Assembly: GCF_006334915.2 (NCBI RefSeq)
Contig: NZ_VDMA02000020.1
Coordinates: forward strand, 1-64,000
Reading direction: 5' to 3'
Origin: Microbispora catharanthi
Lineage (GTDB): Bacteria; Actinomycetota; Actinomycetes; Streptosporangiales; Streptosporangiaceae
Length of the DNA: 64,000 bases
Shown here: positions 1 through 64,000 of the stretch, piece by piece
How the letters are laid out: the number at the start of each line of letters is the position of its first letter
How positions within the stretch are numbered: the first letter of the stretch is position 1
Program-made: the position numbers and the translations under genes
Notes under the pieces: model-generated
The model's database searches: none
Told to the model about the DNA's origin: nothing
What the model saw: only the letters and a program-made list of their open reading frames with translations

Positions 1-105
1 GCGGCAGGGAAACACCCGGTTACATTCCGAACCCGGAAGTTAAGCCTGTCAGCGCCGATGGTACTGCACCGGGGACGGTGTGGGAGAGTAGGACACCGCC
101 GGACA
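1..105 (+). rRNA. rrf: 5S ribosomal RNA, 3' part (5' end outside window)
   Basis: The sequence carries the conserved 5S core (the block around ACATTCCGAACCCGG at 24-38 and the GGGAGAGTAGGAC block near 82-94) in the usual order. It ends in CGCCGGACA, which closes the terminal helix. About 13-15 nt of the 5' strand of the helix lie before position 1. This is the distal end of a ribosomal RNA operon read on the plus strand, and an intrinsic terminator follows at once. Confidence 0.95.
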
Positions 106-114
106 ATCTTTTGT

Positions 115-144
115 GGAGGGCCACCCCTGTTGGGGTGGCCCTTC
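115..144 (+). terminator. rrn operon terminator
   Basis: A 13-bp stem (115-127 with 132-144) closes on a TGTT loop. It lies about 10 nt after the 5S end and follows a short T-rich stretch (TCTTTTGT). It is a strong GC-rich hairpin without a long T run, as is usual in actinomycetes. Confidence 0.85.
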
Positions 145-2168
145 CGCATTTCTGGGGGGTTCCCCTGTGTGCCGGCGTGGAAGCGTCGGCTTGTGCGGGT
201 GCCACGGACGGCATGCGCGTGGTGTGGCGGTGGTGTGTGGGTGGTGTGGGGTGCCCCGGCTGTGGTTGGCCGGGGCTTTCGCATGTCCAAGGGTCGGCCG
301 CGGGGGCGTGTGGGGTGTTCCCCGGGCGTGGAGTGAAGTGGCGTGCCTGGCGCCCTGGCCTGCGCGGCCTGCGTGGCCTGCTGGCCTGAGTGGGGTCCGG
401 TTGCCTGAGTGGGGTGCGGTCGGTGGTGCCCCCGGGGGGTGCGGCCGCGCGCTGCCAGCGGGCTGGGCCCGATACGGGTAGCCGCCCGGCCCGCCGCCCG
501 GCTCGAAGGCCGAGGAGGGGTGCCGGGCAAGGAGGGGCGAGGGGCCGGCCCCCCCGGGGTGGGCGCGAGCAGCGGCGGGGAGGAGCGGAGCGGGCGGGAG
601 GGAGGACCGCAGCGAAGGCCCAGCGGAGCGGGCTTCGCGAGGACCGGACCTTCCGACCGGCGCAGTGACGTCCCAACCCACCCCACTCGACCCCAACCCC
701 ACTCGCCCCCGACCTCACCGCCTCAACTCCACCGATGCCAACTTCACCGACTCAACCCACCCGGCCACCACGCCCCACCACGCCCCACCACAAGTCCTCC
801 CGCCCGGGACGCGGGACGCCCCAACCCCACCGACCCGACCCGCCCGACCGAACACCCCCACCACGAGAGGCCTCGCCCCGGGTGCAGCGACCTTCCAACA
901 AACCATGATCGCGCCCTCACTGCGACGCCTTCACGCTGACGCCGTGGCGCCACAACCCACCTCTGCCCCTCGCAGCGGGCCCCAGCATGCGATCACACGC
1001 TCTACGGTGTACGCGCGAACAGAGAGACCCGACGGGCGGCCTCTACCACGACCCACAGGCGGTCCTCCACGGCGGCCGGCGAGGCGCTGGAACCGGTAGC
1101 CGAGTGCATGCTCGCGTTCGGCAAGCGGAGGCCGGCCTTCCTGCGCCCGCAAGCAACCTGTCCGGTATCCCGATCCAGGCGCGTGAGGGCTCTTCGGCCT
1201 TTGTGCGGCGCCCACAAGACGCCGTGAGCCGACGCGCCGTTGTCGTGCTCGGAAATTCAGGGGCGGGGGCCATCGACCGGGCCAGTGCACGCGCGAGAGA
1301 ATCGGCGGGTGCTTCTGGAGAGATCACGGCTGTGGGTACGCCGCTCCCGGCCTGAGAACGTGCGGGTGACTGTCGCCTGCCGTTCTCGACCGCAGCTACC
1401 GCACTGGGCTGGACGGCCTCCCGTACGGTCTGCTCGCCGAGAGCCGGCACCTGCCACCAGCCCGCGGCGTCGCCGGTGTCTCCCGTCGGCCGCGAGCTCA
1501 GACATGCGGCGCGGCTTCTCCGTTTCCACCGGCTTCACAACCTTCTCCGGCATCTCCCTGCTGCCCTCGTGGCAGGTCAGCAACATGCGGGTCTGCGTCG
1601 CTTCGAAAGCCGGAGGCTGGTCGAAATGGTGCTCGATATCGATCTCGCAGGAGGCGCTGCGAGGAAAGAGTTTCTCCTGGCTGTTCCCCCAATTGCGGCC
1701 TCTGCCGTGCGTGGAGCGGCCATCTGAGAGCGATGATCAGGCACATCCCCCACTATCGAAAGTGTTTTCGAAATATGAATTCGGGGGCACCTCTGCCCAT
1801 ATTTCGATCTTCATTGCCGTCGCCTCGATTCGCGCCTCTCGGTGGCGGCATACCGGGCCCTACCAGCAAGATCGTATTTCGGGAACCCGGCATCGGCGGC
1901 GTCCGTTGTGATCTACTGAAGGCGTGCCGTCGTTCGAGGTGACTGTGAGAAATGTTTGCGAAGGGTTCCATGGGGTAGACGGGTTCGCGAGTTACCCTGG
2001 AAGGGCTGACGGAATTGACGATGAAGACACACTTACCCGGCCTCCACATTATCCAGCCAACAACACTTAAACGGCCGGGCGTGTCGGCGGGGGTTCGCTG
2101 AATCGTCGATTACGGTCCCGTGTATCGGGACGAGCCCGGAAAAGGACAAGCCGGAAAAGGACGAACCG
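145..2168. other. 2-kb gene-poor region downstream of the rRNA operon
   Basis: No frame gives a protein with recognisable domains, normal composition or a ribosome-binding site. Reading frames here are Arg/Pro/His-rich shadows. About 150-420 is G-rich and C-poor on the plus strand, while about 660-880 is C-rich and nearly G-free, so strand composition flips inside the interval. A 10-bp unit is repeated in tandem near 764-793, and a longer imperfect repeat lies at 582-660. From about 1700 to 2060 the GC content drops. A 44-codon frame at 1939-2073 starts GTG but has no family resemblance, so I do not call it. The stretch around 1000-1730 may hold decayed coding sequence, but I could not identify a parent gene. 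Confidence 0.6.
582..660 (+). repeat. Two imperfect copies of a dispersed GC-rich repeat
   Basis: A core GCGGAGCGGGC followed by a GAGGACCG block occurs at about 582-608 and again at about 621-647. The second copy is nearly identical over some 27 nt to the sequence at 32386-32425, about 32 kb away. Both places lie in non-coding DNA, so this looks like a dispersed intergenic repeat rather than a shared gene fragment. Confidence 0.55.
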
Positions 2169-2552
2169 ATGGGGGCTGTGCGCAAGGTGGCGAGCTACCT
2201 TGGCCTGGGTGGGGCAGAGCAGTACGACGACGAGACCTACGCCGAGGACGAGTACGAGGACGACTGGATGCCGGCGGCCGAGCGTGCCGCCAAGCGCTGG
2301 CAGCCCAATGCCGACCCGGCCCGTATCGTCATGGTCCGCCCGCAGAAGTATGACGACGCCCTGACGATCGGCCGGCACTTCCGCGAGGGCCACACGGTGG
2401 TCATGGACGTGGCGAGCATGTCGACGGCGGAGGCCACGCGAATGGTGGACTTCGCCGCGGGCTTGGCCTACGGCTGTGAGGGACGTATCGAGCGGATCGC
2501 GGACAAGGTCTTTCTGATCACTCCGGCGACGGTGGAGGTCTCCACCGCCTGA
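2169..2552 (+). CDS. sepF: SepF-like cell division protein (DUF552 family)
   Basis: The predicted 127-residue cytosolic protein has a short N-terminal segment that could form an amphipathic helix (MGAVRKVASYLGLGG), then an acidic linker (residues about 17-35). The compact SepF domain follows at about residues 50-125, with the typical VMVRPQKYDDALTIG start and the MVDFAAGLAYG and FLITPATVEV blocks. SepF anchors FtsZ to the membrane. The usual actinobacterial sepF sits in the division cluster behind ftsZ; here the gene stands alone near an rRNA operon, so it is probably one of the extra SepF-like paralogues. A purine-rich AAAAGGA precedes the ATG. A terminator follows 24 nt after the stop. Confidence 0.85.
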   Translation: MGAVRKVASYLGLGGAEQYDDETYAEDEYEDDWMPAAERAAKRWQPNADPARIVMVRPQKYDDALTIGRHFREGHTVVMDVASMSTAEATRMVDFAAGLAYGCEGRIERIADKVFLITPATVEVSTA

Positions 2553-2575
2553 CCCGGCTGGTCCGACTCCGATCC

Positions 2576-2607
2576 TGTGCCCGCCGCCCACTCGGGCGGC
2601 GGGCACA
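2576..2607 (+). terminator. Intrinsic terminator after sepF-like gene
   Basis: A perfect 14-bp stem (2576-2589 with 2594-2607) closes on the 4-nt loop ACTC, 24 nt after the stop codon. There is no T run. Confidence 0.85.
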
Positions 2608-2790
2608 GTCGTGCGCGGAGCCGGCTCTTACGGAACCAGCCGGCTCTTACGCAACCAGCAGGTCCCGGGCGCAAGTGTCGACGTCCTTCATGGCTCGCGA
2701 GTCACGGCGCGAGGCGCCGAGCGTCTCACGCGGGCCATGGCGTGAGGAGCCGAGCGTCTCAGGTGGTCCGCAGGCCTGGCGCAGGCGTTC

Positions 2791-4110
2791 CTATGCGGCC
2801 CGCGGGCCCCGGCGCAGGAGCGTGGACACCTCAGCCAGGTCCCGGGCGGCGTCAGAGGCGCGCTCCTCCGACTCCCTGGCGTACTCGTGCAGGGCCCAGA
2901 CGGCCTTGTCGGCGAGGTCGGCGAGCTTGCCCGCCCGTGTCTGGACGTAGCGCACGTCGGAGTGTTCCCGGACGCGATGCCGCCACAGCAGATGCCCGCT
3001 CACGGCGGCGACCAACAGGCCGACGAGGGCGAGCGGCGGCGAGACCACGAACCCCGCGGCCAAGACGACGACGGCGAGGACCAGGAGGACGTATCCGGGC
3101 CAGGGCCGGGTGCGCTTCGGCACGCACTCGGTGACGAGCCGCTGCTCGGCGGCCGCCATCGACTCCTGCTCGGGGCCCTCGGGCCTGAGCGTGATCGGAT
3201 AACCGAGGATCGGCACGTCCAGGGTGTCGGGCGGCGGCTCGCGCACCACCTCGACGAGGGACTCCGCCGCCGTCCTGACCGCCGGCGCCGCCACGTGCAG
3301 GGCGAGCGCGGCCATGTGGGGATCGGCGTCTGGAGCCAGGTCCTGCAGCAGATGCCCGGTGAGCGAGCTGAGCGGCCCTTCCTGGCCGCCCTGGCCGGCC
3401 AGGGCGCGGAGCACGGCCAGCGGCTCGTCCTCGGCCCATACGGTGCCGCGTACGACCTTGGTGACCTCACCGGCCTGCCGGGTGGAGGTGATCTCGGTGC
3501 AGCGCTCGCGCAGACGGCGCAGGGTGACCGACGCCCGCAGCGACCGCTCGATCTCGGCGACCTTCGCCAGTTCCGGGAACGCCTCAAGAGAGGCGGGCAC
3601 GGACGTCTCCGGCAGAGTGGGCACGAGGATCTTCAACCACCGGTCGTCGGTGGCCGGCACGTTCACCGCGTCGAGCTTGCGCAATACGAAGATCTTGCCG
3701 ACCGGTCCGTACGCCCCGCGGGCGGCGGCGAGCCACAGCGCCCGCTGGCCGGATGTCACCGGACGGTCCTCGGACAGGCCGCCGAAGGCGGTGCCCAGCC
3801 AGGAGGCGTGGATTCGGTCGCCGTGGCCGCAGACGGCGAGGGCCAGGCACAGGAACAGGGCGGTGCGCCGCTCGTCCAACTGGTTGGCCAGGGCCAGCGG
3901 CTCCAGGGCGTCCTTGCCGGACATGATGAGGACGAGGGCCTCGACGGCGGGCCCCAGCCAGTAGCCCGGCACGTCGGTGATTCCCGGCGGCAGGTCGGGC
4001 GCGGTGCCGTCGGCCGCCAGGCTGACGATCAGCGCCTCGGCGTAGCGGTGCAGCTCCGTGGCCTCGGCCAGGTTTCCAGGGTCCGGACTCGTGGTCAGGT
4101 CCATGCTCAC
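2791..4110 (-). CDS. Conserved membrane protein of unknown function
   Basis: The predicted protein has 439 residues. The first about 330 residues are a soluble, Leu/Ala-rich helical region without a motif I can name. Two hydrophobic segments form a hairpin at about 332-376, and a charged helical tail (about 381-439) may form a coiled coil. The topology suggests a cytosolic sensor or scaffold domain anchored near its C-terminus. The GTG start at 4110 is preceded by GGGGAG at a good distance; the nearby ATG two codons on is an alternative. It lies downstream of argS on the same strand with a 262-nt gap, so it may be separately transcribed. Function is unknown. Confidence 0.7.
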   Translation of the reverse strand: MSMDLTTSPDPGNLAEATELHRYAEALIVSLAADGTAPDLPPGITDVPGYWLGPAVEALVLIMSGKDALEPLALANQLDERRTALFLCLALAVCGHGDRIHASWLGTAFGGLSEDRPVTSGQRALWLAAARGAYGPVGKIFVLRKLDAVNVPATDDRWLKILVPTLPETSVPASLEAFPELAKVAEIERSLRASVTLRRLRERCTEITSTRQAGEVTKVVRGTVWAEDEPLAVLRALAGQGGQEGPLSSLTGHLLQDLAPDADPHMAALALHVAAPAVRTAAESLVEVVREPPPDTLDVPILGYPITLRPEGPEQESMAAAEQRLVTECVPKRTRPWPGYVLLVLAVVVLAAGFVVSPPLALVGLLVAAVSGHLLWRHRVREHSDVRYVQTRAGKLADLADKAVWALHEYARESEERASDAARDLAEVSTLLRRGPRAA

Positions 4111-4372
4111 GCGGAACGCTCCCCGAGGGGTCGGCTGGCACTCCCTTGACCGCGCCAGACTAGACGCTTGGTGCGACAGTCACGGGCGAGGCGCGCCGTG
4201 GACGCGCCTGACCCGCGGAAACCGATAGCCCGGGCCGCCCTGGATCGGAGAGCGACGGTATGGGCGGCCCGCCGTGCTCGGACGGGGGAGCCGTCCCCGG
4301 CCTCGGGAACGGCGTCGCCGGAGTCGGGGACGCCGTCTCCCGTGTCCGCCGAAGCGGAATCCGGCACCTCGC

Positions 4373-6094
4373 TCACATTCGCTCGGGGACTTCGATGCCG
4401 AGCAGGTCGAGCCCGCGCAGCAGCACACGCAGGGTGAGCGCCGACAGAGCCAGACGCGACTGCCGTACGGACTCCTCCTCGGCCTTGAGGACCGGGCAGC
4501 TCTCGTAGAACGAGGTGAACGCCTGGGCCAGGTCGAACAGGTAGTTGCACAGCCGGTGGGGCTCGGACAGCTGGGCGACGGCGGCGACGACCGAGCCGAA
4601 ACCGAGCAGCTCCAGCGCGAGCGCCCGCTCGGCCGGATGGCCCAGCGTGATCGGGCCGGTGACCGACTCCGGGTCGATCGCGCCGTTGCGGAAGATCGAC
4701 CGGATGCGGGCGGTGGCGTACTGGAGGTACGGCCCGGTGTTGCCGGTCAGGGCGAGCATGCGGTCGAAGTCGAACACGTACTCGCTGTCGTGGCTGACCG
4801 ACAGGTCCGCGTACTTCACGGCGCCCATGCCGACCTGGCGCGCGATCTGCCGGCGGGCCTCCGTGTCGTACCCGCGGTCGGCGATGACGGCCTCGGCACG
4901 CACGACGGCCTCGTCCAGCAGCTCGGTGAGCTTGATCGAGGCGCCGCTGCGGGTCTTGAACATCTTGCCGTCGCTGCCGAGCACACTGCCGATCTGGACG
5001 TGCTCCGCCTTGACGTCGTCGTGCAGCCAGCCGGCCGTCCGCGCCGCGGCGAAGACCATCTGGAAGTGGAGCGACTGGGTGGCGCCCACGACGTACAGGA
5101 TGCGGTCGGCCTTCAGGTCGCGCACCCGGTAGCGGATCGCGGCGAGGTCGGTCGTGGCGTAGCCGTACCCGCCGTCGCTCTTGCGGACGATGAGCGGCAG
5201 CGGCTGGTCGTCGCGGCCCTTGAACCCGGGCGGGAACACGCACAGCGCGCCCTCGCTGATCTCGGCCACGCCCGTGCGCTCCAGCTCGTCGCATACGTCC
5301 GGGAGCATGGGGTTGTACATGCTCTCGCCCGCGATGTCCTCGTCGGTGAGCGTGACGCCCAGCGTCCGGTACACCTTCCGGAAGTAGCGGTTGCTGTACT
5401 CGATGAACTCGCGCCACAGGCGCAGGGTCTCCGGGTCGCCGCCCTGCAGCAGCGGCACCCGGCGGCGGGACCGCTGCTGGAACTCGGGGTCGTTGTCGAA
5501 CTTGTGCCGCGCCGCCTGGTAGAAGGCGTTGCCGTCGCCCGCGGCCAGCATGCCGAGCGCCTCCTCCTCGCCGATGTCGAGGAGGTGCTCGATGAGCATG
5601 CCGAACTGCGTGCCCCAGTCGCCGAGGTGGTTCTGCCGGATCACCTGGTTGCCCAGGTGTTCGTGGGTGCGCGCGAGGGTGTCGCCGACGATCGTGGTGC
5701 GCAGGTGGCCGACGTGCATCTCCTTCGCGGCGTTCGGCGCCGAGTAGTCGACGATCACGGTCTGCGGGGCCGGCTGCGGCACGCCGATGCGCTCGTCGAG
5801 CAGCCGCTCCGCGGCCCGCTCGGCGATCCAGCCGTCGCGCAGCGTCAGGTTGAGGAATCCGGGCCCGCTGACCTCCACGCTCACGTCGGCCGTGTCGAGG
5901 TGGCCGGCGATGGCCTGGGCGACCTCCCGCGGGGCACGTCGGAGCCGCTTGGCCAGGCTGAGCGCGACGTTCGCCTGGTAGTCGGCGAACTGGGAGGGCC
6001 TGATCAGCGGGTCTTCAGTGGCGTACTCCGGACCGAAGGCGGAACCCAGCGCCTGCTGGACCCGCTCGGTGAGCACGAGCTGCGGGTCGGTCAT
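4373..6094 (-). CDS. argS: Arginyl-tRNA synthetase
   Basis: This class I aminoacyl-tRNA synthetase charges tRNA-Arg. The predicted 573-residue protein has an N-terminal Arg-tRNA synthetase additional domain (about 1-85), the HIGH-type motif HVGH at 127-130 in a Rossmann core, the conserved DYSAPN block before it, and a DALR anticodon-binding domain at the C-terminus ending in IEVPERM. Length is normal for the family. The ATG at 6094 has no Shine-Dalgarno, but a TAAGCT -10 box (6101-6106) ends 6 nt upstream, so the mRNA is probably leaderless. plsX lies 51 nt upstream on the same strand. Confidence 0.97.
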   Translation of the reverse strand: MTDPQLVLTERVQQALGSAFGPEYATEDPLIRPSQFADYQANVALSLAKRLRRAPREVAQAIAGHLDTADVSVEVSGPGFLNLTLRDGWIAERAAERLLDERIGVPQPAPQTVIVDYSAPNAAKEMHVGHLRTTIVGDTLARTHEHLGNQVIRQNHLGDWGTQFGMLIEHLLDIGEEEALGMLAAGDGNAFYQAARHKFDNDPEFQQRSRRRVPLLQGGDPETLRLWREFIEYSNRYFRKVYRTLGVTLTDEDIAGESMYNPMLPDVCDELERTGVAEISEGALCVFPPGFKGRDDQPLPLIVRKSDGGYGYATTDLAAIRYRVRDLKADRILYVVGATQSLHFQMVFAAARTAGWLHDDVKAEHVQIGSVLGSDGKMFKTRSGASIKLTELLDEAVVRAEAVIADRGYDTEARRQIARQVGMGAVKYADLSVSHDSEYVFDFDRMLALTGNTGPYLQYATARIRSIFRNGAIDPESVTGPITLGHPAERALALELLGFGSVVAAVAQLSEPHRLCNYLFDLAQAFTSFYESCPVLKAEEESVRQSRLALSALTLRVLLRGLDLLGIEVPERM

Positions 6095-6145
6095 GCACCA
6101 AGCTTATCGGCGTGTGCCTTCTGCCCGCCGTTCCATGTCCGGCGG

Positions 6146-7174
6146 TCACCAGCGGCGGTGCGACTTGTTGGTGGAGGCGATCCGCTCGCCGATCCTGGCG
6201 ATGATGCCCTGGGCCGACAGGCGGGCCGCGAGCTCGCAGGCGGCGGCCACGCCGCGTGCCCGCGAGGAGCCGTGGGCGATCACCACCGTGCCGTTGAGGC
6301 CGAGCAGCACGGCCCCGCCGTGCGCCTCCGGATCGAGCCGGCCGGCCAGCTCCCGGAGCCGGGCCCGCTGCAGCATCCCGCCGAGCTTGGCCACCCGGCT
6401 CTCCGCGATCGTCTCCCTGAGCTGCTCGAAGGCGTACCGTACGGTGCCCTCGACGGTCTTGAGCGCCACGTTGCCGGTGAACCCGTCGGTGACGACCACG
6501 TCGACCTTCCGGGTGAGCAGGTCGTGCCCCTCGATGTTGCCGGCGAAGTCGATGCCGGGCGTGGCGGCGAGCAGTTCGTGGGCCCGTTTGGCGAGCTTGT
6601 TGCCCTTCTCGACCTCGGCGCCGATCGTGAGCAGGCCGACACGGGGACGACGCATGCCGAGTGCCGTCTCGGCGTACGCCACGCCGAGGTGGGCGAACTG
6701 CACCAGCATCTCCGGCTTGGCGTCGGCCGTGGCGCCCGCGTCGAGCAGCACGGTCGGCTGGGGCAGGGTCGGCAGGCCGACCGCGATCGCGGGGCGTACG
6801 ACTCCCTGCTGGGCCCGTAGCCGCAGCCGGCCGGTCGCGACGACGCCCGCCGTCGAGCCTGCGGACACGACCGCGCAGGCGTCGCCGCGCCGTACGAGAT
6901 GACAGGCGATGGCGATGCTGGAACGGGGCCGTCTCAGGCTCGCCAGCGCGCCCTCGTCCATCGCCAGCGCCTCCTCGGCGCGCACGATGGGGATCTCGGT
7001 GACCGCGTCGTGCCGGGCGAGCTCCTGGTAGAGCACGCGGGGATGGCCGACGAGCACGACGGGCACGCCCCGCTCCCGCACGGCCTGTACGGCTCCCGCG
7101 ACGATCTCCCCGGGCGCGTTGTCGCCGCCCATGGCGTCGAGGGCCACGGGCAGCGCACGGCCGGTGGGCTGCAT
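6146..7174 (-). CDS. plsX: Phosphate acyltransferase PlsX
   Basis: PlsX makes acyl-phosphate from acyl-ACP, the donor that PlsY uses in the first step of phospholipid synthesis. The predicted protein has 342 residues. The family signature DAMGGDNAP is at about 13-21, followed by the SAGSTAG, LLDAGAT and IEGHDLL blocks and the VVTDGFTGNVALK block, all typical of PlsX. A TACGAT -10 box (7181-7186) ends 6 nt before the ATG and there is no Shine-Dalgarno, which suggests a leaderless transcript. In many bacteria plsX sits with rpmF and fabD; here it pairs with argS. Confidence 0.93.
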   Translation of the reverse strand: MQPTGRALPVALDAMGGDNAPGEIVAGAVQAVRERGVPVVLVGHPRVLYQELARHDAVTEIPIVRAEEALAMDEGALASLRRPRSSIAIACHLVRRGDACAVVSAGSTAGVVATGRLRLRAQQGVVRPAIAVGLPTLPQPTVLLDAGATADAKPEMLVQFAHLGVAYAETALGMRRPRVGLLTIGAEVEKGNKLAKRAHELLAATPGIDFAGNIEGHDLLTRKVDVVVTDGFTGNVALKTVEGTVRYAFEQLRETIAESRVAKLGGMLQRARLRELAGRLDPEAHGGAVLLGLNGTVVIAHGSSRARGVAAACELAARLSAQGIIARIGERIASTNKSHRRW

Positions 7175-7191
7175 GGCCGCATCGTAGGCCG

Positions 7192-7761
7192 TCAGCGACT
7201 GGTCCCGCGGTAGACCACGATCTTGCCGAAGCGCGCGTTGCCGGTGACGCGGATCAGCGGGCCGTCGCCGTCGCCGTGCCCTCCGGTCACCGAGCGCTTC
7301 GAGAAGACCGCGCTGCCCTCGTCGACCACCCTGGCGTTGGCCGGCACGGTGACGATGAGCTTGCCGCAGAAGGAGTTCAGCTCCAGCGTCACCTCACGGC
7401 CGGGCAGGACCGCGTCGCTGAGATCCACGATCAGCGCGCCGAAGACCGAGCTCAGTTCGGTGTGCCGCCCGGCGACCCAGCGCCCGCGACGTATGATCTT
7501 GCTGAACACCGCGGAGACCCGGTGCCTCTCGGTGGAGAGCGCGGCCGGGGGGTGGGCCGCGTCGGGCAGGTCCCTGGTCAAGGGCGCCAGGTCGCCGACG
7601 GTCACGGCGCTGTAGGTGGCGTCGAGCCTGTCGGCGTGTTCGACGCTCGTCAGACGGCCGGTGGCCAGCGCCTCGCCGAGGACGGCCGCGACCCGGTCGC
7701 GGTCGAGGTCCGAAGCGCGCTGTGCGGGATCGTCGCCCGCGTACGGTGTGAGGGAGGTCAC
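7192..7761 (-). CDS. DUF1707 protein with LiaF-like C-terminal domain
   Basis: The predicted protein has 189 residues from a GTG start. Residues about 12-65 match DUF1707 (RASDLDRDRVAAVLGEAL, then GRLTSVEHADRLDATYSA). The C-terminal half (about 95-189) resembles the cell-wall-active-antibiotic response domain of LiaF, with repeated short strands such as LNSFCGKLIVTVP and VTGNARFGKIVVYRG. Such proteins are associated with envelope-stress sensing. A TACGCT -10 box (7768-7773) lies 6 nt before the GTG, so the mRNA is probably leaderless. An operator-like palindrome covers the -35 region at 7779-7798. A much longer frame extends upstream on this strand, but that part is antisense to the secreted-protein gene and is not coding. 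Confidence 0.85.
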   Translation of the reverse strand: MTSLTPYAGDDPAQRASDLDRDRVAAVLGEALATGRLTSVEHADRLDATYSAVTVGDLAPLTRDLPDAAHPPAALSTERHRVSAVFSKIIRRGRWVAGRHTELSSVFGALIVDLSDAVLPGREVTLELNSFCGKLIVTVPANARVVDEGSAVFSKRSVTGGHGDGDGPLIRVTGNARFGKIVVYRGTSR

Positions 7762-7778
7762 CTCGCCAGCGTAGCCCT

Positions 7779-7798
7779 TATCGAGATATGTCGCGATA
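7779..7798. promoter_or_regulatory. Operator-like palindrome upstream of DUF1707 gene
   Basis: The 20-nt sequence TATCGAGATATGTCGCGATA matches its own reverse complement at 16 of 20 positions, with perfect TATCG/CGATA ends. It covers the expected -35 position of the minus-strand promoter whose -10 box is at 7768-7773. The form resembles sites of PadR- or TetR-type repressors, but no adjacent regulator gene identifies the protein. Confidence 0.55.
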
Positions 7799-8140
7799 GG
7801 GCGGGTTGGTGGGCGGCCCCGGCCCGGCCGAGTCGCGACGTCCGTCGGCGCGTCGCTAAAAGTGAGCGGAAAGATCTGCCGCCGGGCCTGGGCGCCGTGT
7901 TTACCGTCGCTTTCTCCGGAGGCGGGATTGGGGTGACCGCGAAGTGGTCGTCCGGTGCTCGATATACCGACTTTCCCGGCGGGGTGCCCGCCGGGCATCC
8001 CCTGGTCAGCAGGGCTTTCCGCCGTGATCGGCAGTGATAGAAATGCCGACGTCTTTGTCGGCGTGCTCGCCGACGCACGGGGGTTCTTGGGTTCGTCATT
8101 CCCACTCTCGTGAAAAGGAATATGAACCGGGGGCAAGTCA
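7799..8140. other. Divergent intergenic region with stem-loops
   Basis: This spacer between the DUF1707 gene and the Ala-rich secreted protein gene has no credible reading frame. It contains a perfect 9-bp hairpin with a GTG loop (7975-7995) and a shorter GCCGAC/GTCGGC hairpin (8045-8062) that would lie in the leader of the downstream gene. GGGGG at about 8128 serves as ribosome-binding site for the gene at 8141. Confidence 0.5.
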
Positions 8141-9097
8141 ATGAAACGAGTGGTTAGGACAGCCGTCGTCGCCGTCACGATCGGCATCGCCGGCATGCTG
8201 GCCGCGCCCGCGCAGGCCGACGTGTGCGCGCAGAAGTGCACGGAGCACCGGGTCACGACGCTGGCGAGGCTTCTGGCCGATCTGCAGGGCACGGCCGTCG
8301 GCGGGGCGACGGCAGGCGTCGTCGCGCAGGCCGACGCGGCCGCCGAGGTGGCGGTGAACCTGACCGCTGACATCAGGGCCGACCTCGTCGCGGTCGCGCG
8401 GCTCAGCGGCACCGTGACAGCCGGCCTGTCCGCCGAGGCGAACGCGCAGATCAGCGCGGCCGCCGACATCGCGGCCGACATCGTGGCCGACGCCGCCGTC
8501 ACCGTCGAGGCCAACGTCGTCGCCCGGCTGGAGGCCCACCTGTCGGCCGCCCTGGTCGCGGTCGCGGACGTCAACGCGGCTCTCGTCGCCAAGGCGAACG
8601 TCGCCGCGGACGTCGTCGCCCAGGTCGGCAAGCCGGTCGTCGCCGTCTCCGGCCAGACCGCCGCCGCCGTGGACGCCTCGGCGGCGGCCGTCGCCACCGC
8701 GGGGGCCGCGGTCCGCGCCGGGCTCAACGTCACCGCCAGGCTCAACGCGCTGCTCAGCCTCAAGGGCGCCGTCGCGGCGACCGCCGGCAGCGCGGGCGGC
8801 CTGCTGGCGCTGGTGCCGTGCGACACTCCGGCGGACCGCGCCATGAGCAGCACCCAGACGACGGCCGCCGATGCCGCCGCCCAGGCCGACGCCAACGCCC
8901 ACGCGGTCACCAGCACCGTCCGGAACACCACGGACGCACCGGCGCAGGGAGCCGCCGCGACGACGGGGGCCGCGGCCGACCTCGCCACCTCCGCGTCGGC
9001 CACGGCCGACGCGGCGGCGTCGAGCGCGGTCTCGTCCGCCCCGGGCGCGGCGGCCGACGTGGCGCCGACCGCGCGCCAGGGTGGGTACGGCAGGTGA
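8141..9097 (+). CDS. Ala/Val-rich secreted protein of unknown function
   Basis: The predicted protein has 318 residues. Residues 1-27 form a classical Sec signal peptide (MKRVVRTAVVAVTIGIAGM core) with a likely cut after AQA. The mature start has a close cysteine pair (CAQKC). The rest is very rich in Ala, Val, Asp and Thr, with loosely repeated A-x-A-D-V/I and V-A-A-x-A blocks from about 65 to 215, then an Ala/Ser/Thr-rich tail. One further Cys lies near residue 227 (LVPCDTP). The pattern suggests long amphipathic helices, as in surface or phasin-like proteins. No TM anchor, LPXTG or catalytic motif is present. Signal peptide, GC3-rich codon use and ribosome-binding site support real coding. 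Function is unknown. Confidence 0.75.
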   Translation: MKRVVRTAVVAVTIGIAGMLAAPAQADVCAQKCTEHRVTTLARLLADLQGTAVGGATAGVVAQADAAAEVAVNLTADIRADLVAVARLSGTVTAGLSAEANAQISAAADIAADIVADAAVTVEANVVARLEAHLSAALVAVADVNAALVAKANVAADVVAQVGKPVVAVSGQTAAAVDASAAAVATAGAAVRAGLNVTARLNALLSLKGAVAATAGSAGGLLALVPCDTPADRAMSSTQTTAADAAAQADANAHAVTSTVRNTTDAPAQGAAATTGAAADLATSASATADAAASSAVSSAPGAAADVAPTARQGGYGR

Positions 9098-9194
9098 GCC
9101 ACGCCTGAGGGCCTCCGTCGCCGTCGCGACGACCTGCCGAGCGGCATCAGTTCACGTGTACGGCGGGACCATCGGAAAGACGTCGATGACGAAA

Positions 9195-9225
9195 ACGGCC
9201 GGCGCCCCCGAGGGGCGCCGGCCGT
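9195..9225. terminator. Bidirectional terminator
   Basis: A perfect 14-bp stem (9195-9208 with 9212-9225) closes on the loop CGA. The four A residues just before it read as a T run on the minus strand. It can therefore stop the small minus-strand gene at 9312-9491, and it can also stop transcripts of the secreted-protein gene. Confidence 0.85.
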
Positions 9226-9311
9226 CCGGCGTCGAACGAAGGTGCGCGTCGCAGAGCATACGCGCCAGGGCGGCAGGCGCCCGGGCGCATGCGACAGGGC
9301 TCAGCCGACCC

Positions 9312-9491
9312 CTAGTTGGGCGAGGCCGGCGAGTCGAACCGGGTGCGCAGGTGGGTGCGCCTGGCGATCTGGGCCTGCAGGCGGGCCATCTGCCAGTGCA
9401 GCTCGATGAGCTGCTCGGCGATCAGCCCGACGGGAAGCTCCGAGGGATCTTCGGCGGCCAGATTGTCGATCGCCGTCGCCAGGTCGCTCAT
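9312..9491 (-). CDS. Small helical protein of unknown function
   Basis: A 59-residue protein starts MSDLATAIDNLAAEDP. A strong GGGGAGGG precedes this ATG, which is why I reject the longer start at 9527. Residues about 18-55 form one or two helices (LIAEQLIELHWQMARLQAQ) that faintly resemble the N-terminal helix of DUF222/13E12-type proteins, but the similarity is too short to assign. No signal or TM segment is seen. It ends about 90 nt before the terminator at 9195-9225. Confidence 0.6.
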   Translation of the reverse strand: MSDLATAIDNLAAEDPSELPVGLIAEQLIELHWQMARLQAQIARRTHLRTRFDSPASPN

Positions 9492-9551
9492 CCGCCCTCC
9501 CCTATGTCGAATCTCCGTTCGAATCATAGTGGAACGAGCGGCCCGCCCGCA

Positions 9552-10088
9552 TCAGGTTTCGTACACAGGTGCGATATAACCGCGGGCGAGGCTGTTGGCT
9601 GTGATGTTGAAGCCGACCACGGCCGGCGGCGTGTCGGTGTCCACGCCCAGGGACTCCACACTCAGGGCGTGCACGGCGAACAGGTAGCGGTGCGGGTGGC
9701 CGGGGGGCGGCGCCGCCCCGCCGTACTCCTTGGTGCTGAAGTCGTTGCGCGCGTGCTTGGCGCCCTCCGGCAGCCCCTTGAAGTCGGGGCCGTTGCCCGC
9801 GCCGGCCGGCAGTTCGGTGACGGTGGCCGGGATGTCGTACAGCACCCAGTGCCAGAAGCCGCTGCCCGTGGGCGCGTCGGGGTCGAAGCAGGTGACGGCG
9901 TAGCTCTTGGTGCCCTCGGGGGCGGCCGACCAGCGCAGATGCGGGGAGACGTTCTGCCCGCCCATGCCCCAGTCGTTGAACACGTGGGCCTCGGGGAGCC
10001 TCTCGCCGTCGCGTACGTCGTCGCTCTCGACGGTCAGCGCGGGCACCTCGGGCAGATGGTCGTACGGGATCGGTGGCGGCGTCGGCAC
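9552..10088 (-). CDS. YbhB/YbcL-type PEBP (Raf-kinase-inhibitor-like) protein
   Basis: The predicted cytosolic protein has 178 residues and the phosphatidylethanolamine-binding-protein fold. It shows the block [14 protein letters not shown], the ligand-pocket [16 protein letters not shown], and the [13 protein letters not shown] block, all characteristic of bacterial PEBP. There is no signal peptide. The physiological ligand of bacterial members is unknown. GGAGG lies about 8 nt before the GTG at 10088; a GTG two codons upstream (10094) overlaps the Shine-Dalgarno and is less likely. It lies just after the TagH-type ATPase gene on the same strand (19-nt gap), perhaps in the same transcript. 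Confidence 0.88.
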
Positions 10089-10107
10089 GGTCACCCCTCC
10101 GTTTCTC

Positions 10108-10944
10108 TCAGGCCTTGTTGTACGCCTCCAGGACCTCCTGGGGGTCGCCTTCCATTCTGATCTTCCCCTTGTGCAACCAGATCACCCGGTTGCACGTCTC
10201 CTCGATCACGTCGAGGTTGTGGGCGACCAGGAAGACCGTGCCGGCGGAGTCGCGCATCTGCTTGATGCGTTGCTGGCTCTTCTTCTTGAACTCGCGGTCG
10301 CCGGTCGCGAGGGCCTCGTCGATGAGCAGCACGTCGTGCGTCTTGGCGGAGGAGATGGCGAAGCGCAGCCGGGCGCCCATGCCGGACGAGTACGTCGACA
10401 TGGGGAACTGGACGAAGTCTCCGATGCCGGAGAAGTCCACGATCTCGTCGTACTTCTCGCGCACCTCGCTCGGCGACATGCCCATCGCGTAGCAGCCGAG
10501 GATGATGTTGCGCTCGCCCGTCAGCTCCTTCATGAGGGCCGCGTTGACGCCGAGGAGGGACGGCTGGCCGTTGGTGTAGACGGCGCCCTTGTGCGGGGGA
10601 AGGAGGCCGGCGATCGCGCGCAGCAGCGTCGACTTGCCCGAGCCGTTGCGGCCGATGATGCCGATGGCGTCACCGTGGTGGGCGACGAAGCTCACGCCCT
10701 TGACGGCGTGGACCTCCTTCATCTGCGGCCGGCCCTGCCGCCGCAGGATGCGCATCAGCGCGTTGGCGGCGTTGCCCTTCTCGGACTCGCCGGCGGCGCC
10801 GTACACCTTGTAGACGATGTGGAGGTCGTCGACGATGACGGTCGGGCTTCCGGTCTTGGGATTCTGCGGGGTCTGCGTCTCTGGGGTCTGCGTCTCTGGG
10901 GTTTGCGGCGCCACCTGCGACAGCTCCTTGGTCAGCTCAGCCAC
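10108..10944 (-). CDS. ABC transporter ATP-binding protein, TagH/Wzt type
   Basis: This is the ATPase of a two-component exporter for cell-surface polymers (teichoic acid or polysaccharide). The predicted protein has 278 residues. Walker A is GRNGSGKST at about 98-106, the signature is YSSGMGARL at about 185-193, and Walker B is DVLLIDE at about 204-210 followed by ALATGD, which is typical of the Wzt/TagH subfamily. Residues about 14-26 hold a short tandem repeat (PETQT twice). It lacks the C-terminal carbohydrate-binding domain of long Wzt proteins. It starts GTG and overlaps the end of the permease gene by 8 nt, so the two are translationally coupled. Confidence 0.88.
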
Positions 10945-11842
10945 GGCCGTACCTCTCCTCGGCCCGCCAGAAGTACCAGAAGCCGACGATCAGTGCGAAC
11001 ACTGCCCAGAATAGACAGGTAACCCACGCCCAGCGCTCGGGGAACCGCTGGTAGATCAGCAGGTCGCGCATGAACTCGATGTAGGCGGCGGCCGGGTTGA
11101 ACTCCAGCGCCCACCTGAGGAAGTCCGGCAGATCCTTGGTGCGGTCGTCGATCGCGTAGAAGACGCCGGAGGCGTACAGCCAGGTGCGGGTGATGAACGG
11201 AAGCAGCTGGTTCATGTCCCGCATGAACGCGCCGAGGCGGGCCATGAACATGCCGGTGCCGATGTTGAAGACGAGCTGCATGAGCAGCACGACGGGGATC
11301 AGCAGCCAGAGCCAGCTCACCGGCTCTCCGGTGACGAGCACCAGGAGGACGAGCACGGCCATGGAGTAGCCGAGCTGCTGGAGCTCCTGGATCGTGTACG
11401 CCAGCGGGAGGGCGGCCCGGGGGAAGTGGAGCGCCCGGATGAGGGACAGGTTCGACGAGATGGACTTCGCCCCGCTGATCACCGTGCGCTGGGTGAAGGT
11501 GAATACCATGACCCCGGTGATGAGGAACGCCGGGTAGTTGTCGATCTTCTTGCTCTGCCCGAGGATGACGCCGAACATCAGCCAGTACACCGCGGCGTTG
11601 AGCAGCGGGGTCAACACCTGCCAGAGCTGCCCGAGCATCGACTCGGAATACTTGGAGACGTTGCGCGAGGTGGCGTACGTGAGGATGAAGTGCCGCCGGT
11701 CCCACAGTTGGCGCAGGTAGGCGGGCATGCTGGGGCGTGCGATGGCGCGTCGTAGTCCGTGACGCTCGGCGAGCGCGGCCAGCGACTCCGGGGCTCGGCC
11801 GCCACCCTGGGCCTCCGCGAGCGCGGATTCCGGCTGGCTCAT
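10937..11842 (-). CDS. ABC-2 type permease, TagG/Wzm type
   Basis: This is the membrane partner of the ATPase encoded just downstream. The predicted protein has 301 residues with about six TM segments between residues 75 and 290, preceded by a cytosolic N-terminus with the usual amphipathic stretch (YLRQLWDRRHFILTYATSRN). Such permeases export lipid-linked teichoic acids or glycans. I chose ATG 11842 (MSQPESALAEAQ); a longer in-frame extension upstream is basic, Pro/His-rich and non-coding in style. A TAGAGT box (11850-11855) ends 7 nt upstream, so the mRNA may be leaderless. No glycosyltransferases are next to it, so the exported polymer cannot be named. Confidence 0.88.
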   Translation of the reverse strand: MSQPESALAEAQGGGRAPESLAALAERHGLRRAIARPSMPAYLRQLWDRRHFILTYATSRNVSKYSESMLGQLWQVLTPLLNAAVYWLMFGVILGQSKKIDNYPAFLITGVMVFTFTQRTVISGAKSISSNLSLIRALHFPRAALPLAYTIQELQQLGYSMAVLVLLVLVTGEPVSWLWLLIPVVLLMQLVFNIGTGMFMARLGAFMRDMNQLLPFITRTWLYASGVFYAIDDRTKDLPDFLRWALEFNPAAAYIEFMRDLLIYQRFPERWAWVTCLFWAVFALIVGFWYFWRAEERYGRG

Positions 11843-12234
11843 GGCATGGACTCTATTGGATGGAGGTCGGTGGGACGGCTGTCGCACCGAACGTGGCTGC
11901 GACTGGTCAAAGGTAGCCCAGGACATCCTGATCCGGGGACCGGGGCACGGGTGTCGCCTCCATCCTCGGCCAAAGGACTGACCGTCTGTCGGTATATGTA
12001 CTCTAAAGGGGAGTTTGATGCCGTACTGGGCATTTAAGGTTGGGCTCACAGGAATGTGTGTGACGCCCGACTGACGCACGTGTGACCGAACTGCAACGTG
12101 CCGGAGACTCCTCTGGTGCGTCCGGTGAGGGATGCTCCGGACGACTGGCAGGACGTCAGCTGGTTTGACGATGCCCGGCAAACCGGGTGCTAACCAGCGC
12201 GAACGCCCATCCTTAGAGGGAGGACCAATCCACT
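11843..12234. other. Divergent intergenic region with promoter of the peptide-transport operon
   Basis: No gene is seen here. At 12159-12198 a GCTGGTT/AACCAGC inverted repeat (12159-12165 with 12192-12198) encloses a second small hairpin and begins over a TTGACG -35-like box (12165-12170). This is the most likely promoter and operator region of the downstream transporter genes. GAGGGAGGA at about 12218-12226 is the ribosome-binding site of the first gene. The left end holds the TAGAGT box of the minus-strand permease. Confidence 0.5.
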
Positions 12235-13920
12235 ATGCGCGTGACTAAGGGCGCGAAGATCGCCACCGGCACCGCGCTGCTTGCGCTCGGCGTCGCCGCG
12301 TGCGGCGGGGGCGGCGGATCCAGTAGCGGCGGCGGGGACAACCCCCGGGCCGCCACGGGAACCGTCTACATCCGTGGTTGTGAGCCGCAGACCGGCTTCG
12401 TCCCCGGAAACATCAACGAGACCTGCGGTGGCACGATCAACGAGTTCGTGTACAGCCGACTCGTCAAGTACAACTCGGACACGGCCGCTCCCGAGCTCGA
12501 CCAGGCGGAGTCGATCGAGACCACCGACAACAAGGTGTGGACGATCAAGCTCAAGCCCGGTCTGAAGTGGACCGACGGCACGCCGGTCACCGCGAAGAAC
12601 TACGTCGACGCCTGGAACTACACCGCCTACTCGCCGAACGCCCAGCTCGGCAGCTTCTGGTTCGGTGACATCGTGGGCTTCGACAAGGTCAACACCGCCG
12701 ACCCCGACGGCCCCGACGGGCCGAAGGAGGCGCCCAAGCCGGAGACCGACAAGCTTGAGGGCCTGGAGGTCGTCGACGACCTCACCTTCAAGGTCACGCT
12801 GTCCGCGCCCGTCGCCGTGTTCCGCACCAAGCTCGGCTACACGACCTTCGCGGCGCTGCCCGAGGCCTTCTTCAAGGACCCGAAGGGCTTCGCGCAGAAG
12901 CCGGTCACCAACGGTCCCTTCAAGTTCGTGCAGTGGGACCACAACTCGCAGATCATCGTCGAGGCGAACCCCGACTACCCCGGGCCGGAGAAGCCCAAGG
13001 TCAAGAAGATCGTCTACAAGATGTACAAGGACGACAACGCGGCGTACGCGGACCTGGTCTCCAACAACCTCGACTTCACCGAGCTGATCCCGCCGTCGGC
13101 CCTCGCCGGCGACAAGTGGAAGACCGACCTCGGCGACCGCGCGATCGACGGCCAGCAGGGCGTCATCCAGACGGTCACCTTCCCGCTGTACGACAAGGAG
13201 TTCGGCGGCAACGCGGACTTCCGCAAGGCCGTGTCGTACGCGATCGACCGGAAGACGATCACCGACAAGATCTTCAACAAGGGCCGTGTGCCCATCAACG
13301 GCTGGGTCTCCCCGATCGTCGAGGGCTTCAAGGACGGGGCCTGCGGCGACCTGTGCACCTACAACCCCGCCAAGGCCAAGGAGTACCTCGCCAAGGCCAA
13401 GGCCGAGGGCTACACCCCGCCGGCCGAGTTCCCGATCTGGTCCAACGCCGACGGCACTCACAAGGAGTGGATCGAGGCCACGGTCAACAGCATCAACCAG
13501 GCCTTCGGTCCCGACGCCGGCGTGAAGTTCGTGCACAAGGACATGCCCACCTTCGCCGAGCTGCGTGACACCATCACCCAGCACAAGATCAAGGGCGCGT
13601 TCCGCACCGGCTGGCAGATGGACTACCCGCACATCGAGAACTTCCTCAACCCGCTGTACAAGACTGGCGCCTCCTCCAACGACGGTCTCTACAGCAACAA
13701 GGACCTCGACAAGAAGCTCCACGAGGCCGACACCGCCACCGACCCCGCGCAGGCCAACGCCCTCTACCAGGAGGCCGAGGCTATGCTGCAGCAGGACATG
13801 CCCGCGATTCCGCTGTGGTCGTACGGTCTGCAGGCCGGCACCTCCAAGTGGGTGACCGGCGTGAAGGTCACCCCCTTCGGCGTGCTCGACCCGCTGTCGA
13901 TCGCGATCAAGGAAGCGTAG
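12235..13920 (+). CDS. ABC transporter substrate-binding lipoprotein, peptide/nickel family (SBP_bac_5)
   Basis: This is an extracytoplasmic receptor for oligopeptides or a related solute. The predicted protein has 561 residues. The signal peptide ends in a lipobox (GVAACGGGG) with the lipidated Cys at about 23, followed by a Gly/Ser linker. The family-5 fold follows, with typical blocks such as WTIKLKPGLKWTDGTPVTAKNY (first 20: WTIKLKPGLKWTDGTPVTAK) near residue 102 and KAVSYAIDRKTI near 330. It is first in a five-gene operon with both permeases and both ATPases. A hairpin after its stop would keep receptor levels above those of the membrane parts. The ligand cannot be told from sequence alone. 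Confidence 0.93.
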   Translation: MRVTKGAKIATGTALLALGVAACGGGGGSSSGGGDNPRAATGTVYIRGCEPQTGFVPGNINETCGGTINEFVYSRLVKYNSDTAAPELDQAESIETTDNKVWTIKLKPGLKWTDGTPVTAKNYVDAWNYTAYSPNAQLGSFWFGDIVGFDKVNTADPDGPDGPKEAPKPETDKLEGLEVVDDLTFKVTLSAPVAVFRTKLGYTTFAALPEAFFKDPKGFAQKPVTNGPFKFVQWDHNSQIIVEANPDYPGPEKPKVKKIVYKMYKDDNAAYADLVSNNLDFTELIPPSALAGDKWKTDLGDRAIDGQQGVIQTVTFPLYDKEFGGNADFRKAVSYAIDRKTITDKIFNKGRVPINGWVSPIVEGFKDGACGDLCTYNPAKAKEYLAKAKAEGYTPPAEFPIWSNADGTHKEWIEATVNSINQAFGPDAGVKFVHKDMPTFAELRDTITQHKIKGAFRTGWQMDYPHIENFLNPLYKTGASSNDGLYSNKDLDKKLHEADTATDPAQANALYQEAEAMLQQDMPAIPLWSYGLQAGTSKWVTGVKVTPFGVLDPLSIAIKEA

Positions 13921-13984
13921 GGACAGCTCGTAGGTGAACCCCCCGAGGCCGGTTCCCCACCGGGGCCGGCCTCGTGGGCTGTCC
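13921..13984 (+). promoter_or_regulatory. Intra-operon stem-loop (attenuator/stabiliser) after the receptor gene
   Basis: An outer 7-bp stem GGACAGC/GCTGTCC (13921-13927 with 13978-13984) encloses a long inner stem (13944-13952 with 13966-13974, extended by CCCC/GGGG). There is no T run. The position directly after the binding-protein stop is typical of partial terminators or 3'-stabilising hairpins that raise receptor dosage in ABC operons. Confidence 0.65.
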
Positions 13985-14053
13985 ATTCGCGACTTCCCGT
14001 GTTGACCCACGGGGGGCGCATGTACGACCTTTAGCGTCAGATCGGAGGTGCGC

Positions 14054-14980
14054 ATGGGCCGATACGCGATCCGGCGCCTGCTGCAACTCGTGCCTGTCGT
14101 GCTGGGCACGACCTTCATCATCAACTACATGGTCTGGCAGCTCCCGGGTGATCCGTTCGCCGGGAGATGCGGCCAGCGGCCCTGTCCGGACAGCTACGTC
14201 GCCGCCATGCGCGACCAGTTCGGACTGGACCAGCCGCTGCTGGTGCAGTACTGGAACTTCCTGAAGAACCTGCTCACGGGCAACCTCGGCGTCAACTTCA
14301 ACGGCGTGTCGGTGGCGAGCGAGCTCGGCGACGCCTGGCCGATCACCATCAGGCTCGCACTGATGGCGGTGCTCTTCGAGGCCGTCATCGGGATCGGCGC
14401 CGGCGTGCTGTCGGGCCTCAAGCGCGGCGGCTTCATCGACAACGTGGTGACGATCTCCACGCTGTTCCTGCTGTCGCTGCCCATCTTCGTCACGGGCTAC
14501 CTGCTGCAGTGGCTTCTCGGCGTGCAGCTCGGTGTCATCACCCCGACGGTGACGGACGAGGCGACGGTCCCCGAGTTGATCGTCCCGGCGCTGGTGCTGG
14601 CCAGCCTCAACATGGCGTTCACCGCGCGGCTGACCCGTACGAGCATCGTGGAGAACCTGCGCGCCGACTACGTGCGGACGGCCGTGGCCAAGGGACTGAG
14701 CAACCGCCGGGTGGTCGCGATCCACCTGCTGCGCAACTCGCTCATCCCGGTGCTGACGTTCCTCGGCACCGAGGTCGGCTCGCTGATGTCCGGCGCCATC
14801 ATCACCGAGGGCATCTTCAACATCCACGGCATCGGCGGCCTGCTGTGGCGGGCGATCCTGGACCAGGACTACACGGTCGTGGTCCCGGTGGCCACGCTGC
14901 TCGTGCTCGTCTACCTGCTCGCCAACCTGCTCGTCGACCTCCTCTACGGCGTGCTCGACCCGAGGATCCGCTATGAGTGA
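14054..14980 (+). CDS. ABC transporter permease, DppB/OppB family
   Basis: This is the first inner-membrane subunit of the peptide/nickel-type importer. The predicted protein has 308 residues, starts MGRYAIRRLLQLVPVVLG, has about six TM helices, and carries the cytosolic EAA-type loop (LRADYVRTAVAKGLSNRRVV) near residues 200-220 that docks on the ATPases. GGAGG lies 5 nt before the ATG at 14054; a GTG two codons earlier overlaps the Shine-Dalgarno. It overlaps the next permease gene by 8 nt. Confidence 0.93.
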   Translation: MGRYAIRRLLQLVPVVLGTTFIINYMVWQLPGDPFAGRCGQRPCPDSYVAAMRDQFGLDQPLLVQYWNFLKNLLTGNLGVNFNGVSVASELGDAWPITIRLALMAVLFEAVIGIGAGVLSGLKRGGFIDNVVTISTLFLLSLPIFVTGYLLQWLLGVQLGVITPTVTDEATVPELIVPALVLASLNMAFTARLTRTSIVENLRADYVRTAVAKGLSNRRVVAIHLLRNSLIPVLTFLGTEVGSLMSGAIITEGIFNIHGIGGLLWRAILDQDYTVVVPVATLLVLVYLLANLLVDLLYGVLDPRIRYE

Positions 14981-15920
14981 CCCGACCGCGACGCAAGACC
15001 TGATCAAGGGAGCGGACGAGCCGGCCGCGAGCCCGGTCGCGGTCCGGGGCGGTCAGCGCAGCCTGTGGCGTGACACCTGGGACATCCTGAAGCGGCGCAA
15101 GATCTTCTGGATCTCGCTCGTGATGCTGGTCGTGTTCCTCCTGATGGCGGCCTTCCCGTCGCTGTTCACACACAAGGACCCGGAGTACGCCACGCTCGCC
15201 AAGAGCATGGAGCTGCCGAGCGCGGACGCCTGGTTCGGCTACGACCTGCAGGGGCGCGACGTCTACGCCCGCGCCGTGTACGGCGCCCGCACCTCGATCA
15301 TCGTCGGTGTGCTGGCCACGCTGGCCACGGTCCTGCTCGGCGGCCTGACGGGCGTGCTCGCGGCCTACTTCGGGCGCTGGCTCGACGCGATCATCTCCCG
15401 AGTCGGCGAGATGTTCCTCGGCCTGCCGTACGTGCTGGGTGCGATCATCATCCTCGGCACCGTCGCGCCTGCCCAGTCGAACCCCGGCAAGGCGACGATC
15501 ATGGCGGTCGTCATCATCGTGCTCGCCCTGCTGGGCTGGCCGATCCTGATGCGCATCGCCCGCTCGGCCGTCATCCAGGCCAAGCACCAGGACTACGTGC
15601 AGGCCGCCAGGGCGCTGGGAGCCGGACCCCTCCGGATCATCTTCAAGCACCTCCTGCCGAACTCGCTGGCGCCGATCCTCGTGTACTCGACGATCACGAT
15701 CGGCAGCTACATCGGCGCCGAGGCCACGCTGTCGCTGCTCGGCATCGGCCTGCGCTCGCCGGTCATCTCCTGGGGCATCGCGATCGCCGACCACGCCTCG
15801 TACATCAGGACCGCGCCGCACGCCATGTTCTTCCCGGCCGGGTTCCTGTCCCTGTGCGTGCTGACCTTCGTCATGCTCGGCGAAGCCGTACGCGACGCCC
15901 TCGACCCGAAGCTTCGATGA
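14973..15920 (+). CDS. ABC transporter permease, DppC/OppC family
   Basis: This is the second inner-membrane subunit of the importer. The predicted protein has 315 residues with an N-terminal cytosolic tail (about 1-40), a TM segment in the OppC N-terminal domain (about 45-65), and the BPD_transp_1 domain with the EAA loop (KHQDYVQAARALGAGPLRII) near residue 205. The start codon overlaps the previous stop by 8 nt, so translation is coupled. An ATPase gene follows after 13 nt. Confidence 0.93.
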   Translation: MSDPTATQDLIKGADEPAASPVAVRGGQRSLWRDTWDILKRRKIFWISLVMLVVFLLMAAFPSLFTHKDPEYATLAKSMELPSADAWFGYDLQGRDVYARAVYGARTSIIVGVLATLATVLLGGLTGVLAAYFGRWLDAIISRVGEMFLGLPYVLGAIIILGTVAPAQSNPGKATIMAVVIIVLALLGWPILMRIARSAVIQAKHQDYVQAARALGAGPLRIIFKHLLPNSLAPILVYSTITIGSYIGAEATLSLLGIGLRSPVISWGIAIADHASYIRTAPHAMFFPAGFLSLCVLTFVMLGEAVRDALDPKLR

Positions 15921-15933
15921 GGAGGCACAGCGA

Positions 15934-16965
15934 GTGACGGAAGTGCTTTCCGAGCAGGTGGGCAGAGGCTCCCACGGCGGCGCCCTGCTGGAGGTGGACA
16001 ACCTCCACGTCGAGTTCCGCACCCGGGCGGGCGTGGCCAAGGCCGTCAACGGCGTGACCTACAGCGTGGACGCCGGAGAGACGCTCGCCGTGCTGGGCGA
16101 GTCGGGCTCGGGCAAGAGCGTCACCGCCCAGACCATCATGGGCATCCTCGACATGCCCCCGGGGAAGATCACCGGCGGTGAGATCCGCTTCCGGGGCGTC
16201 GACCTGCTCAAGCTCCCGGAGGACCAGCGCAGGAGGATCCGCGGGGAGGGCATCTCCATGGTCTTCCAGGACGCGCTGTCCGCGCTGAACCCGGTCTTCC
16301 CGGTCGGCTGGCAGATCGCCGAGATGTTCCGCATGCACCGCGGCACGTCGCGGGCGGAGGCCAAGAAGAAGGCCATCGAGCTGATGGACCGGGTCAGGAT
16401 CCCGGCAGCCAAGGACCGGGTCAACGACTTCCCGCACCAGTTCTCCGGCGGTATGCGACAGCGCATCATGATCGCCATGGCGATCGCGCTCGACCCGGAG
16501 ATCCTGATCGCGGACGAGCCGACCACCGCGCTCGACGTGACCGTCCAGGCCCAGATCATGGGCCTGCTCGCGGAGCTGCAGCGCGACAGCAACATGGGCC
16601 TGATCCTGATCACCCACGACCTCGGCGTCGTCGCCGACGTCGCGGACAAGATCGCGGTCATGTACGGCGGGCGCATCGTCGAGAACGCCCCGGTGCACGA
16701 CCTGTACAAGAACCCGGCCCACCCCTACTCGAAGGGGTTGCTGGAGTCCATCCCCAGGGTGGACCACAAGGGTCAGGAGCTCTACGCGATCAAGGGCCTG
16801 CCGCCCAACCTGCTGGAGATGCCGACGGGCTGCGCCTTCCACCCGCGGTGCCCGTACCGGCGGGACAACTGCGTGACCGACGTGCCCCCGCTGTACACGA
16901 TCAGTGGCACCCGCGGCAGCGCCTGCCACTACTGGAGGGAGGTCATCGATGAAGGCGAACACTGA
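15934..16965 (+). CDS. ABC transporter ATP-binding protein, DppD/OppD family
   Basis: This is the first ATPase of the importer. The predicted protein has 343 residues from a GTG with GAGGAGG upstream. Walker A is GESGSGKSV near 50, the signature is FSGGMRQR near 170, and Walker B is ILIADEPT near 190. The C-terminal oligopeptide/dipeptide domain has the Cys-rich block ([15 protein letters not shown]) that in this family can bind an iron-sulfur cluster. It overlaps the next gene by 17 nt. Confidence 0.94.
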
Positions 16966-17965
16966 GTCGATCCTCGAAGTCCGCGACCTGGTCAAGCACT
17001 TCCCACTCACTCAGGGCATCGTCGTCAAGCGGCAGATCGGCGCGATCAAGGCCGTCGACGGGGTCTCCTTCGACCTGCACCGCGGTGAGACGCTCGGCAT
17101 CGTCGGAGAGTCGGGCTGTGGCAAGTCCACCCTGGCCAAGCTGCTGATGGCACTGGAGCGGCCCACGTCGGGCTCCGTGCGCATCCACGGCAGGGACATC
17201 GCCACGGCCAGGGGCGGCGAGCTCAAGCGGATGCGCCGCAACATCCAGATGGTGATGCAGGACCCCTACACCTCGCTGAACCCGCGGATGACCGTCGGCG
17301 ACATCGTGGGGGAGCCGTTCGAGATCCATACGGACGTCGTGCCGAAGGGCGGCCGGCGGCGCCGGGTGCAGGAGCTTCTCGAGGTGGTCGGCCTCAACCC
17401 CGACCACATCAACCGCTACCCGCACCAGTTCTCCGGCGGCCAGCGCCAGCGCATCGGCATCGCCCGCGGTCTGGCGCTCCAGCCTGAGATCATCATCTGC
17501 GACGAGCCGGTCTCCGCGCTCGACGTGTCGATCCAGGCCCAGGTCATGAACCTGCTGGAGCGGCTGCAGAACGAGTTCAACCTCGCCTACATCTTCATCG
17601 CGCACGACCTGTCGGTGGTCCGCCACATCTCCGACCGGGTCGCGGTGATGTACCTCGGCAAGATCGTCGAACTGGGCCGTGACGCCGAGATCTACGAGAG
17701 CCCGACGCACCCGTACACCCAGGCGCTGCTGTCGGCAGTGCCGGTGCCCGATCCCGAGGGCCGGGAGACCCGTCAGCGGATCATCCTGCAGGGCGACCCG
17801 CCCTCGCCGGCCAACCCGCCCTCGGGCTGCCACTTCCGCACACGGTGCTGGAAGGCGCAGGACATCTGCGCCGAGCAGACGCCCGCGCTCGAGGCGCGCC
17901 CGGGCAGCGACCACCCCAGCGCCTGCCACTTCGCGGAGGTCCGCGACGTGGTGAACGCCCAGTAG
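16949..17965 (+). CDS. ABC transporter ATP-binding protein, DppF/OppF family
   Basis: This is the second ATPase of the importer and pairs with the preceding one. The predicted protein has 338 residues starting [18 protein letters not shown]. Walker A is GESGCGKST near 55, the signature is [15 protein letters not shown] near 160, and Walker B is IIICDEP. A C-terminal Cys-containing domain ([16 protein letters not shown]) follows. GGAGGGA lies 9 nt before the ATG at 16949, inside the 3' end of the upstream gene. It is the last gene of the operon; the convergent gene ends 11 nt further on. Confidence 0.94.
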
Positions 17966-17976
17966 GACCGGCCGGG

Positions 17977-18783
17977 TCAGCGCCCGGGCGACAGCCGTAC
18001 GTGCGCGCCCGGGGGCAGACCCAGGCGGTCGGCGGCGTCCCCGGCGTTGATCGCCATCGCGACCAGGCCGGCGGAGTCGGCGAACGCCACCAGGTCGCCG
18101 GGCGGCACCGCGGTGAACGTCTCCCGGAACGGCACGGCGACCTGGCGGCGCCCGAGCCACACGGCGATGGTGTCGCCGAGGCGTACGCCGAGCTCGGCCA
18201 GGTCGGAGGCGGTGATCGACAACTGGACGTTGCCGTGCCTGTCCACCGACAGCACCTCGCCCTCGGCCGCGCCGTCCCGCAACCGGCAGGTCGGCGCGGG
18301 CAGGGTCACCAGGCGGTCCACCGGCATCGGCGGCCCCACGTCGGCGACCGCGCGTCCGGTGCACAGGTGGGCGGCCACCGGCGCGAACAGGTCCCGGCCC
18401 TGGAACGTCGGCGAGACGTTCGCCAGGAACAGGTCCTTGTTCGTTATCTCGTACGCGGCCTCGGCGCCCCCGGCGGCGCGGACCGCCCACGACAGGACGC
18501 CGTTGTCCGGGCCGAGGAACACCCGTCCCCCCGCCTCCACGGCGACCGGGCGCCGGTTTCCGCCCACGGCGGGATCGACCACCGCGAGGTGGACGCCGGC
18601 CGGCAGGTAGGGCAGGGCCTGCGCGAGGATGGCCGCGCCGCGCCGTACGTCCCCGGCGGGGACGAGGTGACCCACGTCGATGATCCGAGCCTGCGGAGCG
18701 ATGCCCGCGATCACGCCGTGGCACGCGGCGACGAACCCGTCCTCCAGCCCGTAGTCGGTCAGAAGCGTGATTACAGAGCTCAC
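17977..18783 (-). CDS. SAM-hydroxide adenosyltransferase (DUF62 / SAM_HAT family)
   Basis: The predicted protein has 268 residues and is related to the S-adenosylmethionine-dependent chlorinases and fluorinases. Family members without the halide pocket use water or hydroxide to cleave SAM into adenosine and methionine. Visible family blocks are ITLLTDYG at the N-terminus, VVDPAVGGNRR with the conserved Asp and Arg, LGPDNGVLSW, and SVDRHGNVQLS, whose Asn contacts SAM. A TAATGT box lies 8 nt before the GTG at 18783; an ATG four codons upstream (18795) is an alternative with an AGGAC in front. The physiological role of the family is not settled. The gene diverges from the DUF3263 gene. Confidence 0.87.
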   Translation of the reverse strand: MSSVITLLTDYGLEDGFVAACHGVIAGIAPQARIIDVGHLVPAGDVRRGAAILAQALPYLPAGVHLAVVDPAVGGNRRPVAVEAGGRVFLGPDNGVLSWAVRAAGGAEAAYEITNKDLFLANVSPTFQGRDLFAPVAAHLCTGRAVADVGPPMPVDRLVTLPAPTCRLRDGAAEGEVLSVDRHGNVQLSITASDLAELGVRLGDTIAVWLGRRQVAVPFRETFTAVPPGDLVAFADSAGLVAMAINAGDAADRLGLPPGAHVRLSPGR

Positions 18784-18889
18784 ACCACGTGACATTACGT
18801 CCGTCCTGCCCGGCCTGAACACCCCGGGTTCGTCTCCCGGGCTTGGCATTACCATGGGACAGGCCCGCGAGCCGATCGAGGAGGAGCCG

Positions 18890-19171
18890 ATGGACACCGA
18901 ACCGGCCGGCGGCGACGAGCTCGACCTCTCGGACCGCGACCGCGAGATGCTCGCGTTCGAGCGCCAGTGGTGGCGTTACGCGGGCGCCAAGGAGCAGGCG
19001 ATCAGGGAGGCCTTCGGCATCTCGGCGACCCGGTACTACCAGTTACTCGGAGAGCTGATCGACCGGCCTGAGGCGCTGGAGCACGACCCGATGCTCGTCA
19101 AGCGGCTGCGCCGGATGAGAGCCGGCCGGCGGCGCGACCGCTCGGCCCGCCGCTTCGGACTGAACTCCTGA
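18890..19171 (+). CDS. DUF3263 protein
   Basis: A 93-residue protein starts MDTEPAGGDELDLSDRDRE. Residues about 15-75 match the actinobacterial DUF3263 family (AFERQWWRYAGAKEQAIREA then GISATRYYQLLGELIDRPEA), which has a helix-turn-helix look and may bind DNA. A basic tail (RRMRAGRRRDRSARRFG) follows. GAGGAGGAG lies just before this ATG, so it is preferred over upstream in-frame starts. Confidence 0.85.
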   Translation: MDTEPAGGDELDLSDRDREMLAFERQWWRYAGAKEQAIREAFGISATRYYQLLGELIDRPEALEHDPMLVKRLRRMRAGRRRDRSARRFGLNS

Positions 19172-19263
19172 CCCCCTCGCTTTCCCCATCGCATGCATGA
19201 GCCCCGTTCCTGGGGCATGAGGCCGTCGAGGCGTACGCACGTGACCCCCTTCGGAGTGAGGCC

Positions 19264-20106
19264 ATGGCCATGACCCTGCCCGCGCACGCAGGACTCGACG
19301 CGATCGTCGCCGATCCGGCCGGCGCCGTGATCGGGCTCGACTACGACGGCACGCTCTCCCCGATCGTGCCCGACCCGGCCGCCGCCCGCGTGCATCCCGG
19401 CGTGCCCGCTGTGCTGGCCGCCCTCGCCCCGCTGGTGCGCGCCGTCGTGATCGTCACCGGCCGTCCGCCGCGTACGGCTCTCGCCCTCGGAGAGGTCTCC
19501 GGCGGGCCGTCCCTCGCCGACGTGCCCGGCCTGGTGATCCTCGGTCACTACGGACTGGAACGCTGGGAGGACGGCCGCCTGACGGCCCCGCCACCGCCGC
19601 CTGGGCTGGACCTCGTCCGCGCCCGGCTGCCCGAGCTCGCGGCAGGACTGGAAGGCGCTGGGTTCGACGGCGTGTGGATCGAGGACAAGGACCGGGCCGT
19701 CGCCGTGCACACCCGGCGGTGCGCCGACCCGGCGGGGGCGCTGGAGGCGCTGCGCGGGCCCGTCGCGGCGCTGGCCGAGGAGGCCGGGCTGGCGGTCGAG
19801 CCGGGCCGCATGGTCCTGGAGCTGCGGCCGGCCGGAATGGACAAGGGCAGGGCTCTGTCGGCCTTCCTCGCCGAGCGGGACGCCCGCTCGGTCATGTTCG
19901 TCGGCGACGACCTGGGGGATCTCGCCGCCTTCGACGCGGTCGAGTCGGCCGGGATCCCCGGCGTACGGGTGTGCAGCGGGTCCACGGAGGTGACCGCCTT
20001 GGCGGAGCGCGCCGACGTGGTGGTGGACGGGCCCGACGGCGTCGTGGCCTTCCTCGGCGACCTCGTGGCAACACTCGGCAAGCCGTCTGCAAGCGACCGG
20101 GCGTAA
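19264..20106 (+). CDS. otsB: Trehalose-6-phosphate phosphatase
   Basis: OtsB removes phosphate from trehalose-6-phosphate in the last step of the OtsA-OtsB trehalose route. The predicted protein has 280 residues of the HAD superfamily. Motif I is LDYDGTLSPI with nucleophile Asp26 and Asp28, motif II is VIVTGRPP, and motif III is MDKGRAL. Motif IV is VGDDLGDLAAFDAV. GGAGTGAGG precedes the start; ATG 19270 is an alternative. otsA lies 4 kb away on the opposite strand. The promoter of the next gene is embedded in the last 30 nt of this reading frame. Confidence 0.92.
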   Translation: MAMTLPAHAGLDAIVADPAGAVIGLDYDGTLSPIVPDPAAARVHPGVPAVLAALAPLVRAVVIVTGRPPRTALALGEVSGGPSLADVPGLVILGHYGLERWEDGRLTAPPPPPGLDLVRARLPELAAGLEGAGFDGVWIEDKDRAVAVHTRRCADPAGALEALRGPVAALAEEAGLAVEPGRMVLELRPAGMDKGRALSAFLAERDARSVMFVGDDLGDLAAFDAVESAGIPGVRVCSGSTEVTALAERADVVVDGPDGVVAFLGDLVATLGKPSASDRA

Positions 20107-20109
20107 GGT
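20078..20109 (+). promoter_or_regulatory. Promoter block of first secreted paralogue, inside otsB end
   Basis: A 32-nt block begins GCAAGCCGTCTGCAAGCGAC and ends in the -10 box TAAGGT (20104-20109). The same block, with a few changes, stands before the second paralogue at 20749-20780. The -10 box ends 7 nt before the ATG of the gene at 20117, which predicts a leaderless mRNA. Confidence 0.6.
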
Positions 20110-20116
20110 CCCGGGC

Positions 20117-20716
20117 ATGAGGAAGACGATCTCGGCCGCGGCGGCCGGCCTGGCCGTGCTCGCGGCGTCCCTGGCGGCTCCGGCGGCGGCGTTCGCGAAC
20201 GACAGCGGGGCCACCAAGCCGCTGCACCTGCGCAAGGGCCTGACTCTCAGGATCCCGTCGTCCTGGAAGGTCGACGACAGCCGCAAGGACTGGCTGCGCG
20301 TCATCACCGGCTCGTGCCCGACCAAGGGCACGGACATGTACGGCTTCCGCGACTCGGGCTGCCACAGCTTCTGGGTCATGGGGCCCAAGGCCATCAAGAT
20401 CGGTCATGAGCTGTTCCAGAAGTACATGCCGGACGGCCCGTTCTATCCGGCCACCGACGTCGGGCCCTGCCCGGTGAAGAAGAACCTTTGGATCCACCGG
20501 ACCACGCTCGCCGAGAAGGGGCTGCGGCAGGTCGGGCCGGGCCACAAGGCGTACTACCGAGACTGGGTGGGCACCTGCGGGACCATGAGCTCGGGCAGGG
20601 TCAGGGCCCGCTACAACCAGCGCGAGTGGTACCTGCCGACGTCGAAGATCCTGGTGATCGACCAGTGGGGGACGCCGGGCCTGAGCACGATACTCAAGAA
20701 CGCCACGTGGAGCTGA
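20117..20716 (+). CDS. Secreted four-cysteine protein, paralogue 1
   Basis: The predicted protein has 199 residues with a Sec signal peptide (MRKTISAAAAGLAVLAASLA, cut near AFA, residues about 26-28). The mature domain starts with a Lys-rich strand (TKPLHLRKGLTLRIPSSWKV) and contains four main Cys in the contexts GSCPT, SGCHS, GPCPV and GTCG, probably two disulfides, plus conserved blocks such as KGLRQVGPGHKA, YNQREWYLPTSKILV and ILKNATW. I do not recognise a named family. There is no Shine-Dalgarno, and a -10 box sits 7 nt before the ATG. Its neighbour at 20788-21387 is a tandem duplicate of the same length. Confidence 0.82.
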   Translation: MRKTISAAAAGLAVLAASLAAPAAAFANDSGATKPLHLRKGLTLRIPSSWKVDDSRKDWLRVITGSCPTKGTDMYGFRDSGCHSFWVMGPKAIKIGHELFQKYMPDGPFYPATDVGPCPVKKNLWIHRTTLAEKGLRQVGPGHKAYYRDWVGTCGTMSSGRVRARYNQREWYLPTSKILVIDQWGTPGLSTILKNATWS

Positions 20717-20748
20717 CGCGCGTTTGGTGACCCCTTGTCTATCGGGCC

Positions 20749-20780
20749 GCAAGTCGTCCGCAAGCGACCGCGCCTAGTGT
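20749..20780 (+). promoter_or_regulatory. Promoter block of second secreted paralogue
   Basis: This block matches the one at 20078-20109 at most positions and ends in the -10 box TAGTGT (20775-20780), 7 nt before the ATG at 20788. The duplication that made the paralogues therefore carried its promoter. Confidence 0.6.
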
Positions 20781-20787
20781 GCCGGGC

Positions 20788-21387
20788 ATGTTCAGAAAGA
20801 CGATCTCGGCCGCGGCGGCCGGCCTGGCCGTGCTGGCGGCGACCCTGACGGCTCCGGCTGCGGCGTTCGCGAGCGAAAGCGGCGGCACCAAGCAGGTCCG
20901 ACTGCGGAGCGGCCTGACCCTCACGATCCCCAAGTCGTGGAAGGTGGCCAAGGACGACAAGGACTGGGTGCGGGTCATCACCGGCTCGTGCCCCACCTAC
21001 GGCACCGAGGACTTCGGGTTCCGCGACTGGGGATGCCACAGCTTCTGGGTGCTGGGCCCGAAGGCGCTCAAGATCGGGCTCCGCACGTTCCAGGCGTACA
21101 AGTCGAAGTACGGCTACGACCCCGCGACCGACGTCAGCATCTGTCCCAAGAGCTACAAGCTGTACAAGGGCGAGTGGAAGCTCGCGGACAAGGGGCTGCG
21201 GCAGGTCGGGCCCGGCCACAAGGCCGACTACCACAAGTGGGCGGCGACCTGCGTCGACAAGAAGTGGCGGGTGAAGCTGCACTACAACCAGCGCGAGTGG
21301 TATCTGCCCACGTCGAAGATCCTGGTCCTCGACCAGTGGGACCACCCGCAGCTGGGCGCGATCCTCAAGAACGCGACCTGGAACTGA
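20788..21387 (+). CDS. Secreted four-cysteine protein, paralogue 2
   Basis: The predicted protein has 199 residues and is a tandem paralogue of the preceding gene. The signal peptide (MFRKTISAAAAGLAVLAATL) is almost the same, and the four Cys contexts are kept (GSCPT, WGCHS, SICPK, ATCVD). The C-terminal block YNQREWYLPTSKILVLDQW is nearly identical. A GTG at 20779 is in frame but lies in the -10 box, so ATG 20788 is chosen, which makes both paralogues exactly equal in length. Divergence lies mostly in the middle (residues about 85-150). Function is unknown. Confidence 0.82.
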   Translation: MFRKTISAAAAGLAVLAATLTAPAAAFASESGGTKQVRLRSGLTLTIPKSWKVAKDDKDWVRVITGSCPTYGTEDFGFRDWGCHSFWVLGPKALKIGLRTFQAYKSKYGYDPATDVSICPKSYKLYKGEWKLADKGLRQVGPGHKADYHKWAATCVDKKWRVKLHYNQREWYLPTSKILVLDQWDHPQLGAILKNATWN

Positions 21388-21389
21388 CC

Positions 21390-21453
21390 GGCCTTCCGAA
21401 CGGTCTTCCGAACGGTCTTCCGAGCGGCCTCCTGAGCGGCCTCCTGAGCGGCC
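21390..21453. repeat. 12-bp tandem repeat, five copies
   Basis: Five adjacent 12-nt units of the form GGYCTYCYGARC run from 21390 to 21449, followed by a partial GGCC. They fill the short gap between two convergent genes (stops at 21387 and 21461). Copies 2 and 3 differ by one base and copies 4 and 5 are identical, which suggests recent slippage. Confidence 0.85.
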
Positions 21454-21460
21454 CGGACAT

Positions 21461-22639
21461 TCAGGAACGCGTCCTGGACGCGGCCGCTCCTCCCGCGGCC
21501 ATCACGATCAGGGCGGGCGCGAGCAGGAACGCCGTGTGCGTCCCGAAGCCGTCGCCCAGCGCGCCGAGCACGAACGGCCCGCTGCCCGAGCCCACGCCCG
21601 CCCAGATCGAGGCCGTGCCCGACGCCTGGTCCGGCCGGCCTCCCGACACATCGATCATGCGCGTGAGGCCCAAGGGGAACTGCACCGAGATGCCGAGCCC
21701 GCTGAGCGCGAGCCCGGCGTAGCAGACCGGTGCCGAGGTCCCGGTCCAGAACAGCGCCCAGCCCGCCAGGGCCACCCCGAGCGAACCCAGCAGCACCGAT
21801 CCCGGCGCGAAGCGCAGGGCCAGCCGGGCGCCGCCGAACCGGCCCGCCGCCATGCCGGCCAGCATCGCGGTCAGCCCGGTCGCCGCCACGCCGGGCGACA
21901 GCCCGGTCCGCTGGGAGAGCAACTCGGCGGCCCACAGGTTGAAGGCGAACTCGAGCGCCACGCAGCACAGCAGGACCACCCCGGCGACGTGGAAGCGCCA
22001 GCCGTACGGCACCCTGCCGCCTGATCCTCCCGCCCTCCCCGGGGACGACGACGACGGCGGCGGGGCGGGCACCGGCGGCACCCAGACCCGGCCCATGAGC
22101 AGGGCCAGCAGGAGGGTGGAGGCCACCGGCACGAACAGCGCGGGCCGCCAGCCGGCCGACGACTCGGCCACCACGCTGAAGGCGTAGGTGGTGGCGATTC
22201 CGGCGGTCACGGCGACCGCGTTGGCCTCGCTGATGACGGCCGCTCCCGCCGGGCCGTGGTGGTCGCTGAGCACCGCCATCATCACGTACAGCGCCGTCGA
22301 GCCGCAGCAGCCGGCGAGGGTGAAACCGGTCAGCGTGAACGGGAGCGCGTGCCCGAACGCGACGAGGAGCACCCCGGCGTTCATCCCGGTCAAACCGGCC
22401 CAGGTGACGACACGGCGCCCGAAGCGCCTGGTCAGCGCGGGCAGGGCCAGTCCGCCTGCGATGCCGCCGAGCGCCATCCCGGTGCCGTGCAACCCGGCGA
22501 CGGCCTGGGATACGCCGAGTTCGGCGCGCAGGAGGGGCAGGGCGGCCGAGAGGCCGTAGAGGTAGGTGGCGAAGGTGGCGAGCTGGAGATAGACCAACCA
22601 GGTGGGGCTGTCCCTGGTGACCTTTATGTTGCGGTCCAA
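21461..22639 (-). CDS. MFS transporter
   Basis: The predicted protein has 392 residues and about 12 TM segments. It belongs to the major facilitator superfamily: the TM2-TM3 loop motif appears as LPALTRRFGRRVV, and a long hydrophilic central loop (APPPSSSSPGRAGGSGG) separates the two six-helix halves. The substrate is not evident. The start appears to be TTG (22639) with TACCCT about 9 nt upstream, possibly leaderless. It is convergent with the secreted paralogues and lies downstream of otsA on the same strand. Confidence 0.87.
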   Translation of the reverse strand: MDRNIKVTRDSPTWLVYLQLATFATYLYGLSAALPLLRAELGVSQAVAGLHGTGMALGGIAGGLALPALTRRFGRRVVTWAGLTGMNAGVLLVAFGHALPFTLTGFTLAGCCGSTALYVMMAVLSDHHGPAGAAVISEANAVAVTAGIATTYAFSVVAESSAGWRPALFVPVASTLLLALLMGRVWVPPVPAPPPSSSSPGRAGGSGGRVPYGWRFHVAGVVLLCCVALEFAFNLWAAELLSQRTGLSPGVAATGLTAMLAGMAAGRFGGARLALRFAPGSVLLGSLGVALAGWALFWTGTSAPVCYAGLALSGLGISVQFPLGLTRMIDVSGGRPDQASGTASIWAGVGSGSGPFVLGALGDGFGTHTAFLLAPALIVMAAGGAAASRTRS

Positions 22640-22706
22640 AACCAGGCAAGGGTAGCGCAGCAGATGATCCGGAACGAGAGCCGACCACCCGCCATGGCGC
22701 TCGACA

Positions 22707-24131
22707 TCAGCGCAGCGCGGCGAGCTGGTCCTCGAACCAGCGCTGGGGCGGCAGGGCGGTCGCGGCCTCCCGCAGTCGCAGGCCGCGCGTGAGCCGCTCC
22801 TGCTCCGGCAGCGTCAGCGCCGCGTGCAGCGCCGCCGCCGTGCCGGACACGTCGTAGGGGTTGACGAGCAGGGAGTCGGCCCCCAGTTCGGCCGCCGCGC
22901 CCGCCTCGCGGGACAGCACCAGCGCGCACCGGGGCGACAGGATCGGGCCCTCCTTGGCCACCAGGTTCATGCCGTCCCTGATCGGATTGACGAGCAGGAC
23001 GTCGGCCATCCGGTAGGCGGCCAGCGAGCGCGGGTAGTCGTCGTTCACGTTGAGGATCAGCGGGTCCCAGTCCTCGGTCGCGTACTCGTCCTCGATCTCC
23101 TTGGCGCAGCGCTGCACGGCCGCCGTGTACTCGCGGTACTCCGGCAGGTCGTGGCGGGAGGGGTAGGCGAACGCGAGGTGGACGACCCGGCCGTGCCATT
23201 CGGGATGGGCGGCCAGGAACTCCTGGTAGGCCCGCAGGCCGCGCACGATGTTCTTGGACAGCTCGGTGCGGTCGATGCGCACGATCAGCTTGCGGTCGCC
23301 CACGAGGTCCCTGATCACGGTCATGTGCGACTCGACGTCCTGCTCGGCCGCACGGGCCAGCAGCGCCTCGCCGTTCACACCGAGCGGGTGGACGCCGATC
23401 CTGGTGGTCCGCCCGTCGTGCGTCACCGTACGGGCGGCGTGGTCCACCCGGGCCCCGAGCAGGGTCTCGCAGCAGTCCATGAAGGCGCGGGCCCAGCGCG
23501 CGGTGAGGAATCCGGCGTGGTCGGCGCCGAGGATGCCGGTCAGCACCTCCGCCACGACGTCCTCGGGCAGCAGCGCGAAATATTCGGGCGGCGCCCAGGG
23601 CGTGTGCGAGAAGTGGGCGATGCGCAGGTCGGGCCGCTCGACCCGGAGCATCGCGGGCGTCAGCGTCAGGTGGTAGTCCTGCACCATGACGCGCGCCCGG
23701 TGGGCCGCCTCCTCCGCCAGGGCCAGCGCGAAGGCCCCGTTGTACGTGCGGTACGACTCCCACTCGCGGCGGAACCGCGTGCCGAACTCGGGGGCGAAGG
23801 GCGTGTTGTAAAGCAGGTGGTTGACGAACCAGAGGGTCGAGTTGGCCACGGCGTTGTAGGCCCGGTGGAAGACCGCGGGCGGGATGTCCAGCATGCGGAT
23901 CGGTCCCGTCTCGAAGGCCCGGTCGAGCCGCCCGCCGGGCGCCTGGCGCACCGCGCCCCGGTCGCCGTCCGACAGCGCCGCGCAGACCCACAGGACGTCG
24001 GTGTCCCTGACCACCTCGGACAGGCCGGAGACGAGCCCGCCCCCGCCCCTGCGCATGGTCAGGCCGCCGTCGTCCGACAGCGTGAAGGACACCGGGCCCC
24101 GGTTGGACGCGATCAGAACGGTGCTGCTCAT
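22707..24131 (-). CDS. otsA: Trehalose-6-phosphate synthase
   Basis: OtsA joins glucose from a nucleotide sugar to glucose-6-phosphate. The predicted protein has 474 residues of the GT20 family. It starts SSTVLIASNRGPVSF, with the RRGGGGLVSGL loop, the VQDYHLTLTPAMLR and SHTPWAPPEYF blocks, VRIDRTELSKNI, and the nucleotide-sugar site VNPIRDGMNLVAKE. I chose ATG 24131, with GAGGGAAC upstream, over an in-frame start 11 codons earlier. It shares a divergent promoter region with the ECF sigma gene. Together with otsB this gives a full two-step trehalose route. Confidence 0.94.
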   Translation of the reverse strand: MSSTVLIASNRGPVSFTLSDDGGLTMRRGGGGLVSGLSEVVRDTDVLWVCAALSDGDRGAVRQAPGGRLDRAFETGPIRMLDIPPAVFHRAYNAVANSTLWFVNHLLYNTPFAPEFGTRFRREWESYRTYNGAFALALAEEAAHRARVMVQDYHLTLTPAMLRVERPDLRIAHFSHTPWAPPEYFALLPEDVVAEVLTGILGADHAGFLTARWARAFMDCCETLLGARVDHAARTVTHDGRTTRIGVHPLGVNGEALLARAAEQDVESHMTVIRDLVGDRKLIVRIDRTELSKNIVRGLRAYQEFLAAHPEWHGRVVHLAFAYPSRHDLPEYREYTAAVQRCAKEIEDEYATEDWDPLILNVNDDYPRSLAAYRMADVLLVNPIRDGMNLVAKEGPILSPRCALVLSREAGAAAELGADSLLVNPYDVSGTAAALHAALTLPEQERLTRGLRLREAATALPPQRWFEDQLAALR

Positions 24132-24234
24132 CTTGGGGTTCCCTCGATCAGAGCGGGCGCGCATGCCGGAAGATTAATAAAAGCCGACCTCCGTCAATAG
24201 GATGTCAACCGATCGCGGAAGGGCTGGATACGGC

Positions 24235-24786
24235 ATGGCACTGGACGACACGACCGAGGACCTGGCCCGATCGGCTGCCCAGGGGGACCATCGCGCGCTC
24301 GGCGAACTGCTGCGGCGCATCGAGCCCGACGTGCTGCGGCACTGTGAGCGGCTTCTACCGTATCGGCAGGACGCCGAGGAGGCCGCGCAGGACACGCTGC
24401 TCGCCGTGGCGCGCAACATCGCGAGGTTCGAGGGGCGGGCCAAGTTCAGCACCTGGCTGCACATCGTGACCGTGAACTGCGCCAGGACCACGTACCGCTC
24501 GCTCAAGCGGCGCTCGTCGGAGCAGGCGGAGGAGCTGCCCGAGCAGCGGCCCGACCCCCGGCGGGTGAGCGTCATCGCGGGGTCGCGGCTCGACCTGCTC
24601 GACGCGATGGAGGCGCTCGAGGCCGAGCGGCCCGACCTCGCCCAGGCGCTCGTGCTGCGCGACATCTGCCAGCTCGACTACGCGGAGGTCGCCGAACAGC
24701 TGAAGATCCCCCTCGGGACGGTCAAGTCCCGTATCCACCAGGCGCGCAAGTACGTGCAGAGTGCCCTCGGCGAGGCGTACGGCTGA
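24235..24786 (+). CDS. ECF-type RNA polymerase sigma factor
   Basis: The predicted protein has 183 residues (194 if ATG 24202 is used). Region 2 spans about 10-80 with AEEAAQDTLLAVARNIARFE and FSTWLHIVTVNCARTTYRSL; region 4 spans about 120-178 with VLRDICQLDYAEVAEQL and the helix-turn-helix IPLGTVKSRIHQARKYV. There is no sigma-1.1 or region 3, as usual for group 4 factors. No anti-sigma gene follows, so control is not visible. GGA sits about 7 nt before ATG 24235. The gene diverges from otsA. Confidence 0.9.
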   Translation: MALDDTTEDLARSAAQGDHRALGELLRRIEPDVLRHCERLLPYRQDAEEAAQDTLLAVARNIARFEGRAKFSTWLHIVTVNCARTTYRSLKRRSSEQAEELPEQRPDPRRVSVIAGSRLDLLDAMEALEAERPDLAQALVLRDICQLDYAEVAEQLKIPLGTVKSRIHQARKYVQSALGEAYG

Positions 24787-24901
24787 TACAGATCGTCTCG
24801 CGATGTGAGACGCGGGAACGGACACCAAGGACGCCGGGGTACAGTGCTAGTGCCGCGACTGACGAGATTTGCCCAGCGAAGATCGGCAGGAGGGGCACTT
24901 A

Positions 24902-24923
24902 AGGACCTTTCTCGGAAGGTCCT
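24902..24923 (+). terminator. Stem-loop just before the SAM riboswitch
   Basis: AGGACCTT (24902-24909) pairs with AAGGTCCT (24916-24923) around a 6-nt loop. It lies 115 nt after the sigma-factor stop and 13 nt before the riboswitch. It could terminate sigma-gene transcripts, or it could form the 5' cap hairpin of the riboswitch transcript, whose likely -10 is TACAGT at about 24841-24846. No T run follows. Confidence 0.45.
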
Positions 24924-24935
24924 ACAACTGAACAT

Positions 24936-25075
24936 GCTCATCCAGAGGGGTGGAGGGACCGGCCCTGCGAAGCCCCGGCAACCTCCCCGGTGTCGAACTC
25001 GTGTCCACGAGGCCCGGCCGGGACAGGTGCCAATTCCGGCTCGCGGCCAGGGTGGTCGCGAGCGAAGATGAGGGA
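24936..25075 (+). promoter_or_regulatory. SAM-I (S-box) riboswitch
   Basis: The S-box core is clear. The P1 strand CTCATC (24937-24942) pairs with GATGAG (25067-25072). The conserved block CCAGAGGGGTGGAGGGACCG (24942-24961) follows, then GAAGCCCCGGCAACC and GGTGCCAATTCCGGC, with the GCGAGCGAAGATGAG 3' block at the end. It binds S-adenosylmethionine and reduces expression when methionine is plentiful. The P1 3' strand lies just before the AGGGAAAGG ribosome-binding site of the next gene, so control is probably at translation initiation. Confidence 0.96.
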
Positions 25076-25088
25076 AAGGCCTCGCTTC

Positions 25089-26351
25089 ATGGCGCACACC
25101 AGCACTGCCGCGAACACCGTCGAGTTCGGCCCCGCCACCGGTCTTTCGTGTCGCGAATGCGGCGCTCTTTACGACCTCGGCCCGATCTTCGCCTGTACGG
25201 AGTGTTTCGGCCCCCTTGAGGTGGCGTACGACTTCGGCGAGGTTCGCCGGGAGGACATCGAGTCCGGCCCGGCGAACATCTGGCGGTACCGCTCCCTGCT
25301 CCCCGTTCCCGCCGGCGTGGCGGCCAAGCCCAACCTCCAGCCCGGCTGGACCAAACTCGTGAAGGCCGACAGGCTGGCGGCCGAGCTGGGCCTGCGGTCG
25401 CTGCACGTCAAGGACGACTCCGGCAACCCGACCCACTCCTTCAAGGACCGGGTCGTCGCGATCGCGCTGGAGGCAGCGCGCAACTTCGGCTTCCACACCC
25501 TGTCGTGCTCCTCCACCGGCAACCTCGCCGGCGCGGTGAGCGCGGCCGCCGCCCGGGCCGGGCTGGACTCCTGCGTGTTCATCCCCGCCGACCTGGAGCC
25601 GGCCAAGGTCACGATGGCCGCCGTGTACGGCGGCCGCCTGGTCGCCATCGACGGCAACTACGACGAGGTCAACCGCTTCTGCTCCGAGCTCATCGGCGAC
25701 GAGCTGGGCGAGAAGTGGGGCTTCGTCAACGTCAACCTCCGGCCCTTCTACGCCGAGGGCTCCAAGACGCTGGCGTACGAGATCGCCGAGCAGCTCGGCT
25801 GGCGGCTGCCCGACCAGATCGTCATCCCGGTGGCCTCCGGCTCGCAGCTCACAAAGATCGACAAGGGCTTCCGTGAGCTGATCAAGCTGGGACTGGTCGA
25901 GGAGCGGCCCTACCGGATCTTCGGGGCGCAGGCCGAGGGCTGCTCGCCGGTCTCCCAGGCGTTCAAGGCCGGGCAGGACGTCGTGCAGCCGGTGCGGCCC
26001 GACACCATCGCCAAGTCCCTCGCCATCGGCAACCCGGCGGACGGGCCGTACGTGCTCGACATCGCGCGGCGGACGGGCGGCGCGGTGGAGGACGTGAACG
26101 ACCAGGAAGTGGTCGAGGCGATCCGCCTGCTGGCCAGGACCGAGGGCGTCTTCGCCGAGACCGCGGGCGGCGTCACGGTCGGCGTGCTGCGCAAGCTGGT
26201 GCGCGAGGGTCGCCTCGACCCCGACGCCGAGACCGTGGTGCTGAACACCGGCGACGGGCTCAAGACGCTCGACGCGGTGGCCGAGCACGCCCGCCCCGCC
26301 GCCGTCATCCGTCCCTCTCTCGACGCCTTCCGTGCGGCATTCGCCAACTGA
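25089..26351 (+). CDS. Threonine-synthase-fold PLP enzyme under SAM riboswitch control
   Basis: The predicted 420-residue enzyme is of PLP fold type II, in the threonine synthase family, which acts on O-phosphohomoserine. Two CxxC pairs (Cys21/24 and Cys36/39) suggest a small zinc-ribbon-like N-terminus, and the PLP lysine is in HSFKDR (Lys119). The SSTGNLAGAVSAAAARAG block and a C-terminal GDGLKTLDA block are also present. By family alone it would be thrC. However, a SAM-I riboswitch precedes it and a MoaD/ThiS-type carrier follows 45 nt later. I infer that it may instead use a carrier-bound sulfide to make homocysteine. ATG 25089 is used; an in-frame start at 24990 lies inside the riboswitch and is rejected. 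Confidence 0.88.
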   Translation: MAHTSTAANTVEFGPATGLSCRECGALYDLGPIFACTECFGPLEVAYDFGEVRREDIESGPANIWRYRSLLPVPAGVAAKPNLQPGWTKLVKADRLAAELGLRSLHVKDDSGNPTHSFKDRVVAIALEAARNFGFHTLSCSSTGNLAGAVSAAAARAGLDSCVFIPADLEPAKVTMAAVYGGRLVAIDGNYDEVNRFCSELIGDELGEKWGFVNVNLRPFYAEGSKTLAYEIAEQLGWRLPDQIVIPVASGSQLTKIDKGFRELIKLGLVEERPYRIFGAQAEGCSPVSQAFKAGQDVVQPVRPDTIAKSLAIGNPADGPYVLDIARRTGGAVEDVNDQEVVEAIRLLARTEGVFAETAGGVTVGVLRKLVREGRLDPDAETVVLNTGDGLKTLDAVAEHARPAAVIRPSLDAFRAAFAN

Positions 26352-26396
26352 AAGCGTTTCAAAAGGTCCATCGGCAGTAACGAAAGCGAGCGAACA

Positions 26397-26672
26397 ATGA
26401 GCGTTTCCGTGCGGATTCCGACGATTCTCCGGACGTACACCAACGGCGCCGCGGAGGTGAGCGGGGAGGGGGGAACGCTCCGCGAGGTCCTGCAGAAGCT
26501 GGACGCGGACTACCCCGGCATCGGCGGGCGCATCCTGGACGAGACGGGTAAGATCCGGCGTTTTGTCAACGTCTACGTCGGGGAAGAGGACGTCCGATTC
26601 GCCGATGGTCTGGACACCGCCACGCCGGACGGGGTGCAGATTTCGGTCATCCCCGCCGTCGCCGGAGGCTGA
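26397..26672 (+). CDS. MoaD/ThiS-family ubiquitin-like sulfur carrier
   Basis: The predicted protein has 91 residues with the beta-grasp fold and a C-terminal Gly-Gly (IPAVAGG), the residue pair that becomes adenylated and converted to a thiocarboxylate in MoaD, ThiS and CysO. Family features include the N-terminal strand VRIPTILRTYTNG, GGTLREVLQKLDADYPGIGG, and VNVYVGEEDVRF. The GG lies exactly at the end, so no protease is needed for maturation. It follows the threonine-synthase-like gene by 45 nt and is probably in the same SAM-regulated transcript. I infer that it feeds sulfur to that enzyme. The ribosome-binding site is weak (GAGCGA). Confidence 0.9.
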   Translation: MSVSVRIPTILRTYTNGAAEVSGEGGTLREVLQKLDADYPGIGGRILDETGKIRRFVNVYVGEEDVRFADGLDTATPDGVQISVIPAVAGG

Positions 26673-26834
26673 GTCGCCGCGCCGGGGCCGAGCACCTGAC
26701 ATGCGCTTCTATCGATGAAGAAGTCGTGCGAGGCCATGACAAATGGTGCAGCTCTCAACTATTCAACAGCAAAGTGAATATTCTTCGTTCCTGCTTTGAG
26801 CGAACGCCAAGTAGTAGTTTGCGGATTGACTCTG

Positions 26835-26862
26835 TTGTCCTACGCCTTGACACGGGTATGGT
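26835..26862 (+). promoter_or_regulatory. Probable promoter of the cold-shock gene
   Basis: TTGTCC (26835-26840) and TATGGT (26857-26862) are 16 nt apart in a locally AT-richer stretch (about 26700-26880). This gives a leader of about 60 nt before the GTG at 26929. Another TTGACA at 26847-26852 lacks a good -10 partner. The whole 256-nt gap has no gene. Confidence 0.4.
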
Positions 26863-26928
26863 CGAGGACGATCGACAAAACCGGGGGCTTCTTGGGTGTG
26901 GTCCCCAGCCCAGCAAGAGGAGTCGGAA

Positions 26929-27129
26929 GTGGCGCAGGGCACCGTCAAATGGTTTAACGCGGACAAGGGCTACGGCTTCATCGCGGTAGACGGTGGTAAG
27001 GACGTGTTCGTCCATTACTCGGCAATCATGATGGACGGCTACAAGGCCCTCGAGCAGGGTCAGCGGGTTGAGTTCGACATCACGCAGGGTCAGAAGGGCC
27101 CGCAGGCGGAGGCCGTACGGGCCGTCTGA
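26929..27129 (+). CDS. Cold-shock protein, CspA family
   Basis: The predicted 66-residue single cold-shock domain starts at GTG ([18 protein letters not shown]). RNP1 is KGYGFI and RNP2 is DVFVHYS. These proteins bind single-stranded RNA or DNA and act as RNA chaperones. AGAGGAG lies 6 nt before the GTG. A strong terminator lies 17 nt after the stop, so the gene is monocistronic. Confidence 0.95.
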
Positions 27130-27145
27130 TCCCGTCATCGACCTT

Positions 27146-27182
27146 GGAAGGCCCGGCGCGCGTCCCGCGTGCCGGGCCTTCC
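27146..27182 (+). terminator. Terminator after cold-shock gene
   Basis: GGAAGGCCCGGC (27146-27157) pairs with GCCGGGCCTTCC (27171-27182), and the stem extends inward by a few pairs. It lies 17 nt after the stop codon. Confidence 0.88.
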
Positions 27183-27329
27183 GCTTGCCGTGTCGCCCGC
27201 TTCGCCATCGGGGCGCTCGCACCCGCCGGGTCGTGCCGGAGGCGCGCCCCTGGGCTCGCCTGGTGTCTCCCGCTTGCCACCGGCTCGCTGATCTGGACAT
27301 AACGTCCAAGCTGGTCAGCGAGGCTTCCG

Positions 27330-27373
27330 CTTGCACTCGCAGGGGTAGAGTGCTAAATACTTGTTTGGCACTC
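27330..27373 (+). promoter_or_regulatory. groEL promoter with CIRCE/HrcA operator and extra half-site
   Basis: CTTGCACTC-N9-GAGTGCTAA (27330-27356) is a CIRCE element for the HrcA repressor; the right arm is perfect and the left arm is 7 of 9. It coincides with a promoter: TTGCAC (27331-27336) and TAAATA (27354-27359) are 17 nt apart. A further arm TTGGCACTC (27365-27373) forms a second inverted repeat with the right arm. The start site near 27366 would give a leader of about 130 nt. The rest of the interval from 27183 to 27498 holds no gene. Confidence 0.88.
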
Positions 27374-27468
27374 TGAGGTCGAGAGTGACAACAACCGGGA
27401 TCGGGGCGATGGGGCCCGCGCAGGGATAGCGGGTCCGCGCCGTCGCGGGCGTCGGCTCGGTCCGTTGA

Positions 27469-29121
<1,653 letters not shown>

Positions 29122-29146
29122 TCCATCTGCCTGCTTCGTCTCAACG

Positions 29147-29180
29147 GAAGGGCGGTTCCCCCGCGGGGGAGCCGCCCTTT
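29147..29180 (+). terminator. Terminator after groEL
   Basis: AAGGGCGGTTCCCC pairs with GGGGAGCCGCCCTTT, with one G-T pair, around a short CG-rich loop. It ends in TTT and starts about 26 nt after the groEL stop. Confidence 0.88.
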
Positions 29181-29193
29181 CCCGTTGTGCGCC

Positions 29194-29622
29194 TCAGGTG
29201 AGGCGCCTGACCCAGCGGGCGCAGTCGGTCTGCATCGCGTAGCCCGCCGAGGTCCAGACGTGGTGCGCCAGGGCGTTGTCGTGCAGGACCATCGCGTCGG
29301 CACGGAACGCGCCGAACTTCCGGAACCGCTCCTCGGCGGCCCGGATCAGCAGCGATCCGATGCCCGTGCGCCGGTGGGCGGGGTCCACGGCGAGCCGGTA
29401 GAGGTGGGCGCGCCAGCCGTCCCACCCGGCGATGAGCGTGCCGACGATGAGGCCGTCGATCTCGGCGATGAGCAGCGCCTCGGGATCGCGCTCGATCAGG
29501 GCCACGACCTTGCCGGAGTCGTCGTGCCTGTCGGTGTTCTCCGCGGCTTCCAGCCAGAACCGGAGCACGGCCGGGACGTCGTCGAGTGCTCCGTGGCGGA
29601 CGCGTACGCCGGGGGAGGTCAT
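29194..29622 (-). CDS. GNAT-family N-acetyltransferase
   Basis: The predicted protein has 142 residues. The acetyl-CoA motif A is LAVDPAHRRTGIGSLLIRAA (about 85-104), after a strand-loop core (ALLIAEIDGLIVGTLIAG), and motif B is NALAHHVWTSAGY. The substrate is unknown. The start codon overlaps the stop of the HelD-like gene (ATGA at 29619-29622), so the two are translationally coupled. It is convergent with groEL. Confidence 0.9.
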   Translation of the reverse strand: MTSPGVRVRHGALDDVPAVLRFWLEAAENTDRHDDSGKVVALIERDPEALLIAEIDGLIVGTLIAGWDGWRAHLYRLAVDPAHRRTGIGSLLIRAAEERFRKFGAFRADAMVLHDNALAHHVWTSAGYAMQTDCARWVRRLT

Positions 29623-31604
29623 CGCAGCTCCTCGGGAAGGTCGCGGTTGTGCAGGACGGTCAGTGACGTTACCGCCCGGGTGAGGACCACGTAGAGGCGG
29701 GCGAGGCCGCGCTCCTCGGCCTCCGCGATCGCGGCCGGCTCGGCCACGATCACGTGGTCGTACTCCAGGCCCTTCGCGAGCGTCGCCGGCACCAGCAGCA
29801 CCCGGTCGTCGCCCGTCGAGTCGGGGCCGAGCACCGTGTGCGGCACCGCGGCGGCCTCCAGGGCCGCAGCGAGCGCGGGAAGGCCGGGGTCGGCCGCGAT
29901 GACCCCGATGGAGCCCTCCTGCGCGAGGGCCTGCCGTACGGCCTCGGGGAGGGCGGCGGCGACGTCGCTCTCCCGGCGCACGGACAGGGAGCCGGCGCCG
30001 GGACGCAGCGAGCGCGGCGGGGCGAGCTCCGGTGCGACGGAGGGCAGCAGCCGCGCGGCGAAGTCGAGGACCTCGCGGGGCACGCGGAAGCCCAGCGTGA
30101 GCTCGGTGACCTCGCCCGAGGGCTGGCCGAGGTGGTCGAGCACGGTCTTCCACGAACGCGCCGACCAGGGCGTGGTGCCCTGGGCGAGGTCTCCGAGCAC
30201 GGTCGCCGAGCCGGTGCGGCAGCGGCGTCCGAGCGCGCGCAACTGCATCGCCGACAGGTCCTGCGCCTCGTCCACCACGAGGTGTCCCTGCGACGGCGTC
30301 CGCTCGATCAGGTCGCCGAGTTCGTCCAGCAGCGCCGCGTCGGCGGCCGTCCACTTGGCCGACCGGTGCGACTTGTACGGCTTGCGCCACACGATGAGCT
30401 GCTGCTCCTCCGGCGAGAGGTCCGACCGGGCCGCCTTGGCCAGGAACTCGGGGTCCGACAGCAACCGGAACAGCACCTGCTCGGGGGTGAGCTTCGGCCA
30501 GACGGCGTCCAGCACGGCCTTGACCGGCTTCGACCGGGCCACCGCGTCCTGCACCCGGTCGTCGGGCGACTCGCCGCGCCGTTCCATCTGCACGAGCACG
30601 GCATGGGCGAGCCGCTGGGCCAGGGTGGCGCGGCCCGGGCCGTACCTCGTCGTGCCGCGCAGCGAGGCGACGATCTCACGGACCTCGTGATCGGGCACCC
30701 GGTAGCGGTTGATGCCCTTGGTGAACAGCACCCCTTCGGCCGGCTTGGTGAGGTGCAGCCACAGCGCCCGCTTGACGACCTCCGCCATGCGGGCGTCGCC
30801 CTTCACGGCCGCCGCTGCGGGGTCCTCGGGATGGGCGTGGTCGCCCAGGACGCCGGCCACCGTCGTCTGGTCGACCTTCACCTCGCCGAGCGCGGGCAGC
30901 ACCGAGGAGATGTAGGAGAGGAAGGCCCGGTTGGGCCCGACGATCGTCACGCCCGAGCGCGACAGCTTCTCGCGGTGGGTGAACAGCAGGTAGGCCGCGC
31001 GGTGCAGGCCCACGGCCGTCTTGCCGGTGCCCGGCGCGCCCTGCACGCAGACGGTCACGCCGAGGTCGGCGCGGACGATCTCGTCCTGGTCGGGCTGGAT
31101 GGTCGCCACGATGTCCCGCATCGGGCCGGTACGGGGCCGCTCGATCTCCTCGGTCAGCAGCCTGCTCTGCCCGAGCGCCCTGCCGTCGAGTGGTTCGTCC
31201 TCGTACGCGGTGAGGTCGCCGCCCTGGTAGCCGAACCTGCGGCGCAGGGCCACCCCCATGGGGTCGGCGGGACTGGCCTGGTAGAAGGCGCGCGAGATCG
31301 GGGCGCGCCAGTCGATCACGAGGGGCCGGCTGCTCTCGTCGTGGACGTGCCTGCGGCCGACGTAGACCGTGCTCGGCAGGTCGTCGCCGGCCGCGCGGTC
31401 CAACCGGCCGAAGAACAGCGGCGCGTCGGGGTGGTCGGCCAGCGCGGCCACTCGCTGGTCGAGCAGGCCCTGCAGAACCTGCTGGGACACCCAGTCGCCG
31501 GCGGCGTCCGCCGACAGCGACTGCGCGTGCTCGCGCATCGCTCGCAGTGCGGCGCGGGAGGCCGCGAGATGGGCGCGCTCGGCTTCGAGCACATTTCCGG
31601 GCAT
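29619..31604 (-). CDS. helD: HelD-like UvrD/Rep-family helicase (RNA polymerase recycling factor)
   Basis: The predicted protein has 661 residues. The N-terminus (about 1-70) is a helical arm like the coiled-coil of HelD. Walker A is GAPGTGKTAVG at about 189-199, and a large insertion divides the 1A domain. The DE-box is VVDEAQDLSAMQLRALGRR, and the C-terminal motif VI region is ARLYVVLTRAV. HelD proteins remove stalled RNA polymerase from DNA, and some actinobacterial members (HelR) give rifampicin tolerance by displacing the drug. I saw no clear rifampicin-associated element upstream. The GNAT gene is coupled downstream. GGAGGAG precedes the start. Confidence 0.88.
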   Translation of the reverse strand: MPGNVLEAERAHLAASRAALRAMREHAQSLSADAAGDWVSQQVLQGLLDQRVAALADHPDAPLFFGRLDRAAGDDLPSTVYVGRRHVHDESSRPLVIDWRAPISRAFYQASPADPMGVALRRRFGYQGGDLTAYEDEPLDGRALGQSRLLTEEIERPRTGPMRDIVATIQPDQDEIVRADLGVTVCVQGAPGTGKTAVGLHRAAYLLFTHREKLSRSGVTIVGPNRAFLSYISSVLPALGEVKVDQTTVAGVLGDHAHPEDPAAAAVKGDARMAEVVKRALWLHLTKPAEGVLFTKGINRYRVPDHEVREIVASLRGTTRYGPGRATLAQRLAHAVLVQMERRGESPDDRVQDAVARSKPVKAVLDAVWPKLTPEQVLFRLLSDPEFLAKAARSDLSPEEQQLIVWRKPYKSHRSAKWTAADAALLDELGDLIERTPSQGHLVVDEAQDLSAMQLRALGRRCRTGSATVLGDLAQGTTPWSARSWKTVLDHLGQPSGEVTELTLGFRVPREVLDFAARLLPSVAPELAPPRSLRPGAGSLSVRRESDVAAALPEAVRQALAQEGSIGVIAADPGLPALAAALEAAAVPHTVLGPDSTGDDRVLLVPATLAKGLEYDHVIVAEPAAIAEAEERGLARLYVVLTRAVTSLTVLHNRDLPEELR

Positions 31605-31741
31605 GCGGAAGCTCCTCCGGGCATGACGGGGACAGGACTGGTGGAAGCGGGAAGCACAAGAGCTTAGCGATGGGCACCACGATGCCGAAACGGTATTTCT
31701 CTCGCGTGTCGCCGTTTCCCGGAGCGGGTATCTGTACCCGG

Positions 31742-32050
31742 GTGACGCGCACCGTGGTTCCTCCGGCGATCCCGGCGGCGGCGAGCCTGCTGCTCGCCAC
31801 GCTGTGGGGGTTCGCGGTCTTCGGCGACTGGAGCAGACAGGCCTTCTGCACGACGAGCCTGGGAGCGTCGCCGGACTGCGCGGACCGGATCGCCTCGGTG
31901 ATCGCGCTGTCCGTGATGGTCGGGGTGGTCGCGGCGTGCGCCACCGGGGTCGCCTGGCTCGCCAGGCGCGAGTCCCTGTACGGCGTCGCGGTGGCGGCCT
32001 GGGTCATCGCGCTGGTGGTGCTGTTCGTCGGCGGCCTGGCCGCCCAGTGA
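31742..32050 (+). CDS. Small membrane protein with three TM segments
   Basis: The predicted protein has 102 residues from GTG 31742, with GGAGCGGG upstream. Hydrophobic segments lie at about 8-27, 50-72 and 79-100. The first loop holds two Cys (FCTTSLGASPDCADR) and is probably outside the membrane, so they may form a disulfide. An in-frame ATG 23 codons upstream adds a basic stretch without signal character and is less likely. No family is recognised. Confidence 0.6.
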   Translation: MTRTVVPPAIPAAASLLLATLWGFAVFGDWSRQAFCTTSLGASPDCADRIASVIALSVMVGVVAACATGVAWLARRESLYGVAVAAWVIALVVLFVGGLAAQ

Positions 32051-32086
32051 CCGCCTCCCGATGACCGGCACGTGAAGCTTTGCGGC

Positions 32087-32108
32087 GACGATGGAGCGCT
32101 CCATCGTC
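32087..32108. promoter_or_regulatory. 22-bp perfect palindrome
   Basis: GACGATGGAGC is followed directly by its reverse complement GCTCCATCGTC, with no spacer. It lies 37 nt after the stop of the small membrane protein. It could be a dimeric repressor site, a recombination site or a hairpin that acts as terminator. No T run follows. Confidence 0.6.
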
Positions 32109-32230
32109 AGGCCGCCGGGGAAACAGTATGCAGTGGGGTGATTTGTCCTGATGTGCCGCGTTATGTGAGCCGCGAGCGCTCACCGGCGGGCGAGATAACG
32201 GGCAGCGAGAAACCAGGAGTAAGACGAAAA

Positions 32231-32353
32231 ATGCGTATATTGCGTGATTCGTCTTGTCTGCTGGGTATTGCCGCCATCACGACTGCATCATGTGAGGGTA
32301 AGGCGCGAGGGGGTGATGTGGTGACAAGGCCCAAGGGCATCTCCTGGACCTAG
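32231..32353 (+). CDS. Very short lipoprotein-like frame (possible remnant)
   Basis: A 40-codon frame has a signal-like start (MRILRDSSCLLGIAAITTAS) followed by Cys, which forms a lipobox-like TASC. After that come only about 19 residues (EGKARGG...RPKGISWT). AGGAGT precedes the ATG by about 12 nt. Either it is a tiny lipoprotein or the 5' relic of a larger gene that was cut off. The stop is followed by the dispersed repeat. Confidence 0.3.
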   Translation: MRILRDSSCLLGIAAITTASCEGKARGGDVVTRPKGISWT

Positions 32354-32385
32354 GTCATGTCCACGCACGTTCACCGGGCTCGGGG

Positions 32386-32425
32386 AGCGGAGCGGGCTTC
32401 GCCGAGGACCGGAGCTTTCTTCCGG
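32386..32425 (+). repeat. Copy of dispersed GC-rich repeat
   Basis: AGCGGAGCGGGCTTCGCCGA and the following GGACCGGA match the sequence at 622-648 with one inserted C. The copy here lies in an intergenic region next to a gene remnant. Confidence 0.55.
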
Positions 32426-32498
32426 CATGGTGACCGGCCCGGCCGACGTCGCGGACACCCCGCGCTGAGTGCCGGCCGTGTGCGTGGCCGGCCACCCC

Positions 32499-33368
32499 TT
32501 ACTCGGGAGCCTGGATCCTGCCGATGCCGAGCGTGGTGACGGCGGGCAGCAGGCCCGACTCGAACACGGCCCCGAGCAACGGCCGGTTGAGCTCGGCCAG
32601 CCGCTCGGCCCCCGCCTCGCCGAGCGCCCGCCACGGGCTCGCCGCCAGCTCGTCGGTCATGCGCTCGACCTGGTCGCGCAGCGCCCGCCCCGCCGGGGTG
32701 GCCGTCCCCTCGTCGTCGATCAGTCCGCGTGCGGCGAGCCGGTCGCGCGCGGCGGACCATTCCTCGTCGCTCCAGCCGCGCCCGGCGAAGTTCTCCGCCG
32801 GGGCCGCCCCGACCGCGGCGAAGGAGACCAGGGCCTCGCAGGCGTCCAGACCGGCGGCGTGCAGGGCCGTCAGGTGCCCGTCGCCGCGGTGCTCGCGCAG
32901 CACCGTGTACGCCTGCCACAGCGCGAGGTGCGGTTCCTCCGGCCAGGGGAGGTCGAGGTTGGCCGCGGCGAGCGGCCGGTGGGCGACGTCCACGCTCTCC
33001 GCCGCCCTGATCGCCAGCTCGGCCGCCTCCTTGAGACCTTCGTCGATCCGGTCGCCGAGGAGCCCGCGCAACGTCCGGTCCATCGCCCGCAGCCGCGCGT
33101 CGAGCACCTGTGCGGGCGTCGCGGTCTCCCAGACGCCCGGCACGTACTGCGCGATCATGCTCGGGCTGAAGCTGTAGTAGGCGGCGGCCACCAGCGCGGG
33201 TCCCGCCGCGCCCAGCGGCGCCGTGCGCCAGGCGAAGTAGCTCGGCCAGCGCGTCGTGACGTCGTAGCCGAGTGCGGCGGACTCCTCGAATGCCTCCGGG
33301 CTGTAGTAGAGCGTGGCGTGGACCGGCTCGATCTGATGCCACATGGTGCGGGCCAGGCGTACGGACAT
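32499..33368 (-). CDS. SCO6745-family protein (helical, winged-helix-like)
   Basis: The predicted cytosolic protein has 289 residues and starts MSVRLARTMWHQIEPVHATL, the typical beginning of this actinobacterial family. Other family-like stretches are YFAWRTAPLGAAGPALVAAA and, in the C-terminal half, WSDEEWSAARDRLAARGLID with TPAGRALRDQVERMTDE, which has the shape of a winged-helix domain as in MarR-like proteins. Function is unknown. It diverges from the small CGNR zinc-finger gene 49 nt away. Confidence 0.75.
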   Translation of the reverse strand: MSVRLARTMWHQIEPVHATLYYSPEAFEESAALGYDVTTRWPSYFAWRTAPLGAAGPALVAAAYYSFSPSMIAQYVPGVWETATPAQVLDARLRAMDRTLRGLLGDRIDEGLKEAAELAIRAAESVDVAHRPLAAANLDLPWPEEPHLALWQAYTVLREHRGDGHLTALHAAGLDACEALVSFAAVGAAPAENFAGRGWSDEEWSAARDRLAARGLIDDEGTATPAGRALRDQVERMTDELAASPWRALGEAGAERLAELNRPLLGAVFESGLLPAVTTLGIGRIQAPE

Positions 33369-33417
33369 CCCTCAAACCTCACTGTCTAGGTCCTTTCACC
33401 GGCCGGAGGCGACGCTC

Positions 33418-33621
33418 GTGGACGCCTGGGCCGCCGACATGGGCACCGCGCTGGCCATGGTCATCGGGGTCGGCCAGGGGGCGCGGCTCGGCGCGTGCCA
33501 GGCCGCGACGTGCTCCCTGGTCTTCTTCGACACCACGCGCAACGCCTCGCGCCGCTTCTGCGACCTGTCGTGCCAGAACCGGGCCAAGGCCAGCGCCTAC
33601 CGCGCCCGGCGCCGTACGTGA
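33418..33621 (+). CDS. Short CGNR-type zinc-finger protein
   Basis: The predicted protein has 67 residues. It contains only the C-terminal CGNR zinc finger: CQAATCSLVFFDTTRNAS, then RRFCDLSCQNRAKASAYRAR, with four Cys in C-x4-C...C-x3-C spacing. Full family members have about 180 residues with an N-terminal ABATE domain, which is missing here. GGAGG lies 8 nt before the GTG at 33418. Either it is a true stand-alone finger or the gene lost its 5' part. The family is thought to act in transcription control. Confidence 0.7.
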   Translation: MDAWAADMGTALAMVIGVGQGARLGACQAATCSLVFFDTTRNASRRFCDLSCQNRAKASAYRARRRT

Positions 33622-33631
33622 CCCGAGGAGG

Positions 33632-35287
33632 TCAGCGCGCCGGGTCCTCCTCACCCACGTCGTCGGCGTCGATGATGTTGTAGGCGTACCCCTGCTCGGC
33701 CAGGAACCGCTGCCGGTGCGCGGCGAACTCCTGGTCGACCGTGTCGCGGCTGACCACCGAGTAGAACCGCGCGCCGCCGCCGTCCGCCTTGGGGCGCAGC
33801 ACCCGGCCGAGCCGCTGGGCCTCCTCCTGGCGCGAGCCGAACGTGCCGGAGACCTGGATCGCCACGGCCGCCTCGGGCAGGTCGATGGAGAAGTTGGCGA
33901 CCTTCGAGACCACCAGCACCCGGATCTCCTTGTCGCGGAACGCCTGGAACAGGCGCTCGCGCTCCTTGACCTTGGTCTCGCCCTTGATGACCGGCGCGTC
34001 CAGGTGCACGCCCAGCTCGTCGAGCTGGTCGATGTACTGCCCGATGACCAGCACCTGCTCGTCCGCGTGCCGCCGCACCAGCGCCTCGGTCACCCTCGTC
34101 TTGGCCGGCGTGGTCGAGCAGAACCGGTAGCGCTCGTCGCTCTCGGCCATGGCGTAGGCCAGCCGCTCGTCGTCGCTGAGCGTCACCCGCACCTCGACGC
34201 ACTCGGCGGGGGCGATGTAGCCCTGGTTCTCCATCTCCTTCCAGGGCGCGTCGTAGCGCTTCGGCCCGATGAGCGAGAAGACGTCGCCCTCCCGGCCGTC
34301 CTCGCGCACGAGCGTGGCGGTGAGGCCGATGCGCCGGCGGGCCTGCAGGTCGGCGGTCATCCGGAAGATCGGCGCGGGCAGCAGGTGGACCTCGTCGTAG
34401 ACGACGAGGCCCCAGTCGCGGGCGTCGAACAGCTCGAGGTGCCGGTAGGTGCCCTGCCGCCGGGTCGTCATGACCTGGTAGGTGGCGATCGTGACCGGGC
34501 GGATCTCCTTCTTGGTGCCGGTGTACTCGCCGATCTCGTCCTCGGTCAGCGAGGTGCGCTTGAGCAGCTCCTGCTTCCACTGGTGGGCCGAGACCGTGTT
34601 GGTGACCAGGATCAGCGTGGTCGCGCGGGCGTGCGCCATGGCCGCCGCGCCCACGATCGTCTTGCCCGCGCCGCACGGCAGCACCACGACGCCGGAGCCG
34701 CCGTGCCAGAACGCGTCGGCCGCCTCCTTCTGGTATGGCCGCAGCGACCAGCCGTCCTCGCGCAGGTCGATGGGGTGGTGCTCGCCGTCGACGTACCCGG
34801 CCAGGTCCTCGGCCGGCCAGCCGAGCTTGAGCAGCGTCTGCTTGATGTTGCCGCGCTCCGAGGGGTGCACGGCCACGCTGTCGGCGCCGTAGCGCTCCCC
34901 GACCAGCGGCTGGATCTTCTTGGAACGCAGCACCTCCTCCAGCACGGCGCGGTCGGTGCTGGTGAGCACCAGGCCGTGGACGGGGTGCTTCTCCAGCCGC
35001 AGCCTGCCGTACCGCGCCATGGTCTCGGCGACGTCCACGAGCAGCGCGTGCGGCACGGGATAGCGGCTGAAGCCGATCAGCGCGTCGACCACCTGCTCGG
35101 CGTCGTGCCCGGCGGCCCGGGCGTTCCACAGCGCGAGCGGGGTGATCCGGTAGGTGTGGACGTGCTCGGGCGCGCGTTCGAGTTCGGCGAACGGGGCGAT
35201 GGCCTTGCGGCACTCGTCCGCCCTCGGGTGGTCGACCTCCAGCAGCAGCGTCTTGTCCGACTGGACGATCAGAGGCCCGTCACTCAA
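33632..35287 (-). CDS. xpb: DNA repair helicase XPB, bacterial type
   Basis: The predicted protein has 551 residues and is a superfamily 2 helicase. The N-terminal domain (about 1-175) precedes helicase domain 1 with Walker A PCGAGKTIVG at about 204-213 and the DEVH box at about 298-301. The RED motif lies in VREDGREGD, and the C-terminal domain holds VSKVANFSIDLPEA and the arginine-finger region QEEAQRLGRVLRPK. XPB unwinds DNA around lesions. The start is TTG with GGGGGAG upstream. The gene for its usual partner (35941-38328) lies upstream on the same strand, as in mycobacteria. Confidence 0.93.
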   Translation of the reverse strand: MSDGPLIVQSDKTLLLEVDHPRADECRKAIAPFAELERAPEHVHTYRITPLALWNARAAGHDAEQVVDALIGFSRYPVPHALLVDVAETMARYGRLRLEKHPVHGLVLTSTDRAVLEEVLRSKKIQPLVGERYGADSVAVHPSERGNIKQTLLKLGWPAEDLAGYVDGEHHPIDLREDGWSLRPYQKEAADAFWHGGSGVVVLPCGAGKTIVGAAAMAHARATTLILVTNTVSAHQWKQELLKRTSLTEDEIGEYTGTKKEIRPVTIATYQVMTTRRQGTYRHLELFDARDWGLVVYDEVHLLPAPIFRMTADLQARRRIGLTATLVREDGREGDVFSLIGPKRYDAPWKEMENQGYIAPAECVEVRVTLSDDERLAYAMAESDERYRFCSTTPAKTRVTEALVRRHADEQVLVIGQYIDQLDELGVHLDAPVIKGETKVKERERLFQAFRDKEIRVLVVSKVANFSIDLPEAAVAIQVSGTFGSRQEEAQRLGRVLRPKADGGGARFYSVVSRDTVDQEFAAHRQRFLAEQGYAYNIIDADDVGEEDPAR

Positions 35288-35359
35288 TGCCTGCTCCCCC
35301 TCGTACGGCTACCGCCTATCAAACACGAGGCCGGGCGGAATCAGTCCCAGTCGCGGGAA

Positions 35360-35893
35360 TCAGTCGTCGAGGTAGCCGTTGACCCCGGCCCAGATGAGCG
35401 CGCCGATCCCGATCACGAACAGGACGACGTTGATGCCGATGGCGATCCACGTCCACTTCAGCAGCCTGCGGGACTGGTCCGGCGCGGTGTCCACCTTGCT
35501 CAGCGCGATCCCGGACAGGATCGCCCCGGCGATGCCGCCCAGGGAGATGTAGCAGGTCAAGGCCAGCACGAGGCTGATGACGAGGGCCACGATCGCGTGC
35601 GTGCGCGGGCCCTCCTGCCTCGGCGGGTAACCGCCGGGCGGGTAGTAGCCGTACTGCTGCTGCTGATACGGATTCGGTCCCGGCTGACCGTACTGGCCAG
35701 GCTGGCCGTACTGCCCCGGCTGCCCGTACTGGCCGTATTGCCCGTACTGCTGGTTGGGGTCGGGTCCCGGTGGCGGGCCGTACGGCCCGTACTGCTGCTG
35801 TCCGTAGGGGTTGGAGCCGGACGGCGGTCCATAGGGATTGGACGGGGTCTGCCAATCCTGGGGTCCCTGCCCCGGCTGCTCTGGAGTCGTCAC
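35360..35893 (-). CDS. Pro/Gln/Tyr-rich membrane protein (DUF4190-like)
   Basis: The predicted protein has 177 residues. Residues 1 to about 95 are low-complexity and cytosolic, with repeats of the form YGQ and PGQYGQ. Two TM segments follow at about 100-128 and 143-170, in a pattern seen in DUF4190 proteins ([20 protein letters not shown], then [15 protein letters not shown]). The tail is short and acidic. AAGGA lies 6 nt before the GTG at 35893. It sits between the two XPB-related genes, but the connection is unknown. Confidence 0.78.
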
Positions 35894-35940
35894 CCTGAAA
35901 TCCTTTACTACGGGAGACCTCAAGATTTACCACGGATATG

Positions 35941-38328
35941 TCATCGGCCGATCTCGGCGATGCCGGTGATGCGGTGCAAGGCGAAGCGGTGGACCGTCGC
36001 CCGGGTCTCGTCGTACGCGGTGAGGTAGCCGCCCTCCATCCGGGCCGGTTCGAGGATGCGGCTGGTGGCGTGTCCCTGCGAGTCGAGGTAGCCGATCCAC
36101 ACCCGCGACCCCTGCCGGATGGCCTCCTGCAGCGCGCTGATCGTGGCGGTCGCGGGGGAGCGGGGCACCTGGCCCTCCGGCGCCTCCACGGGCCGCCGCC
36201 GCGAGTCCCCCGCCCGCATCGCCCGCACGGCCGCGGCGAGCACCTCCGGGTCGGGCGCGGTGTTCGCGGTCGCGCGGGCGGCGAGCTGTCCCTCGGTCCG
36301 CCGGGCGTCGGCCCGGGCGACGACCACGTCGCCCTCCAGCGACTCGGCCACCGGCGCGTACCCCATCGCCCGCAGCGAGTCGACCAGCGCGGCCCTGGAC
36401 GTCTTGGAAGCCAGCACGGTCGGCGCGAGCCGCCGCAGCCGCAGCAGGTGGGCCCGCTTGTCCGCGAGCACCTCGTCGAGCAGGGCCGGGTCGTCGCACC
36501 GGATGTACGCCGACGCCGTGCCGACCCGGATGCGGCCGTGACGGCGGGCGACATCGGTGACCAGATACCTCAGCGGCTGCGGGACCGGCGTGGCCGAGTG
36601 TCGTTCCAGTACGGCGAGCAGGTCGTCGGCGGAATGACCGGCGTCGAGCGCCCGGCGGACCGACTGTTCGGAGAAGCGGTACACCGTCGCCCCGCCCTTG
36701 CTCTCCACGTCCGCCGTCAGCGCGAGCCTGCGGCCGAGATCGGTGGTCAGCGGGCCCGGCGCCACGGCCGTGAGGTCGGCCTGCAGCAGCACGTGGTCGA
36801 CCGGCTCCGGCAGCAGCGGCGCCAGCAGGCCTGCCGCCGTGCCGTCGCCTCGGGCCACGGCTCGGCCGTGCGTGGCCGGCACGCCGAGCCCGGTCACGCC
36901 GATGTGCTCCGCCTCGCGCAGCGCGAAGCGTACGAGCCGGTCGCGCAGCGCGGGGCGGCGGCGGGGCTGCTCCCAGGCGAGCCGGGCCAGCACGGACTCG
37001 GGCGTCGGCGCGAGGCCGGGCGGGGCCGACTCCAGCACGGCGAGCGTGCGCGCCCGCGTCTGTGCGGCTCCCGGCCTGCGCAGGTCGGGGTGGAGGGCGT
37101 TCAGCGGCCGGTCGCGGTCGTCCCGTTCGCCGATCAGCCCGGGGGCGCGTTCCATCGCGGCCCACGCGTCGGCGAGCACGGCCCAGCGGTCCTCGGTGGC
37201 CTTGATCCGCCAGCCGTCGTAGCCGCCCGTGGGCAGCCATTCCCCCTCGCCCGCCGCGACCAGCCCGGCCGCGTGGGCGACCTCGACCACCAGCCCCGCC
37301 GCCCACTCCGGCAGGTCGAGGAGCTGGGCCGTCCGCCTGAGGTCCCGTACGGCGAGGCCGCCCGCGCGCAGCACGCCCGGCGGGTCCACGCTCCACACCT
37401 CGCACAGCTCCTCGACCGTGCGCACGAACGTGAACGCCTGCCCGGCGGCCGTGCGGTCGGCCAGGTGCTGGTCGCGTACGGGCCCCTCCAAAGCGGGCGG
37501 GCCGGGGGACAGGTCGCGGTGCACCCGGCCGTCGCGCAGCACGAGGGCGACCTCACGGGGGAGCGCGACGGTCTCCTCCCCGGTCGCGCCGAGCAGCCCG
37601 CGGGCCAGCAGTTGCTCGATGGGCGACTGGGCGCTCGCGGCGTCCACCTCCCGGCGGGCGTTCGGCAGCCGTCCGCTCGCCGGGCCCCAGACGAGCTCGT
37701 CCAGGGCCGCCCGCGCCTGGGGGGAGACCTCGCCGACGAGGCGCGCGACCGTCGCGGAGTCGGCCAGCAGCGCCGCGAGCCGCTCCCCGGCCGGCCGTCC
37801 GCCGTCCGGCCGTTCACCGCCGGCCCGGCCGTCGCCCTCGTACGCCGGGTCGATGTCCCGCAGGAGCACGTCGAGCCGTTCCGGCGGGTGATGGCGGAAC
37901 ACCTCGGCGACCGGCGGCCCCAGGGCGGCCGGGGGTTCGAGCGCGTCGGCCACGCCCGGCGCGGGCAGCAGCGCGTCGTCGGGCCCGTAGACCAGGGCGC
38001 GCGTGGTCAGCACGTCGAGCGCGGCGTCGAGGGCGGACCCGAGGGCCTTGTCGTCCCGATCAGCGGGAACGGCGCGGCGGAGCAGGGACAGCACCGTCCC
38101 ACGATCGGCGGGGCCGGGCCGCAGGGCCAGCGTCTCCAGCACGGAGAGGGAGAACCGGTCGAGCCGGTCGAGCGCCCGGCCGATGGCCGAGGGGCTGCAG
38201 GCGCGGGCGGCCAGCCCGTCGATGTGCGCGGGGACGGGCGTCACGAGTTCGGGCCGCGCCGCCACGAGCGCCCGCAGCCGCTCGTCGGAACGGCCGCGCA
38301 GCCACTCGCTGAAGTCCGTGCCCGTCAT
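35941..38328 (-). CDS. XPB-associated protein with helicase C-terminal-like domain (Helicase_C_3)
   Basis: The predicted protein has 795 residues. The N-terminus (MTGTDFSEWLRGRSDERLRA) and central region are helical and winged-helix-like. The C-terminal part matches the XPB/Ssl2-like helicase-associated domain with LQADLTAVAPGPLTTDLGRR and a WYL-like end (IWIGYLDSQG-type stretch, here VWIGYLDSQGHATSRILEPA). Actinobacteria usually encode it next to xpb. I prefer ATG 38328: a TACCAT -10 box (38336-38341) ends 7 nt upstream, so the mRNA is probably leaderless. An ATG three codons earlier lies in that box. Confidence 0.85.
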   Translation of the reverse strand: MTGTDFSEWLRGRSDERLRALVAARPELVTPVPAHIDGLAARACSPSAIGRALDRLDRFSLSVLETLALRPGPADRGTVLSLLRRAVPADRDDKALGSALDAALDVLTTRALVYGPDDALLPAPGVADALEPPAALGPPVAEVFRHHPPERLDVLLRDIDPAYEGDGRAGGERPDGGRPAGERLAALLADSATVARLVGEVSPQARAALDELVWGPASGRLPNARREVDAASAQSPIEQLLARGLLGATGEETVALPREVALVLRDGRVHRDLSPGPPALEGPVRDQHLADRTAAGQAFTFVRTVEELCEVWSVDPPGVLRAGGLAVRDLRRTAQLLDLPEWAAGLVVEVAHAAGLVAAGEGEWLPTGGYDGWRIKATEDRWAVLADAWAAMERAPGLIGERDDRDRPLNALHPDLRRPGAAQTRARTLAVLESAPPGLAPTPESVLARLAWEQPRRRPALRDRLVRFALREAEHIGVTGLGVPATHGRAVARGDGTAAGLLAPLLPEPVDHVLLQADLTAVAPGPLTTDLGRRLALTADVESKGGATVYRFSEQSVRRALDAGHSADDLLAVLERHSATPVPQPLRYLVTDVARRHGRIRVGTASAYIRCDDPALLDEVLADKRAHLLRLRRLAPTVLASKTSRAALVDSLRAMGYAPVAESLEGDVVVARADARRTEGQLAARATANTAPDPEVLAAAVRAMRAGDSRRRPVEAPEGQVPRSPATATISALQEAIRQGSRVWIGYLDSQGHATSRILEPARMEGGYLTAYDETRATVHRFALHRITGIAEIGR

Positions 38329-38535
38329 TCTCTCCATGGTAGGGCGGGGCCTTCATCCGGCCGCCGGAGCGCCCGTACGGCAGGGGTTTCGCGCGTTCGC
38401 GCGGCGCCGCGACGGAAGATCCACACCAATCTGGTCATGGGACGCTTCAATCGCCTCTGGGTGGGTCCACGGGGCCTGTCTGTGGGCATAACCTACATCC
38501 ATCACCTTCACGACAGTCTGAACGAGGTCACCCCT

Positions 38536-38934
38536 GTGCCGAGTGGCAAGGTCAAGTGGTACGACGCCGACAAGGGTTTCGGCTTCCTCACCCGCGACGA
38601 CGGCGGTGAGGTCTTCGTGCATTCCTCCGCCCTGCCCAAGGGAGTCGAGGCGCTCAAGCCCGGGCAGAAGGTCGAGTTCGGTGTCGCCGAGAGCCGCCGC
38701 GGACAGCAGGCGCTCTCGGTGCGGGTGATCGACCAGCCGCCGACGCTGGCCAAGGCCACCAAGGGCAAGGCGAAGCGGAAGAAGCCCGACGAGATGGTCG
38801 TGATCGTCGAGGATCTGATCAAGCTGCTCGACGACATCTCGAACTCCTACCAGCGGGGCAAGCACCCGGACGCCGCGCACGCCAAGAAGATCGCGACCGT
38901 GCTGCGCGCCGTCGCCGACGACCTCGACGCCTGA
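38536..38934 (+). CDS. Cold-shock-domain protein with basic and helical C-terminal extension
   Basis: The predicted protein has 132 residues from GTG 38536. The cold-shock domain covers about 1-66 (GKVKWYDADKGFGFLTRDDG, then EVFVHSSALP). A Lys-rich linker (KATKGKAKRKKPDE) and a helix-rich tail (about 85-132) follow, about twice the usual length of a Csp. The tail could mediate interaction or RNA binding. GAGG lies 8 nt upstream. A terminator follows after 24 nt. It is the second Csp of the window. Confidence 0.88.
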   Translation: MPSGKVKWYDADKGFGFLTRDDGGEVFVHSSALPKGVEALKPGQKVEFGVAESRRGQQALSVRVIDQPPTLAKATKGKAKRKKPDEMVVIVEDLIKLLDDISNSYQRGKHPDAAHAKKIATVLRAVADDLDA

Positions 38935-38958
38935 GCGCCTGGCAGATCCCGTACGTCC

Positions 38959-38988
38959 CCCGCCGCCCGGCCGGGTCCGGGCGGCGGG
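38959..38988. terminator. Terminator between convergent genes
   Basis: CCCGCCGCCCGG (38959-38970) pairs perfectly with CCGGGCGGCGGG (38977-38988) around a 6-nt loop. It lies between the stops of the Csp gene and the MFS gene, and can serve both. Confidence 0.85.
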
Positions 38989-38997
38989 CCCGGGAGC

Positions 38998-40296
38998 TCA
39001 GGTGGCCGTGGCGGCGCGGGCGGCGAGCCTGCGGCGGCGGATCATGACGAGGCGGCCGAAGGAGAGCGCGAGGGCGGCGGACATCACGCCGAACCCGGCG
39101 GGGCCGGCCACGAACAGCGACATCACCAGGCCCAGCAGGCCGCCGAGGACCCAGGCGATCTGGAGCAGCGTCTCGGCGACGCCGAACGCCGAGGAGCGCA
39201 CCTCCTCGCCGATCTCGCGCTGCACGATGGCGTCGAACGCGAGCTTGCCGAGGCCCTGGGCGAACGCGCCCACGAGGGCCACGGCGGCGGCGGTCCACAC
39301 GGTGAAGAAGAACGCCGCCGCGACGGTCGCGACCGTGGCCAGCGCGAGCGTGGCCATGACGGTCAGGTGCGGCGACCGGGAGCGGGACCAGGAGCCGGCG
39401 GCGGCCCCGGCCAGGCCCCCCGCGCCCGCGGCGGCGGCCAGCAGCGCCAGCGCGACCTTCGGGTCCACGCCGCGCAGGTGGCCGTCCTGGACGAGGAACA
39501 GCAGGAAGAACACGAGGAAGCCCGACTGCACCCGGATCGCGGCGTTGGCGCCCATGGCCTCGCCCACCACAGGGCCCAGGTTGAGCACGGTGCGCCATCG
39601 GGGGCGTGGCTCGGTCTCCTCCAGGTCGGGCGCGTCCACGTGCCGCGGCAGCCGTACGGCGAACACCCCGGACAGCAGGAACAGCGGCACGGCGCCGCGC
39701 AGCACCCAGTCGGCCCCGGCGGCGGCCGACAGGCCGGCGGCCACCCCGGCGCCCACGCCGGCCGACACCAGCGCGAACAAGGCGACCCTGGCGTTGGCCG
39801 TCACCAGCGGGATGTCGGCGGGCAGCACGCTCGGCATGATCGCCGCCCGGGACACGTTGTAGGCCTTCGACAGGACCAGCACGGCGAGCGCCGAAGGGAA
39901 CAGCGTGACCGCGTCGGAGGTGTGGACGGCGCCGGCCATCCCCCAGCACAGCAGGCCCCGCGCGAGCAGGGTGCCGGCCATGATGTAGCGGCGGCCTGAG
40001 CGGAGCCGGTCGAGCACCGGCCCGACGAAGGGCGCCACCACCGCGAACGGCAGCATGGTGATCAGCAGATAGGCCGCGACCTGACCGCGGGCCTGGCCGA
40101 CCGGCAGCCCGAACAGCAGCGCCCCGGCGAGGGCCACGGTGACCAGCGCGTCCCCGGCGGAATGGGCGGCCGTCAGCTCGATGAGGTGGCCGAGGCCGGT
40201 GCGGCCCGCTCCCTGGGCGTGCGTGAGCCGGCGCGTCGCCCGCGCCGGTGCTCTCACAACACGCGTAACTTTCGCCCAAATCTTCACCATAGGCAC
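38998..40296 (-). CDS. MFS transporter
   Basis: The predicted protein has 432 residues, with a basic cytosolic N-terminus (about 1-35) and 11-12 TM segments. The loop-2 motif appears as VGPVLDRLRSGRRYIMAGTL. The C-terminus ends in a basic tail (RRRRLAARAATAT). The GTG at 40296 has AAGGA 6 nt upstream and is preferred; ATG 40290 and TTG 40311 are alternatives. The substrate is unknown. The gene shares a divergent promoter region with the DUF3027 gene. Confidence 0.86.
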   Translation of the reverse strand: MPMVKIWAKVTRVVRAPARATRRLTHAQGAGRTGLGHLIELTAAHSAGDALVTVALAGALLFGLPVGQARGQVAAYLLITMLPFAVVAPFVGPVLDRLRSGRRYIMAGTLLARGLLCWGMAGAVHTSDAVTLFPSALAVLVLSKAYNVSRAAIMPSVLPADIPLVTANARVALFALVSAGVGAGVAAGLSAAAGADWVLRGAVPLFLLSGVFAVRLPRHVDAPDLEETEPRPRWRTVLNLGPVVGEAMGANAAIRVQSGFLVFFLLFLVQDGHLRGVDPKVALALLAAAAGAGGLAGAAAGSWSRSRSPHLTVMATLALATVATVAAAFFFTVWTAAAVALVGAFAQGLGKLAFDAIVQREIGEEVRSSAFGVAETLLQIAWVLGGLLGLVMSLFVAGPAGFGVMSAALALSFGRLVMIRRRRLAARAATAT

Positions 40297-40364
40297 CGAG
40301 GGTCCTTCCAAGATTTGCCCATCGAGCCGGTGCGGTCCGCTCGCGGCGTGGGTGAAAATGGAGT

Positions 40365-41162
40365 GTGAGTCGTACCCGAATCCGTAGCACTCCAGTCGAC
40401 CAGGCCTGTGCGGCGGCGGTCGACCTCGCCCGCCGGGCCGCGGAGAACATCGCGCGCCCCGGGGAGGTGGGAGAGCACCTGGGCTTCGACAACGAGGGCG
40501 ACCGGGTCGTCACCCATTACTTCGAGTGCCTCGACCGCGCCTACCGCGGCTGGCGCTGGGCGGTCACCGTCACCCGGGCCTCCCGCGCCCGCGTCGTGAC
40601 CGTGAGCGAGACCGTGCTGCTGCCCGGCTCGGGCGCGCTGCTCGCTCCCGCTTGGGTGCCGTGGAACGAGCGGCTGCGCCCGGGTGACCTCGGCGTGGGC
40701 GACCTGTTGCCGGCCGAGGCCGACGACGACCGGCTCGTGCCCGGGTTCGCCTCCGCCGACGAGGACATCGACAAGCAGGCGATCTTCGAGCTGGGCCTGG
40801 GACGCGCCCGCGTCCTGTCGGTGCTCGGCCGCGACCTCGCCGCGCGGCGCTGGGCCGCGGGTGAGGCAGGACCGCACACCCCGATCGCGCACGCCGCCCC
40901 CGCGCAATGCTCCACCTGCGGCTTCTACTGGCCGCTCGCCGGAGCGCTGGGCCTCGGCTTCGGCGTCTGCGCCAACGAGTACGCGCCGGACGACGGCCGC
41001 GTGGTGTCCGCCGACCACGGCTGCGGGGCGCACTCCGAGGCGACCACCGTGCCCTCGATGGTCATGGACCCGGCGCCCCCGATCCTGGACGACATGGGAT
41101 ACGACATCATCGAGTCGGGCTCCGTGGACGAGGCCGGCTCCGAACCCCTGGGTCACGCCTGA
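40365..41162 (+). CDS. DUF3027 protein
   Basis: The predicted protein has 265 residues from GTG 40365. DUF3027 blocks are visible: AAENIARPGEVGEHLGFDNE, VTHYFECLDRAYRGWRWAVT, and a C-terminal CxxC (CSTCGFYWPLAGALG) followed by GVCANEYAPDDGRVV and HGCGAHSE, which together could bind zinc. The family is confined to actinobacteria and has no known role. The stop is 2 nt from the start of the sacsin-like gene, so translation is probably coupled. Confidence 0.88.
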   Translation: MSRTRIRSTPVDQACAAAVDLARRAAENIARPGEVGEHLGFDNEGDRVVTHYFECLDRAYRGWRWAVTVTRASRARVVTVSETVLLPGSGALLAPAWVPWNERLRPGDLGVGDLLPAEADDDRLVPGFASADEDIDKQAIFELGLGRARVLSVLGRDLAARRWAAGEAGPHTPIAHAAPAQCSTCGFYWPLAGALGLGFGVCANEYAPDDGRVVSADHGCGAHSEATTVPSMVMDPAPPILDDMGYDIIESGSVDEAGSEPLGHA

Positions 41163-41164
41163 TC

Positions 41165-44098
41165 ATGTTCGATACCGCGCGCCTGCGTGACACCGTTCTC
41201 GCGGCCTGGACGGCCTCGCCTGCCCGCTTCCGTGAGGACGCCAACGCCGAGGAGGACTTCGCCCTCGGCGGCTACCGCGACCGGCTGGTCGTGGAGCTCG
41301 CCCAGAACGCCGCCGACGCCGCGCTGCGGGCCGGTGTGCCGGGCCGCCTGCGGCTGACGCTCGCCGACGGCGTGCTGCTGGCCGCCAACGTGGGGGCGCC
41401 GCTCGACCAGAGCGGCGTGGAGGGCCTGTGCACCCTGCGTGTCTCGGGCAAGAAGGACGAGGTGGGAGCGGCCGGCCGGTTCGGCGTCGGCTTCGCCGCC
41501 GTGGTGTCGGTCACCGACACCCCTTCGGTCTCCTCTCGCGCCACCGGAGGAGTGCGCTGGTCCCGGGAGGAGACCGCCGCGCTGGTCGCGGCCCGGCCGG
41601 AGCTCGCGGCCGAGCTGCAGGGCCGAGAGGGGCACGTCCCGCTGCTGCGGCTGCCGTTCTCCGACGACTCCCTCGACGTACCCGAGGGGTATGACACGCT
41701 CGTCCGGCTTCCGCTGCGGGACCAGGCCGCCGAGCAGGCCGTACGGCGGATGCTGGAGGAGGCGGGGCCCGCGCTGCCGCTGTCGATGCCGGCGCTGGAG
41801 AGCGTCGAGATCGAGATGGACGGGCGGACCCGCACGATCTCGGCCGAGGGCTGGCACGTGGTCGCCGAGTCGGGCACGTTCGGCCCCGAGCAGGTGGCCG
41901 AGCTGTTCGCCGACCGGCCGACCGAGGAGCGGGCCCGGCCCTACTGGGAGGTCCGCTGGGCCGTCCCCGGCGACCGCCGCGGGGACGTCCCCAGGGTGGT
42001 GCACGCGCCGACGCCGAGCGACGAGCCGCTCGACCTGCCCGCCCTGCTGATCGCGTCGTTCCCGATGACCACCGACCGGCGGCACGTCGCCCCCGGGCCG
42101 CTCACCGACTTCCTGGTCGCCAGGGCCGCCGAGGCGTACGTACGGCTGCTGGGGGAGCTACCGGCGACCCCGGACCTGCTCGACCTCGTGCCCGGCCTGA
42201 TGGGCAAGGGCGCGCTCGACGCGGCGATCAGGCGGGAGATCGTCAAGGCGCTGCCGGACACGCCGCTGCTGCCGACGATCTCCGAGGGCGTAGTACCAGG
42301 CAACCAGGCACGGGCGGTCGACGGGACGGCCGGGTTCCTGGCGAAGATCGCCGGCATCGTCCCCGGGCTGCTGCCGGCGGGCTGGGCCTCGCGGCACCCG
42401 GCCCTGACCACGCTCGGTGTACGCCGGGTCGACCTGGCCGACGTCGTGGACATGCTGTCCGGCGAGGCGGTGGAGGACAAGGATCCGGCGTGGTGGCGGT
42501 CGCTGTACGAGGTGCTGCCCGCCGACGACCTGGAGGCGATCGGCGCCGTCGCCGTGCCGCTGGCCGACGGCCGCCTGGTGCGCGGCCCGCGCGGCACGCT
42601 CGTGCTGTCGCAGGAGTCAGGCACTTTCGACCCCGCCCTGCTCGCGCCGCTCGGGCTGCGGATCGTCCACCCGGACGCCGTCCACCCGCTGCTGCTGCGG
42701 CTGGGCGCGGCAGAGGCGACCCCGCGTACGGTGCTGGAGGACCCGCTCACCCACGCGGCCGTGTCCGAGTCGCTGAACAGCGCCGACCCCGAGCCGGTGG
42801 CCCAGGCCGTGCTGGCCCTGGTCGACGCGGCGGGCCTGACCGCGGGGGAGGCCCCGTGGCTGGCCGACCTGGCGCTGCGCGGCGCCGACGGCGAGCTGTA
42901 CGCGGCGGGCGAGCTGCTGCTGGCCGAGGGCTCCCTGGCCGGGCTCATCGACCCCGAGGTGCCGTTCGGCGTCGCCGCCCCCGACCTGGTGGAGAAGTTC
43001 GGCCCGCACGTGCTGGCGGCGGCCGGGGTGCTCGACGGCTTCGCCGTGGTCAACGATTCCGACGTGCTGCTCGACCCCGCCGAGTGCGACCACGACCTCG
43101 ACCTCGAGGACGAGTGGCTGGAGGCCGTGCTCGACCTGCTCCCCGACCTCGACGTGCCGCCGGTGGTCAGGGAGTTCACCGCCGTACGCGACCTGGAGTA
43201 CGTCGCCGACTGGTCGAGCGCGCTCGCGCTGCTGTCGCGGCCCCCGCTGCGCGCCGCCCTGCGGCCCATGCGGGTGCTCGCGGCGGGGGAGACGGTCGAG
43301 GTGCCGTCGTACACGGCCTGGTGGCTGTCGCGGCACCCGGTGCTCGGCGAGCGTAAGCCGACGGAGCTGCGGCTCCCGACCGGCGACCCGCTGCTGTTCG
43401 GCCTGTACGGCGAGGCGCCGGCGGGGATCGACGAGGACGCGCTGAAGATGATCGGCGTCCGTTCCACCCTCGCCGAACTGCTCGACTCGCACGGCGGCCC
43501 GGAAGAGCTGCTCGACCTGCTGGCCGACTCGTCGCTGGAGGTCGACCGGGCCCAGCTGCGGTCCCTGTGGATCGCGCTGGCGGCCGTCGATCCCGCCCGG
43601 GTGAGCCCGCCGGAGGCCGTACGCGCCGTGCTGAAGGGCACGGTCACGGTCGCGGACGTCGAGGACGGCCCGGTCGTGGTGGAGGCGCCCGACCTGCTCG
43701 CCCTGGTCGAGGACCGGCCGCTCGTGCTCGCGCCGTTCGACCTCGCCGAGGCGCTGTCGGAGGTGCTCGACCTGTCGCTCGCCGGTGAGGTGGTCACCGG
43801 CGCGGTCACCTCGGCCGGCGCCGAGAAGCTCGTGCCGCCCGAGGTGCGCTCGCTGCTGCCCGGCACCCCCGTGACGTACGTCGAGCACGACGAGCTGCTG
43901 GTGGACGGCAGGCCGGTGCCGTGGCGGTTCTTCGAGGGCGTGGTGCACGCGACCGGCGTCGACGGCCTGGCCAGGGGCCTCGCCTGGGCGGCCGGCCAGT
44001 GGGGCGACCGCCTCGCCGTGGCGGCGCTCCTGCGCGACCCCGCCCGGGTCCCCCTGCTGCTCGCCGAGGCCGACCTCGATCCCACGGCCTCGATTTAG
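41165..44098 (+). CDS. Sacsin/HSP90-like ATPase protein
   Basis: The predicted protein has 977 residues. Residues about 30-200 form an HSP90/histidine-kinase-like ATPase (GHKL) domain as in the N-terminal repeat of sacsin. The N-box ELAQNAADAA holds Glu44 and Asn48, the G1-like stretch is LAANVGAPL, and the G2 box is GRFGVGFAAVVSV near 105-117. The remaining 750 residues are Leu/Asp-rich without a recognised domain. ATP binding and a chaperone-like or regulatory role are inferred from family only. It is coupled to DUF3027. Its stop overlaps that of the convergent regulator by 4 nt. Confidence 0.85.
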   Translation: MFDTARLRDTVLAAWTASPARFREDANAEEDFALGGYRDRLVVELAQNAADAALRAGVPGRLRLTLADGVLLAANVGAPLDQSGVEGLCTLRVSGKKDEVGAAGRFGVGFAAVVSVTDTPSVSSRATGGVRWSREETAALVAARPELAAELQGREGHVPLLRLPFSDDSLDVPEGYDTLVRLPLRDQAAEQAVRRMLEEAGPALPLSMPALESVEIEMDGRTRTISAEGWHVVAESGTFGPEQVAELFADRPTEERARPYWEVRWAVPGDRRGDVPRVVHAPTPSDEPLDLPALLIASFPMTTDRRHVAPGPLTDFLVARAAEAYVRLLGELPATPDLLDLVPGLMGKGALDAAIRREIVKALPDTPLLPTISEGVVPGNQARAVDGTAGFLAKIAGIVPGLLPAGWASRHPALTTLGVRRVDLADVVDMLSGEAVEDKDPAWWRSLYEVLPADDLEAIGAVAVPLADGRLVRGPRGTLVLSQESGTFDPALLAPLGLRIVHPDAVHPLLLRLGAAEATPRTVLEDPLTHAAVSESLNSADPEPVAQAVLALVDAAGLTAGEAPWLADLALRGADGELYAAGELLLAEGSLAGLIDPEVPFGVAAPDLVEKFGPHVLAAAGVLDGFAVVNDSDVLLDPAECDHDLDLEDEWLEAVLDLLPDLDVPPVVREFTAVRDLEYVADWSSALALLSRPPLRAALRPMRVLAAGETVEVPSYTAWWLSRHPVLGERKPTELRLPTGDPLLFGLYGEAPAGIDEDALKMIGVRSTLAELLDSHGGPEELLDLLADSSLEVDRAQLRSLWIALAAVDPARVSPPEAVRAVLKGTVTVADVEDGPVVVEAPDLLALVEDRPLVLAPFDLAEALSEVLDLSLAGEVVTGAVTSAGAEKLVPPEVRSLLPGTPVTYVEHDELLVDGRPVPWRFFEGVVHATGVDGLARGLAWAAGQWGDRLAVAALLRDPARVPLLLAEADLDPTASI

Positions 44099-44898
44099 GC
44101 GGGGTGCCCGGGGACGTCGAAGGAGGCGTGGCCGGGCGTGGTGAAGTACGCGGCGCTCTCCGCGTCCGCGGGGTAGTACGACTCGATCGCGACCTCGTCC
44201 AGGGTGACGTCCATCGGAGTGCCGAACGTGGTGGTGGTCGAGAACAGCCGCAGTTCCCGTCCGCCGAAGCGGAAGATCATCGGAACGGCGATCTCGGCCT
44301 CGACCGGGTGCCGCGCGTCCTCGCGGCCCGCACCGGGTGCCAGCAGCTCCTCGTAGAGCGCGGTCAGCTCGGCGCTGGGAGCGACGACGAGCTGACGCCC
44401 GATCCGGATACGGAGCAGCGCACGCACCTCGGCGAGGTTGACGATGTGCGGAGCGAGCCCGCGCGGGTCCAGCCCGAGCCGCACCATGTTGATCGGCGGC
44501 CGCAGCAGATCGGGCGCGACGTGTGCGAGGAACGGGTCGAGGGCGCTGTTGGTCATCACGATGTTCCACCGGCGGTCGACGACCAGCGCGGGGTACGGCT
44601 CGTGCGCCCGGAGGACCCTCCCGATCGCACTCCGGGCAGCCGACAGCGCGTCCCCGCCGAGCGGCCGCTCGGCGTAGCGGGGTGCGAAGCCGGCGGCGAG
44701 CAACAGCCGGTTGCGCTCGCGCAGCGGCACGTCGAGCTGTTCGGCGAGCCGCAGGATCATGTCGGCGCTCGGGTGGGACTTGCCGGTTTCCACCAGGCTG
44801 ACGTGGCGAGCCGAGACGTCGGCGGCGATCGCGAGATCCAGCTGGCTGAGCCGCCGGTGATGCCGCCACCGCCGCAACAGTTCCCCGACCGTGTGCAT
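44095..44898 (-). CDS. XRE-family regulator with MmyB-like ligand-binding domain
   Basis: The predicted protein has 267 residues. The helix-turn-helix lies at about 8-62 (GELLRRWRHHRRLSQLDLAI, then SARHVSLVETGKSHPS). A PAS-like MmyB domain (about 85-260) contains VVDRRWNIVMTNSALDPFL and the FGGRELRLFSTTTTFGTPMD block. MmyB-type regulators in actinomycetes usually control an adjacent divergent enzyme gene and may sense a fatty acid. A TAGCAT box (44907-44912) lies 8 nt before ATG 44898. A 21-nt operator-like palindrome lies at 44933-44953, and the SnoaL-like gene diverges. Confidence 0.9.
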   Translation of the reverse strand: MHTVGELLRRWRHHRRLSQLDLAIAADVSARHVSLVETGKSHPSADMILRLAEQLDVPLRERNRLLLAAGFAPRYAERPLGGDALSAARSAIGRVLRAHEPYPALVVDRRWNIVMTNSALDPFLAHVAPDLLRPPINMVRLGLDPRGLAPHIVNLAEVRALLRIRIGRQLVVAPSAELTALYEELLAPGAGREDARHPVEAEIAVPMIFRFGGRELRLFSTTTTFGTPMDVTLDEVAIESYYPADAESAAYFTTPGHASFDVPGHPA

Positions 44899-44932
44899 GG
44901 CCGCCGATGCTACTCCTGGGCGGACCGTACGC

Positions 44933-44953
44933 CGATGAAATGCCACTTCATCG
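44933..44953. promoter_or_regulatory. Operator palindrome of the XRE/SnoaL pair
   Basis: CGATGAAATG and CACTTCATCG flank a central C at 44943; arms match at 9 of 10 positions. It lies where the -35 box of the minus-strand regulator should be and about 20-40 nt upstream of the plus-strand -10 region. This is the place expected for an autoregulatory site that also controls the divergent gene. Confidence 0.7.
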
Positions 44954-44987
44954 ACAATCCACGCCAACGGCGGAAACACTGCTGGCC

Positions 44988-45401
44988 ATGCCGACCAAGG
45001 ACATGACCACAGACAACAGGAGCATCGTGCGACAGGCGCTGGAGGCGCTGATCGCGACCGGTGACGTCGACGCGCTCGCGTCGTCGCTGAGCGACGACTT
45101 CGTCCACCACCGGCCTGACGCGACGAGGACCAAGGCGGATTGGCTCGCCGCCGTCCGCGGCGCGCTCGTCCCGCTCGCCGGCATGCAGGTGGAGATCCGG
45201 CACGTGCTGGCCGACGGTGATCACGTCGTGATGCACTCGCGGCGCCGGCTGCCCGCTGCCGGGCCGGAGATCGCGGTCGTCGACATCTGGCGGCTCGACG
45301 ACGGGCTGATCGCCGAGGCGTGGGAGATCATCGAGCCGGTGGCCGAGGCGACCGCCCATTTGACGTGGTGGGAGGGCCCCTCAGGGGCGGCGGGGTTCTG
45401 A
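44988..45401 (+). CDS. SnoaL-like / NTF2-fold protein
   Basis: The predicted protein has 137 residues with the NTF2-like cone fold: VRQALEALIATGDVDALASS, the DDFVHHRPDATR strand-loop, HVLADGDHVVMHSRR, and VVDIWRLDDGLIAEAWEIIE at the end. SnoaL-like proteins include polyketide cyclases and small-molecule isomerases, but many act on unknown substrates. AACACT lies 7 nt before the ATG and no Shine-Dalgarno is present, so it may be leaderless. It is probably repressed by the divergent XRE regulator. Confidence 0.85.
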   Translation: MPTKDMTTDNRSIVRQALEALIATGDVDALASSLSDDFVHHRPDATRTKADWLAAVRGALVPLAGMQVEIRHVLADGDHVVMHSRRRLPAAGPEIAVVDIWRLDDGLIAEAWEIIEPVAEATAHLTWWEGPSGAAGF

Positions 45402-45644
45402 CTCGTCGGCTTCGACGGCGGCGGGGACGGACTCGCGCAGCCGGGCGTCGCGGCGGCGGATGTACAGGACCCCGAACAGGCCGAGCCCGATCCCGGCCAC
45501 GCAGACCCAGACCGGCCGCGGATCGGCCGGTCTGACCACCAGCAGCACGACGGCCAGGGCGATCGCCCACAGGGCCGTTCCGACCAGGATCGTGCGGGTG
45601 TCCCTCGTCCTGAGAGGCATGGGGTCCGGCCGGCGCTCGCTCAC
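45381..45644 (-). CDS. DUF2530 membrane protein
   Basis: The predicted protein has 87 residues with two TM segments (about 19-38 and 45-62), separated by a short loop (RPADPRPVW) as in the actinobacterial DUF2530 family. Basic residues follow the second TM, and the tail is acidic. The 3' end overlaps the convergent SnoaL-like gene by 21 nt. It diverges from the purine-permease gene, an arrangement often seen for this family. Confidence 0.83.
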   Translation of the reverse strand: MSERRPDPMPLRTRDTRTILVGTALWAIALAVVLLVVRPADPRPVWVCVAGIGLGLFGVLYIRRRDARLRESVPAAVEADESEPRRP

Positions 45645-45780
45645 GGCAGCCAGCTTAGAAGGTCGCGGCAGCGAGCCGGTATCTTCATGACAAACCAGTC
45701 ACGAAAGGACAACGCTGCTCCCCTGGCTCTTTCCGCGGATGGTAAGGGCCTGCGACTCTGCGCGCGTGAATGCGAACCCC

Positions 45781-47244
45781 ATGAACACCCCTAATTTTCT
45801 CGATCGATACTTCTCCATCTCAGCCCGTGGTTCCTCCGTCGGACAGGAGGTCCGCGGCGGCTTCGCCACCTTCTTCACGATGGCCTACATCGTGGTGCTC
45901 AACCCGCTCATCATCGGCACCGTCGCCGACAAGACGGGCCAGTTCCTCGGTGACGGGGAGAACCCCAACATCGCGCTGGTCGCCGCGGCCACCGCGTTCG
46001 CCGCCGGCATCCTCACGATCATCATGGGCGTCTTCGGCCGGGTGCCGTTCGCCCTGGCCACCGGCCTTGGACTGAACGCCTTCCTCGCCTTCGGCATCGC
46101 CAGCCAGATGTCGTGGGAGGACGCGATGGGCCTGGTGGTGCTCGAGGGCATCGTCATCGCGATCCTCGTGGTGACGGGCTTCCGGGTGGCGGTGTTCCAC
46201 GCGATCCCCGCCCAGCTCAAGACCGCGATCAGCGTCGGCATCGGCCTGTTCATCGCGCTGATCGGGTTCGTCGACGCCGGTTTCGTCCGGCGCATGCCGG
46301 ACGCGAGCGGCACCACGGTCCCGGTCAAGCTCGGCGCGCTGGGCAACGGCTCGCTGACCGGGTGGCCCACACTCGTCTTCGTCGTCGGCCTGCTCGTGAC
46401 GGCCTTCCTCGTCGCCCGCAGGGTCAAGGGCGCCATCCTGCTCGGAATCGTCGGCACCACCGTGCTCGCCATGATCGTCGAGGCGATCGGCAAGGTCGGG
46501 CCGCAGACTCCCGATGGAAGCAACCCCAACGGGTGGTCGCTCAACGTGCCCGCGTGGCCGAAGAACTTCATCGAGCTGCCCGACCTGTCGCTGCTCGGCC
46601 AGTTCAGCCTGTTCGGCAGCTTCGCCAAGATCGGCGGCCTGGCGGCCGTGATGTTCGTCTTCACCCTCATGCTCGCCGACTTCTTCGACACGATGGGCAC
46701 GATCGTCGGCGTGGGCCGCCAGGCGAACCTGGTCCAGGAGGACGGGACCGTCGAGCGCACCAAGGAGATCCTGCTCGTCGACTCGCTCGCGGCCGCGGCC
46801 GGCGGCGCGGCCAGCGTCTCGTCCAACACCACCTACATCGAGTCGGCGGCCGGTGTCGGCGAGGGCGCGCGCACCGGTCTGGCGAGCATCGTCACCGGCG
46901 TGCTGTTCCTGCTCGCCATGTTCTTCGCCCCGCTGACGGAGATCGTGCCGTTCGAGGCGGCGACCCCGGCCCTCGTGGTCGTCGGCTTCCTCATGATGAC
47001 CCAGGTCAAGGAGATCGACTTCAGCGACTTCGAGACCGCGATCCCCGCGTTCCTGACCATCGTGCTCATGCCGTTCACGTACTCGATCACCGCCGGGATC
47101 GGCGCGGGCTTCGTGAGCTACATCGCCATCAAGGCGTTCCGCGGCAAGGCGCGCGATCTCCACCCCCTGATGTGGCTGGTGGGCGCGCTGTTCGTCGTGT
47201 ACTTCGCGCTGGAGCCCCTCAAGAGCCTGCTCGGCCTGAGCTGA
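45781..47244 (+). CDS. NCS2-family purine/pyrimidine permease (AzgA/PbuG type)
   Basis: The predicted protein has 487 residues (501 if ATG 45739 is used) and about 12-14 TM segments. It has the AzgA-like start (LDRYFSISARGSSVGQEVRG, FFTMAYIVVLNPLI), the substrate-site block GLGLNAFLAFG, and the DFFDTMGTIVGVGRQANLV and SNTTYIESAAGVGEGARTGL signatures. It imports adenine, guanine or hypoxanthine by proton symport, as known for the subfamily. The ATG at 45781 fits family N-termini; neither start has a clear Shine-Dalgarno. A terminator follows. Confidence 0.92.
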   Translation: MNTPNFLDRYFSISARGSSVGQEVRGGFATFFTMAYIVVLNPLIIGTVADKTGQFLGDGENPNIALVAAATAFAAGILTIIMGVFGRVPFALATGLGLNAFLAFGIASQMSWEDAMGLVVLEGIVIAILVVTGFRVAVFHAIPAQLKTAISVGIGLFIALIGFVDAGFVRRMPDASGTTVPVKLGALGNGSLTGWPTLVFVVGLLVTAFLVARRVKGAILLGIVGTTVLAMIVEAIGKVGPQTPDGSNPNGWSLNVPAWPKNFIELPDLSLLGQFSLFGSFAKIGGLAAVMFVFTLMLADFFDTMGTIVGVGRQANLVQEDGTVERTKEILLVDSLAAAAGGAASVSSNTTYIESAAGVGEGARTGLASIVTGVLFLLAMFFAPLTEIVPFEAATPALVVVGFLMMTQVKEIDFSDFETAIPAFLTIVLMPFTYSITAGIGAGFVSYIAIKAFRGKARDLHPLMWLVGALFVVYFALEPLKSLLGLS

Positions 47245-47257
47245 TCCGCGCCGTACG

Positions 47258-47288
47258 GAGGCCGCCGTGGCGATGCCGCGGCGGCCTC
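47258..47288 (+). terminator. Terminator after NCS2 permease gene
   Basis: GAGGCCGCCG (47258-47267) pairs perfectly with CGGCGGCCTC (47279-47288) around an 11-nt loop, 14 nt after the stop. Confidence 0.75.
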
Positions 47289-47395
47289 TCGCGCGCCGGC
47301 CGTCGGTGACCCTCGGGGGGCGCTCCCCCACAGGGGGGAGGCGTTTCCCTCACACACGGGAGTGCTGCCGGGCACGCCGTGTCTACGGTCGAGCC

Positions 47396-47848
47396 ATGCT
47401 CGATTCCGCTCACCCACGGCGTTGGCCGGCGTACGCGCTGGCCGTGTTGTTCCTCGGCTACGCCGCGGGGAAGGCCGCCTTCGCCCTGCAGGACCGGCTC
47501 GGCTTCCCGGGCGGCCCGCCCGTGCCGGCCGCCGAGACCCAGGGGTACTTCATGGACGCCGCCACCGCGCAGTGGCTCGCGACCGCCTCCGGCATGGTGG
47601 GCGCGTGTGCCGCCCTCGCCACGGTCACGCCGCTCGGCCGCAAGGTGCCGCGGACCCTGATGCTGCTCGTGCTGGCCGTGATGCTGGCGGCCGTCGGAGG
47701 CGGCGCGGGCATCATGATCCTGGACGGGTTCGTCGGCATGGGCGTCGGCTGGAAGTGGTATCACGGCGTGCTCGGCATCGTCGTGATCGGGCTGTTCGCA
47801 GAGATGTGCCGGTCCTACGTGAGGTCGACGAGACGTGTCGCCGGCTGA
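47396..47848 (+). CDS. Four-TM membrane protein of unknown function
   Basis: The predicted protein has 150 residues with hydrophobic segments at about 11-30, 58-78, 84-106 and 117-136. The first extracytoplasmic loop (about 31-57) is rich in Gly and Pro. No family is assigned. A TACGGT -10 box (47384-47389) ends 6 nt before the ATG without Shine-Dalgarno, so the mRNA is probably leaderless. Confidence 0.75.
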   Translation: MLDSAHPRRWPAYALAVLFLGYAAGKAAFALQDRLGFPGGPPVPAAETQGYFMDAATAQWLATASGMVGACAALATVTPLGRKVPRTLMLLVLAVMLAAVGGGAGIMILDGFVGMGVGWKWYHGVLGIVVIGLFAEMCRSYVRSTRRVAG

Positions 47849-47934
47849 CCGGACGCGGGTGGGTGGCTACGGCGCGGCGGTCTGCCGCGCGGCGGCCGAG
47901 ACGATTTGTCGGGGCCGAGCGCTAGTGTCGTGAT

Positions 47935-48417
47935 GTGGCCGTGAGGGGACAGCGGACGGTGCCGGTGGAGCTGCTGTCGCGGCTGCGCCTGGCCAGGGAC
48001 CGCATGGACCGCGACTATCAGAGCGAGCTCGATCTCGACCGGCTCGCGGCCGTCGCCGGGGTCTCCAAGTTCTACTTCGTCCGCTGCTTCGAGGCGGCGT
48101 ACGGCGAGACGCCGATGCGCTACCTCACCCGGCGGCGGCTGGAGCGCGCCCAGGACCTGCTGCGTTTCGCCAACCTGACCGTGACCGAGGTCTGCATGGC
48201 CGTGGGGTTCAGCAGCCTGGGCTCGTTCTCGGCCAAGTTCCGCCGGATGGTGGGGGAGAGTCCGAGCGAATACCGCGACCGGTGGGCGGCGCGCGGCGGC
48301 CCCCGCGTCCCCGGCTGCTACCTGTTCATGAACGGAGTGCTCCACCTTGGGGGCGCGCCGAAGCGGGACGACGATTGTGCAATTTTGGAGAAGCCCAGGT
48401 CAGAGGGGTCGCAGTAG
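47935..48417 (+). CDS. AraC-family transcriptional regulator, DNA-binding domain only
   Basis: The predicted protein has 160 residues. It has almost only the AraC double helix-turn-helix (about 28-115): LDLDRLAAVAGVSKFYFVRC, GETPMRYLTRRRLERAQDLL, and VTEVCMAVGFSSLGSFSAKF with GESPSEYR. There is no N-terminal sensing domain. A TAGTGT box (47923-47928) ends 6 nt before the GTG, so it is probably leaderless. A VOC-family gene starts 10 nt after its stop. This AraC/VOC pair is common in actinomycetes, and the regulator probably controls the pair. Confidence 0.88.
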   Translation: MAVRGQRTVPVELLSRLRLARDRMDRDYQSELDLDRLAAVAGVSKFYFVRCFEAAYGETPMRYLTRRRLERAQDLLRFANLTVTEVCMAVGFSSLGSFSAKFRRMVGESPSEYRDRWAARGGPRVPGCYLFMNGVLHLGGAPKRDDDCAILEKPRSEGSQ

Positions 48418-48427
48418 CGTCTGCCGC

Positions 48428-48853
48428 ATGATTCGGAACGTCTCCTTGATCACGCTCTACTGCAGCGACCAGGACGAGGCCCGGGACTTCTACGTGGACG
48501 TCCTCGGCTTCGTCTCCAACACCGACATCCAGATGGACGGGTTCCGCTGGGTCACCATCAACCACCCGGACCACCCCGAACTCGAGATCACGCTGATGAA
48601 GCCGGGACCGCCGCTCGACGACGAGGGCGCCGACTTCTACCGCAGGCAGCTCGACAAGGGCCAGGCGGGTGGCCTGGGGCTGCGCGTGGACGACTGCCGC
48701 AAGACCTGCGAGGAGCTCACGGCCAAGGGCGTGACGATCCTGCAGGAGCCCTCGGAGCGGCCGTACGGGGTGGAGGCGGTCATCCGCGACAACCAGGGCA
48801 ACTGGCTCGTTTTGGTCGAGCCGAAGGAGTTCACGCCGGAGGACTTCGCCTGA
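48428..48853 (+). CDS. VOC-superfamily (glyoxalase/dioxygenase-like) protein
   Basis: The predicted protein has 141 residues with two beta-alpha-beta-beta-beta modules: VSLITLYCSDQDEARDFYVD with VLGFVSNTDI, and GLGLRVDDCRKTCEELTAKG with GVEAVIRDNQGNWLVLVEP. The final Glu is in the place of a metal ligand. The exact reaction is unknown. A TAGCGT box (48415-48420), which includes the AraC stop codon, ends 7 nt before the ATG, so it may also be transcribed separately and without leader. Confidence 0.88.
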   Translation: MIRNVSLITLYCSDQDEARDFYVDVLGFVSNTDIQMDGFRWVTINHPDHPELEITLMKPGPPLDDEGADFYRRQLDKGQAGGLGLRVDDCRKTCEELTAKGVTILQEPSERPYGVEAVIRDNQGNWLVLVEPKEFTPEDFA

Positions 48854-48868
48854 CGCGACGCACGTACG

Positions 48869-48898
48869 AGGCCCGGCCCCCACGTGGGGGCCGGGCCT
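48869..48898 (+). terminator. Terminator after VOC gene
   Basis: A 15-bp perfect inverted repeat without spacer (48869-48883 with 48884-48898; AGGCCCGGCCCCCAC on the left arm) begins 15 nt after the stop. Confidence 0.88.
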
Positions 48899-48974
48899 TG
48901 ATCGTTCATGGGATCGTCCATCGCCGGGATCGCGCCGGTACGGTGTGTCGCGATCCCGTGCAGGGCCGGACCAT

Positions 48975-49030
48975 TTGGAGGAATGCGGACATGCGCCATA
49001 TAGTTAGCAAAGGTAATGAGTCATGCTAAC
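48975..49030 (+). promoter_or_regulatory. Promoter and operator of the MarR gene
   Basis: TTGGAG (48975-48980) and TATAGT (48999-49004) are 18 nt apart. GTTAGCA (49003-49009) and TGCTAAC (49024-49030) form an inverted repeat that overlaps the -10 box and the start codon (49023). This position fits autorepression by the MarR protein encoded here. Confidence 0.7.
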
Positions 49031-49466
49031 GAACGCCCAGAACTTGCGCAGCGACGCCGCTCTCGCGTCCGCCTTGCGCGTGTCCCTCGCCCGGCTGACG
49101 CGACGGATGCGCAAGCAGGCCGCGCACCACTCACTGACGCCCACACAGCTCGCGACGCTCGTCGCCGTCGAGCGCCACACCGCAATGACCCCCGGCGAGC
49201 TCGCGGAGCACGAGAAGGTGCAGCCGCCCTCGATGACCCGCGTGATCGCCAAGCTGGAGGCCCGGGGTCTGCTGGAACGCAAACCTCATCCGACCGATCG
49301 CCGGCAGGTGACGGTGAGCGTGACGCCGCAGGGGGCGGCGCTGCTCAAGGAGGAGCGCCGAACCAAGGAAGCCTGGCTGGCGCAGCGGCTCAAGGACCTG
49401 ACGCCGGAGGAGAGGGCGACGCTGCGAGCGGCGGCGCCGATCCTGGAGAAGCTGTCCACGATGTAG
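49023..49466 (+). CDS. MarR-family transcriptional regulator
   Basis: The predicted protein has 147 residues. The winged helix is visible: LTPTQLATLVAVERH, MTPGELAEHEKVQPPSMTRV, IAKLEARGLLERKPHPTDRR, and the wing QVTVSVTPQGAALL. N- and C-terminal helices form the dimer interface. An MFS transporter gene starts 6 nt after the stop, so this is a classical drug-responsive MarR/efflux pair. A weak AAGG precedes the ATG. Confidence 0.93.
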   Translation: MLTNAQNLRSDAALASALRVSLARLTRRMRKQAAHHSLTPTQLATLVAVERHTAMTPGELAEHEKVQPPSMTRVIAKLEARGLLERKPHPTDRRQVTVSVTPQGAALLKEERRTKEAWLAQRLKDLTPEERATLRAAAPILEKLSTM

Positions 49467-49471
49467 GCGGC

Positions 49472-50725
49472 ATGTTCCGCTCGCTGCGGAACTACAACTA
49501 CCGCCTGTTCGCCTCCGGCGGCGTGATCTCCAACGTCGGCACCTGGATGCAGCGCACCGCCCAGGACTGGCTGGTCCTCGACCTCGCGCACGGCCGCGGC
49601 TCGGCGCTCGGCGTCACCGTGGCGCTGCAGTTCCTGCCGACGATGCTGTTCGGGATGTTCGGCGGGGTGATCGCGGACCGCTACCCCAAGCGCCGGATCC
49701 TCATGGCGGCCCAGACGCTCATGGGGCTGCTGGCGCTCACCATGGGCGTGCTGGTCCTCACGGGGACGGCCCAGGTCTGGCACGTGTACGCCATGGCGTT
49801 CACGCTCGGCCTGGTGTCCTGTGTCGAGGTGCCCACACGGCAGTCGTTCGTGGTCGAGATGGTGGGCCGGCGGGACCTGCCGAACGCCATCGCGCTGAAC
49901 AGCTCGACCTTCAACCTCGCCCGGGTCGTCGGCCCGGCGGTGGCCGGCCTGCTGATCTCCTGGATGGGCACCGGCCCGATCTTCGTGCTGAACGCCGCGT
50001 CGTTCGCCGCCGTGATCACCGGGATCGCGCTCATGCGGGTGTCCGAGCTGCGCTCGCCGGAGCCCGTGCCGCGGGGCAAGGGCCAGTTGCGGGAGGGCCT
50101 GCGCTACGTCGGCGGCCGGCCCGACCTGCTGCTGCCGCTGCTGCTCGTGGCGTTCATGGCGATCTTCGCCCAGAGCTTCTCGACCAGCATCGCGCTGATG
50201 GCCAAGCAGGCGTTCGGCGCGGGCGCGTCCTCCTTCGGCGTGGCGTCCAGCGCGTTCGCCGTCGGGGCGTTCGGCGGGGCGCTGCTGGCCGCGCGGCGGG
50301 TCAAGCCGAGCCGCAGGTTCCTGATCGCCGGGGCGCTGTGCTTCGGGCTGTTCCAGGTCGTCGCCGGGCTCGCGCCCGCGTACGCGGCGTTCCTGCTGAT
50401 GCTCGTCCCCGCGGGCATGGCGATGATCACCGTCAACACGACCGCGAACACGATGGTGCAGCTCGGCGCCTCGCCCGAGATGCGCGGCCGGGTCATGGGC
50501 ATCTACGTTCTGGTCTTCACCGGGGGAGCGCCGATCGGGGCGCCGCTGGTGGGCTGGCTCGCCGAACTGGCCGGTCCCCGGGTCTCGGTCGTGGCCGCCG
50601 GCGTGCTGAGCATGTGCGGCGTCTGCCTGGCGGTGCTGGTGACCCGGATGGTCGCGGCACGCGTGGCGGTCAGGGAAGAATCGGCACGTGAGCAGATTGT
50701 TCGTGGCGCTGCTGCCGCCGCCTGA
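49472..50725 (+). CDS. MFS efflux transporter (EntS/MFS_3 type)
   Basis: The predicted protein has 417 residues and about 12 TM segments. It starts MFRSLRNYNYRLFASGGVIS and NVGTWMQRTAQDWLVLDL, typical of the EntS-like branch. Loop 2 is GGVIADRYPKRRILMAAQTL. Members export siderophores or drugs. The MarR gene upstream points to regulated efflux. The 3' end overlaps the ThpR gene by 38 nt. Confidence 0.92.
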   Translation: MFRSLRNYNYRLFASGGVISNVGTWMQRTAQDWLVLDLAHGRGSALGVTVALQFLPTMLFGMFGGVIADRYPKRRILMAAQTLMGLLALTMGVLVLTGTAQVWHVYAMAFTLGLVSCVEVPTRQSFVVEMVGRRDLPNAIALNSSTFNLARVVGPAVAGLLISWMGTGPIFVLNAASFAAVITGIALMRVSELRSPEPVPRGKGQLREGLRYVGGRPDLLLPLLLVAFMAIFAQSFSTSIALMAKQAFGAGASSFGVASSAFAVGAFGGALLAARRVKPSRRFLIAGALCFGLFQVVAGLAPAYAAFLLMLVPAGMAMITVNTTANTMVQLGASPEMRGRVMGIYVLVFTGGAPIGAPLVGWLAELAGPRVSVVAAGVLSMCGVCLAVLVTRMVAARVAVREESAREQIVRGAAAAA

Positions 50726-51257
50726 GGCGCTGGCGGAGATCGCCACGGCGGTCGAGCCCGTACGTGCCGAGTGGACGGAGCTGCGCTGGGTCGATCCCGC
50801 GCTGTGGCACGTGACCGTGGCCTTCCTCGGCGAGGTGCCCGACGAGGTGCTGCCCGAGCTACGCGTACGGCTGGCCCGCGCGGCCGCCCGGTATTCCCCC
50901 GAGACGGTCTCGTTCGGCGGCGCCGGGGCCTTCCCCTCCGCCTCCCGGGGACGCATCTTCTGGATCGGCCTGGAGGCCGGACCGGCCCTGACGAGGCTCG
51001 CCGGGTCGGTGGCGGCCGGCGCCCGGCGGGCCGGGGCGGCGGAGACGGACCGCAAGCGGTTCCATCCCCATCTCACCCTGGCCCGCTCCAGGACCCGGTC
51101 ACGCCACGGCGACGACCTGCGCTCCCTGGTCGGCGCCCTGAGCGCCTTCGGCGGGCGGCGCTGGGAGGTGTCGTCGGTGCACCTCGTACGCAGCCACATC
51201 GGGGCGAGCGTGCGGTACGAGCAGGTCGAGGCGTACCCATTGGCAGTCCGCGACTAG
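50688..51257 (+). CDS. thpR: RNA 2',3'-cyclic phosphodiesterase ThpR
   Basis: The predicted protein has 189 residues of the 2H phosphoesterase superfamily. The two catalytic motifs are HVT at 41-43 (LWHVTVAFLGEV) and HLT at 128-130 (RFHPHLTLARSR). It starts SRLFVALLPPPEALAEIA as in the LigT/ThpR branch. It opens 2',3'-cyclic phosphates of RNA. The GTG start lies inside the MFS gene. The 29-codon gene follows after 10 nt. Confidence 0.93.
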   Translation: MSRLFVALLPPPEALAEIATAVEPVRAEWTELRWVDPALWHVTVAFLGEVPDEVLPELRVRLARAAARYSPETVSFGGAGAFPSASRGRIFWIGLEAGPALTRLAGSVAAGARRAGAAETDRKRFHPHLTLARSRTRSRHGDDLRSLVGALSAFGGRRWEVSSVHLVRSHIGASVRYEQVEAYPLAVRD

Positions 51258-51267
51258 GCTCCATGGC

Positions 51268-51357
51268 GTGGATCGTCCTCGTCGCTGGCTGCTGCCCACG
51301 GTGCTCGCGCTGCTCGTGCTCATCGTGATCGTCGGCGCGTTGCTCAACAACGCCTGA
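51268..51357 (+). CDS. 29-residue single-TM peptide
   Basis: GTG at 51268 opens a 29-codon frame. A basic start (VDRPRRW) is followed by one hydrophobic segment (LLPTVLALLVLIVIVGALL) and NNA. A TAGGCT -10 box (51255-51260), which includes the ThpR stop, ends 7 nt before the GTG, the leaderless arrangement seen for many genes here. Positive-inside orientation would place the N-terminus in the cytosol. The stop abuts the stop of the convergent aldo-keto reductase gene. Function is unknown. Confidence 0.55.
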   Translation: MDRPRRWLLPTVLALLVLIVIVGALLNNA

Positions 51358-52326
51358 TCACCAGGCGTACTCCTCCGGGGCGGTCTTGAAGCCGGGGAAG
51401 ATCTCGTCGAGCCGGGCGAGCGCCTTGTCGTCCAGTTCGATCTCCAGCGCCCGGATCGTGCCGTCGAGCTGCTCGACCGTGCGGGGGCCGATGATCGGCG
51501 CGGTGACCGCCCGCTGGTGCAGCAGCCACGCCAGGCCGACGTTGGCCGGGTCCTCGCCGAGCTCGTCGCAGAACGCCTCGTACTGCTCGATCTTGTCGCG
51601 GTGCTTGTCGAGCTGGGCGACGATGTGGTCGGCCGCCGAGCGGCCCTTGTCGATCTTGCGCAGGATGCCGCCGAGCAGGCCGCCCGCCAGCGGGCTCCAC
51701 GGGATCAGCCCGAGGCCGTAGTCCTCACAGGCCGGGATGACCTCCAGCTCGGGCGCGCGGACGATCAGGTTGTAGTGGGACTGCTCGCTGACCAGGCCGA
51801 GGGTGTTCCGGCGGCGGGCCGACTCCTGGGCCTTGGCGATGTGCCAGCCGGCGAAGTTCGACGAACCGACGTACAGGATCTTGCCCTGCTGCTTGAGGAT
51901 GTCCATGGCCTCCCAGAACTCGTCGAACGGGGTGTCCCGGTCGATGTGGTGGGCCTGGTAGACGTCGATGTAGTCGGTCTGCATCCGGCGCAGCGAGGCC
52001 TCCGCCGCCCGCCGGATGTTCAGCGCGGACAGCTTCTCCTCGTTCGGCCAGTCGCCCATCGAGCCGTACAGCTTGGTGGCGATGACCGTACGCTCACGAC
52101 GGCCGCCGCCCTTGGCGAACCAGCGGCCGATGATGTTCTCGGTGATCCCCTCGCCCTTCACCCAGCCGTACACGTTGGCGGTGTCGAAGAAGTTGATCCC
52201 GAGCTCGTGGGCGCGATCCATGATCGCGAAGGAGTCCTCTTCCGTGGTCTGCGGACCGAAATTCATGGTCCCCAGGCAGAGCTTGCTGACCAGCAGGCCG
52301 GTGCGGCCAAGGTGTCCGTATTCCAT
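51358..52326 (-). CDS. Aldo/keto reductase
   Basis: The predicted protein has 322 residues in a TIM barrel. The catalytic tetrad is Asp48, Tyr53, Lys85 and His126 or His127 (FFDTANVYG, VIATKL, VYQAHH). The NADPH-binding end includes IIGPRTVEQLDGTI. It is close to the YghZ/YajO-type general stress AKRs. The natural substrate is unknown. It lies downstream of the PadR gene on the same strand (50-nt gap). Confidence 0.92.
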   Translation of the reverse strand: MEYGHLGRTGLLVSKLCLGTMNFGPQTTEEDSFAIMDRAHELGINFFDTANVYGWVKGEGITENIIGRWFAKGGGRRERTVIATKLYGSMGDWPNEEKLSALNIRRAAEASLRRMQTDYIDVYQAHHIDRDTPFDEFWEAMDILKQQGKILYVGSSNFAGWHIAKAQESARRRNTLGLVSEQSHYNLIVRAPELEVIPACEDYGLGLIPWSPLAGGLLGGILRKIDKGRSAADHIVAQLDKHRDKIEQYEAFCDELGEDPANVGLAWLLHQRAVTAPIIGPRTVEQLDGTIRALEIELDDKALARLDEIFPGFKTAPEEYAW

Positions 52327-52376
52327 GCCCTCCACCCTAGGTACCTGGAGTGGACTCCAGGCGAGCCCGGCACGCG

Positions 52377-52946
52377 TCAGATCTGGAAGTCCCAGGTGAG
52401 GCGGCCCTCGCTCAGGTCGTCCGCGAGGCCGCGCGCGAACTCCAGCTCCGTGGCGACCTGGGCCCGCTGATACTCGGACTCCACGAGGAAGAGGCGGGGC
52501 ACGAAGCTCAGGCTGTCGGCCATCTCGGCGTCGAGCGCGGACAGCCGTGCCTCCAGCGCCGCGATGCGCTGCCGCAGCGCCGCCAGCGCCTCCTCCGGCG
52601 TCAGTACGGGCAGGAAGGCGAGCGCGGCGGGGAATTCGGGGAACTCCCTGGCCGGGGTGGACAGCATGGTCCGCATCCACTGCTTGAGCGTCTCCCGGCC
52701 CGTCTCGGTGGCCTCGTAGACCGTCCGCTCCGGCCGGTTCTCCTCACGGGTGGTCTCGCGGACCGCCAGCAGTCCGTCGCGGAGCAGGCGCTCGATCGTC
52801 TGGTAGACGCTGTTGCGCTGCGCGACGTTGACCACGTCGTCCTGGTGCCGCTCCTTGATCAGCTGCTGCATCCGGTACGCGTGCATCGGCGACTCGCAGA
52901 CCAGGGCGAGCACGGCCGTGGCCAGGGGAGAGCGCCGTGTCGACAT
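52377..52946 (-). CDS. PadR-family transcriptional regulator
   Basis: The predicted protein has 189 residues. The winged helix covers about 1-85 (TAVLALVCESPMHAYRMQQL, NSVYQTIERLLRDGLLAVRE), with the wing RPERTVYEATETGRETLKQW. A long helical C-terminal domain (about 105-180, AALRQRIAALEARLSALDAE) serves for dimerisation. A TATGAT box (52954-52959) ends 7 nt before ATG 52946, so the mRNA is probably leaderless; the ATGs upstream lie in or next to this box. It diverges from the FAD-monooxygenase gene, its likely target. Confidence 0.92.
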   Translation of the reverse strand: MSTRRSPLATAVLALVCESPMHAYRMQQLIKERHQDDVVNVAQRNSVYQTIERLLRDGLLAVRETTREENRPERTVYEATETGRETLKQWMRTMLSTPAREFPEFPAALAFLPVLTPEEALAALRQRIAALEARLSALDAEMADSLSFVPRLFLVESEYQRAQVATELEFARGLADDLSEGRLTWDFQI

Positions 52947-52965
52947 GGCGCCCATCATAAGGGTC

Positions 52966-52998
52966 TTGCCGCTTCATAGTCATAATATGTATAGTCAT
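52966..52998 (+). promoter_or_regulatory. Promoter of the monooxygenase gene with direct repeats
   Basis: TTGCCG (52966-52971) and TATAGT (52990-52995) are 18 nt apart; the -10 box ends 6 nt before the ATG. ATAGTCAT occurs twice (52976-52983 and 52991-52998), 15 nt apart, on each side of the palindrome CATAATATG. These are the likely PadR contacts. The PadR -10 box lies only a few bases upstream on the other strand, so one bound repressor could block both promoters. Confidence 0.65.
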
Positions 52999-53001
52999 GC
53001 C

Positions 53002-54174
53002 ATGACCAAAAGAGCTCTGATCATCGGCGGTGGGATCGCGGGTCCCGTGACGGCCATGGCGCTGCAGCGCGCCGGAATCGACAGCGAGGTCTTTGAGGCC
53101 TACGACCGGGGCGCCGAGGGCGTCGGCGCCTTCCTCACGCTCGCGGTCAACGGGCTGGAGGCCCTGCGCCTGCTCGACCTGCACGACCTCGTCTGCGACC
53201 TCGGCATGGACACGCCGGTAATGGAGATGTACAACGCGCGCGGCAGGCTGCTGGCGACCACGAGCCAGCCGAGCCGCACGCTCAGGCGCGCCGACCTCTA
53301 CCAGGCGCTGCGCGACGAGGCCGTACGGCGGGGCGTGCGGATCCACTACGGCAAGCGGCTCGCCGACGCCTCGGCCACCTCCGGCGGGGTGCGGGCCGTC
53401 TTCGCGGACGGCGGCGAGGTCGAGGGCGACCTGCTGGTGGGCGCCGACGGGCTGCGCTCGCGCACCCGTGCCCTCATCGACCCCGGCGCCCCCCGCGCCC
53501 GGTACGTCGGGCTGCTGAACACCGGCGGCTTCGCCGAGGGAGTACGGGTGCCGGGCAGGCCGGGGGTCTGCTACTTCATCTTCGGCAGGCGGTGCTTCTT
53601 CGGCTACATGATCCACCCGGAGGGGCGGGTGTGGTGGTTCGCCAACCCGCCGAGCCGCCGGGAGATGACTGCCGAGGAGCTCGCGGCGATCACTCCCGAG
53701 CAGTGGCGGGCCAGGCTCATGGACCTGTTCGAGGGTGACGCCGGGCCGATGCGGGAGATCGTCGCCGCGACCCCGCTTATCCTGCCGGCCTGGAACACCT
53801 ACGACTTCCCGACCGTGCCGAAGTGGTTCAACGAGCGCATGGTGCTTGTCGGAGACGCGGCCCATGCCACCTCGCCCTCCTCCGGGCAAGGCGCGTCGAT
53901 GGCGATCGAGGACGCCGTGGTGCTCGGCAAGTGCCTGCGCGACGTGCCGGACACCGCGGACGCGTTCGCCGCGTTCGAGCGGCTGCGGCGCGAGCGGGTC
54001 GAGCGCGTCGTCGCGCAGGGCAAGCGCAACGGTGACGGCAAGGCGCCGGGCGCCGGCGGGGCCTTCGTCCGCGACCTGATCCTTCCCGTGATCATGCGGC
54101 AGGTGGAGAAGCGGAACGCGCTGGCCTGGATGCACGACTACCGGATCAGCTGGGACGACCGTGTGGCGGCTTAA
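53002..54174 (+). CDS. FAD-dependent monooxygenase (class A, PHBH fold)
   Basis: The predicted protein has 390 residues. The dinucleotide-binding motif is GGGIAGP at 9-15. The DG motif lies in VGADGLRSRTR, and the GD motif lies in LVGDAAHATSPSSGQGAS, which contacts the FAD ribityl and phosphate. Such enzymes hydroxylate aromatic compounds, and some inactivate antibiotics (Rox and TetX families). The substrate here is not known. It is probably derepressed by a ligand of the divergent PadR regulator. The gene is probably leaderless. Confidence 0.92.
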   Translation: MTKRALIIGGGIAGPVTAMALQRAGIDSEVFEAYDRGAEGVGAFLTLAVNGLEALRLLDLHDLVCDLGMDTPVMEMYNARGRLLATTSQPSRTLRRADLYQALRDEAVRRGVRIHYGKRLADASATSGGVRAVFADGGEVEGDLLVGADGLRSRTRALIDPGAPRARYVGLLNTGGFAEGVRVPGRPGVCYFIFGRRCFFGYMIHPEGRVWWFANPPSRREMTAEELAAITPEQWRARLMDLFEGDAGPMREIVAATPLILPAWNTYDFPTVPKWFNERMVLVGDAAHATSPSSGQGASMAIEDAVVLGKCLRDVPDTADAFAAFERLRRERVERVVAQGKRNGDGKAPGAGGAFVRDLILPVIMRQVEKRNALAWMHDYRISWDDRVAA

Positions 54175-54204
54175 TTGACCGATCGTTCCTGATTGGTCTA
54201 CGGT
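54175..54204 (+). promoter_or_regulatory. TetR-gene promoter with operator between -35 and -10
   Basis: TTGACC (54175-54180) and TACGGT (54199-54204) are 18 nt apart. The 22-nt stretch 54177-54198 has GACC-x-ATC at one end and GAT-x-GGTC at the other, an imperfect palindrome that fills the spacer. A repressor bound here would cover the promoter. The -10 box ends 7 nt before the ATG. Confidence 0.68.
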
Positions 54205-54211
54205 TGAGGGC

Positions 54212-54793
54212 ATGGCGAGGACCAAGGAGTTCGACCCCGACGTCGTGCTGGAGCGGGCCCTGGATCTGTTCTGGCGGCGCGGCTACGAGGCCACGTCGAT
54301 GACCGACCTGGTCGAGCACCTCGGCATCGGCCGCGCCAGCCTCTATGCCACCTTCGGCGGCAAGCACGACCTCTACGTGAAGGCGCTGGAGCGCTACGCG
54401 CAGATGCGCGACCCGAACCCCGTCGAGTTGCTGTCGCAGCCCGGCCCCGCCCTGCCGGCCGTACGGACCCTGGTCGAGCGCTACACCGAGGACTCGATCC
54501 GCGATCGCGACCGGCGGGGCTGCATGATCGTGAACGCGGCGACCGAACTCCTCCCGGACGACGAGCCGGTCGCCCGGCTCGTCGAGGCCAGCTGGACGGG
54601 CCTGGAGACGGCGCTGACCTCGGCTCTCATCCGCGCCCGCGCTCAAGGGGAGATCTCGGCCGAGTCCGACCCCCGGGCGCTGGCGCGGTTCGTGCTCGTC
54701 TTCCTGCAGGGGCTGCGGGTGATGGGGAAGGGGCACGGCGACCCCGCCCGCCTCCGAGACGCCGCCACGCAGGCCCTCGCGGTGCTCCGCTGA
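54212..54793 (+). CDS. TetR-family transcriptional regulator
   Basis: The predicted protein has 193 residues. The helix-turn-helix is at about 10-52 (VLERALDLFWRRGYEATSMT, DLVEHLGIGRASLYATFGGK). The C-terminal half is the TetR_C_16/YcdC-like ligand domain with GCMIVNAATELLPDDEPVAR and LVFLQGLRVMGKG. It heads an apparent operon with an MFS exporter and an SDR. It probably represses its own promoter through the site at 54177-54198. Confidence 0.93.
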   Translation: MARTKEFDPDVVLERALDLFWRRGYEATSMTDLVEHLGIGRASLYATFGGKHDLYVKALERYAQMRDPNPVELLSQPGPALPAVRTLVERYTEDSIRDRDRRGCMIVNAATELLPDDEPVARLVEASWTGLETALTSALIRARAQGEISAESDPRALARFVLVFLQGLRVMGKGHGDPARLRDAATQALAVLR

Positions 54794-54824
54794 TCTCTCC
54801 ATGGGAAGAGGAGTGCGCTTTTTC

Positions 54825-56180
54825 ATGCCCTCATTCTTGACTGATCGATCCAGAAATATGGCGGCGTTCGCCGTGCTCGGCGGGGCGCAGGCCACGCTGG
54901 TCGCGGCGATCACTCTTCTCACCGTGCCGCTGCCGGCCGTCCAGCGGGAGTTCGGCCTCGGTCAGGGGGATCTGGCGCTGCTGACCTCGGCGTACGGGCT
55001 GGCCTTCGGGGGGCTGCTGCTCCTCGGGGGCAGGCTCGCCGACCGGTGGGGCGCCCGGGAGGTGTTCCTCGCCGGGATGGCCCTGCTCGCGCTGGCGTCG
55101 GCGGCGGGCGGGCTGGCTCCGGACCACGCCGTCCTGCTCGCCGCGCGCTTCGCGCAGGGAGTGGGCGCCGCGATGGCCGCCCCCGCGGCCGTTTCACTCG
55201 TGACGCGGCTCCGCCCGGACGTCCGGGAGCGCGAGCGTGCTCTGGCGGTGTGGGGCACCCTGTCGGTCACCGGGGCCGTCACCGGCAGCCTGCTGTCCGG
55301 CCTCGTCGCCGCCGCGGCCTCGTGGCGCTGGTCGTTCCTCCTGCCCGCCGCCGTCGGCGTCGCGGCCGTGGCCGCCGGGGTCTTCCTGCTGCCGCCCGCG
55401 CCTCGCACGGCGGCCCGCCTCGACGTGCCCGGCGCGCTGCTCGCCACGGCCGGGCTGGTCGCGTTCGCCTACGGCCTGCTGGAGGGCGCGACGGCCGTCG
55501 CCGCCACCGGCCTGCTGCTGACGGCCGGGTTCGTCGTCCTTCAGGCGAGGACGCCGCATCCGCTGCTGCCGCTCCGGCTGGTGACGCACCGCCGCAGGGG
55601 CGCCGCCCTGCTCGTCGTCTTCGTCACGGCGGCCGCCAGTGCGACGACCACGTTCCTGCTCAGCCTCTACATGCAGCAGGTGCGCGGGCTGTCGCCGATC
55701 TCCACCAGCCTGGCCTTCCTGCCCTTCCTCCTGGTCGTCGTGATGGGCCCGGTGAGCGGCCGCCTGCTGCGCCGCCTCGGCGTGCGGCGCGTGCTGGTCG
55801 CCGGGTTACTGCTCGCGGCGGTGTCGATGCTGCTGCTCGGCCGTGTCGCGTCCGGGGGAAGCGTGCTCGCCGGGCTGCTGGTCTTCCCGGTCGCCTCGGG
55901 GCTGGCCTTCTCCGGCGCCACCGTGGCGGCCCTCGACGGCGTACGCGCCGAGGACGCCGGGGCGGCCGGGGGACTGGTCAACACCGCCATGGAGGCGGGG
56001 CCGACGGTGGGCCTCGCCGTGCTCGTGGCGCTCGCCGCCGCCCGCGCGGGCGACGTGCCCGCCGGTGGCGCCCGGGCCATGACCGAGGGCTACGGATTCG
56101 CCCTCACCGCCATGGCCCCGGCCTTCCTTCTCGCGGCGGCGACGGTCGCCGTCGCGTTCGCCCGGACAAAGGAGCGATAG
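54825..56180 (+). CDS. MFS transporter, DHA2 (EmrB/QacA) type
   Basis: The predicted protein has 451 residues (459 from ATG 54801) and 12-14 TM segments. Loop 2 is GGRLADRWGAREVFLAGMAL, and motif C occurs as TLSVTGAVTGSLLSGL. Such proteins expel drugs or metabolites by proton antiport. AAGAGGAG lies before ATG 54825, which is why I prefer it, though spacing is long. The gene follows the TetR gene and abuts the SDR gene (stop TAG directly followed by ATG). Confidence 0.9.
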   Translation: MPSFLTDRSRNMAAFAVLGGAQATLVAAITLLTVPLPAVQREFGLGQGDLALLTSAYGLAFGGLLLLGGRLADRWGAREVFLAGMALLALASAAGGLAPDHAVLLAARFAQGVGAAMAAPAAVSLVTRLRPDVRERERALAVWGTLSVTGAVTGSLLSGLVAAAASWRWSFLLPAAVGVAAVAAGVFLLPPAPRTAARLDVPGALLATAGLVAFAYGLLEGATAVAATGLLLTAGFVVLQARTPHPLLPLRLVTHRRRGAALLVVFVTAAASATTTFLLSLYMQQVRGLSPISTSLAFLPFLLVVVMGPVSGRLLRRLGVRRVLVAGLLLAAVSMLLLGRVASGGSVLAGLLVFPVASGLAFSGATVAALDGVRAEDAGAAGGLVNTAMEAGPTVGLAVLVALAAARAGDVPAGGARAMTEGYGFALTAMAPAFLLAAATVAVAFARTKER

Positions 56181-56933
56181 ATGAGGTTCGCGGACAAGGT
56201 CGTGCTGGTCACCGGTGCGGGTTCCGGCGTCGGCCGGGCGGTCGCCCGCGGGTTCGCCCGGGAGGGCGCCACCGTGGTGGCGGCCGGACGGAGGCGGGAG
56301 CCGCTGGAGGAGACCGTCGAGGTGATCGAGGCCGAGGGAGGCCGAGCCGCCGCGCTCACGGTCGACGTGACCGACTCGGCCGCTGTGGCCAGGCTCGTCA
56401 GGGAGATCGTCACCCGGTTCGGCCGCCTCGACGTCGCGGTCAACAACGCCGGGATCTTCGCGGGAGGGACCGTCGTGGACATGCGGGAGGAGGACTGGGC
56501 GCGTGTCCTCCAGGTCAACACGACGGGCGTCTTCCTCGCCCTGAAGCACGAGATCGCCGCGATGCGCGCCCAGGGATCGGGCGTGATCGTGAACATCGCC
56601 TCGAACATCGGGGCTCACATCCGGATACCCGGGGTGGGCGCCTATGCCGCGTCCAAGGCCGCCGTGAGCGCCCTGACCCGCACGGCCGCGCTGGAGAACA
56701 TCAGGGCAGGTGTGAGGATCAACGCGGTCAGCCCGGGGCCGCTGGACACCGGCATGTCCATGCGCCCCGGCGAGACCGAGGACGACCGGGCCGCCCGGGT
56801 GCGGGAAGCGCTGCCGATCGGCCGCGTCGGCGCCCTCGAGGAGATCACCGGCACCGTGCTCTGGCTCGCCTCGGACGACGCCGGCTTCGCGGTGGGGCTC
56901 GACCTGGTGCTCGACGGCGGCGCCTCAGCCTGA
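56181..56933 (+). CDS. Short-chain dehydrogenase/reductase
   Basis: The predicted protein has 250 residues in a Rossmann fold. The cofactor motif TGAGSGVG is at 11-18, with NNAG at 88-91 and the catalytic Ser141, Tyr155 and Lys159 (YAASK). The Arg-rich loop after beta-2 (AAGRRRE) suggests NADP. The C-terminus has the GLDLVLDGG block. The substrate is unknown. It starts directly after the MFS stop, third in the TetR operon. The end overlaps the convergent WYL gene by 9 nt. Confidence 0.93.
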   Translation: MRFADKVVLVTGAGSGVGRAVARGFAREGATVVAAGRRREPLEETVEVIEAEGGRAAALTVDVTDSAAVARLVREIVTRFGRLDVAVNNAGIFAGGTVVDMREEDWARVLQVNTTGVFLALKHEIAAMRAQGSGVIVNIASNIGAHIRIPGVGAYAASKAAVSALTRTAALENIRAGVRINAVSPGPLDTGMSMRPGETEDDRAARVREALPIGRVGALEEITGTVLWLASDDAGFAVGLDLVLDGGASA

Positions 56934-57899
56934 CCCCTGTGCCGCCGTGGCGGTCGCGCGGGCGTAGCGGGCGGTGAGGGCGCGCAGGTGGTCGACCAGT
57001 TCCGGCGGGCCGGTGACCTCGAAGTCGAGGTCGAGCAGGCCGAGGTGGACGGCGAGCGAGTTCACGGTGTCGGCGCCGGTCGCGAGCACGCAGGTATGGC
57101 CGTCGACGTCCTCCACGACGCCGACGGCGGGGTTGATCCGCGCGGCGACCACCTCGGCGGGGGCGTGGACGAGCACCCGGGCGCGGTGCCGCCAGGCCGC
57201 CGACGACACGCCGCGGGCGACGTAGGCCGCGGCGCCGCCCTCCGGCGGGTCACGGGGCGGGAAGCGCGGGCCGGTGGGAGTGCGCGGCGCGATCCGGTCC
57301 ACCCGGAACGTGCGCCAGTCGTCGCGGTCGACGTCCCAGGCCACGAGGTACCACCGGCGGCCCCAGGACACGAGCCGATAGGGCTCGGCCACCCGGACGC
57401 CGGAGGAGCCGTCGTGGCCGCGGTAGTCGAACCGCAGCCGTTCGCGGTCGCGGCACGCCGCGGCCAGCACACTCAGCACGGCGGGGTCGACCGCCGGACC
57501 CGGCCGGTCGGGCGGCACCGGTTCGGTGTAGGCCTGCAGGGCGCCGACGCGGCGGCGCAGGCGTGACGGCAGCACCTGTTCGAGCTTGGCGGCGCCGCGC
57601 TCGGCCGCCTCCTCGACGCCCGCCACGCCGGCGGCGGCCCGCAGCCCGATCGCCACGGCCACCGCCTCCTCGTCGTCGAGGAGCAGGGGTGGCATCGCCG
57701 CCCCGGCGACCAGACGGTAGCCGCCGTCCGTGCCGCGGGAGGACTCCACCGGATAGCCGAGCTCGCGCAGCCGGTCGACGTCGCGGCGTACCGTCCGCTC
57801 GCTCACGCCGAGCCGTTCGGCCAGAATCACGCCGGGCCAGTCGCGTCTGGCCTGGAGCAACGACAGCAGGCGCAGCAGCCGCGCCGAGGTTTCCAGCAT
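56925..57899 (-). CDS. YafY-type regulator (HTH_11 plus WYL domain)
   Basis: The predicted protein has 324 residues. The N-terminal winged helix (LRLLSLLQARRDWPGVILAE, RLGVSERTVRRDVDRLRELG) binds DNA. The WYL domain at about 140-215 (LRFDYRGHDGSSGVRVAEPY, GRRWYLVAWDVDRDDWRTFR) probably binds a small ligand or nucleic acid, and a C-terminal WCX domain follows. It diverges from the epoxide-hydrolase gene. A 25-nt perfect palindrome lies 18 nt upstream of its start. Confidence 0.92.
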   Translation of the reverse strand: MLETSARLLRLLSLLQARRDWPGVILAERLGVSERTVRRDVDRLRELGYPVESSRGTDGGYRLVAGAAMPPLLLDDEEAVAVAIGLRAAAGVAGVEEAAERGAAKLEQVLPSRLRRRVGALQAYTEPVPPDRPGPAVDPAVLSVLAAACRDRERLRFDYRGHDGSSGVRVAEPYRLVSWGRRWYLVAWDVDRDDWRTFRVDRIAPRTPTGPRFPPRDPPEGGAAAYVARGVSSAAWRHRARVLVHAPAEVVAARINPAVGVVEDVDGHTCVLATGADTVNSLAVHLGLLDLDFEVTGPPELVDHLRALTARYARATATAAQGSG

Positions 57900-57917
57900 G
57901 TTCTCAGTCTGGCGGCA

Positions 57918-57942
57918 CTTCAGGACAGAACCTGTCCTGAAG
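57918..57942. promoter_or_regulatory. 25-nt perfect operator palindrome of the WYL/epoxide-hydrolase pair
   Basis: Arms CTTCAGGACAG (57918-57928) and CTGTCCTGAAG (57932-57942) flank AAC; all 11 pairs match. It lies between the divergent starts and just upstream of the TAATGT -10 box (57949-57954) of the hydrolase gene, covering its -35 region. Confidence 0.8.
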
Positions 57943-57961
57943 GCTCCGTAATGTCGGTGCC

Positions 57962-59071
57962 ATGAGCGAGAACACGCAGATCAGGCCTTTCCGTGTCGAC
58001 GTCCCGCAGGCCGACCTCGACGACCTGAAGGACCGGCTCGGCCGGACCCGCTGGCCCGACGAGATCCCGGACGCCGGGTGGGAGTACGGCATACCGGTCG
58101 CGTACGTGAAGCGGCTGGCCGAATACTGGCGGGACGGGTACGACTGGCGTGCCCACGAGGCCGAGATCAACCGCTATTCGCAGTTCGTCACCGAGATCGA
58201 CGGGCAGGACATCCACTTCCTGCACGTGCGGTCGCCGCACGAGGACGCCCTTCCGCTGATCCTCACCCACGGCTGGCCGGGCTCGATCGTGGAGTACCTC
58301 AAGGTCATCGAACCGCTGACGAACCCCGAGGACCCGGCGCAGGCGTTCCACCTGGTGATCCCGTCGCTGCCCGGCTTCGGCTTCTCGGGCCCGACGAGGG
58401 AGCGGGGCTGGAACCGGTTCCGTACGGCCCGGGCGTGGGCGGAGCTCATGCGCAGGCTCGGCTACGACCGGTACGGCGCGGTGGGCAACGACGGCGGCTC
58501 GTTCGTCTCGCCCGAGGTGGGCCGGGTGGACCCCGAGCACGTCGTCGGCGTCCACGTCACGCAGATCTACTCGTTCCCCTCCGGCGACCCGGCGGAGATG
58601 GCGAACCTCACCGACGAGGAGCGGAAGGGACTGGAGGTGCTGCAGTGGTTCTACGAGAACAAGATGTCGTTCAACATGGTCCACTCGCAGCAGCCGCAGA
58701 CGTTGTCGTACGGGATCTTCGACTCGCCGGCCGGGCTGCTGGGCTGGAACGCCCAGTTGTTCGGTGAGGACGTCGACGACGACTTCATCCTGACCAACAC
58801 GATGCTCTACTGGGCGACCGGCACTGCCACGTCGGCCACGCGGTTCTACTACGAGGACGCCCACGCCGAGCATCCCAAGGAGCCGACGACGGTCCCGCTC
58901 GGCCTGGCGATGTTCGAGGGCGACTTCGTGTCGATGCGCACCTTCGCCGAGCGCGATCACAAGAACATCGTCCACTGGCGGTCCTATGACGCGGGCGGCC
59001 ACTACGCCGCCCACCTGCGGCCGGACGTGCTCGCCGCCGACCTGCGCGACTTCTACGCGGCCCTGCGGTGA
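57962..59071 (+). CDS. Epoxide hydrolase, EHN-domain alpha/beta hydrolase
   Basis: The predicted protein has 369 residues. The N-terminal EHN domain covers about 5-110 (IRPFRVDVPQADLDDLKDRL, GRTRWPDEIPDAGWEYG). The oxyanion-hole motif is HGWPGS at 103-108, the nucleophile is Asp177 (VGNDGGSFV), and the base is His in AGGHYAA near the C-terminus. It opens epoxides to diols; microsomal-type members act on hydrophobic substrates. A TAATGT box ends 7 nt before the ATG, so the mRNA is probably leaderless. The divergent WYL regulator is the likely controller. Confidence 0.92.
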   Translation: MSENTQIRPFRVDVPQADLDDLKDRLGRTRWPDEIPDAGWEYGIPVAYVKRLAEYWRDGYDWRAHEAEINRYSQFVTEIDGQDIHFLHVRSPHEDALPLILTHGWPGSIVEYLKVIEPLTNPEDPAQAFHLVIPSLPGFGFSGPTRERGWNRFRTARAWAELMRRLGYDRYGAVGNDGGSFVSPEVGRVDPEHVVGVHVTQIYSFPSGDPAEMANLTDEERKGLEVLQWFYENKMSFNMVHSQQPQTLSYGIFDSPAGLLGWNAQLFGEDVDDDFILTNTMLYWATGTATSATRFYYEDAHAEHPKEPTTVPLGLAMFEGDFVSMRTFAERDHKNIVHWRSYDAGGHYAAHLRPDVLAADLRDFYAALR

Positions 59072-59164
59072 CAGGCCGCCTGCAGACCCGCTCCTGACCG
59101 ATTCCGGGACGACCAGGGCATGTCGCCCGCCGCACACGGGGCGGGCATCGGGAATGATGACCGC

Positions 59165-60226
59165 ATGGGGAGCGCAACGGGGCGAACGCGGACGAGCAGG
59201 ATTCCGCGGGCGGTCCTGGCGTTCCTCGCGGTCGCGGGCGCGGTGCTACCGGCGACGGCGACGGTGACGGCGGCGACGGCAACGACGCGGGCGGACGACG
59301 GGGAGCGGCTGCTGTTCCGGATCAGGGACGAGCGCGTCGGCGAGTCGAGCGGCCTCGCCGTCTCGCCCACCCACAAGGGCATCGTTTACACGCACAACGA
59401 CAGCGGCCACGGACCGCAGATCTACGCGATCGGCCCGGACGGCCGCACGCGGGCGACCTTCACGATCGGCGACGCCGAGGCCAGGGACTGGGAGGGCATC
59501 GCGGCCTCCACCGACCGCGCGACCGGGCGCGGCGTGCTCTGGATCGCCGACATCGGGGACAACATGGACGGCGCCTGGCCGGACGTGTCCGTCTACAAGG
59601 TCGTCGAGCCCAGGACGATGGAGGACGCGACGCTGCGGGCCGTGCGGTATCGCTTCCGCTACGCCGACGGCCCCCGCAACGCCGAGGGGGTGATGGTCGA
59701 TCCCCGCACGGGCCGTCTGTACATCGTGAGCAAGGAGTTCTCCGGCGGCGTCTACGCCGCCCCGGCGAAGCTGCGCACCGATAAGGTGAACGTCCTGCGC
59801 CGGGTGGGGTCCGCGCCCCTCATGGCCACCGACGCGGCGTACGCCCCCGACGGGTCGAGCTTCGTCGTCCGCACGTACTTCTCGGCGTCCGTCTACCGCT
59901 CGCCGGGCAAACTGATCGCGCACGTCGTGATGCCGCCGCTCGACCAGGCCGAGTCGATCGCGTACACGCGGGACGGCACGGCCCTGCTCACCGGGAGCGA
60001 GGGGAAGGACAGCCCGGTCTACCGGGTGCCGCTGCCCGCCGCCGCCCGGCCGGCTCCTTCGCCCAGTCCGGCGCCGACCTCCGCCCGGCCGAGGGCGGTC
60101 AAGGCGACGAGCGGGGCGACCGCGGGCGACGGAGTGTTCGGCGTGCCGATGCCGCTGTTATGGGTGACGGTCGCTCTCGGGGCGATCGGGATCATCGCGT
60201 TCATCGCCTACCGCGCGGGTCGTTGA
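59165..60226 (+). CDS. Secreted, C-terminally anchored beta-propeller-like protein
   Basis: The predicted protein has 353 residues. A signal peptide (RAVLAFLAVAGAVLPATATV) is cut near residue 35-40. The body (about 48-290) has repeated strand motifs of the propeller kind (SSGLAVSPTHKGIVYTHNDS, GVLWIADIGDNMD, AEGVMVDPRTGRLYIVSKE, AESIAYTRDGTALLTGSEG), which resemble esterase-like phytase or SMP-30-like domains. A Pro/Ser linker and one TM segment (about 330-350) follow, so it is probably displayed outside the membrane. AATGAT lies 6 nt before the ATG. The ligand or substrate is unknown. Confidence 0.75.
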   Translation: MGSATGRTRTSRIPRAVLAFLAVAGAVLPATATVTAATATTRADDGERLLFRIRDERVGESSGLAVSPTHKGIVYTHNDSGHGPQIYAIGPDGRTRATFTIGDAEARDWEGIAASTDRATGRGVLWIADIGDNMDGAWPDVSVYKVVEPRTMEDATLRAVRYRFRYADGPRNAEGVMVDPRTGRLYIVSKEFSGGVYAAPAKLRTDKVNVLRRVGSAPLMATDAAYAPDGSSFVVRTYFSASVYRSPGKLIAHVVMPPLDQAESIAYTRDGTALLTGSEGKDSPVYRVPLPAAARPAPSPSPAPTSARPRAVKATSGATAGDGVFGVPMPLLWVTVALGAIGIIAFIAYRAGR

Positions 60227-60227
60227 A

Positions 60228-60267
60228 GGCCCTCCGGCGACCTCGGGGGGCGGGCAGACGGAGGGCC
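60228..60267. terminator. Possible terminator between convergent genes
   Basis: GGCCCTCCG (60228-60236) pairs perfectly with CGGAGGGCC (60259-60267) around a 22-nt loop. It begins just after the stop of the plus-strand gene and lies 46 nt from the stop of the CBS gene. Confidence 0.55.
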
Positions 60268-60313
60268 GGGCCGCCGTTCCCGGCGACACCCGGCCCGGAG
60301 ATCGCCGCGAGAG

Positions 60314-60748
60314 TCAGCCCCGCGCGTAGACGCGGTGGACGAACTCCGCGAGCTTGCTGTCGGGCAGTTCCTTGGCCAGGTCGGCCTCGGTGATCATCCC
60401 GACGATCCGGTGGTTGTCGATCACCGGCATGCGCTTGATCTGGTGCTCCTCCATCTTCGCCAGGGCTTCCTCGACGTTGGCCTTGGCGTCCACCCAGACC
60501 AGCCCGCGGGCCAGTTCGCTCGCCGTGGTCTGGTCGAGGTCCTTGCCCTCGGCGACGCACTTGATCACGATGTCGCGATCGGTGATGATGCCCTTGAGCC
60601 GGTCGTCGTCCCCGCAGATGGGAAGGGCGCCGACGCTCATGTCCCGCATCATCTCCGCGGCCCTGCGCAGGCTCTCGTGCTCGCCGACGCATTCCGCGCC
60701 CTCGTGCATGACCTGGCCGGCGGTCTTGTTCACTCCCTCTGTGGTCAT
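60314..60748 (-). CDS. Protein with two CBS domains (Hrp1-like)
   Basis: The predicted protein has 144 residues and consists almost only of a CBS pair: about 8-65 (AGQVMHEGAECVGEHESLRR, VGALPICGDDDRLKGIITDR DIV) and about 75-130 (ARGLVWVDAKANVEEALAKM, IKRMPVIDNHRIVGMITEAD). CBS pairs bind adenine nucleotides. The length and layout are like the hypoxic-response protein Hrp1 of mycobacteria. A GGGG lies 7 nt before the ATG. Confidence 0.92.
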   Translation of the reverse strand: MTTEGVNKTAGQVMHEGAECVGEHESLRRAAEMMRDMSVGALPICGDDDRLKGIITDRDIVIKCVAEGKDLDQTTASELARGLVWVDAKANVEEALAKMEEHQIKRMPVIDNHRIVGMITEADLAKELPDSKLAEFVHRVYARG

Positions 60749-60811
60749 GGCTAACCCCCGATTCCCTCTTTTAGGCTGTTATGCCCCATTTGTCCGGAGA
60801 TAAGAGCGTGG

Positions 60812-61174
60812 TCACAGGCGAGGTAGGAAGTGCTCGCCGCGCAGGGCTCGTTCCACGAGCGCGACCGACTCGGCCAGCCGTACGAGCCGGGGGCCCTCCT
60901 GCCGGTAGGCGTCCAGGACCGCCTCGATCGCGTGCGGGGGCAGGTGCTCCTTCAGGTCCACCGCCGCTCCCCGGTAACCCTCCCTGGCCGCCTGGATCGA
61001 GGCCGCCACCTGCTGGCGGGCCATCCGGGCGAGCGCGAGCGGGTGACGGCGCAGCACGCCGTACGCGCGGTAGTCCGGGGGCACCGCGTCGAGCAGCCAC
61101 GACACGGCCGAGACCTCCCAGTCGGGGCTGCCAGGAGGGCGCACCTCCGGTGGCCAGCCGGGTGGCACGTACAC
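60812..61174 (-). CDS. Hypothetical protein with LexA box in its promoter
   Basis: The predicted protein has 120 residues from GTG 61174. The N-terminus is Pro-rich (VYVPPGWPPEVRPPGSPDWE) and is followed by helices (VSWLLDAVPPDYRAYGVLRR, LALARMARQQVAASIQAARE). The motif DYRAYGVLRRHPLALA and the end VERALRGEHFLPRL look family-conserved in style, but I know no function. A TACGAT -10 box (61181-61186) ends 6 nt before the GTG, so the mRNA should be leaderless. A LexA-type box lies just upstream at 61188-61201, which predicts DNA-damage induction. Confidence 0.7.
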   Translation of the reverse strand: MYVPPGWPPEVRPPGSPDWEVSAVSWLLDAVPPDYRAYGVLRRHPLALARMARQQVAASIQAAREGYRGAAVDLKEHLPPHAIEAVLDAYRQEGPRLVRLAESVALVERALRGEHFLPRL

Positions 61175-61187
61175 GCCGCCATCGTAC

Positions 61188-61201
61188 CGAACACAGGTTC
61201 G
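61188..61201. promoter_or_regulatory. LexA (SOS) box
   Basis: CGAAC-ACAG-GTTCG is a perfect 5-bp inverted repeat with 4-nt spacer and matches the Gram-positive SOS consensus GAAC-N4-GTTC, extended by CG on both sides as in actinobacterial sites. It abuts the -10 box of the minus-strand gene starting at 61174. The plus-strand gene at 61263 starts 61 nt away. Confidence 0.78.
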
Positions 61202-61262
61202 ATCACCGTGGAGCGGCTCCGGCTGCGACAATGTCCGGCATGCTGTCGACAACCGCACGGAC

Positions 61263-62447
61263 ATGAGGATCGGGATCGTCGGCGCCGGGATCCTCGGTCT
61301 GGCCGTGGCCCGGCAGATGGCGCGGGCGGGCGCCGAGGTGACCGTGCTGGAGAAGGAGCCCCGGATCGCCGCCCACCAGACCGGGCACAACAGCGGGGTC
61401 GTGCACGCCGGGATCTACTACCAGCCCGGCTCGCTCAAGGCGACCCTCTGCCGGGAGGGCGCCGCCATGCTGCGCGAGTACTGCGCCGAGCACGGCCTGC
61501 CGTACGACGAGGCGGGCAAGCTCGTCGTGGCCTCCACCCGGGCCGAACTGCCCGGGCTGCGCCGCATCGCCGAGCGGGCCAGGGAGAACGGCGTGCCCGG
61601 CATCGCCGAGCTCGACGCGATCGGCCTGCGGGAGGTGGAACCGCACGCGGTCGGGGTCGCCGCCGTCCACTCGCCGCACACCGCGATCACCGACTTCTCC
61701 GCGGTCGCGCGCCGCCTCGCCGCCGACGTGGCCGAGGCCGGCGGGTCCGTACGGCTCTCGCGTCCCGTACGCGCGATCAGGCAGACCACCGACGGGGTGG
61801 CGGTGGCGGCCGGGCCGGAGAGGCTCACCTTCGACCGGCTGATCTCCTGCGCCGGCCTCGGCACCGACGGCGTGGCGGACCTGGCGAGAGCGGGCGGCGA
61901 CGTGCGGATCGTCCCGTTCCGTGGTGAGTACTACCGGCTCGCCGACCCGGCACGCGGCCTGGTGAAGGGGCTCATCTATCCCGTGCCCGACCCCCGCTAC
62001 CCCTTCCTCGGCGTCCACCTGACCCGCAGGATCGACGGGGAGGTCCTGGTCGGGCCCAACGCCGTGCCTGCGCTCGCCCTGGAGGGCTACTCCTGGCGGT
62101 CGGCGTCGCTGCGCGACCTGCGGCGGATCGTCGCCTGGCCGGGCGCCCGGCGCATGGCGGCCGAGCACTGGCGCACCGGCCTGCGCGAGGTGTACGGCTC
62201 GCTGGTCAAACGGGCCTTCGTGGCCGCCGCCCGGAAGTATGTGCCCGAGCTGGCCTCGGCCGACCTCGTACGCGCCGGAGGCGGCGTGCGGGCCCAGGCC
62301 GTGGCGCGGGACGGCAGGCTGCTCGACGACTTCGTCATCGACGTGCGCGGGCGGATCGTGCTGGTGCGAAACGCGCCCTCGCCTGCGGCGACGAGCAGCC
62401 TGGCGATCGCACGGCACATCGCTTTAACGGTTCCCTTAACTTTCTAG
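61263..62447 (+). CDS. lhgO: L-2-hydroxyglutarate oxidase, LhgO family
   Basis: The predicted protein has 394 residues and is an FAD enzyme of the DAO family. The dinucleotide motif is GIVGAGILGLA at 4-14, followed by VLEKEPRIAAHQTGHNSGVV and HAGIYYQPGSLKATLCREG, which is the LhgO signature. RGEYYRLADP and the C-terminal GGVRAQAVARDG and FVIDVRGRIVLVRNAPSPAA complete it. It oxidises L-2-hydroxyglutarate to 2-oxoglutarate with electrons passed to the quinone pool or oxygen. No clear Shine-Dalgarno is seen. Confidence 0.92.
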   Translation: MRIGIVGAGILGLAVARQMARAGAEVTVLEKEPRIAAHQTGHNSGVVHAGIYYQPGSLKATLCREGAAMLREYCAEHGLPYDEAGKLVVASTRAELPGLRRIAERARENGVPGIAELDAIGLREVEPHAVGVAAVHSPHTAITDFSAVARRLAADVAEAGGSVRLSRPVRAIRQTTDGVAVAAGPERLTFDRLISCAGLGTDGVADLARAGGDVRIVPFRGEYYRLADPARGLVKGLIYPVPDPRYPFLGVHLTRRIDGEVLVGPNAVPALALEGYSWRSASLRDLRRIVAWPGARRMAAEHWRTGLREVYGSLVKRAFVAAARKYVPELASADLVRAGGGVRAQAVARDGRLLDDFVIDVRGRIVLVRNAPSPAATSSLAIARHIALTVPLTF

Positions 62448-62465
62448 GTCTAGAGTGCTCCCGCC

Positions 62466-63188
<723 letters not shown>

Positions 63189-63191
63189 GCC

Positions 63192-64000
63192 GTGTCGGGG
63201 CGCACGCCGCTGCGGATCCGGCTCAGCGCTGCCATGCTCGCGCTGGTCGCGGTCGCCCTCGCGGTCATCGGCGTGGGCAGCGTCTCGGTGCTGCGCGACT
63301 ACCTGGTCAGCCGGGTCGACCGGAAGGTCGCCTTGCTGGCGCACGAGGCCGAAAGACGGCTCGACCGGGGTCCGGCGGCGTTCGCACGGCTCAGGCTGCC
63401 GCCCGAGGGCCGGGTGGAGATCCGTGACGCCACCGGCAGGACGCTGCTCGCGCAGGCGGGCATGGGTGTGGAGACTCTGCCGGGTCCCGGCGCCGTGACC
63501 TCCCGGAACCCCATAACGGTGTCGGCCGTGTCGGGTGACGGCCAGTGGCGGGCCCAGGTGGTGCCCGTAGAGGGCTTCGGCACGGTCGTCGTCGCGGTGG
63601 ACATGGCCTCGGTCGGGCAGATCACCGGCCGGCTCGCCCTCATCGAGGCGCTGGTCGGCGGTGCCCTGATGGTCCTGCTCGCCGTCGTCGGCGTCGTGAT
63701 CGTACGGCGCAGCCTGCGGCCCCTGGCGGAGATCGAGGCGACCGCCGAGGCCATCGCCCGGGGAAACCTCGGCAGCCGGATCCCCGACCGTGACCCGCGC
63801 ACCGAGGTCGGGCGGCTCGCCCGCGCGCTGAACGGCATGCTCGCCCAGATCGAGGCCGCGTTCCAGGCCCGGGCGGCCTCCGAGTCCGCGGCCAGGGAGT
63901 CGGAGGCGCGCATGCGCCGCTTCGTGGCCGACGCCTCGCACGAACTGCGTACGCCGCTCACCTCGATCAGGGGCTTCGCCGAGTTCCACCGGCAGGTGCC
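63192..64000 (+). CDS. Sensor histidine kinase (3' end outside window)
   Basis: The first 269 residues are present. TM1 is at about 8-32, then an extracytoplasmic sensor domain (about 33-135), TM2 (about 145-170, LVGGALMVLLAVVGVVIV), a HAMP domain (about 172-225, RRSLRPLAEIEATAEAIARG), and the start of the dimerisation domain with the phospho-acceptor His249 (ADASHELRTPLTSIRG). The ATPase domain lies beyond the window. It starts GTG 3 nt after the response regulator gene; the two form one system. The short Ala/Glu-rich sensor has no named ligand. Confidence 0.93.
   Translation, partial: MSGRTPLRIRLSAAMLALVAVALAVIGVGSVSVLRDYLVSRVDRKVALLAHEAERRLDRGPAAFARLRLPPEGRVEIRDATGRTLLAQAGMGVETLPGPGAVTSRNPITVSAVSGDGQWRAQVVPVEGFGTVVVAVDMASVGQITGRLALIEALVGGALMVLLAVVGVVIVRRSLRPLAEIEATAEAIARGNLGSRIPDRDPRTEVGRLARALNGMLAQIEAAFQARAASESAARESEARMRRFVADASHELRTPLTSIRGFAEFHRQV

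Follow-up and report, generated by a model that had tools for sequence, protein, structure and literature searches.

The 64,000-nucleotide stretch of Microbispora catharanthi DNA analysed here (the window) carries a two-gene operon that we identify with high confidence as the ortholog of the Streptomyces metM-metO pair, placed under a SAM-I riboswitch and very probably making homocysteine from O-phosphohomoserine and carrier sulfur. The two genes are automatically annotated as a threonine synthase and a ThiS/MoaD protein, and the pair is very probably a methionine branch point. It would account for homocysteine synthesis in many actinomycetes without MetX (93 of 168 MetM-positive genomes), and the threonine synthase label given by automatic annotation should not be trusted. 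The parts of the operon, their conservation, a separate ThrC with ThrB, the non-detection of MetA and MetX, and the presence of MoeZ were all computed directly. The original prediction had set this route apart from the known ones; its inference is supported, yet the route was published in 2024 for Streptomyces (Hasebe et al., AEM 90:e01247-24), and what the window adds is an ortholog.

The homocysteine synthase MetM was identified in Streptomyces by Hasebe et al., as cited in PMC12172450. In S. albulus, metM has a SAM riboswitch upstream and is neighboured by metO, a putative sulfur-carrier gene; MetM forms homocysteine from O-phosphohomoserine and keeps the strain from becoming a methionine auxotroph (PMC12172450). 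A Microcystis homolog that is 51.6% identical to S. albulus MetM produces threonine from O-phosphohomoserine in vitro, does not behave as fully MetM-like in cells, and is mainly a threonine synthase that acts as a deaminase at high threonine (PMC12172450), which calls for caution with distant members of the MetM family. A literature search, with most subscription papers outside it, found no further description of MetM or MetO besides PMC12172450, and PMC12452182, whose subject is tandem riboswitches, adds nothing on either protein.

The metM ortholog occupies 25089-26351 on the plus strand, from an ATG at 25089 to a stop codon ending at 26351, and encodes a threonine-synthase-fold PLP enzyme of 420 residues. 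Characterised by Pfam, NCBIfam, alignment and tree, it is a putative homocysteine synthase acting on O-phosphohomoserine. PALP is the Pfam family of the enzyme (E 3e-70); no other Pfam family was reported for it, and Cys_Met_Meta_PP, the MetY family, was absent. Threonine synthases are its best NCBIfam models, and TIGR00260 (thrC), which gives it the label of threonine synthase, scores 280.5 bits against a cut-off of 167.1. It does not have the identity of CysM or a cysteine synthase, as the cysteine synthase A model reaches 31.7 bits against a cut-off of 387. The PLP lysine is K119 within NPTHSFKDR. Relatives were collected by a profile search of genome contigs, from which the best 80 of at least 573 enzyme matches were taken, and an N-terminal CxxC...CxxC ribbon is present in all 80 of these enzymes. 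The nearest named relative among the matches listed, from Microbispora siamensis, is 99% identical. Genes at the loci were picked by the frame of the match, with the minus-strand loci L004, L009 and L015 picked by codon-position GC and L013 not; codon-position GC also gave some implausible antisense ORFs. The AlphaFold model of the enzyme, built with 35 sequences, is only fair (mean pLDDT 75.9, pTM 0.74). Foldseek ranks 1-21 obtained with it were all threonine synthases, many at an rmsd of 10-13 Angstrom, so the domain arrangement of the model is unreliable, and active-site claims were made without it.

The metO ortholog (26397-26672, plus strand) begins after a gap of 45 nt that holds no terminator-like site. 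It encodes a ThiS/MoaD-family sulfur carrier of 91 residues ending in AVAGG, an assignment based on Pfam ThiS (E 6.2e-14), locus conservation, and a best solved-structure match to CysO of Mycobacterium tuberculosis (3dwg_C, E 2.4e-25). The single terminator-like site in the scanned stretch lies inside the carrier gene, against 1.5 expected in shuffles. Among the best 80 of at least 573 relatives, a carrier ending in P.V.GG follows the enzyme gene at all 77 testable loci; those with no scorable carrier (L059, L068 and L083) have 69, 73 and 174 bases of 3′ flank. In 17 of the 77 carriers, residues extend past the Gly-Gly (13 Cys, 2 Ala-Arg, 1 Ala-Val, 1 Gln; loci L030, L034, L039, L051, L052, L053, L055, L056, L057, L058, L060, L061, L062, L067, L073, L085 and L088), and these tailed carriers would therefore need trimming before thiocarboxylation. 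Downstream of the operon lie a cold-shock protein gene (26896-27129) and a groEL-type gene (27499-29121), and a cold-shock motif occurs 3′ of metM in 55 of the 76 loci whose downstream flank spans 1200 bases or more. Elsewhere in the window, two similar tandem genes (20117-20716 and 20779-21387) encode proteins of about 200 residues with signal-peptide-like starts, an apparent tandem duplication.

The SAM-I (S-box) riboswitch aptamer lies at 24935-25074 on the plus strand, and the metM start codon follows 14 bases past its end. It matches RF00162 over the full model (1-108 of 108) with an E-value of 1.6e-15 and 74.2 bits, where the gathering score is 44.4, and it is the sole RF00162 match in the 9.25-Mb, 68-contig host genome. 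The original prediction of a complete SAM-I riboswitch, a PLP enzyme of threonine-synthase layout and a 91-residue beta-grasp Gly-Gly carrier is borne out in all three parts, the riboswitch match starting one base before the start first noted. Rfam places a SAM-I riboswitch just 5′ of the enzyme gene at 79 of the best 80 of at least 573 relative loci; the exception (L087) has 11 bases of 5′ flank, so that the riboswitch is found at 79 of 79 loci with sufficient flank. The fold energy of 24935-25120 is ordinary against shuffles (z -1.10), and the riboswitch claim therefore rests on Rfam. The 3′ strand of P1, GATGAG (25067-25072), overlaps an alternative GAGG-N6-CCTC hairpin (25070-25083) adjoining the metM start codon, forming a probable expression platform at 25067-25083 on the plus strand. 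This overlap pattern recurs in 74 of the 79 loci tested. The two folds are mutually exclusive, and in ligand-free folding the hairpin is better by 2.5 kcal/mol (-81.0 versus -78.5 kcal/mol with P1 enforced). A sequence scan found no terminator-like site between the aptamer and metM, and control of the operon is likely exerted at translation; a scan of the operon stretch gave no sigma-70-type promoter. SAM is assumed to lower operon expression, a sign taken over from the riboswitch class, as the platform geometry gives none. Directly 5′ of the riboswitch, a perfect 8-bp inverted repeat, AGGACCTT-N6-AAGGTCCT, is found at 24902-24923; a similar repeat is present in two other Microbispora loci (L026, L027) and is not evident in most of ten others compared.

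Thiocarboxylated MetO was reportedly shown to be the sulfur donor by Hasebe and colleagues in 2024. Fold-type-II synthases often take free sulfide in vitro. The use of free rather than carrier-bound sulfide with O-phosphohomoserine, the carrier being an auxiliary sulfur store, would fit with the Na2S assay that served to mimic MetM activity (PMC12172450), yet it is improbable given that the carrier and its Gly-Gly are conserved at all 77 testable loci and that MoeZ is present in the host genome (730.9 bits against a cut-off of 647; one examined of six ThiF-family matches). In mycobacteria, the CysO thiocarboxylate is made by MoeZ (PMC3227635). The host genome also encodes JAMM, CysO and CysM in a row on a contig other than that of the operon (L107 6441-8373, contig C68), with this JAMM gene as its sole Prok-JAB match. 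The host CysO ends in GGAR and would thus need trimming; the M. tuberculosis chain 3dwg_C and the MetO of the window end in GG. The window carrier is 55% identical to the host's own CysO, and the window enzyme aligns with the host's CysM at 25% over a stretch of just 105 residues. We tentatively suggest that the CysO-CysM and MetO-MetM systems may share MoeZ and the single JAMM, with JAMM freeing homocysteine from the MetO adduct and tailed carriers needing it for maturation. If so, one enzyme would control how sulfur enters cysteine as well as methionine.

A second ThrC is encoded in the host genome at L106 7021-8145 on a different contig, C68, adjoining a ThrB (homoserine kinase) gene, with scores of 306.3 bits for ThrC (TIGR00260) and 222.2 bits for ThrB. 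This rules out the window enzyme as the only threonine synthase of the genome, which holds 15 PALP-family genes. A riboswitch-free thrC next to both hom and thrB was among the checks proposed in the original prediction: thrC does adjoin thrB and has no SAM-I riboswitch, while hom did not turn up in the stretch examined around the two genes. The host's own ThrC shares 35% identity with the window enzyme and, in the alignment, is without the N-terminal part bearing the ribbon; the median identity of the enzyme to actinobacterial ThrC is 34%. A tree built from 81 window-type enzymes and 31 ThrC sequences splits the two sets cleanly (support 1.0), with identities of 29.7-39.1% between sets, 61.5-99.5% within MetM and 60.4-98.4% within ThrC. 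At least 95% conservation in both sets is seen at 118 columns. MetM and ThrC agree at 68 of these, the PLP-lysine motif SFKDR among them, and differ at the other 50; the comparison with true threonine synthases proposed in the original prediction finds many conserved residues changed. Changed segments, among them residues 216-225 and 249-258 of the enzyme, include ASGSQLTKID in MetM for GNAGNISAYW in ThrC, RPFY for NPHR, and KSLAIGNPADG for TAIRIGNPASW. Among 60 genomes of the class, all 48 MetM-positive ones have at least two thrC-family matches. A role as an additional threonine synthase, controlled by SAM so as to balance the division of O-phosphohomoserine between threonine and methionine and paired with a carrier that serves another purpose, is very unlikely. 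Although the Foldseek ranking, the TIGR00260 score and the threonine synthase activity of the Microcystis homolog (PMC12172450) favor such a role, it is opposed by the separate ThrC beside ThrB, the non-detection of MetA and MetX, the carrier gene directly 3′ in every testable locus, the clade-wide changes from ThrC, and the published function of MetM.

MetA has no match in the host genome, and MetX was not detected there, its best match reaching 26.8 bits over 57 residues; full-length MetX matches listed for other genomes of the class score 313-448 bits. The host genome has two strong Cys/Met-metabolism PLP enzymes, neither of which reaches the cut-off of the MetY model. The first is MetB-like, passing the NCBIfam cystathionine gamma-synthase model (672.8 bits against 513), and its gene adjoins a CBS gene, a pairing that suits reverse transsulfuration without proving it. 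The second falls short of all 25 cut-offs listed, with methionine gamma-lyase as its best model (399 against 549.7) and 378.6 against 495.1 for MetY. The absence of metY and metB, another of the proposed checks, is borne out by the model cut-off for metY and is not borne out for metB, given the MetB-like gene. Homocysteine may also be supplied by an acyltransferase of another kind, or by MetB using O-phosphohomoserine as in plants, where cystathionine gamma-synthase uses O-phosphohomoserine and cysteine. A main route to methionine through a MetB-like enzyme acting on O-phosphohomoserine and cysteine, followed by a beta-lyase, with the operon secondary, is highly improbable, for although both Cys/Met-family genes are present and ThrB makes O-phosphohomoserine available, the MetB-like gene adjoins CBS in a reverse-transsulfuration pairing and neither gene has a SAM-I riboswitch.

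In a sample of 246 genomes of the class, a MetM-like gene, defined by an E-value no higher than 1e-50, was found in 168. MetM-like without MetX was seen in 93 genomes, both in 75, MetX only in 72 and neither in 6. MetX presence was judged by score, since the TIGR01392 cut-off of 500 bits was passed by no genome, including the MetX-bearing control Corynebacterium glutamicum. A second count, with ten weak rows (4 MetM, 6 MetX) taken as absent, gave 95 with MetM only, 69 with both, 72 with MetX only and 10 with neither (Fisher p 2e-12 in a test that ignores kinship). MetM and MetX thus avoid each other, yet are far from exclusive, and as MetX stands alongside a MetM-like gene in 75 of 168 genomes, MetM frequently does not provide the only route. 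The genomes with neither match at the thresholds used were G010, G014, G081, G140, G150 and G244. As a separate observation, the sole Met_synt_B12 match in the host genome (C22:316711-317313, minus strand; L154) has one internal TGA.

Against the identification of the operon as metM-metO stand this co-presence of MetX, the MetB-like gene of the host, the NCBIfam label together with the threonine made by the Microcystis homolog (PMC12172450), and the internal TGA in the methionine synthase domain match. For a metM-metO operon in the host organism, we infer the following scheme, from the substrate and the source of sulfur to the chemistry of the adduct and the direction of regulation. MoeZ would adenylate the C-terminal glycine of MetO, and the rhodanese domain of MoeZ would supply sulfur to form the thiocarboxylate. 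MetM would bind O-phosphohomoserine on PLP and eliminate phosphate, giving the beta,gamma-unsaturated intermediate common to threonine synthase. The MetO thiocarboxylate would then add at the gamma carbon, whereas in the threonine synthase reaction it is water that adds, at the beta carbon. Homocysteine would arise directly or via hydrolysis of a MetO-homocysteine adduct and pass to methionine synthase, and the end product SAM would regulate the operon via the riboswitch. Homocysteine formation from O-phosphohomoserine and carrier sulfide, the central claim of the original prediction, is supported by the genome checks and would be the same reaction as in S. albulus (PMC12172450).

Compared with known systems, the window enzyme resembles ThrC in its fold, its PLP lysine motif and its putative substrate, O-phosphohomoserine. 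It differs in forming a separate clade at 29.7-39.1% identity, with 50 fixed differences and a true ThrC elsewhere in the host genome. The operon shares with MetM/MetO of S. albulus a threonine-synthase homolog, an adjoining carrier, a 5′ SAM riboswitch and, in all likelihood, the conversion of O-phosphohomoserine to homocysteine (PMC12172450). No defining feature was found to differ, in a comparison made via other Streptomyces copies; those among the best 80 of at least 573 relatives share 74-80% identity with the window enzyme. With the CysO/CysM/Mec+/MoeZ system of M. tuberculosis, the operon has in common a carrier that is a close relative of CysO and, in principle, MoeZ, whereas CysM uses O-phosphoserine and produces cysteine. 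In the HcyS/MetY system of Wolinella, a thiocarboxylated carrier gives sulfur for homocysteine. MetY, which acts on O-acetylhomoserine, belongs to the Cys/Met-metabolism PLP enzymes, whereas the window enzyme belongs to the PALP family.
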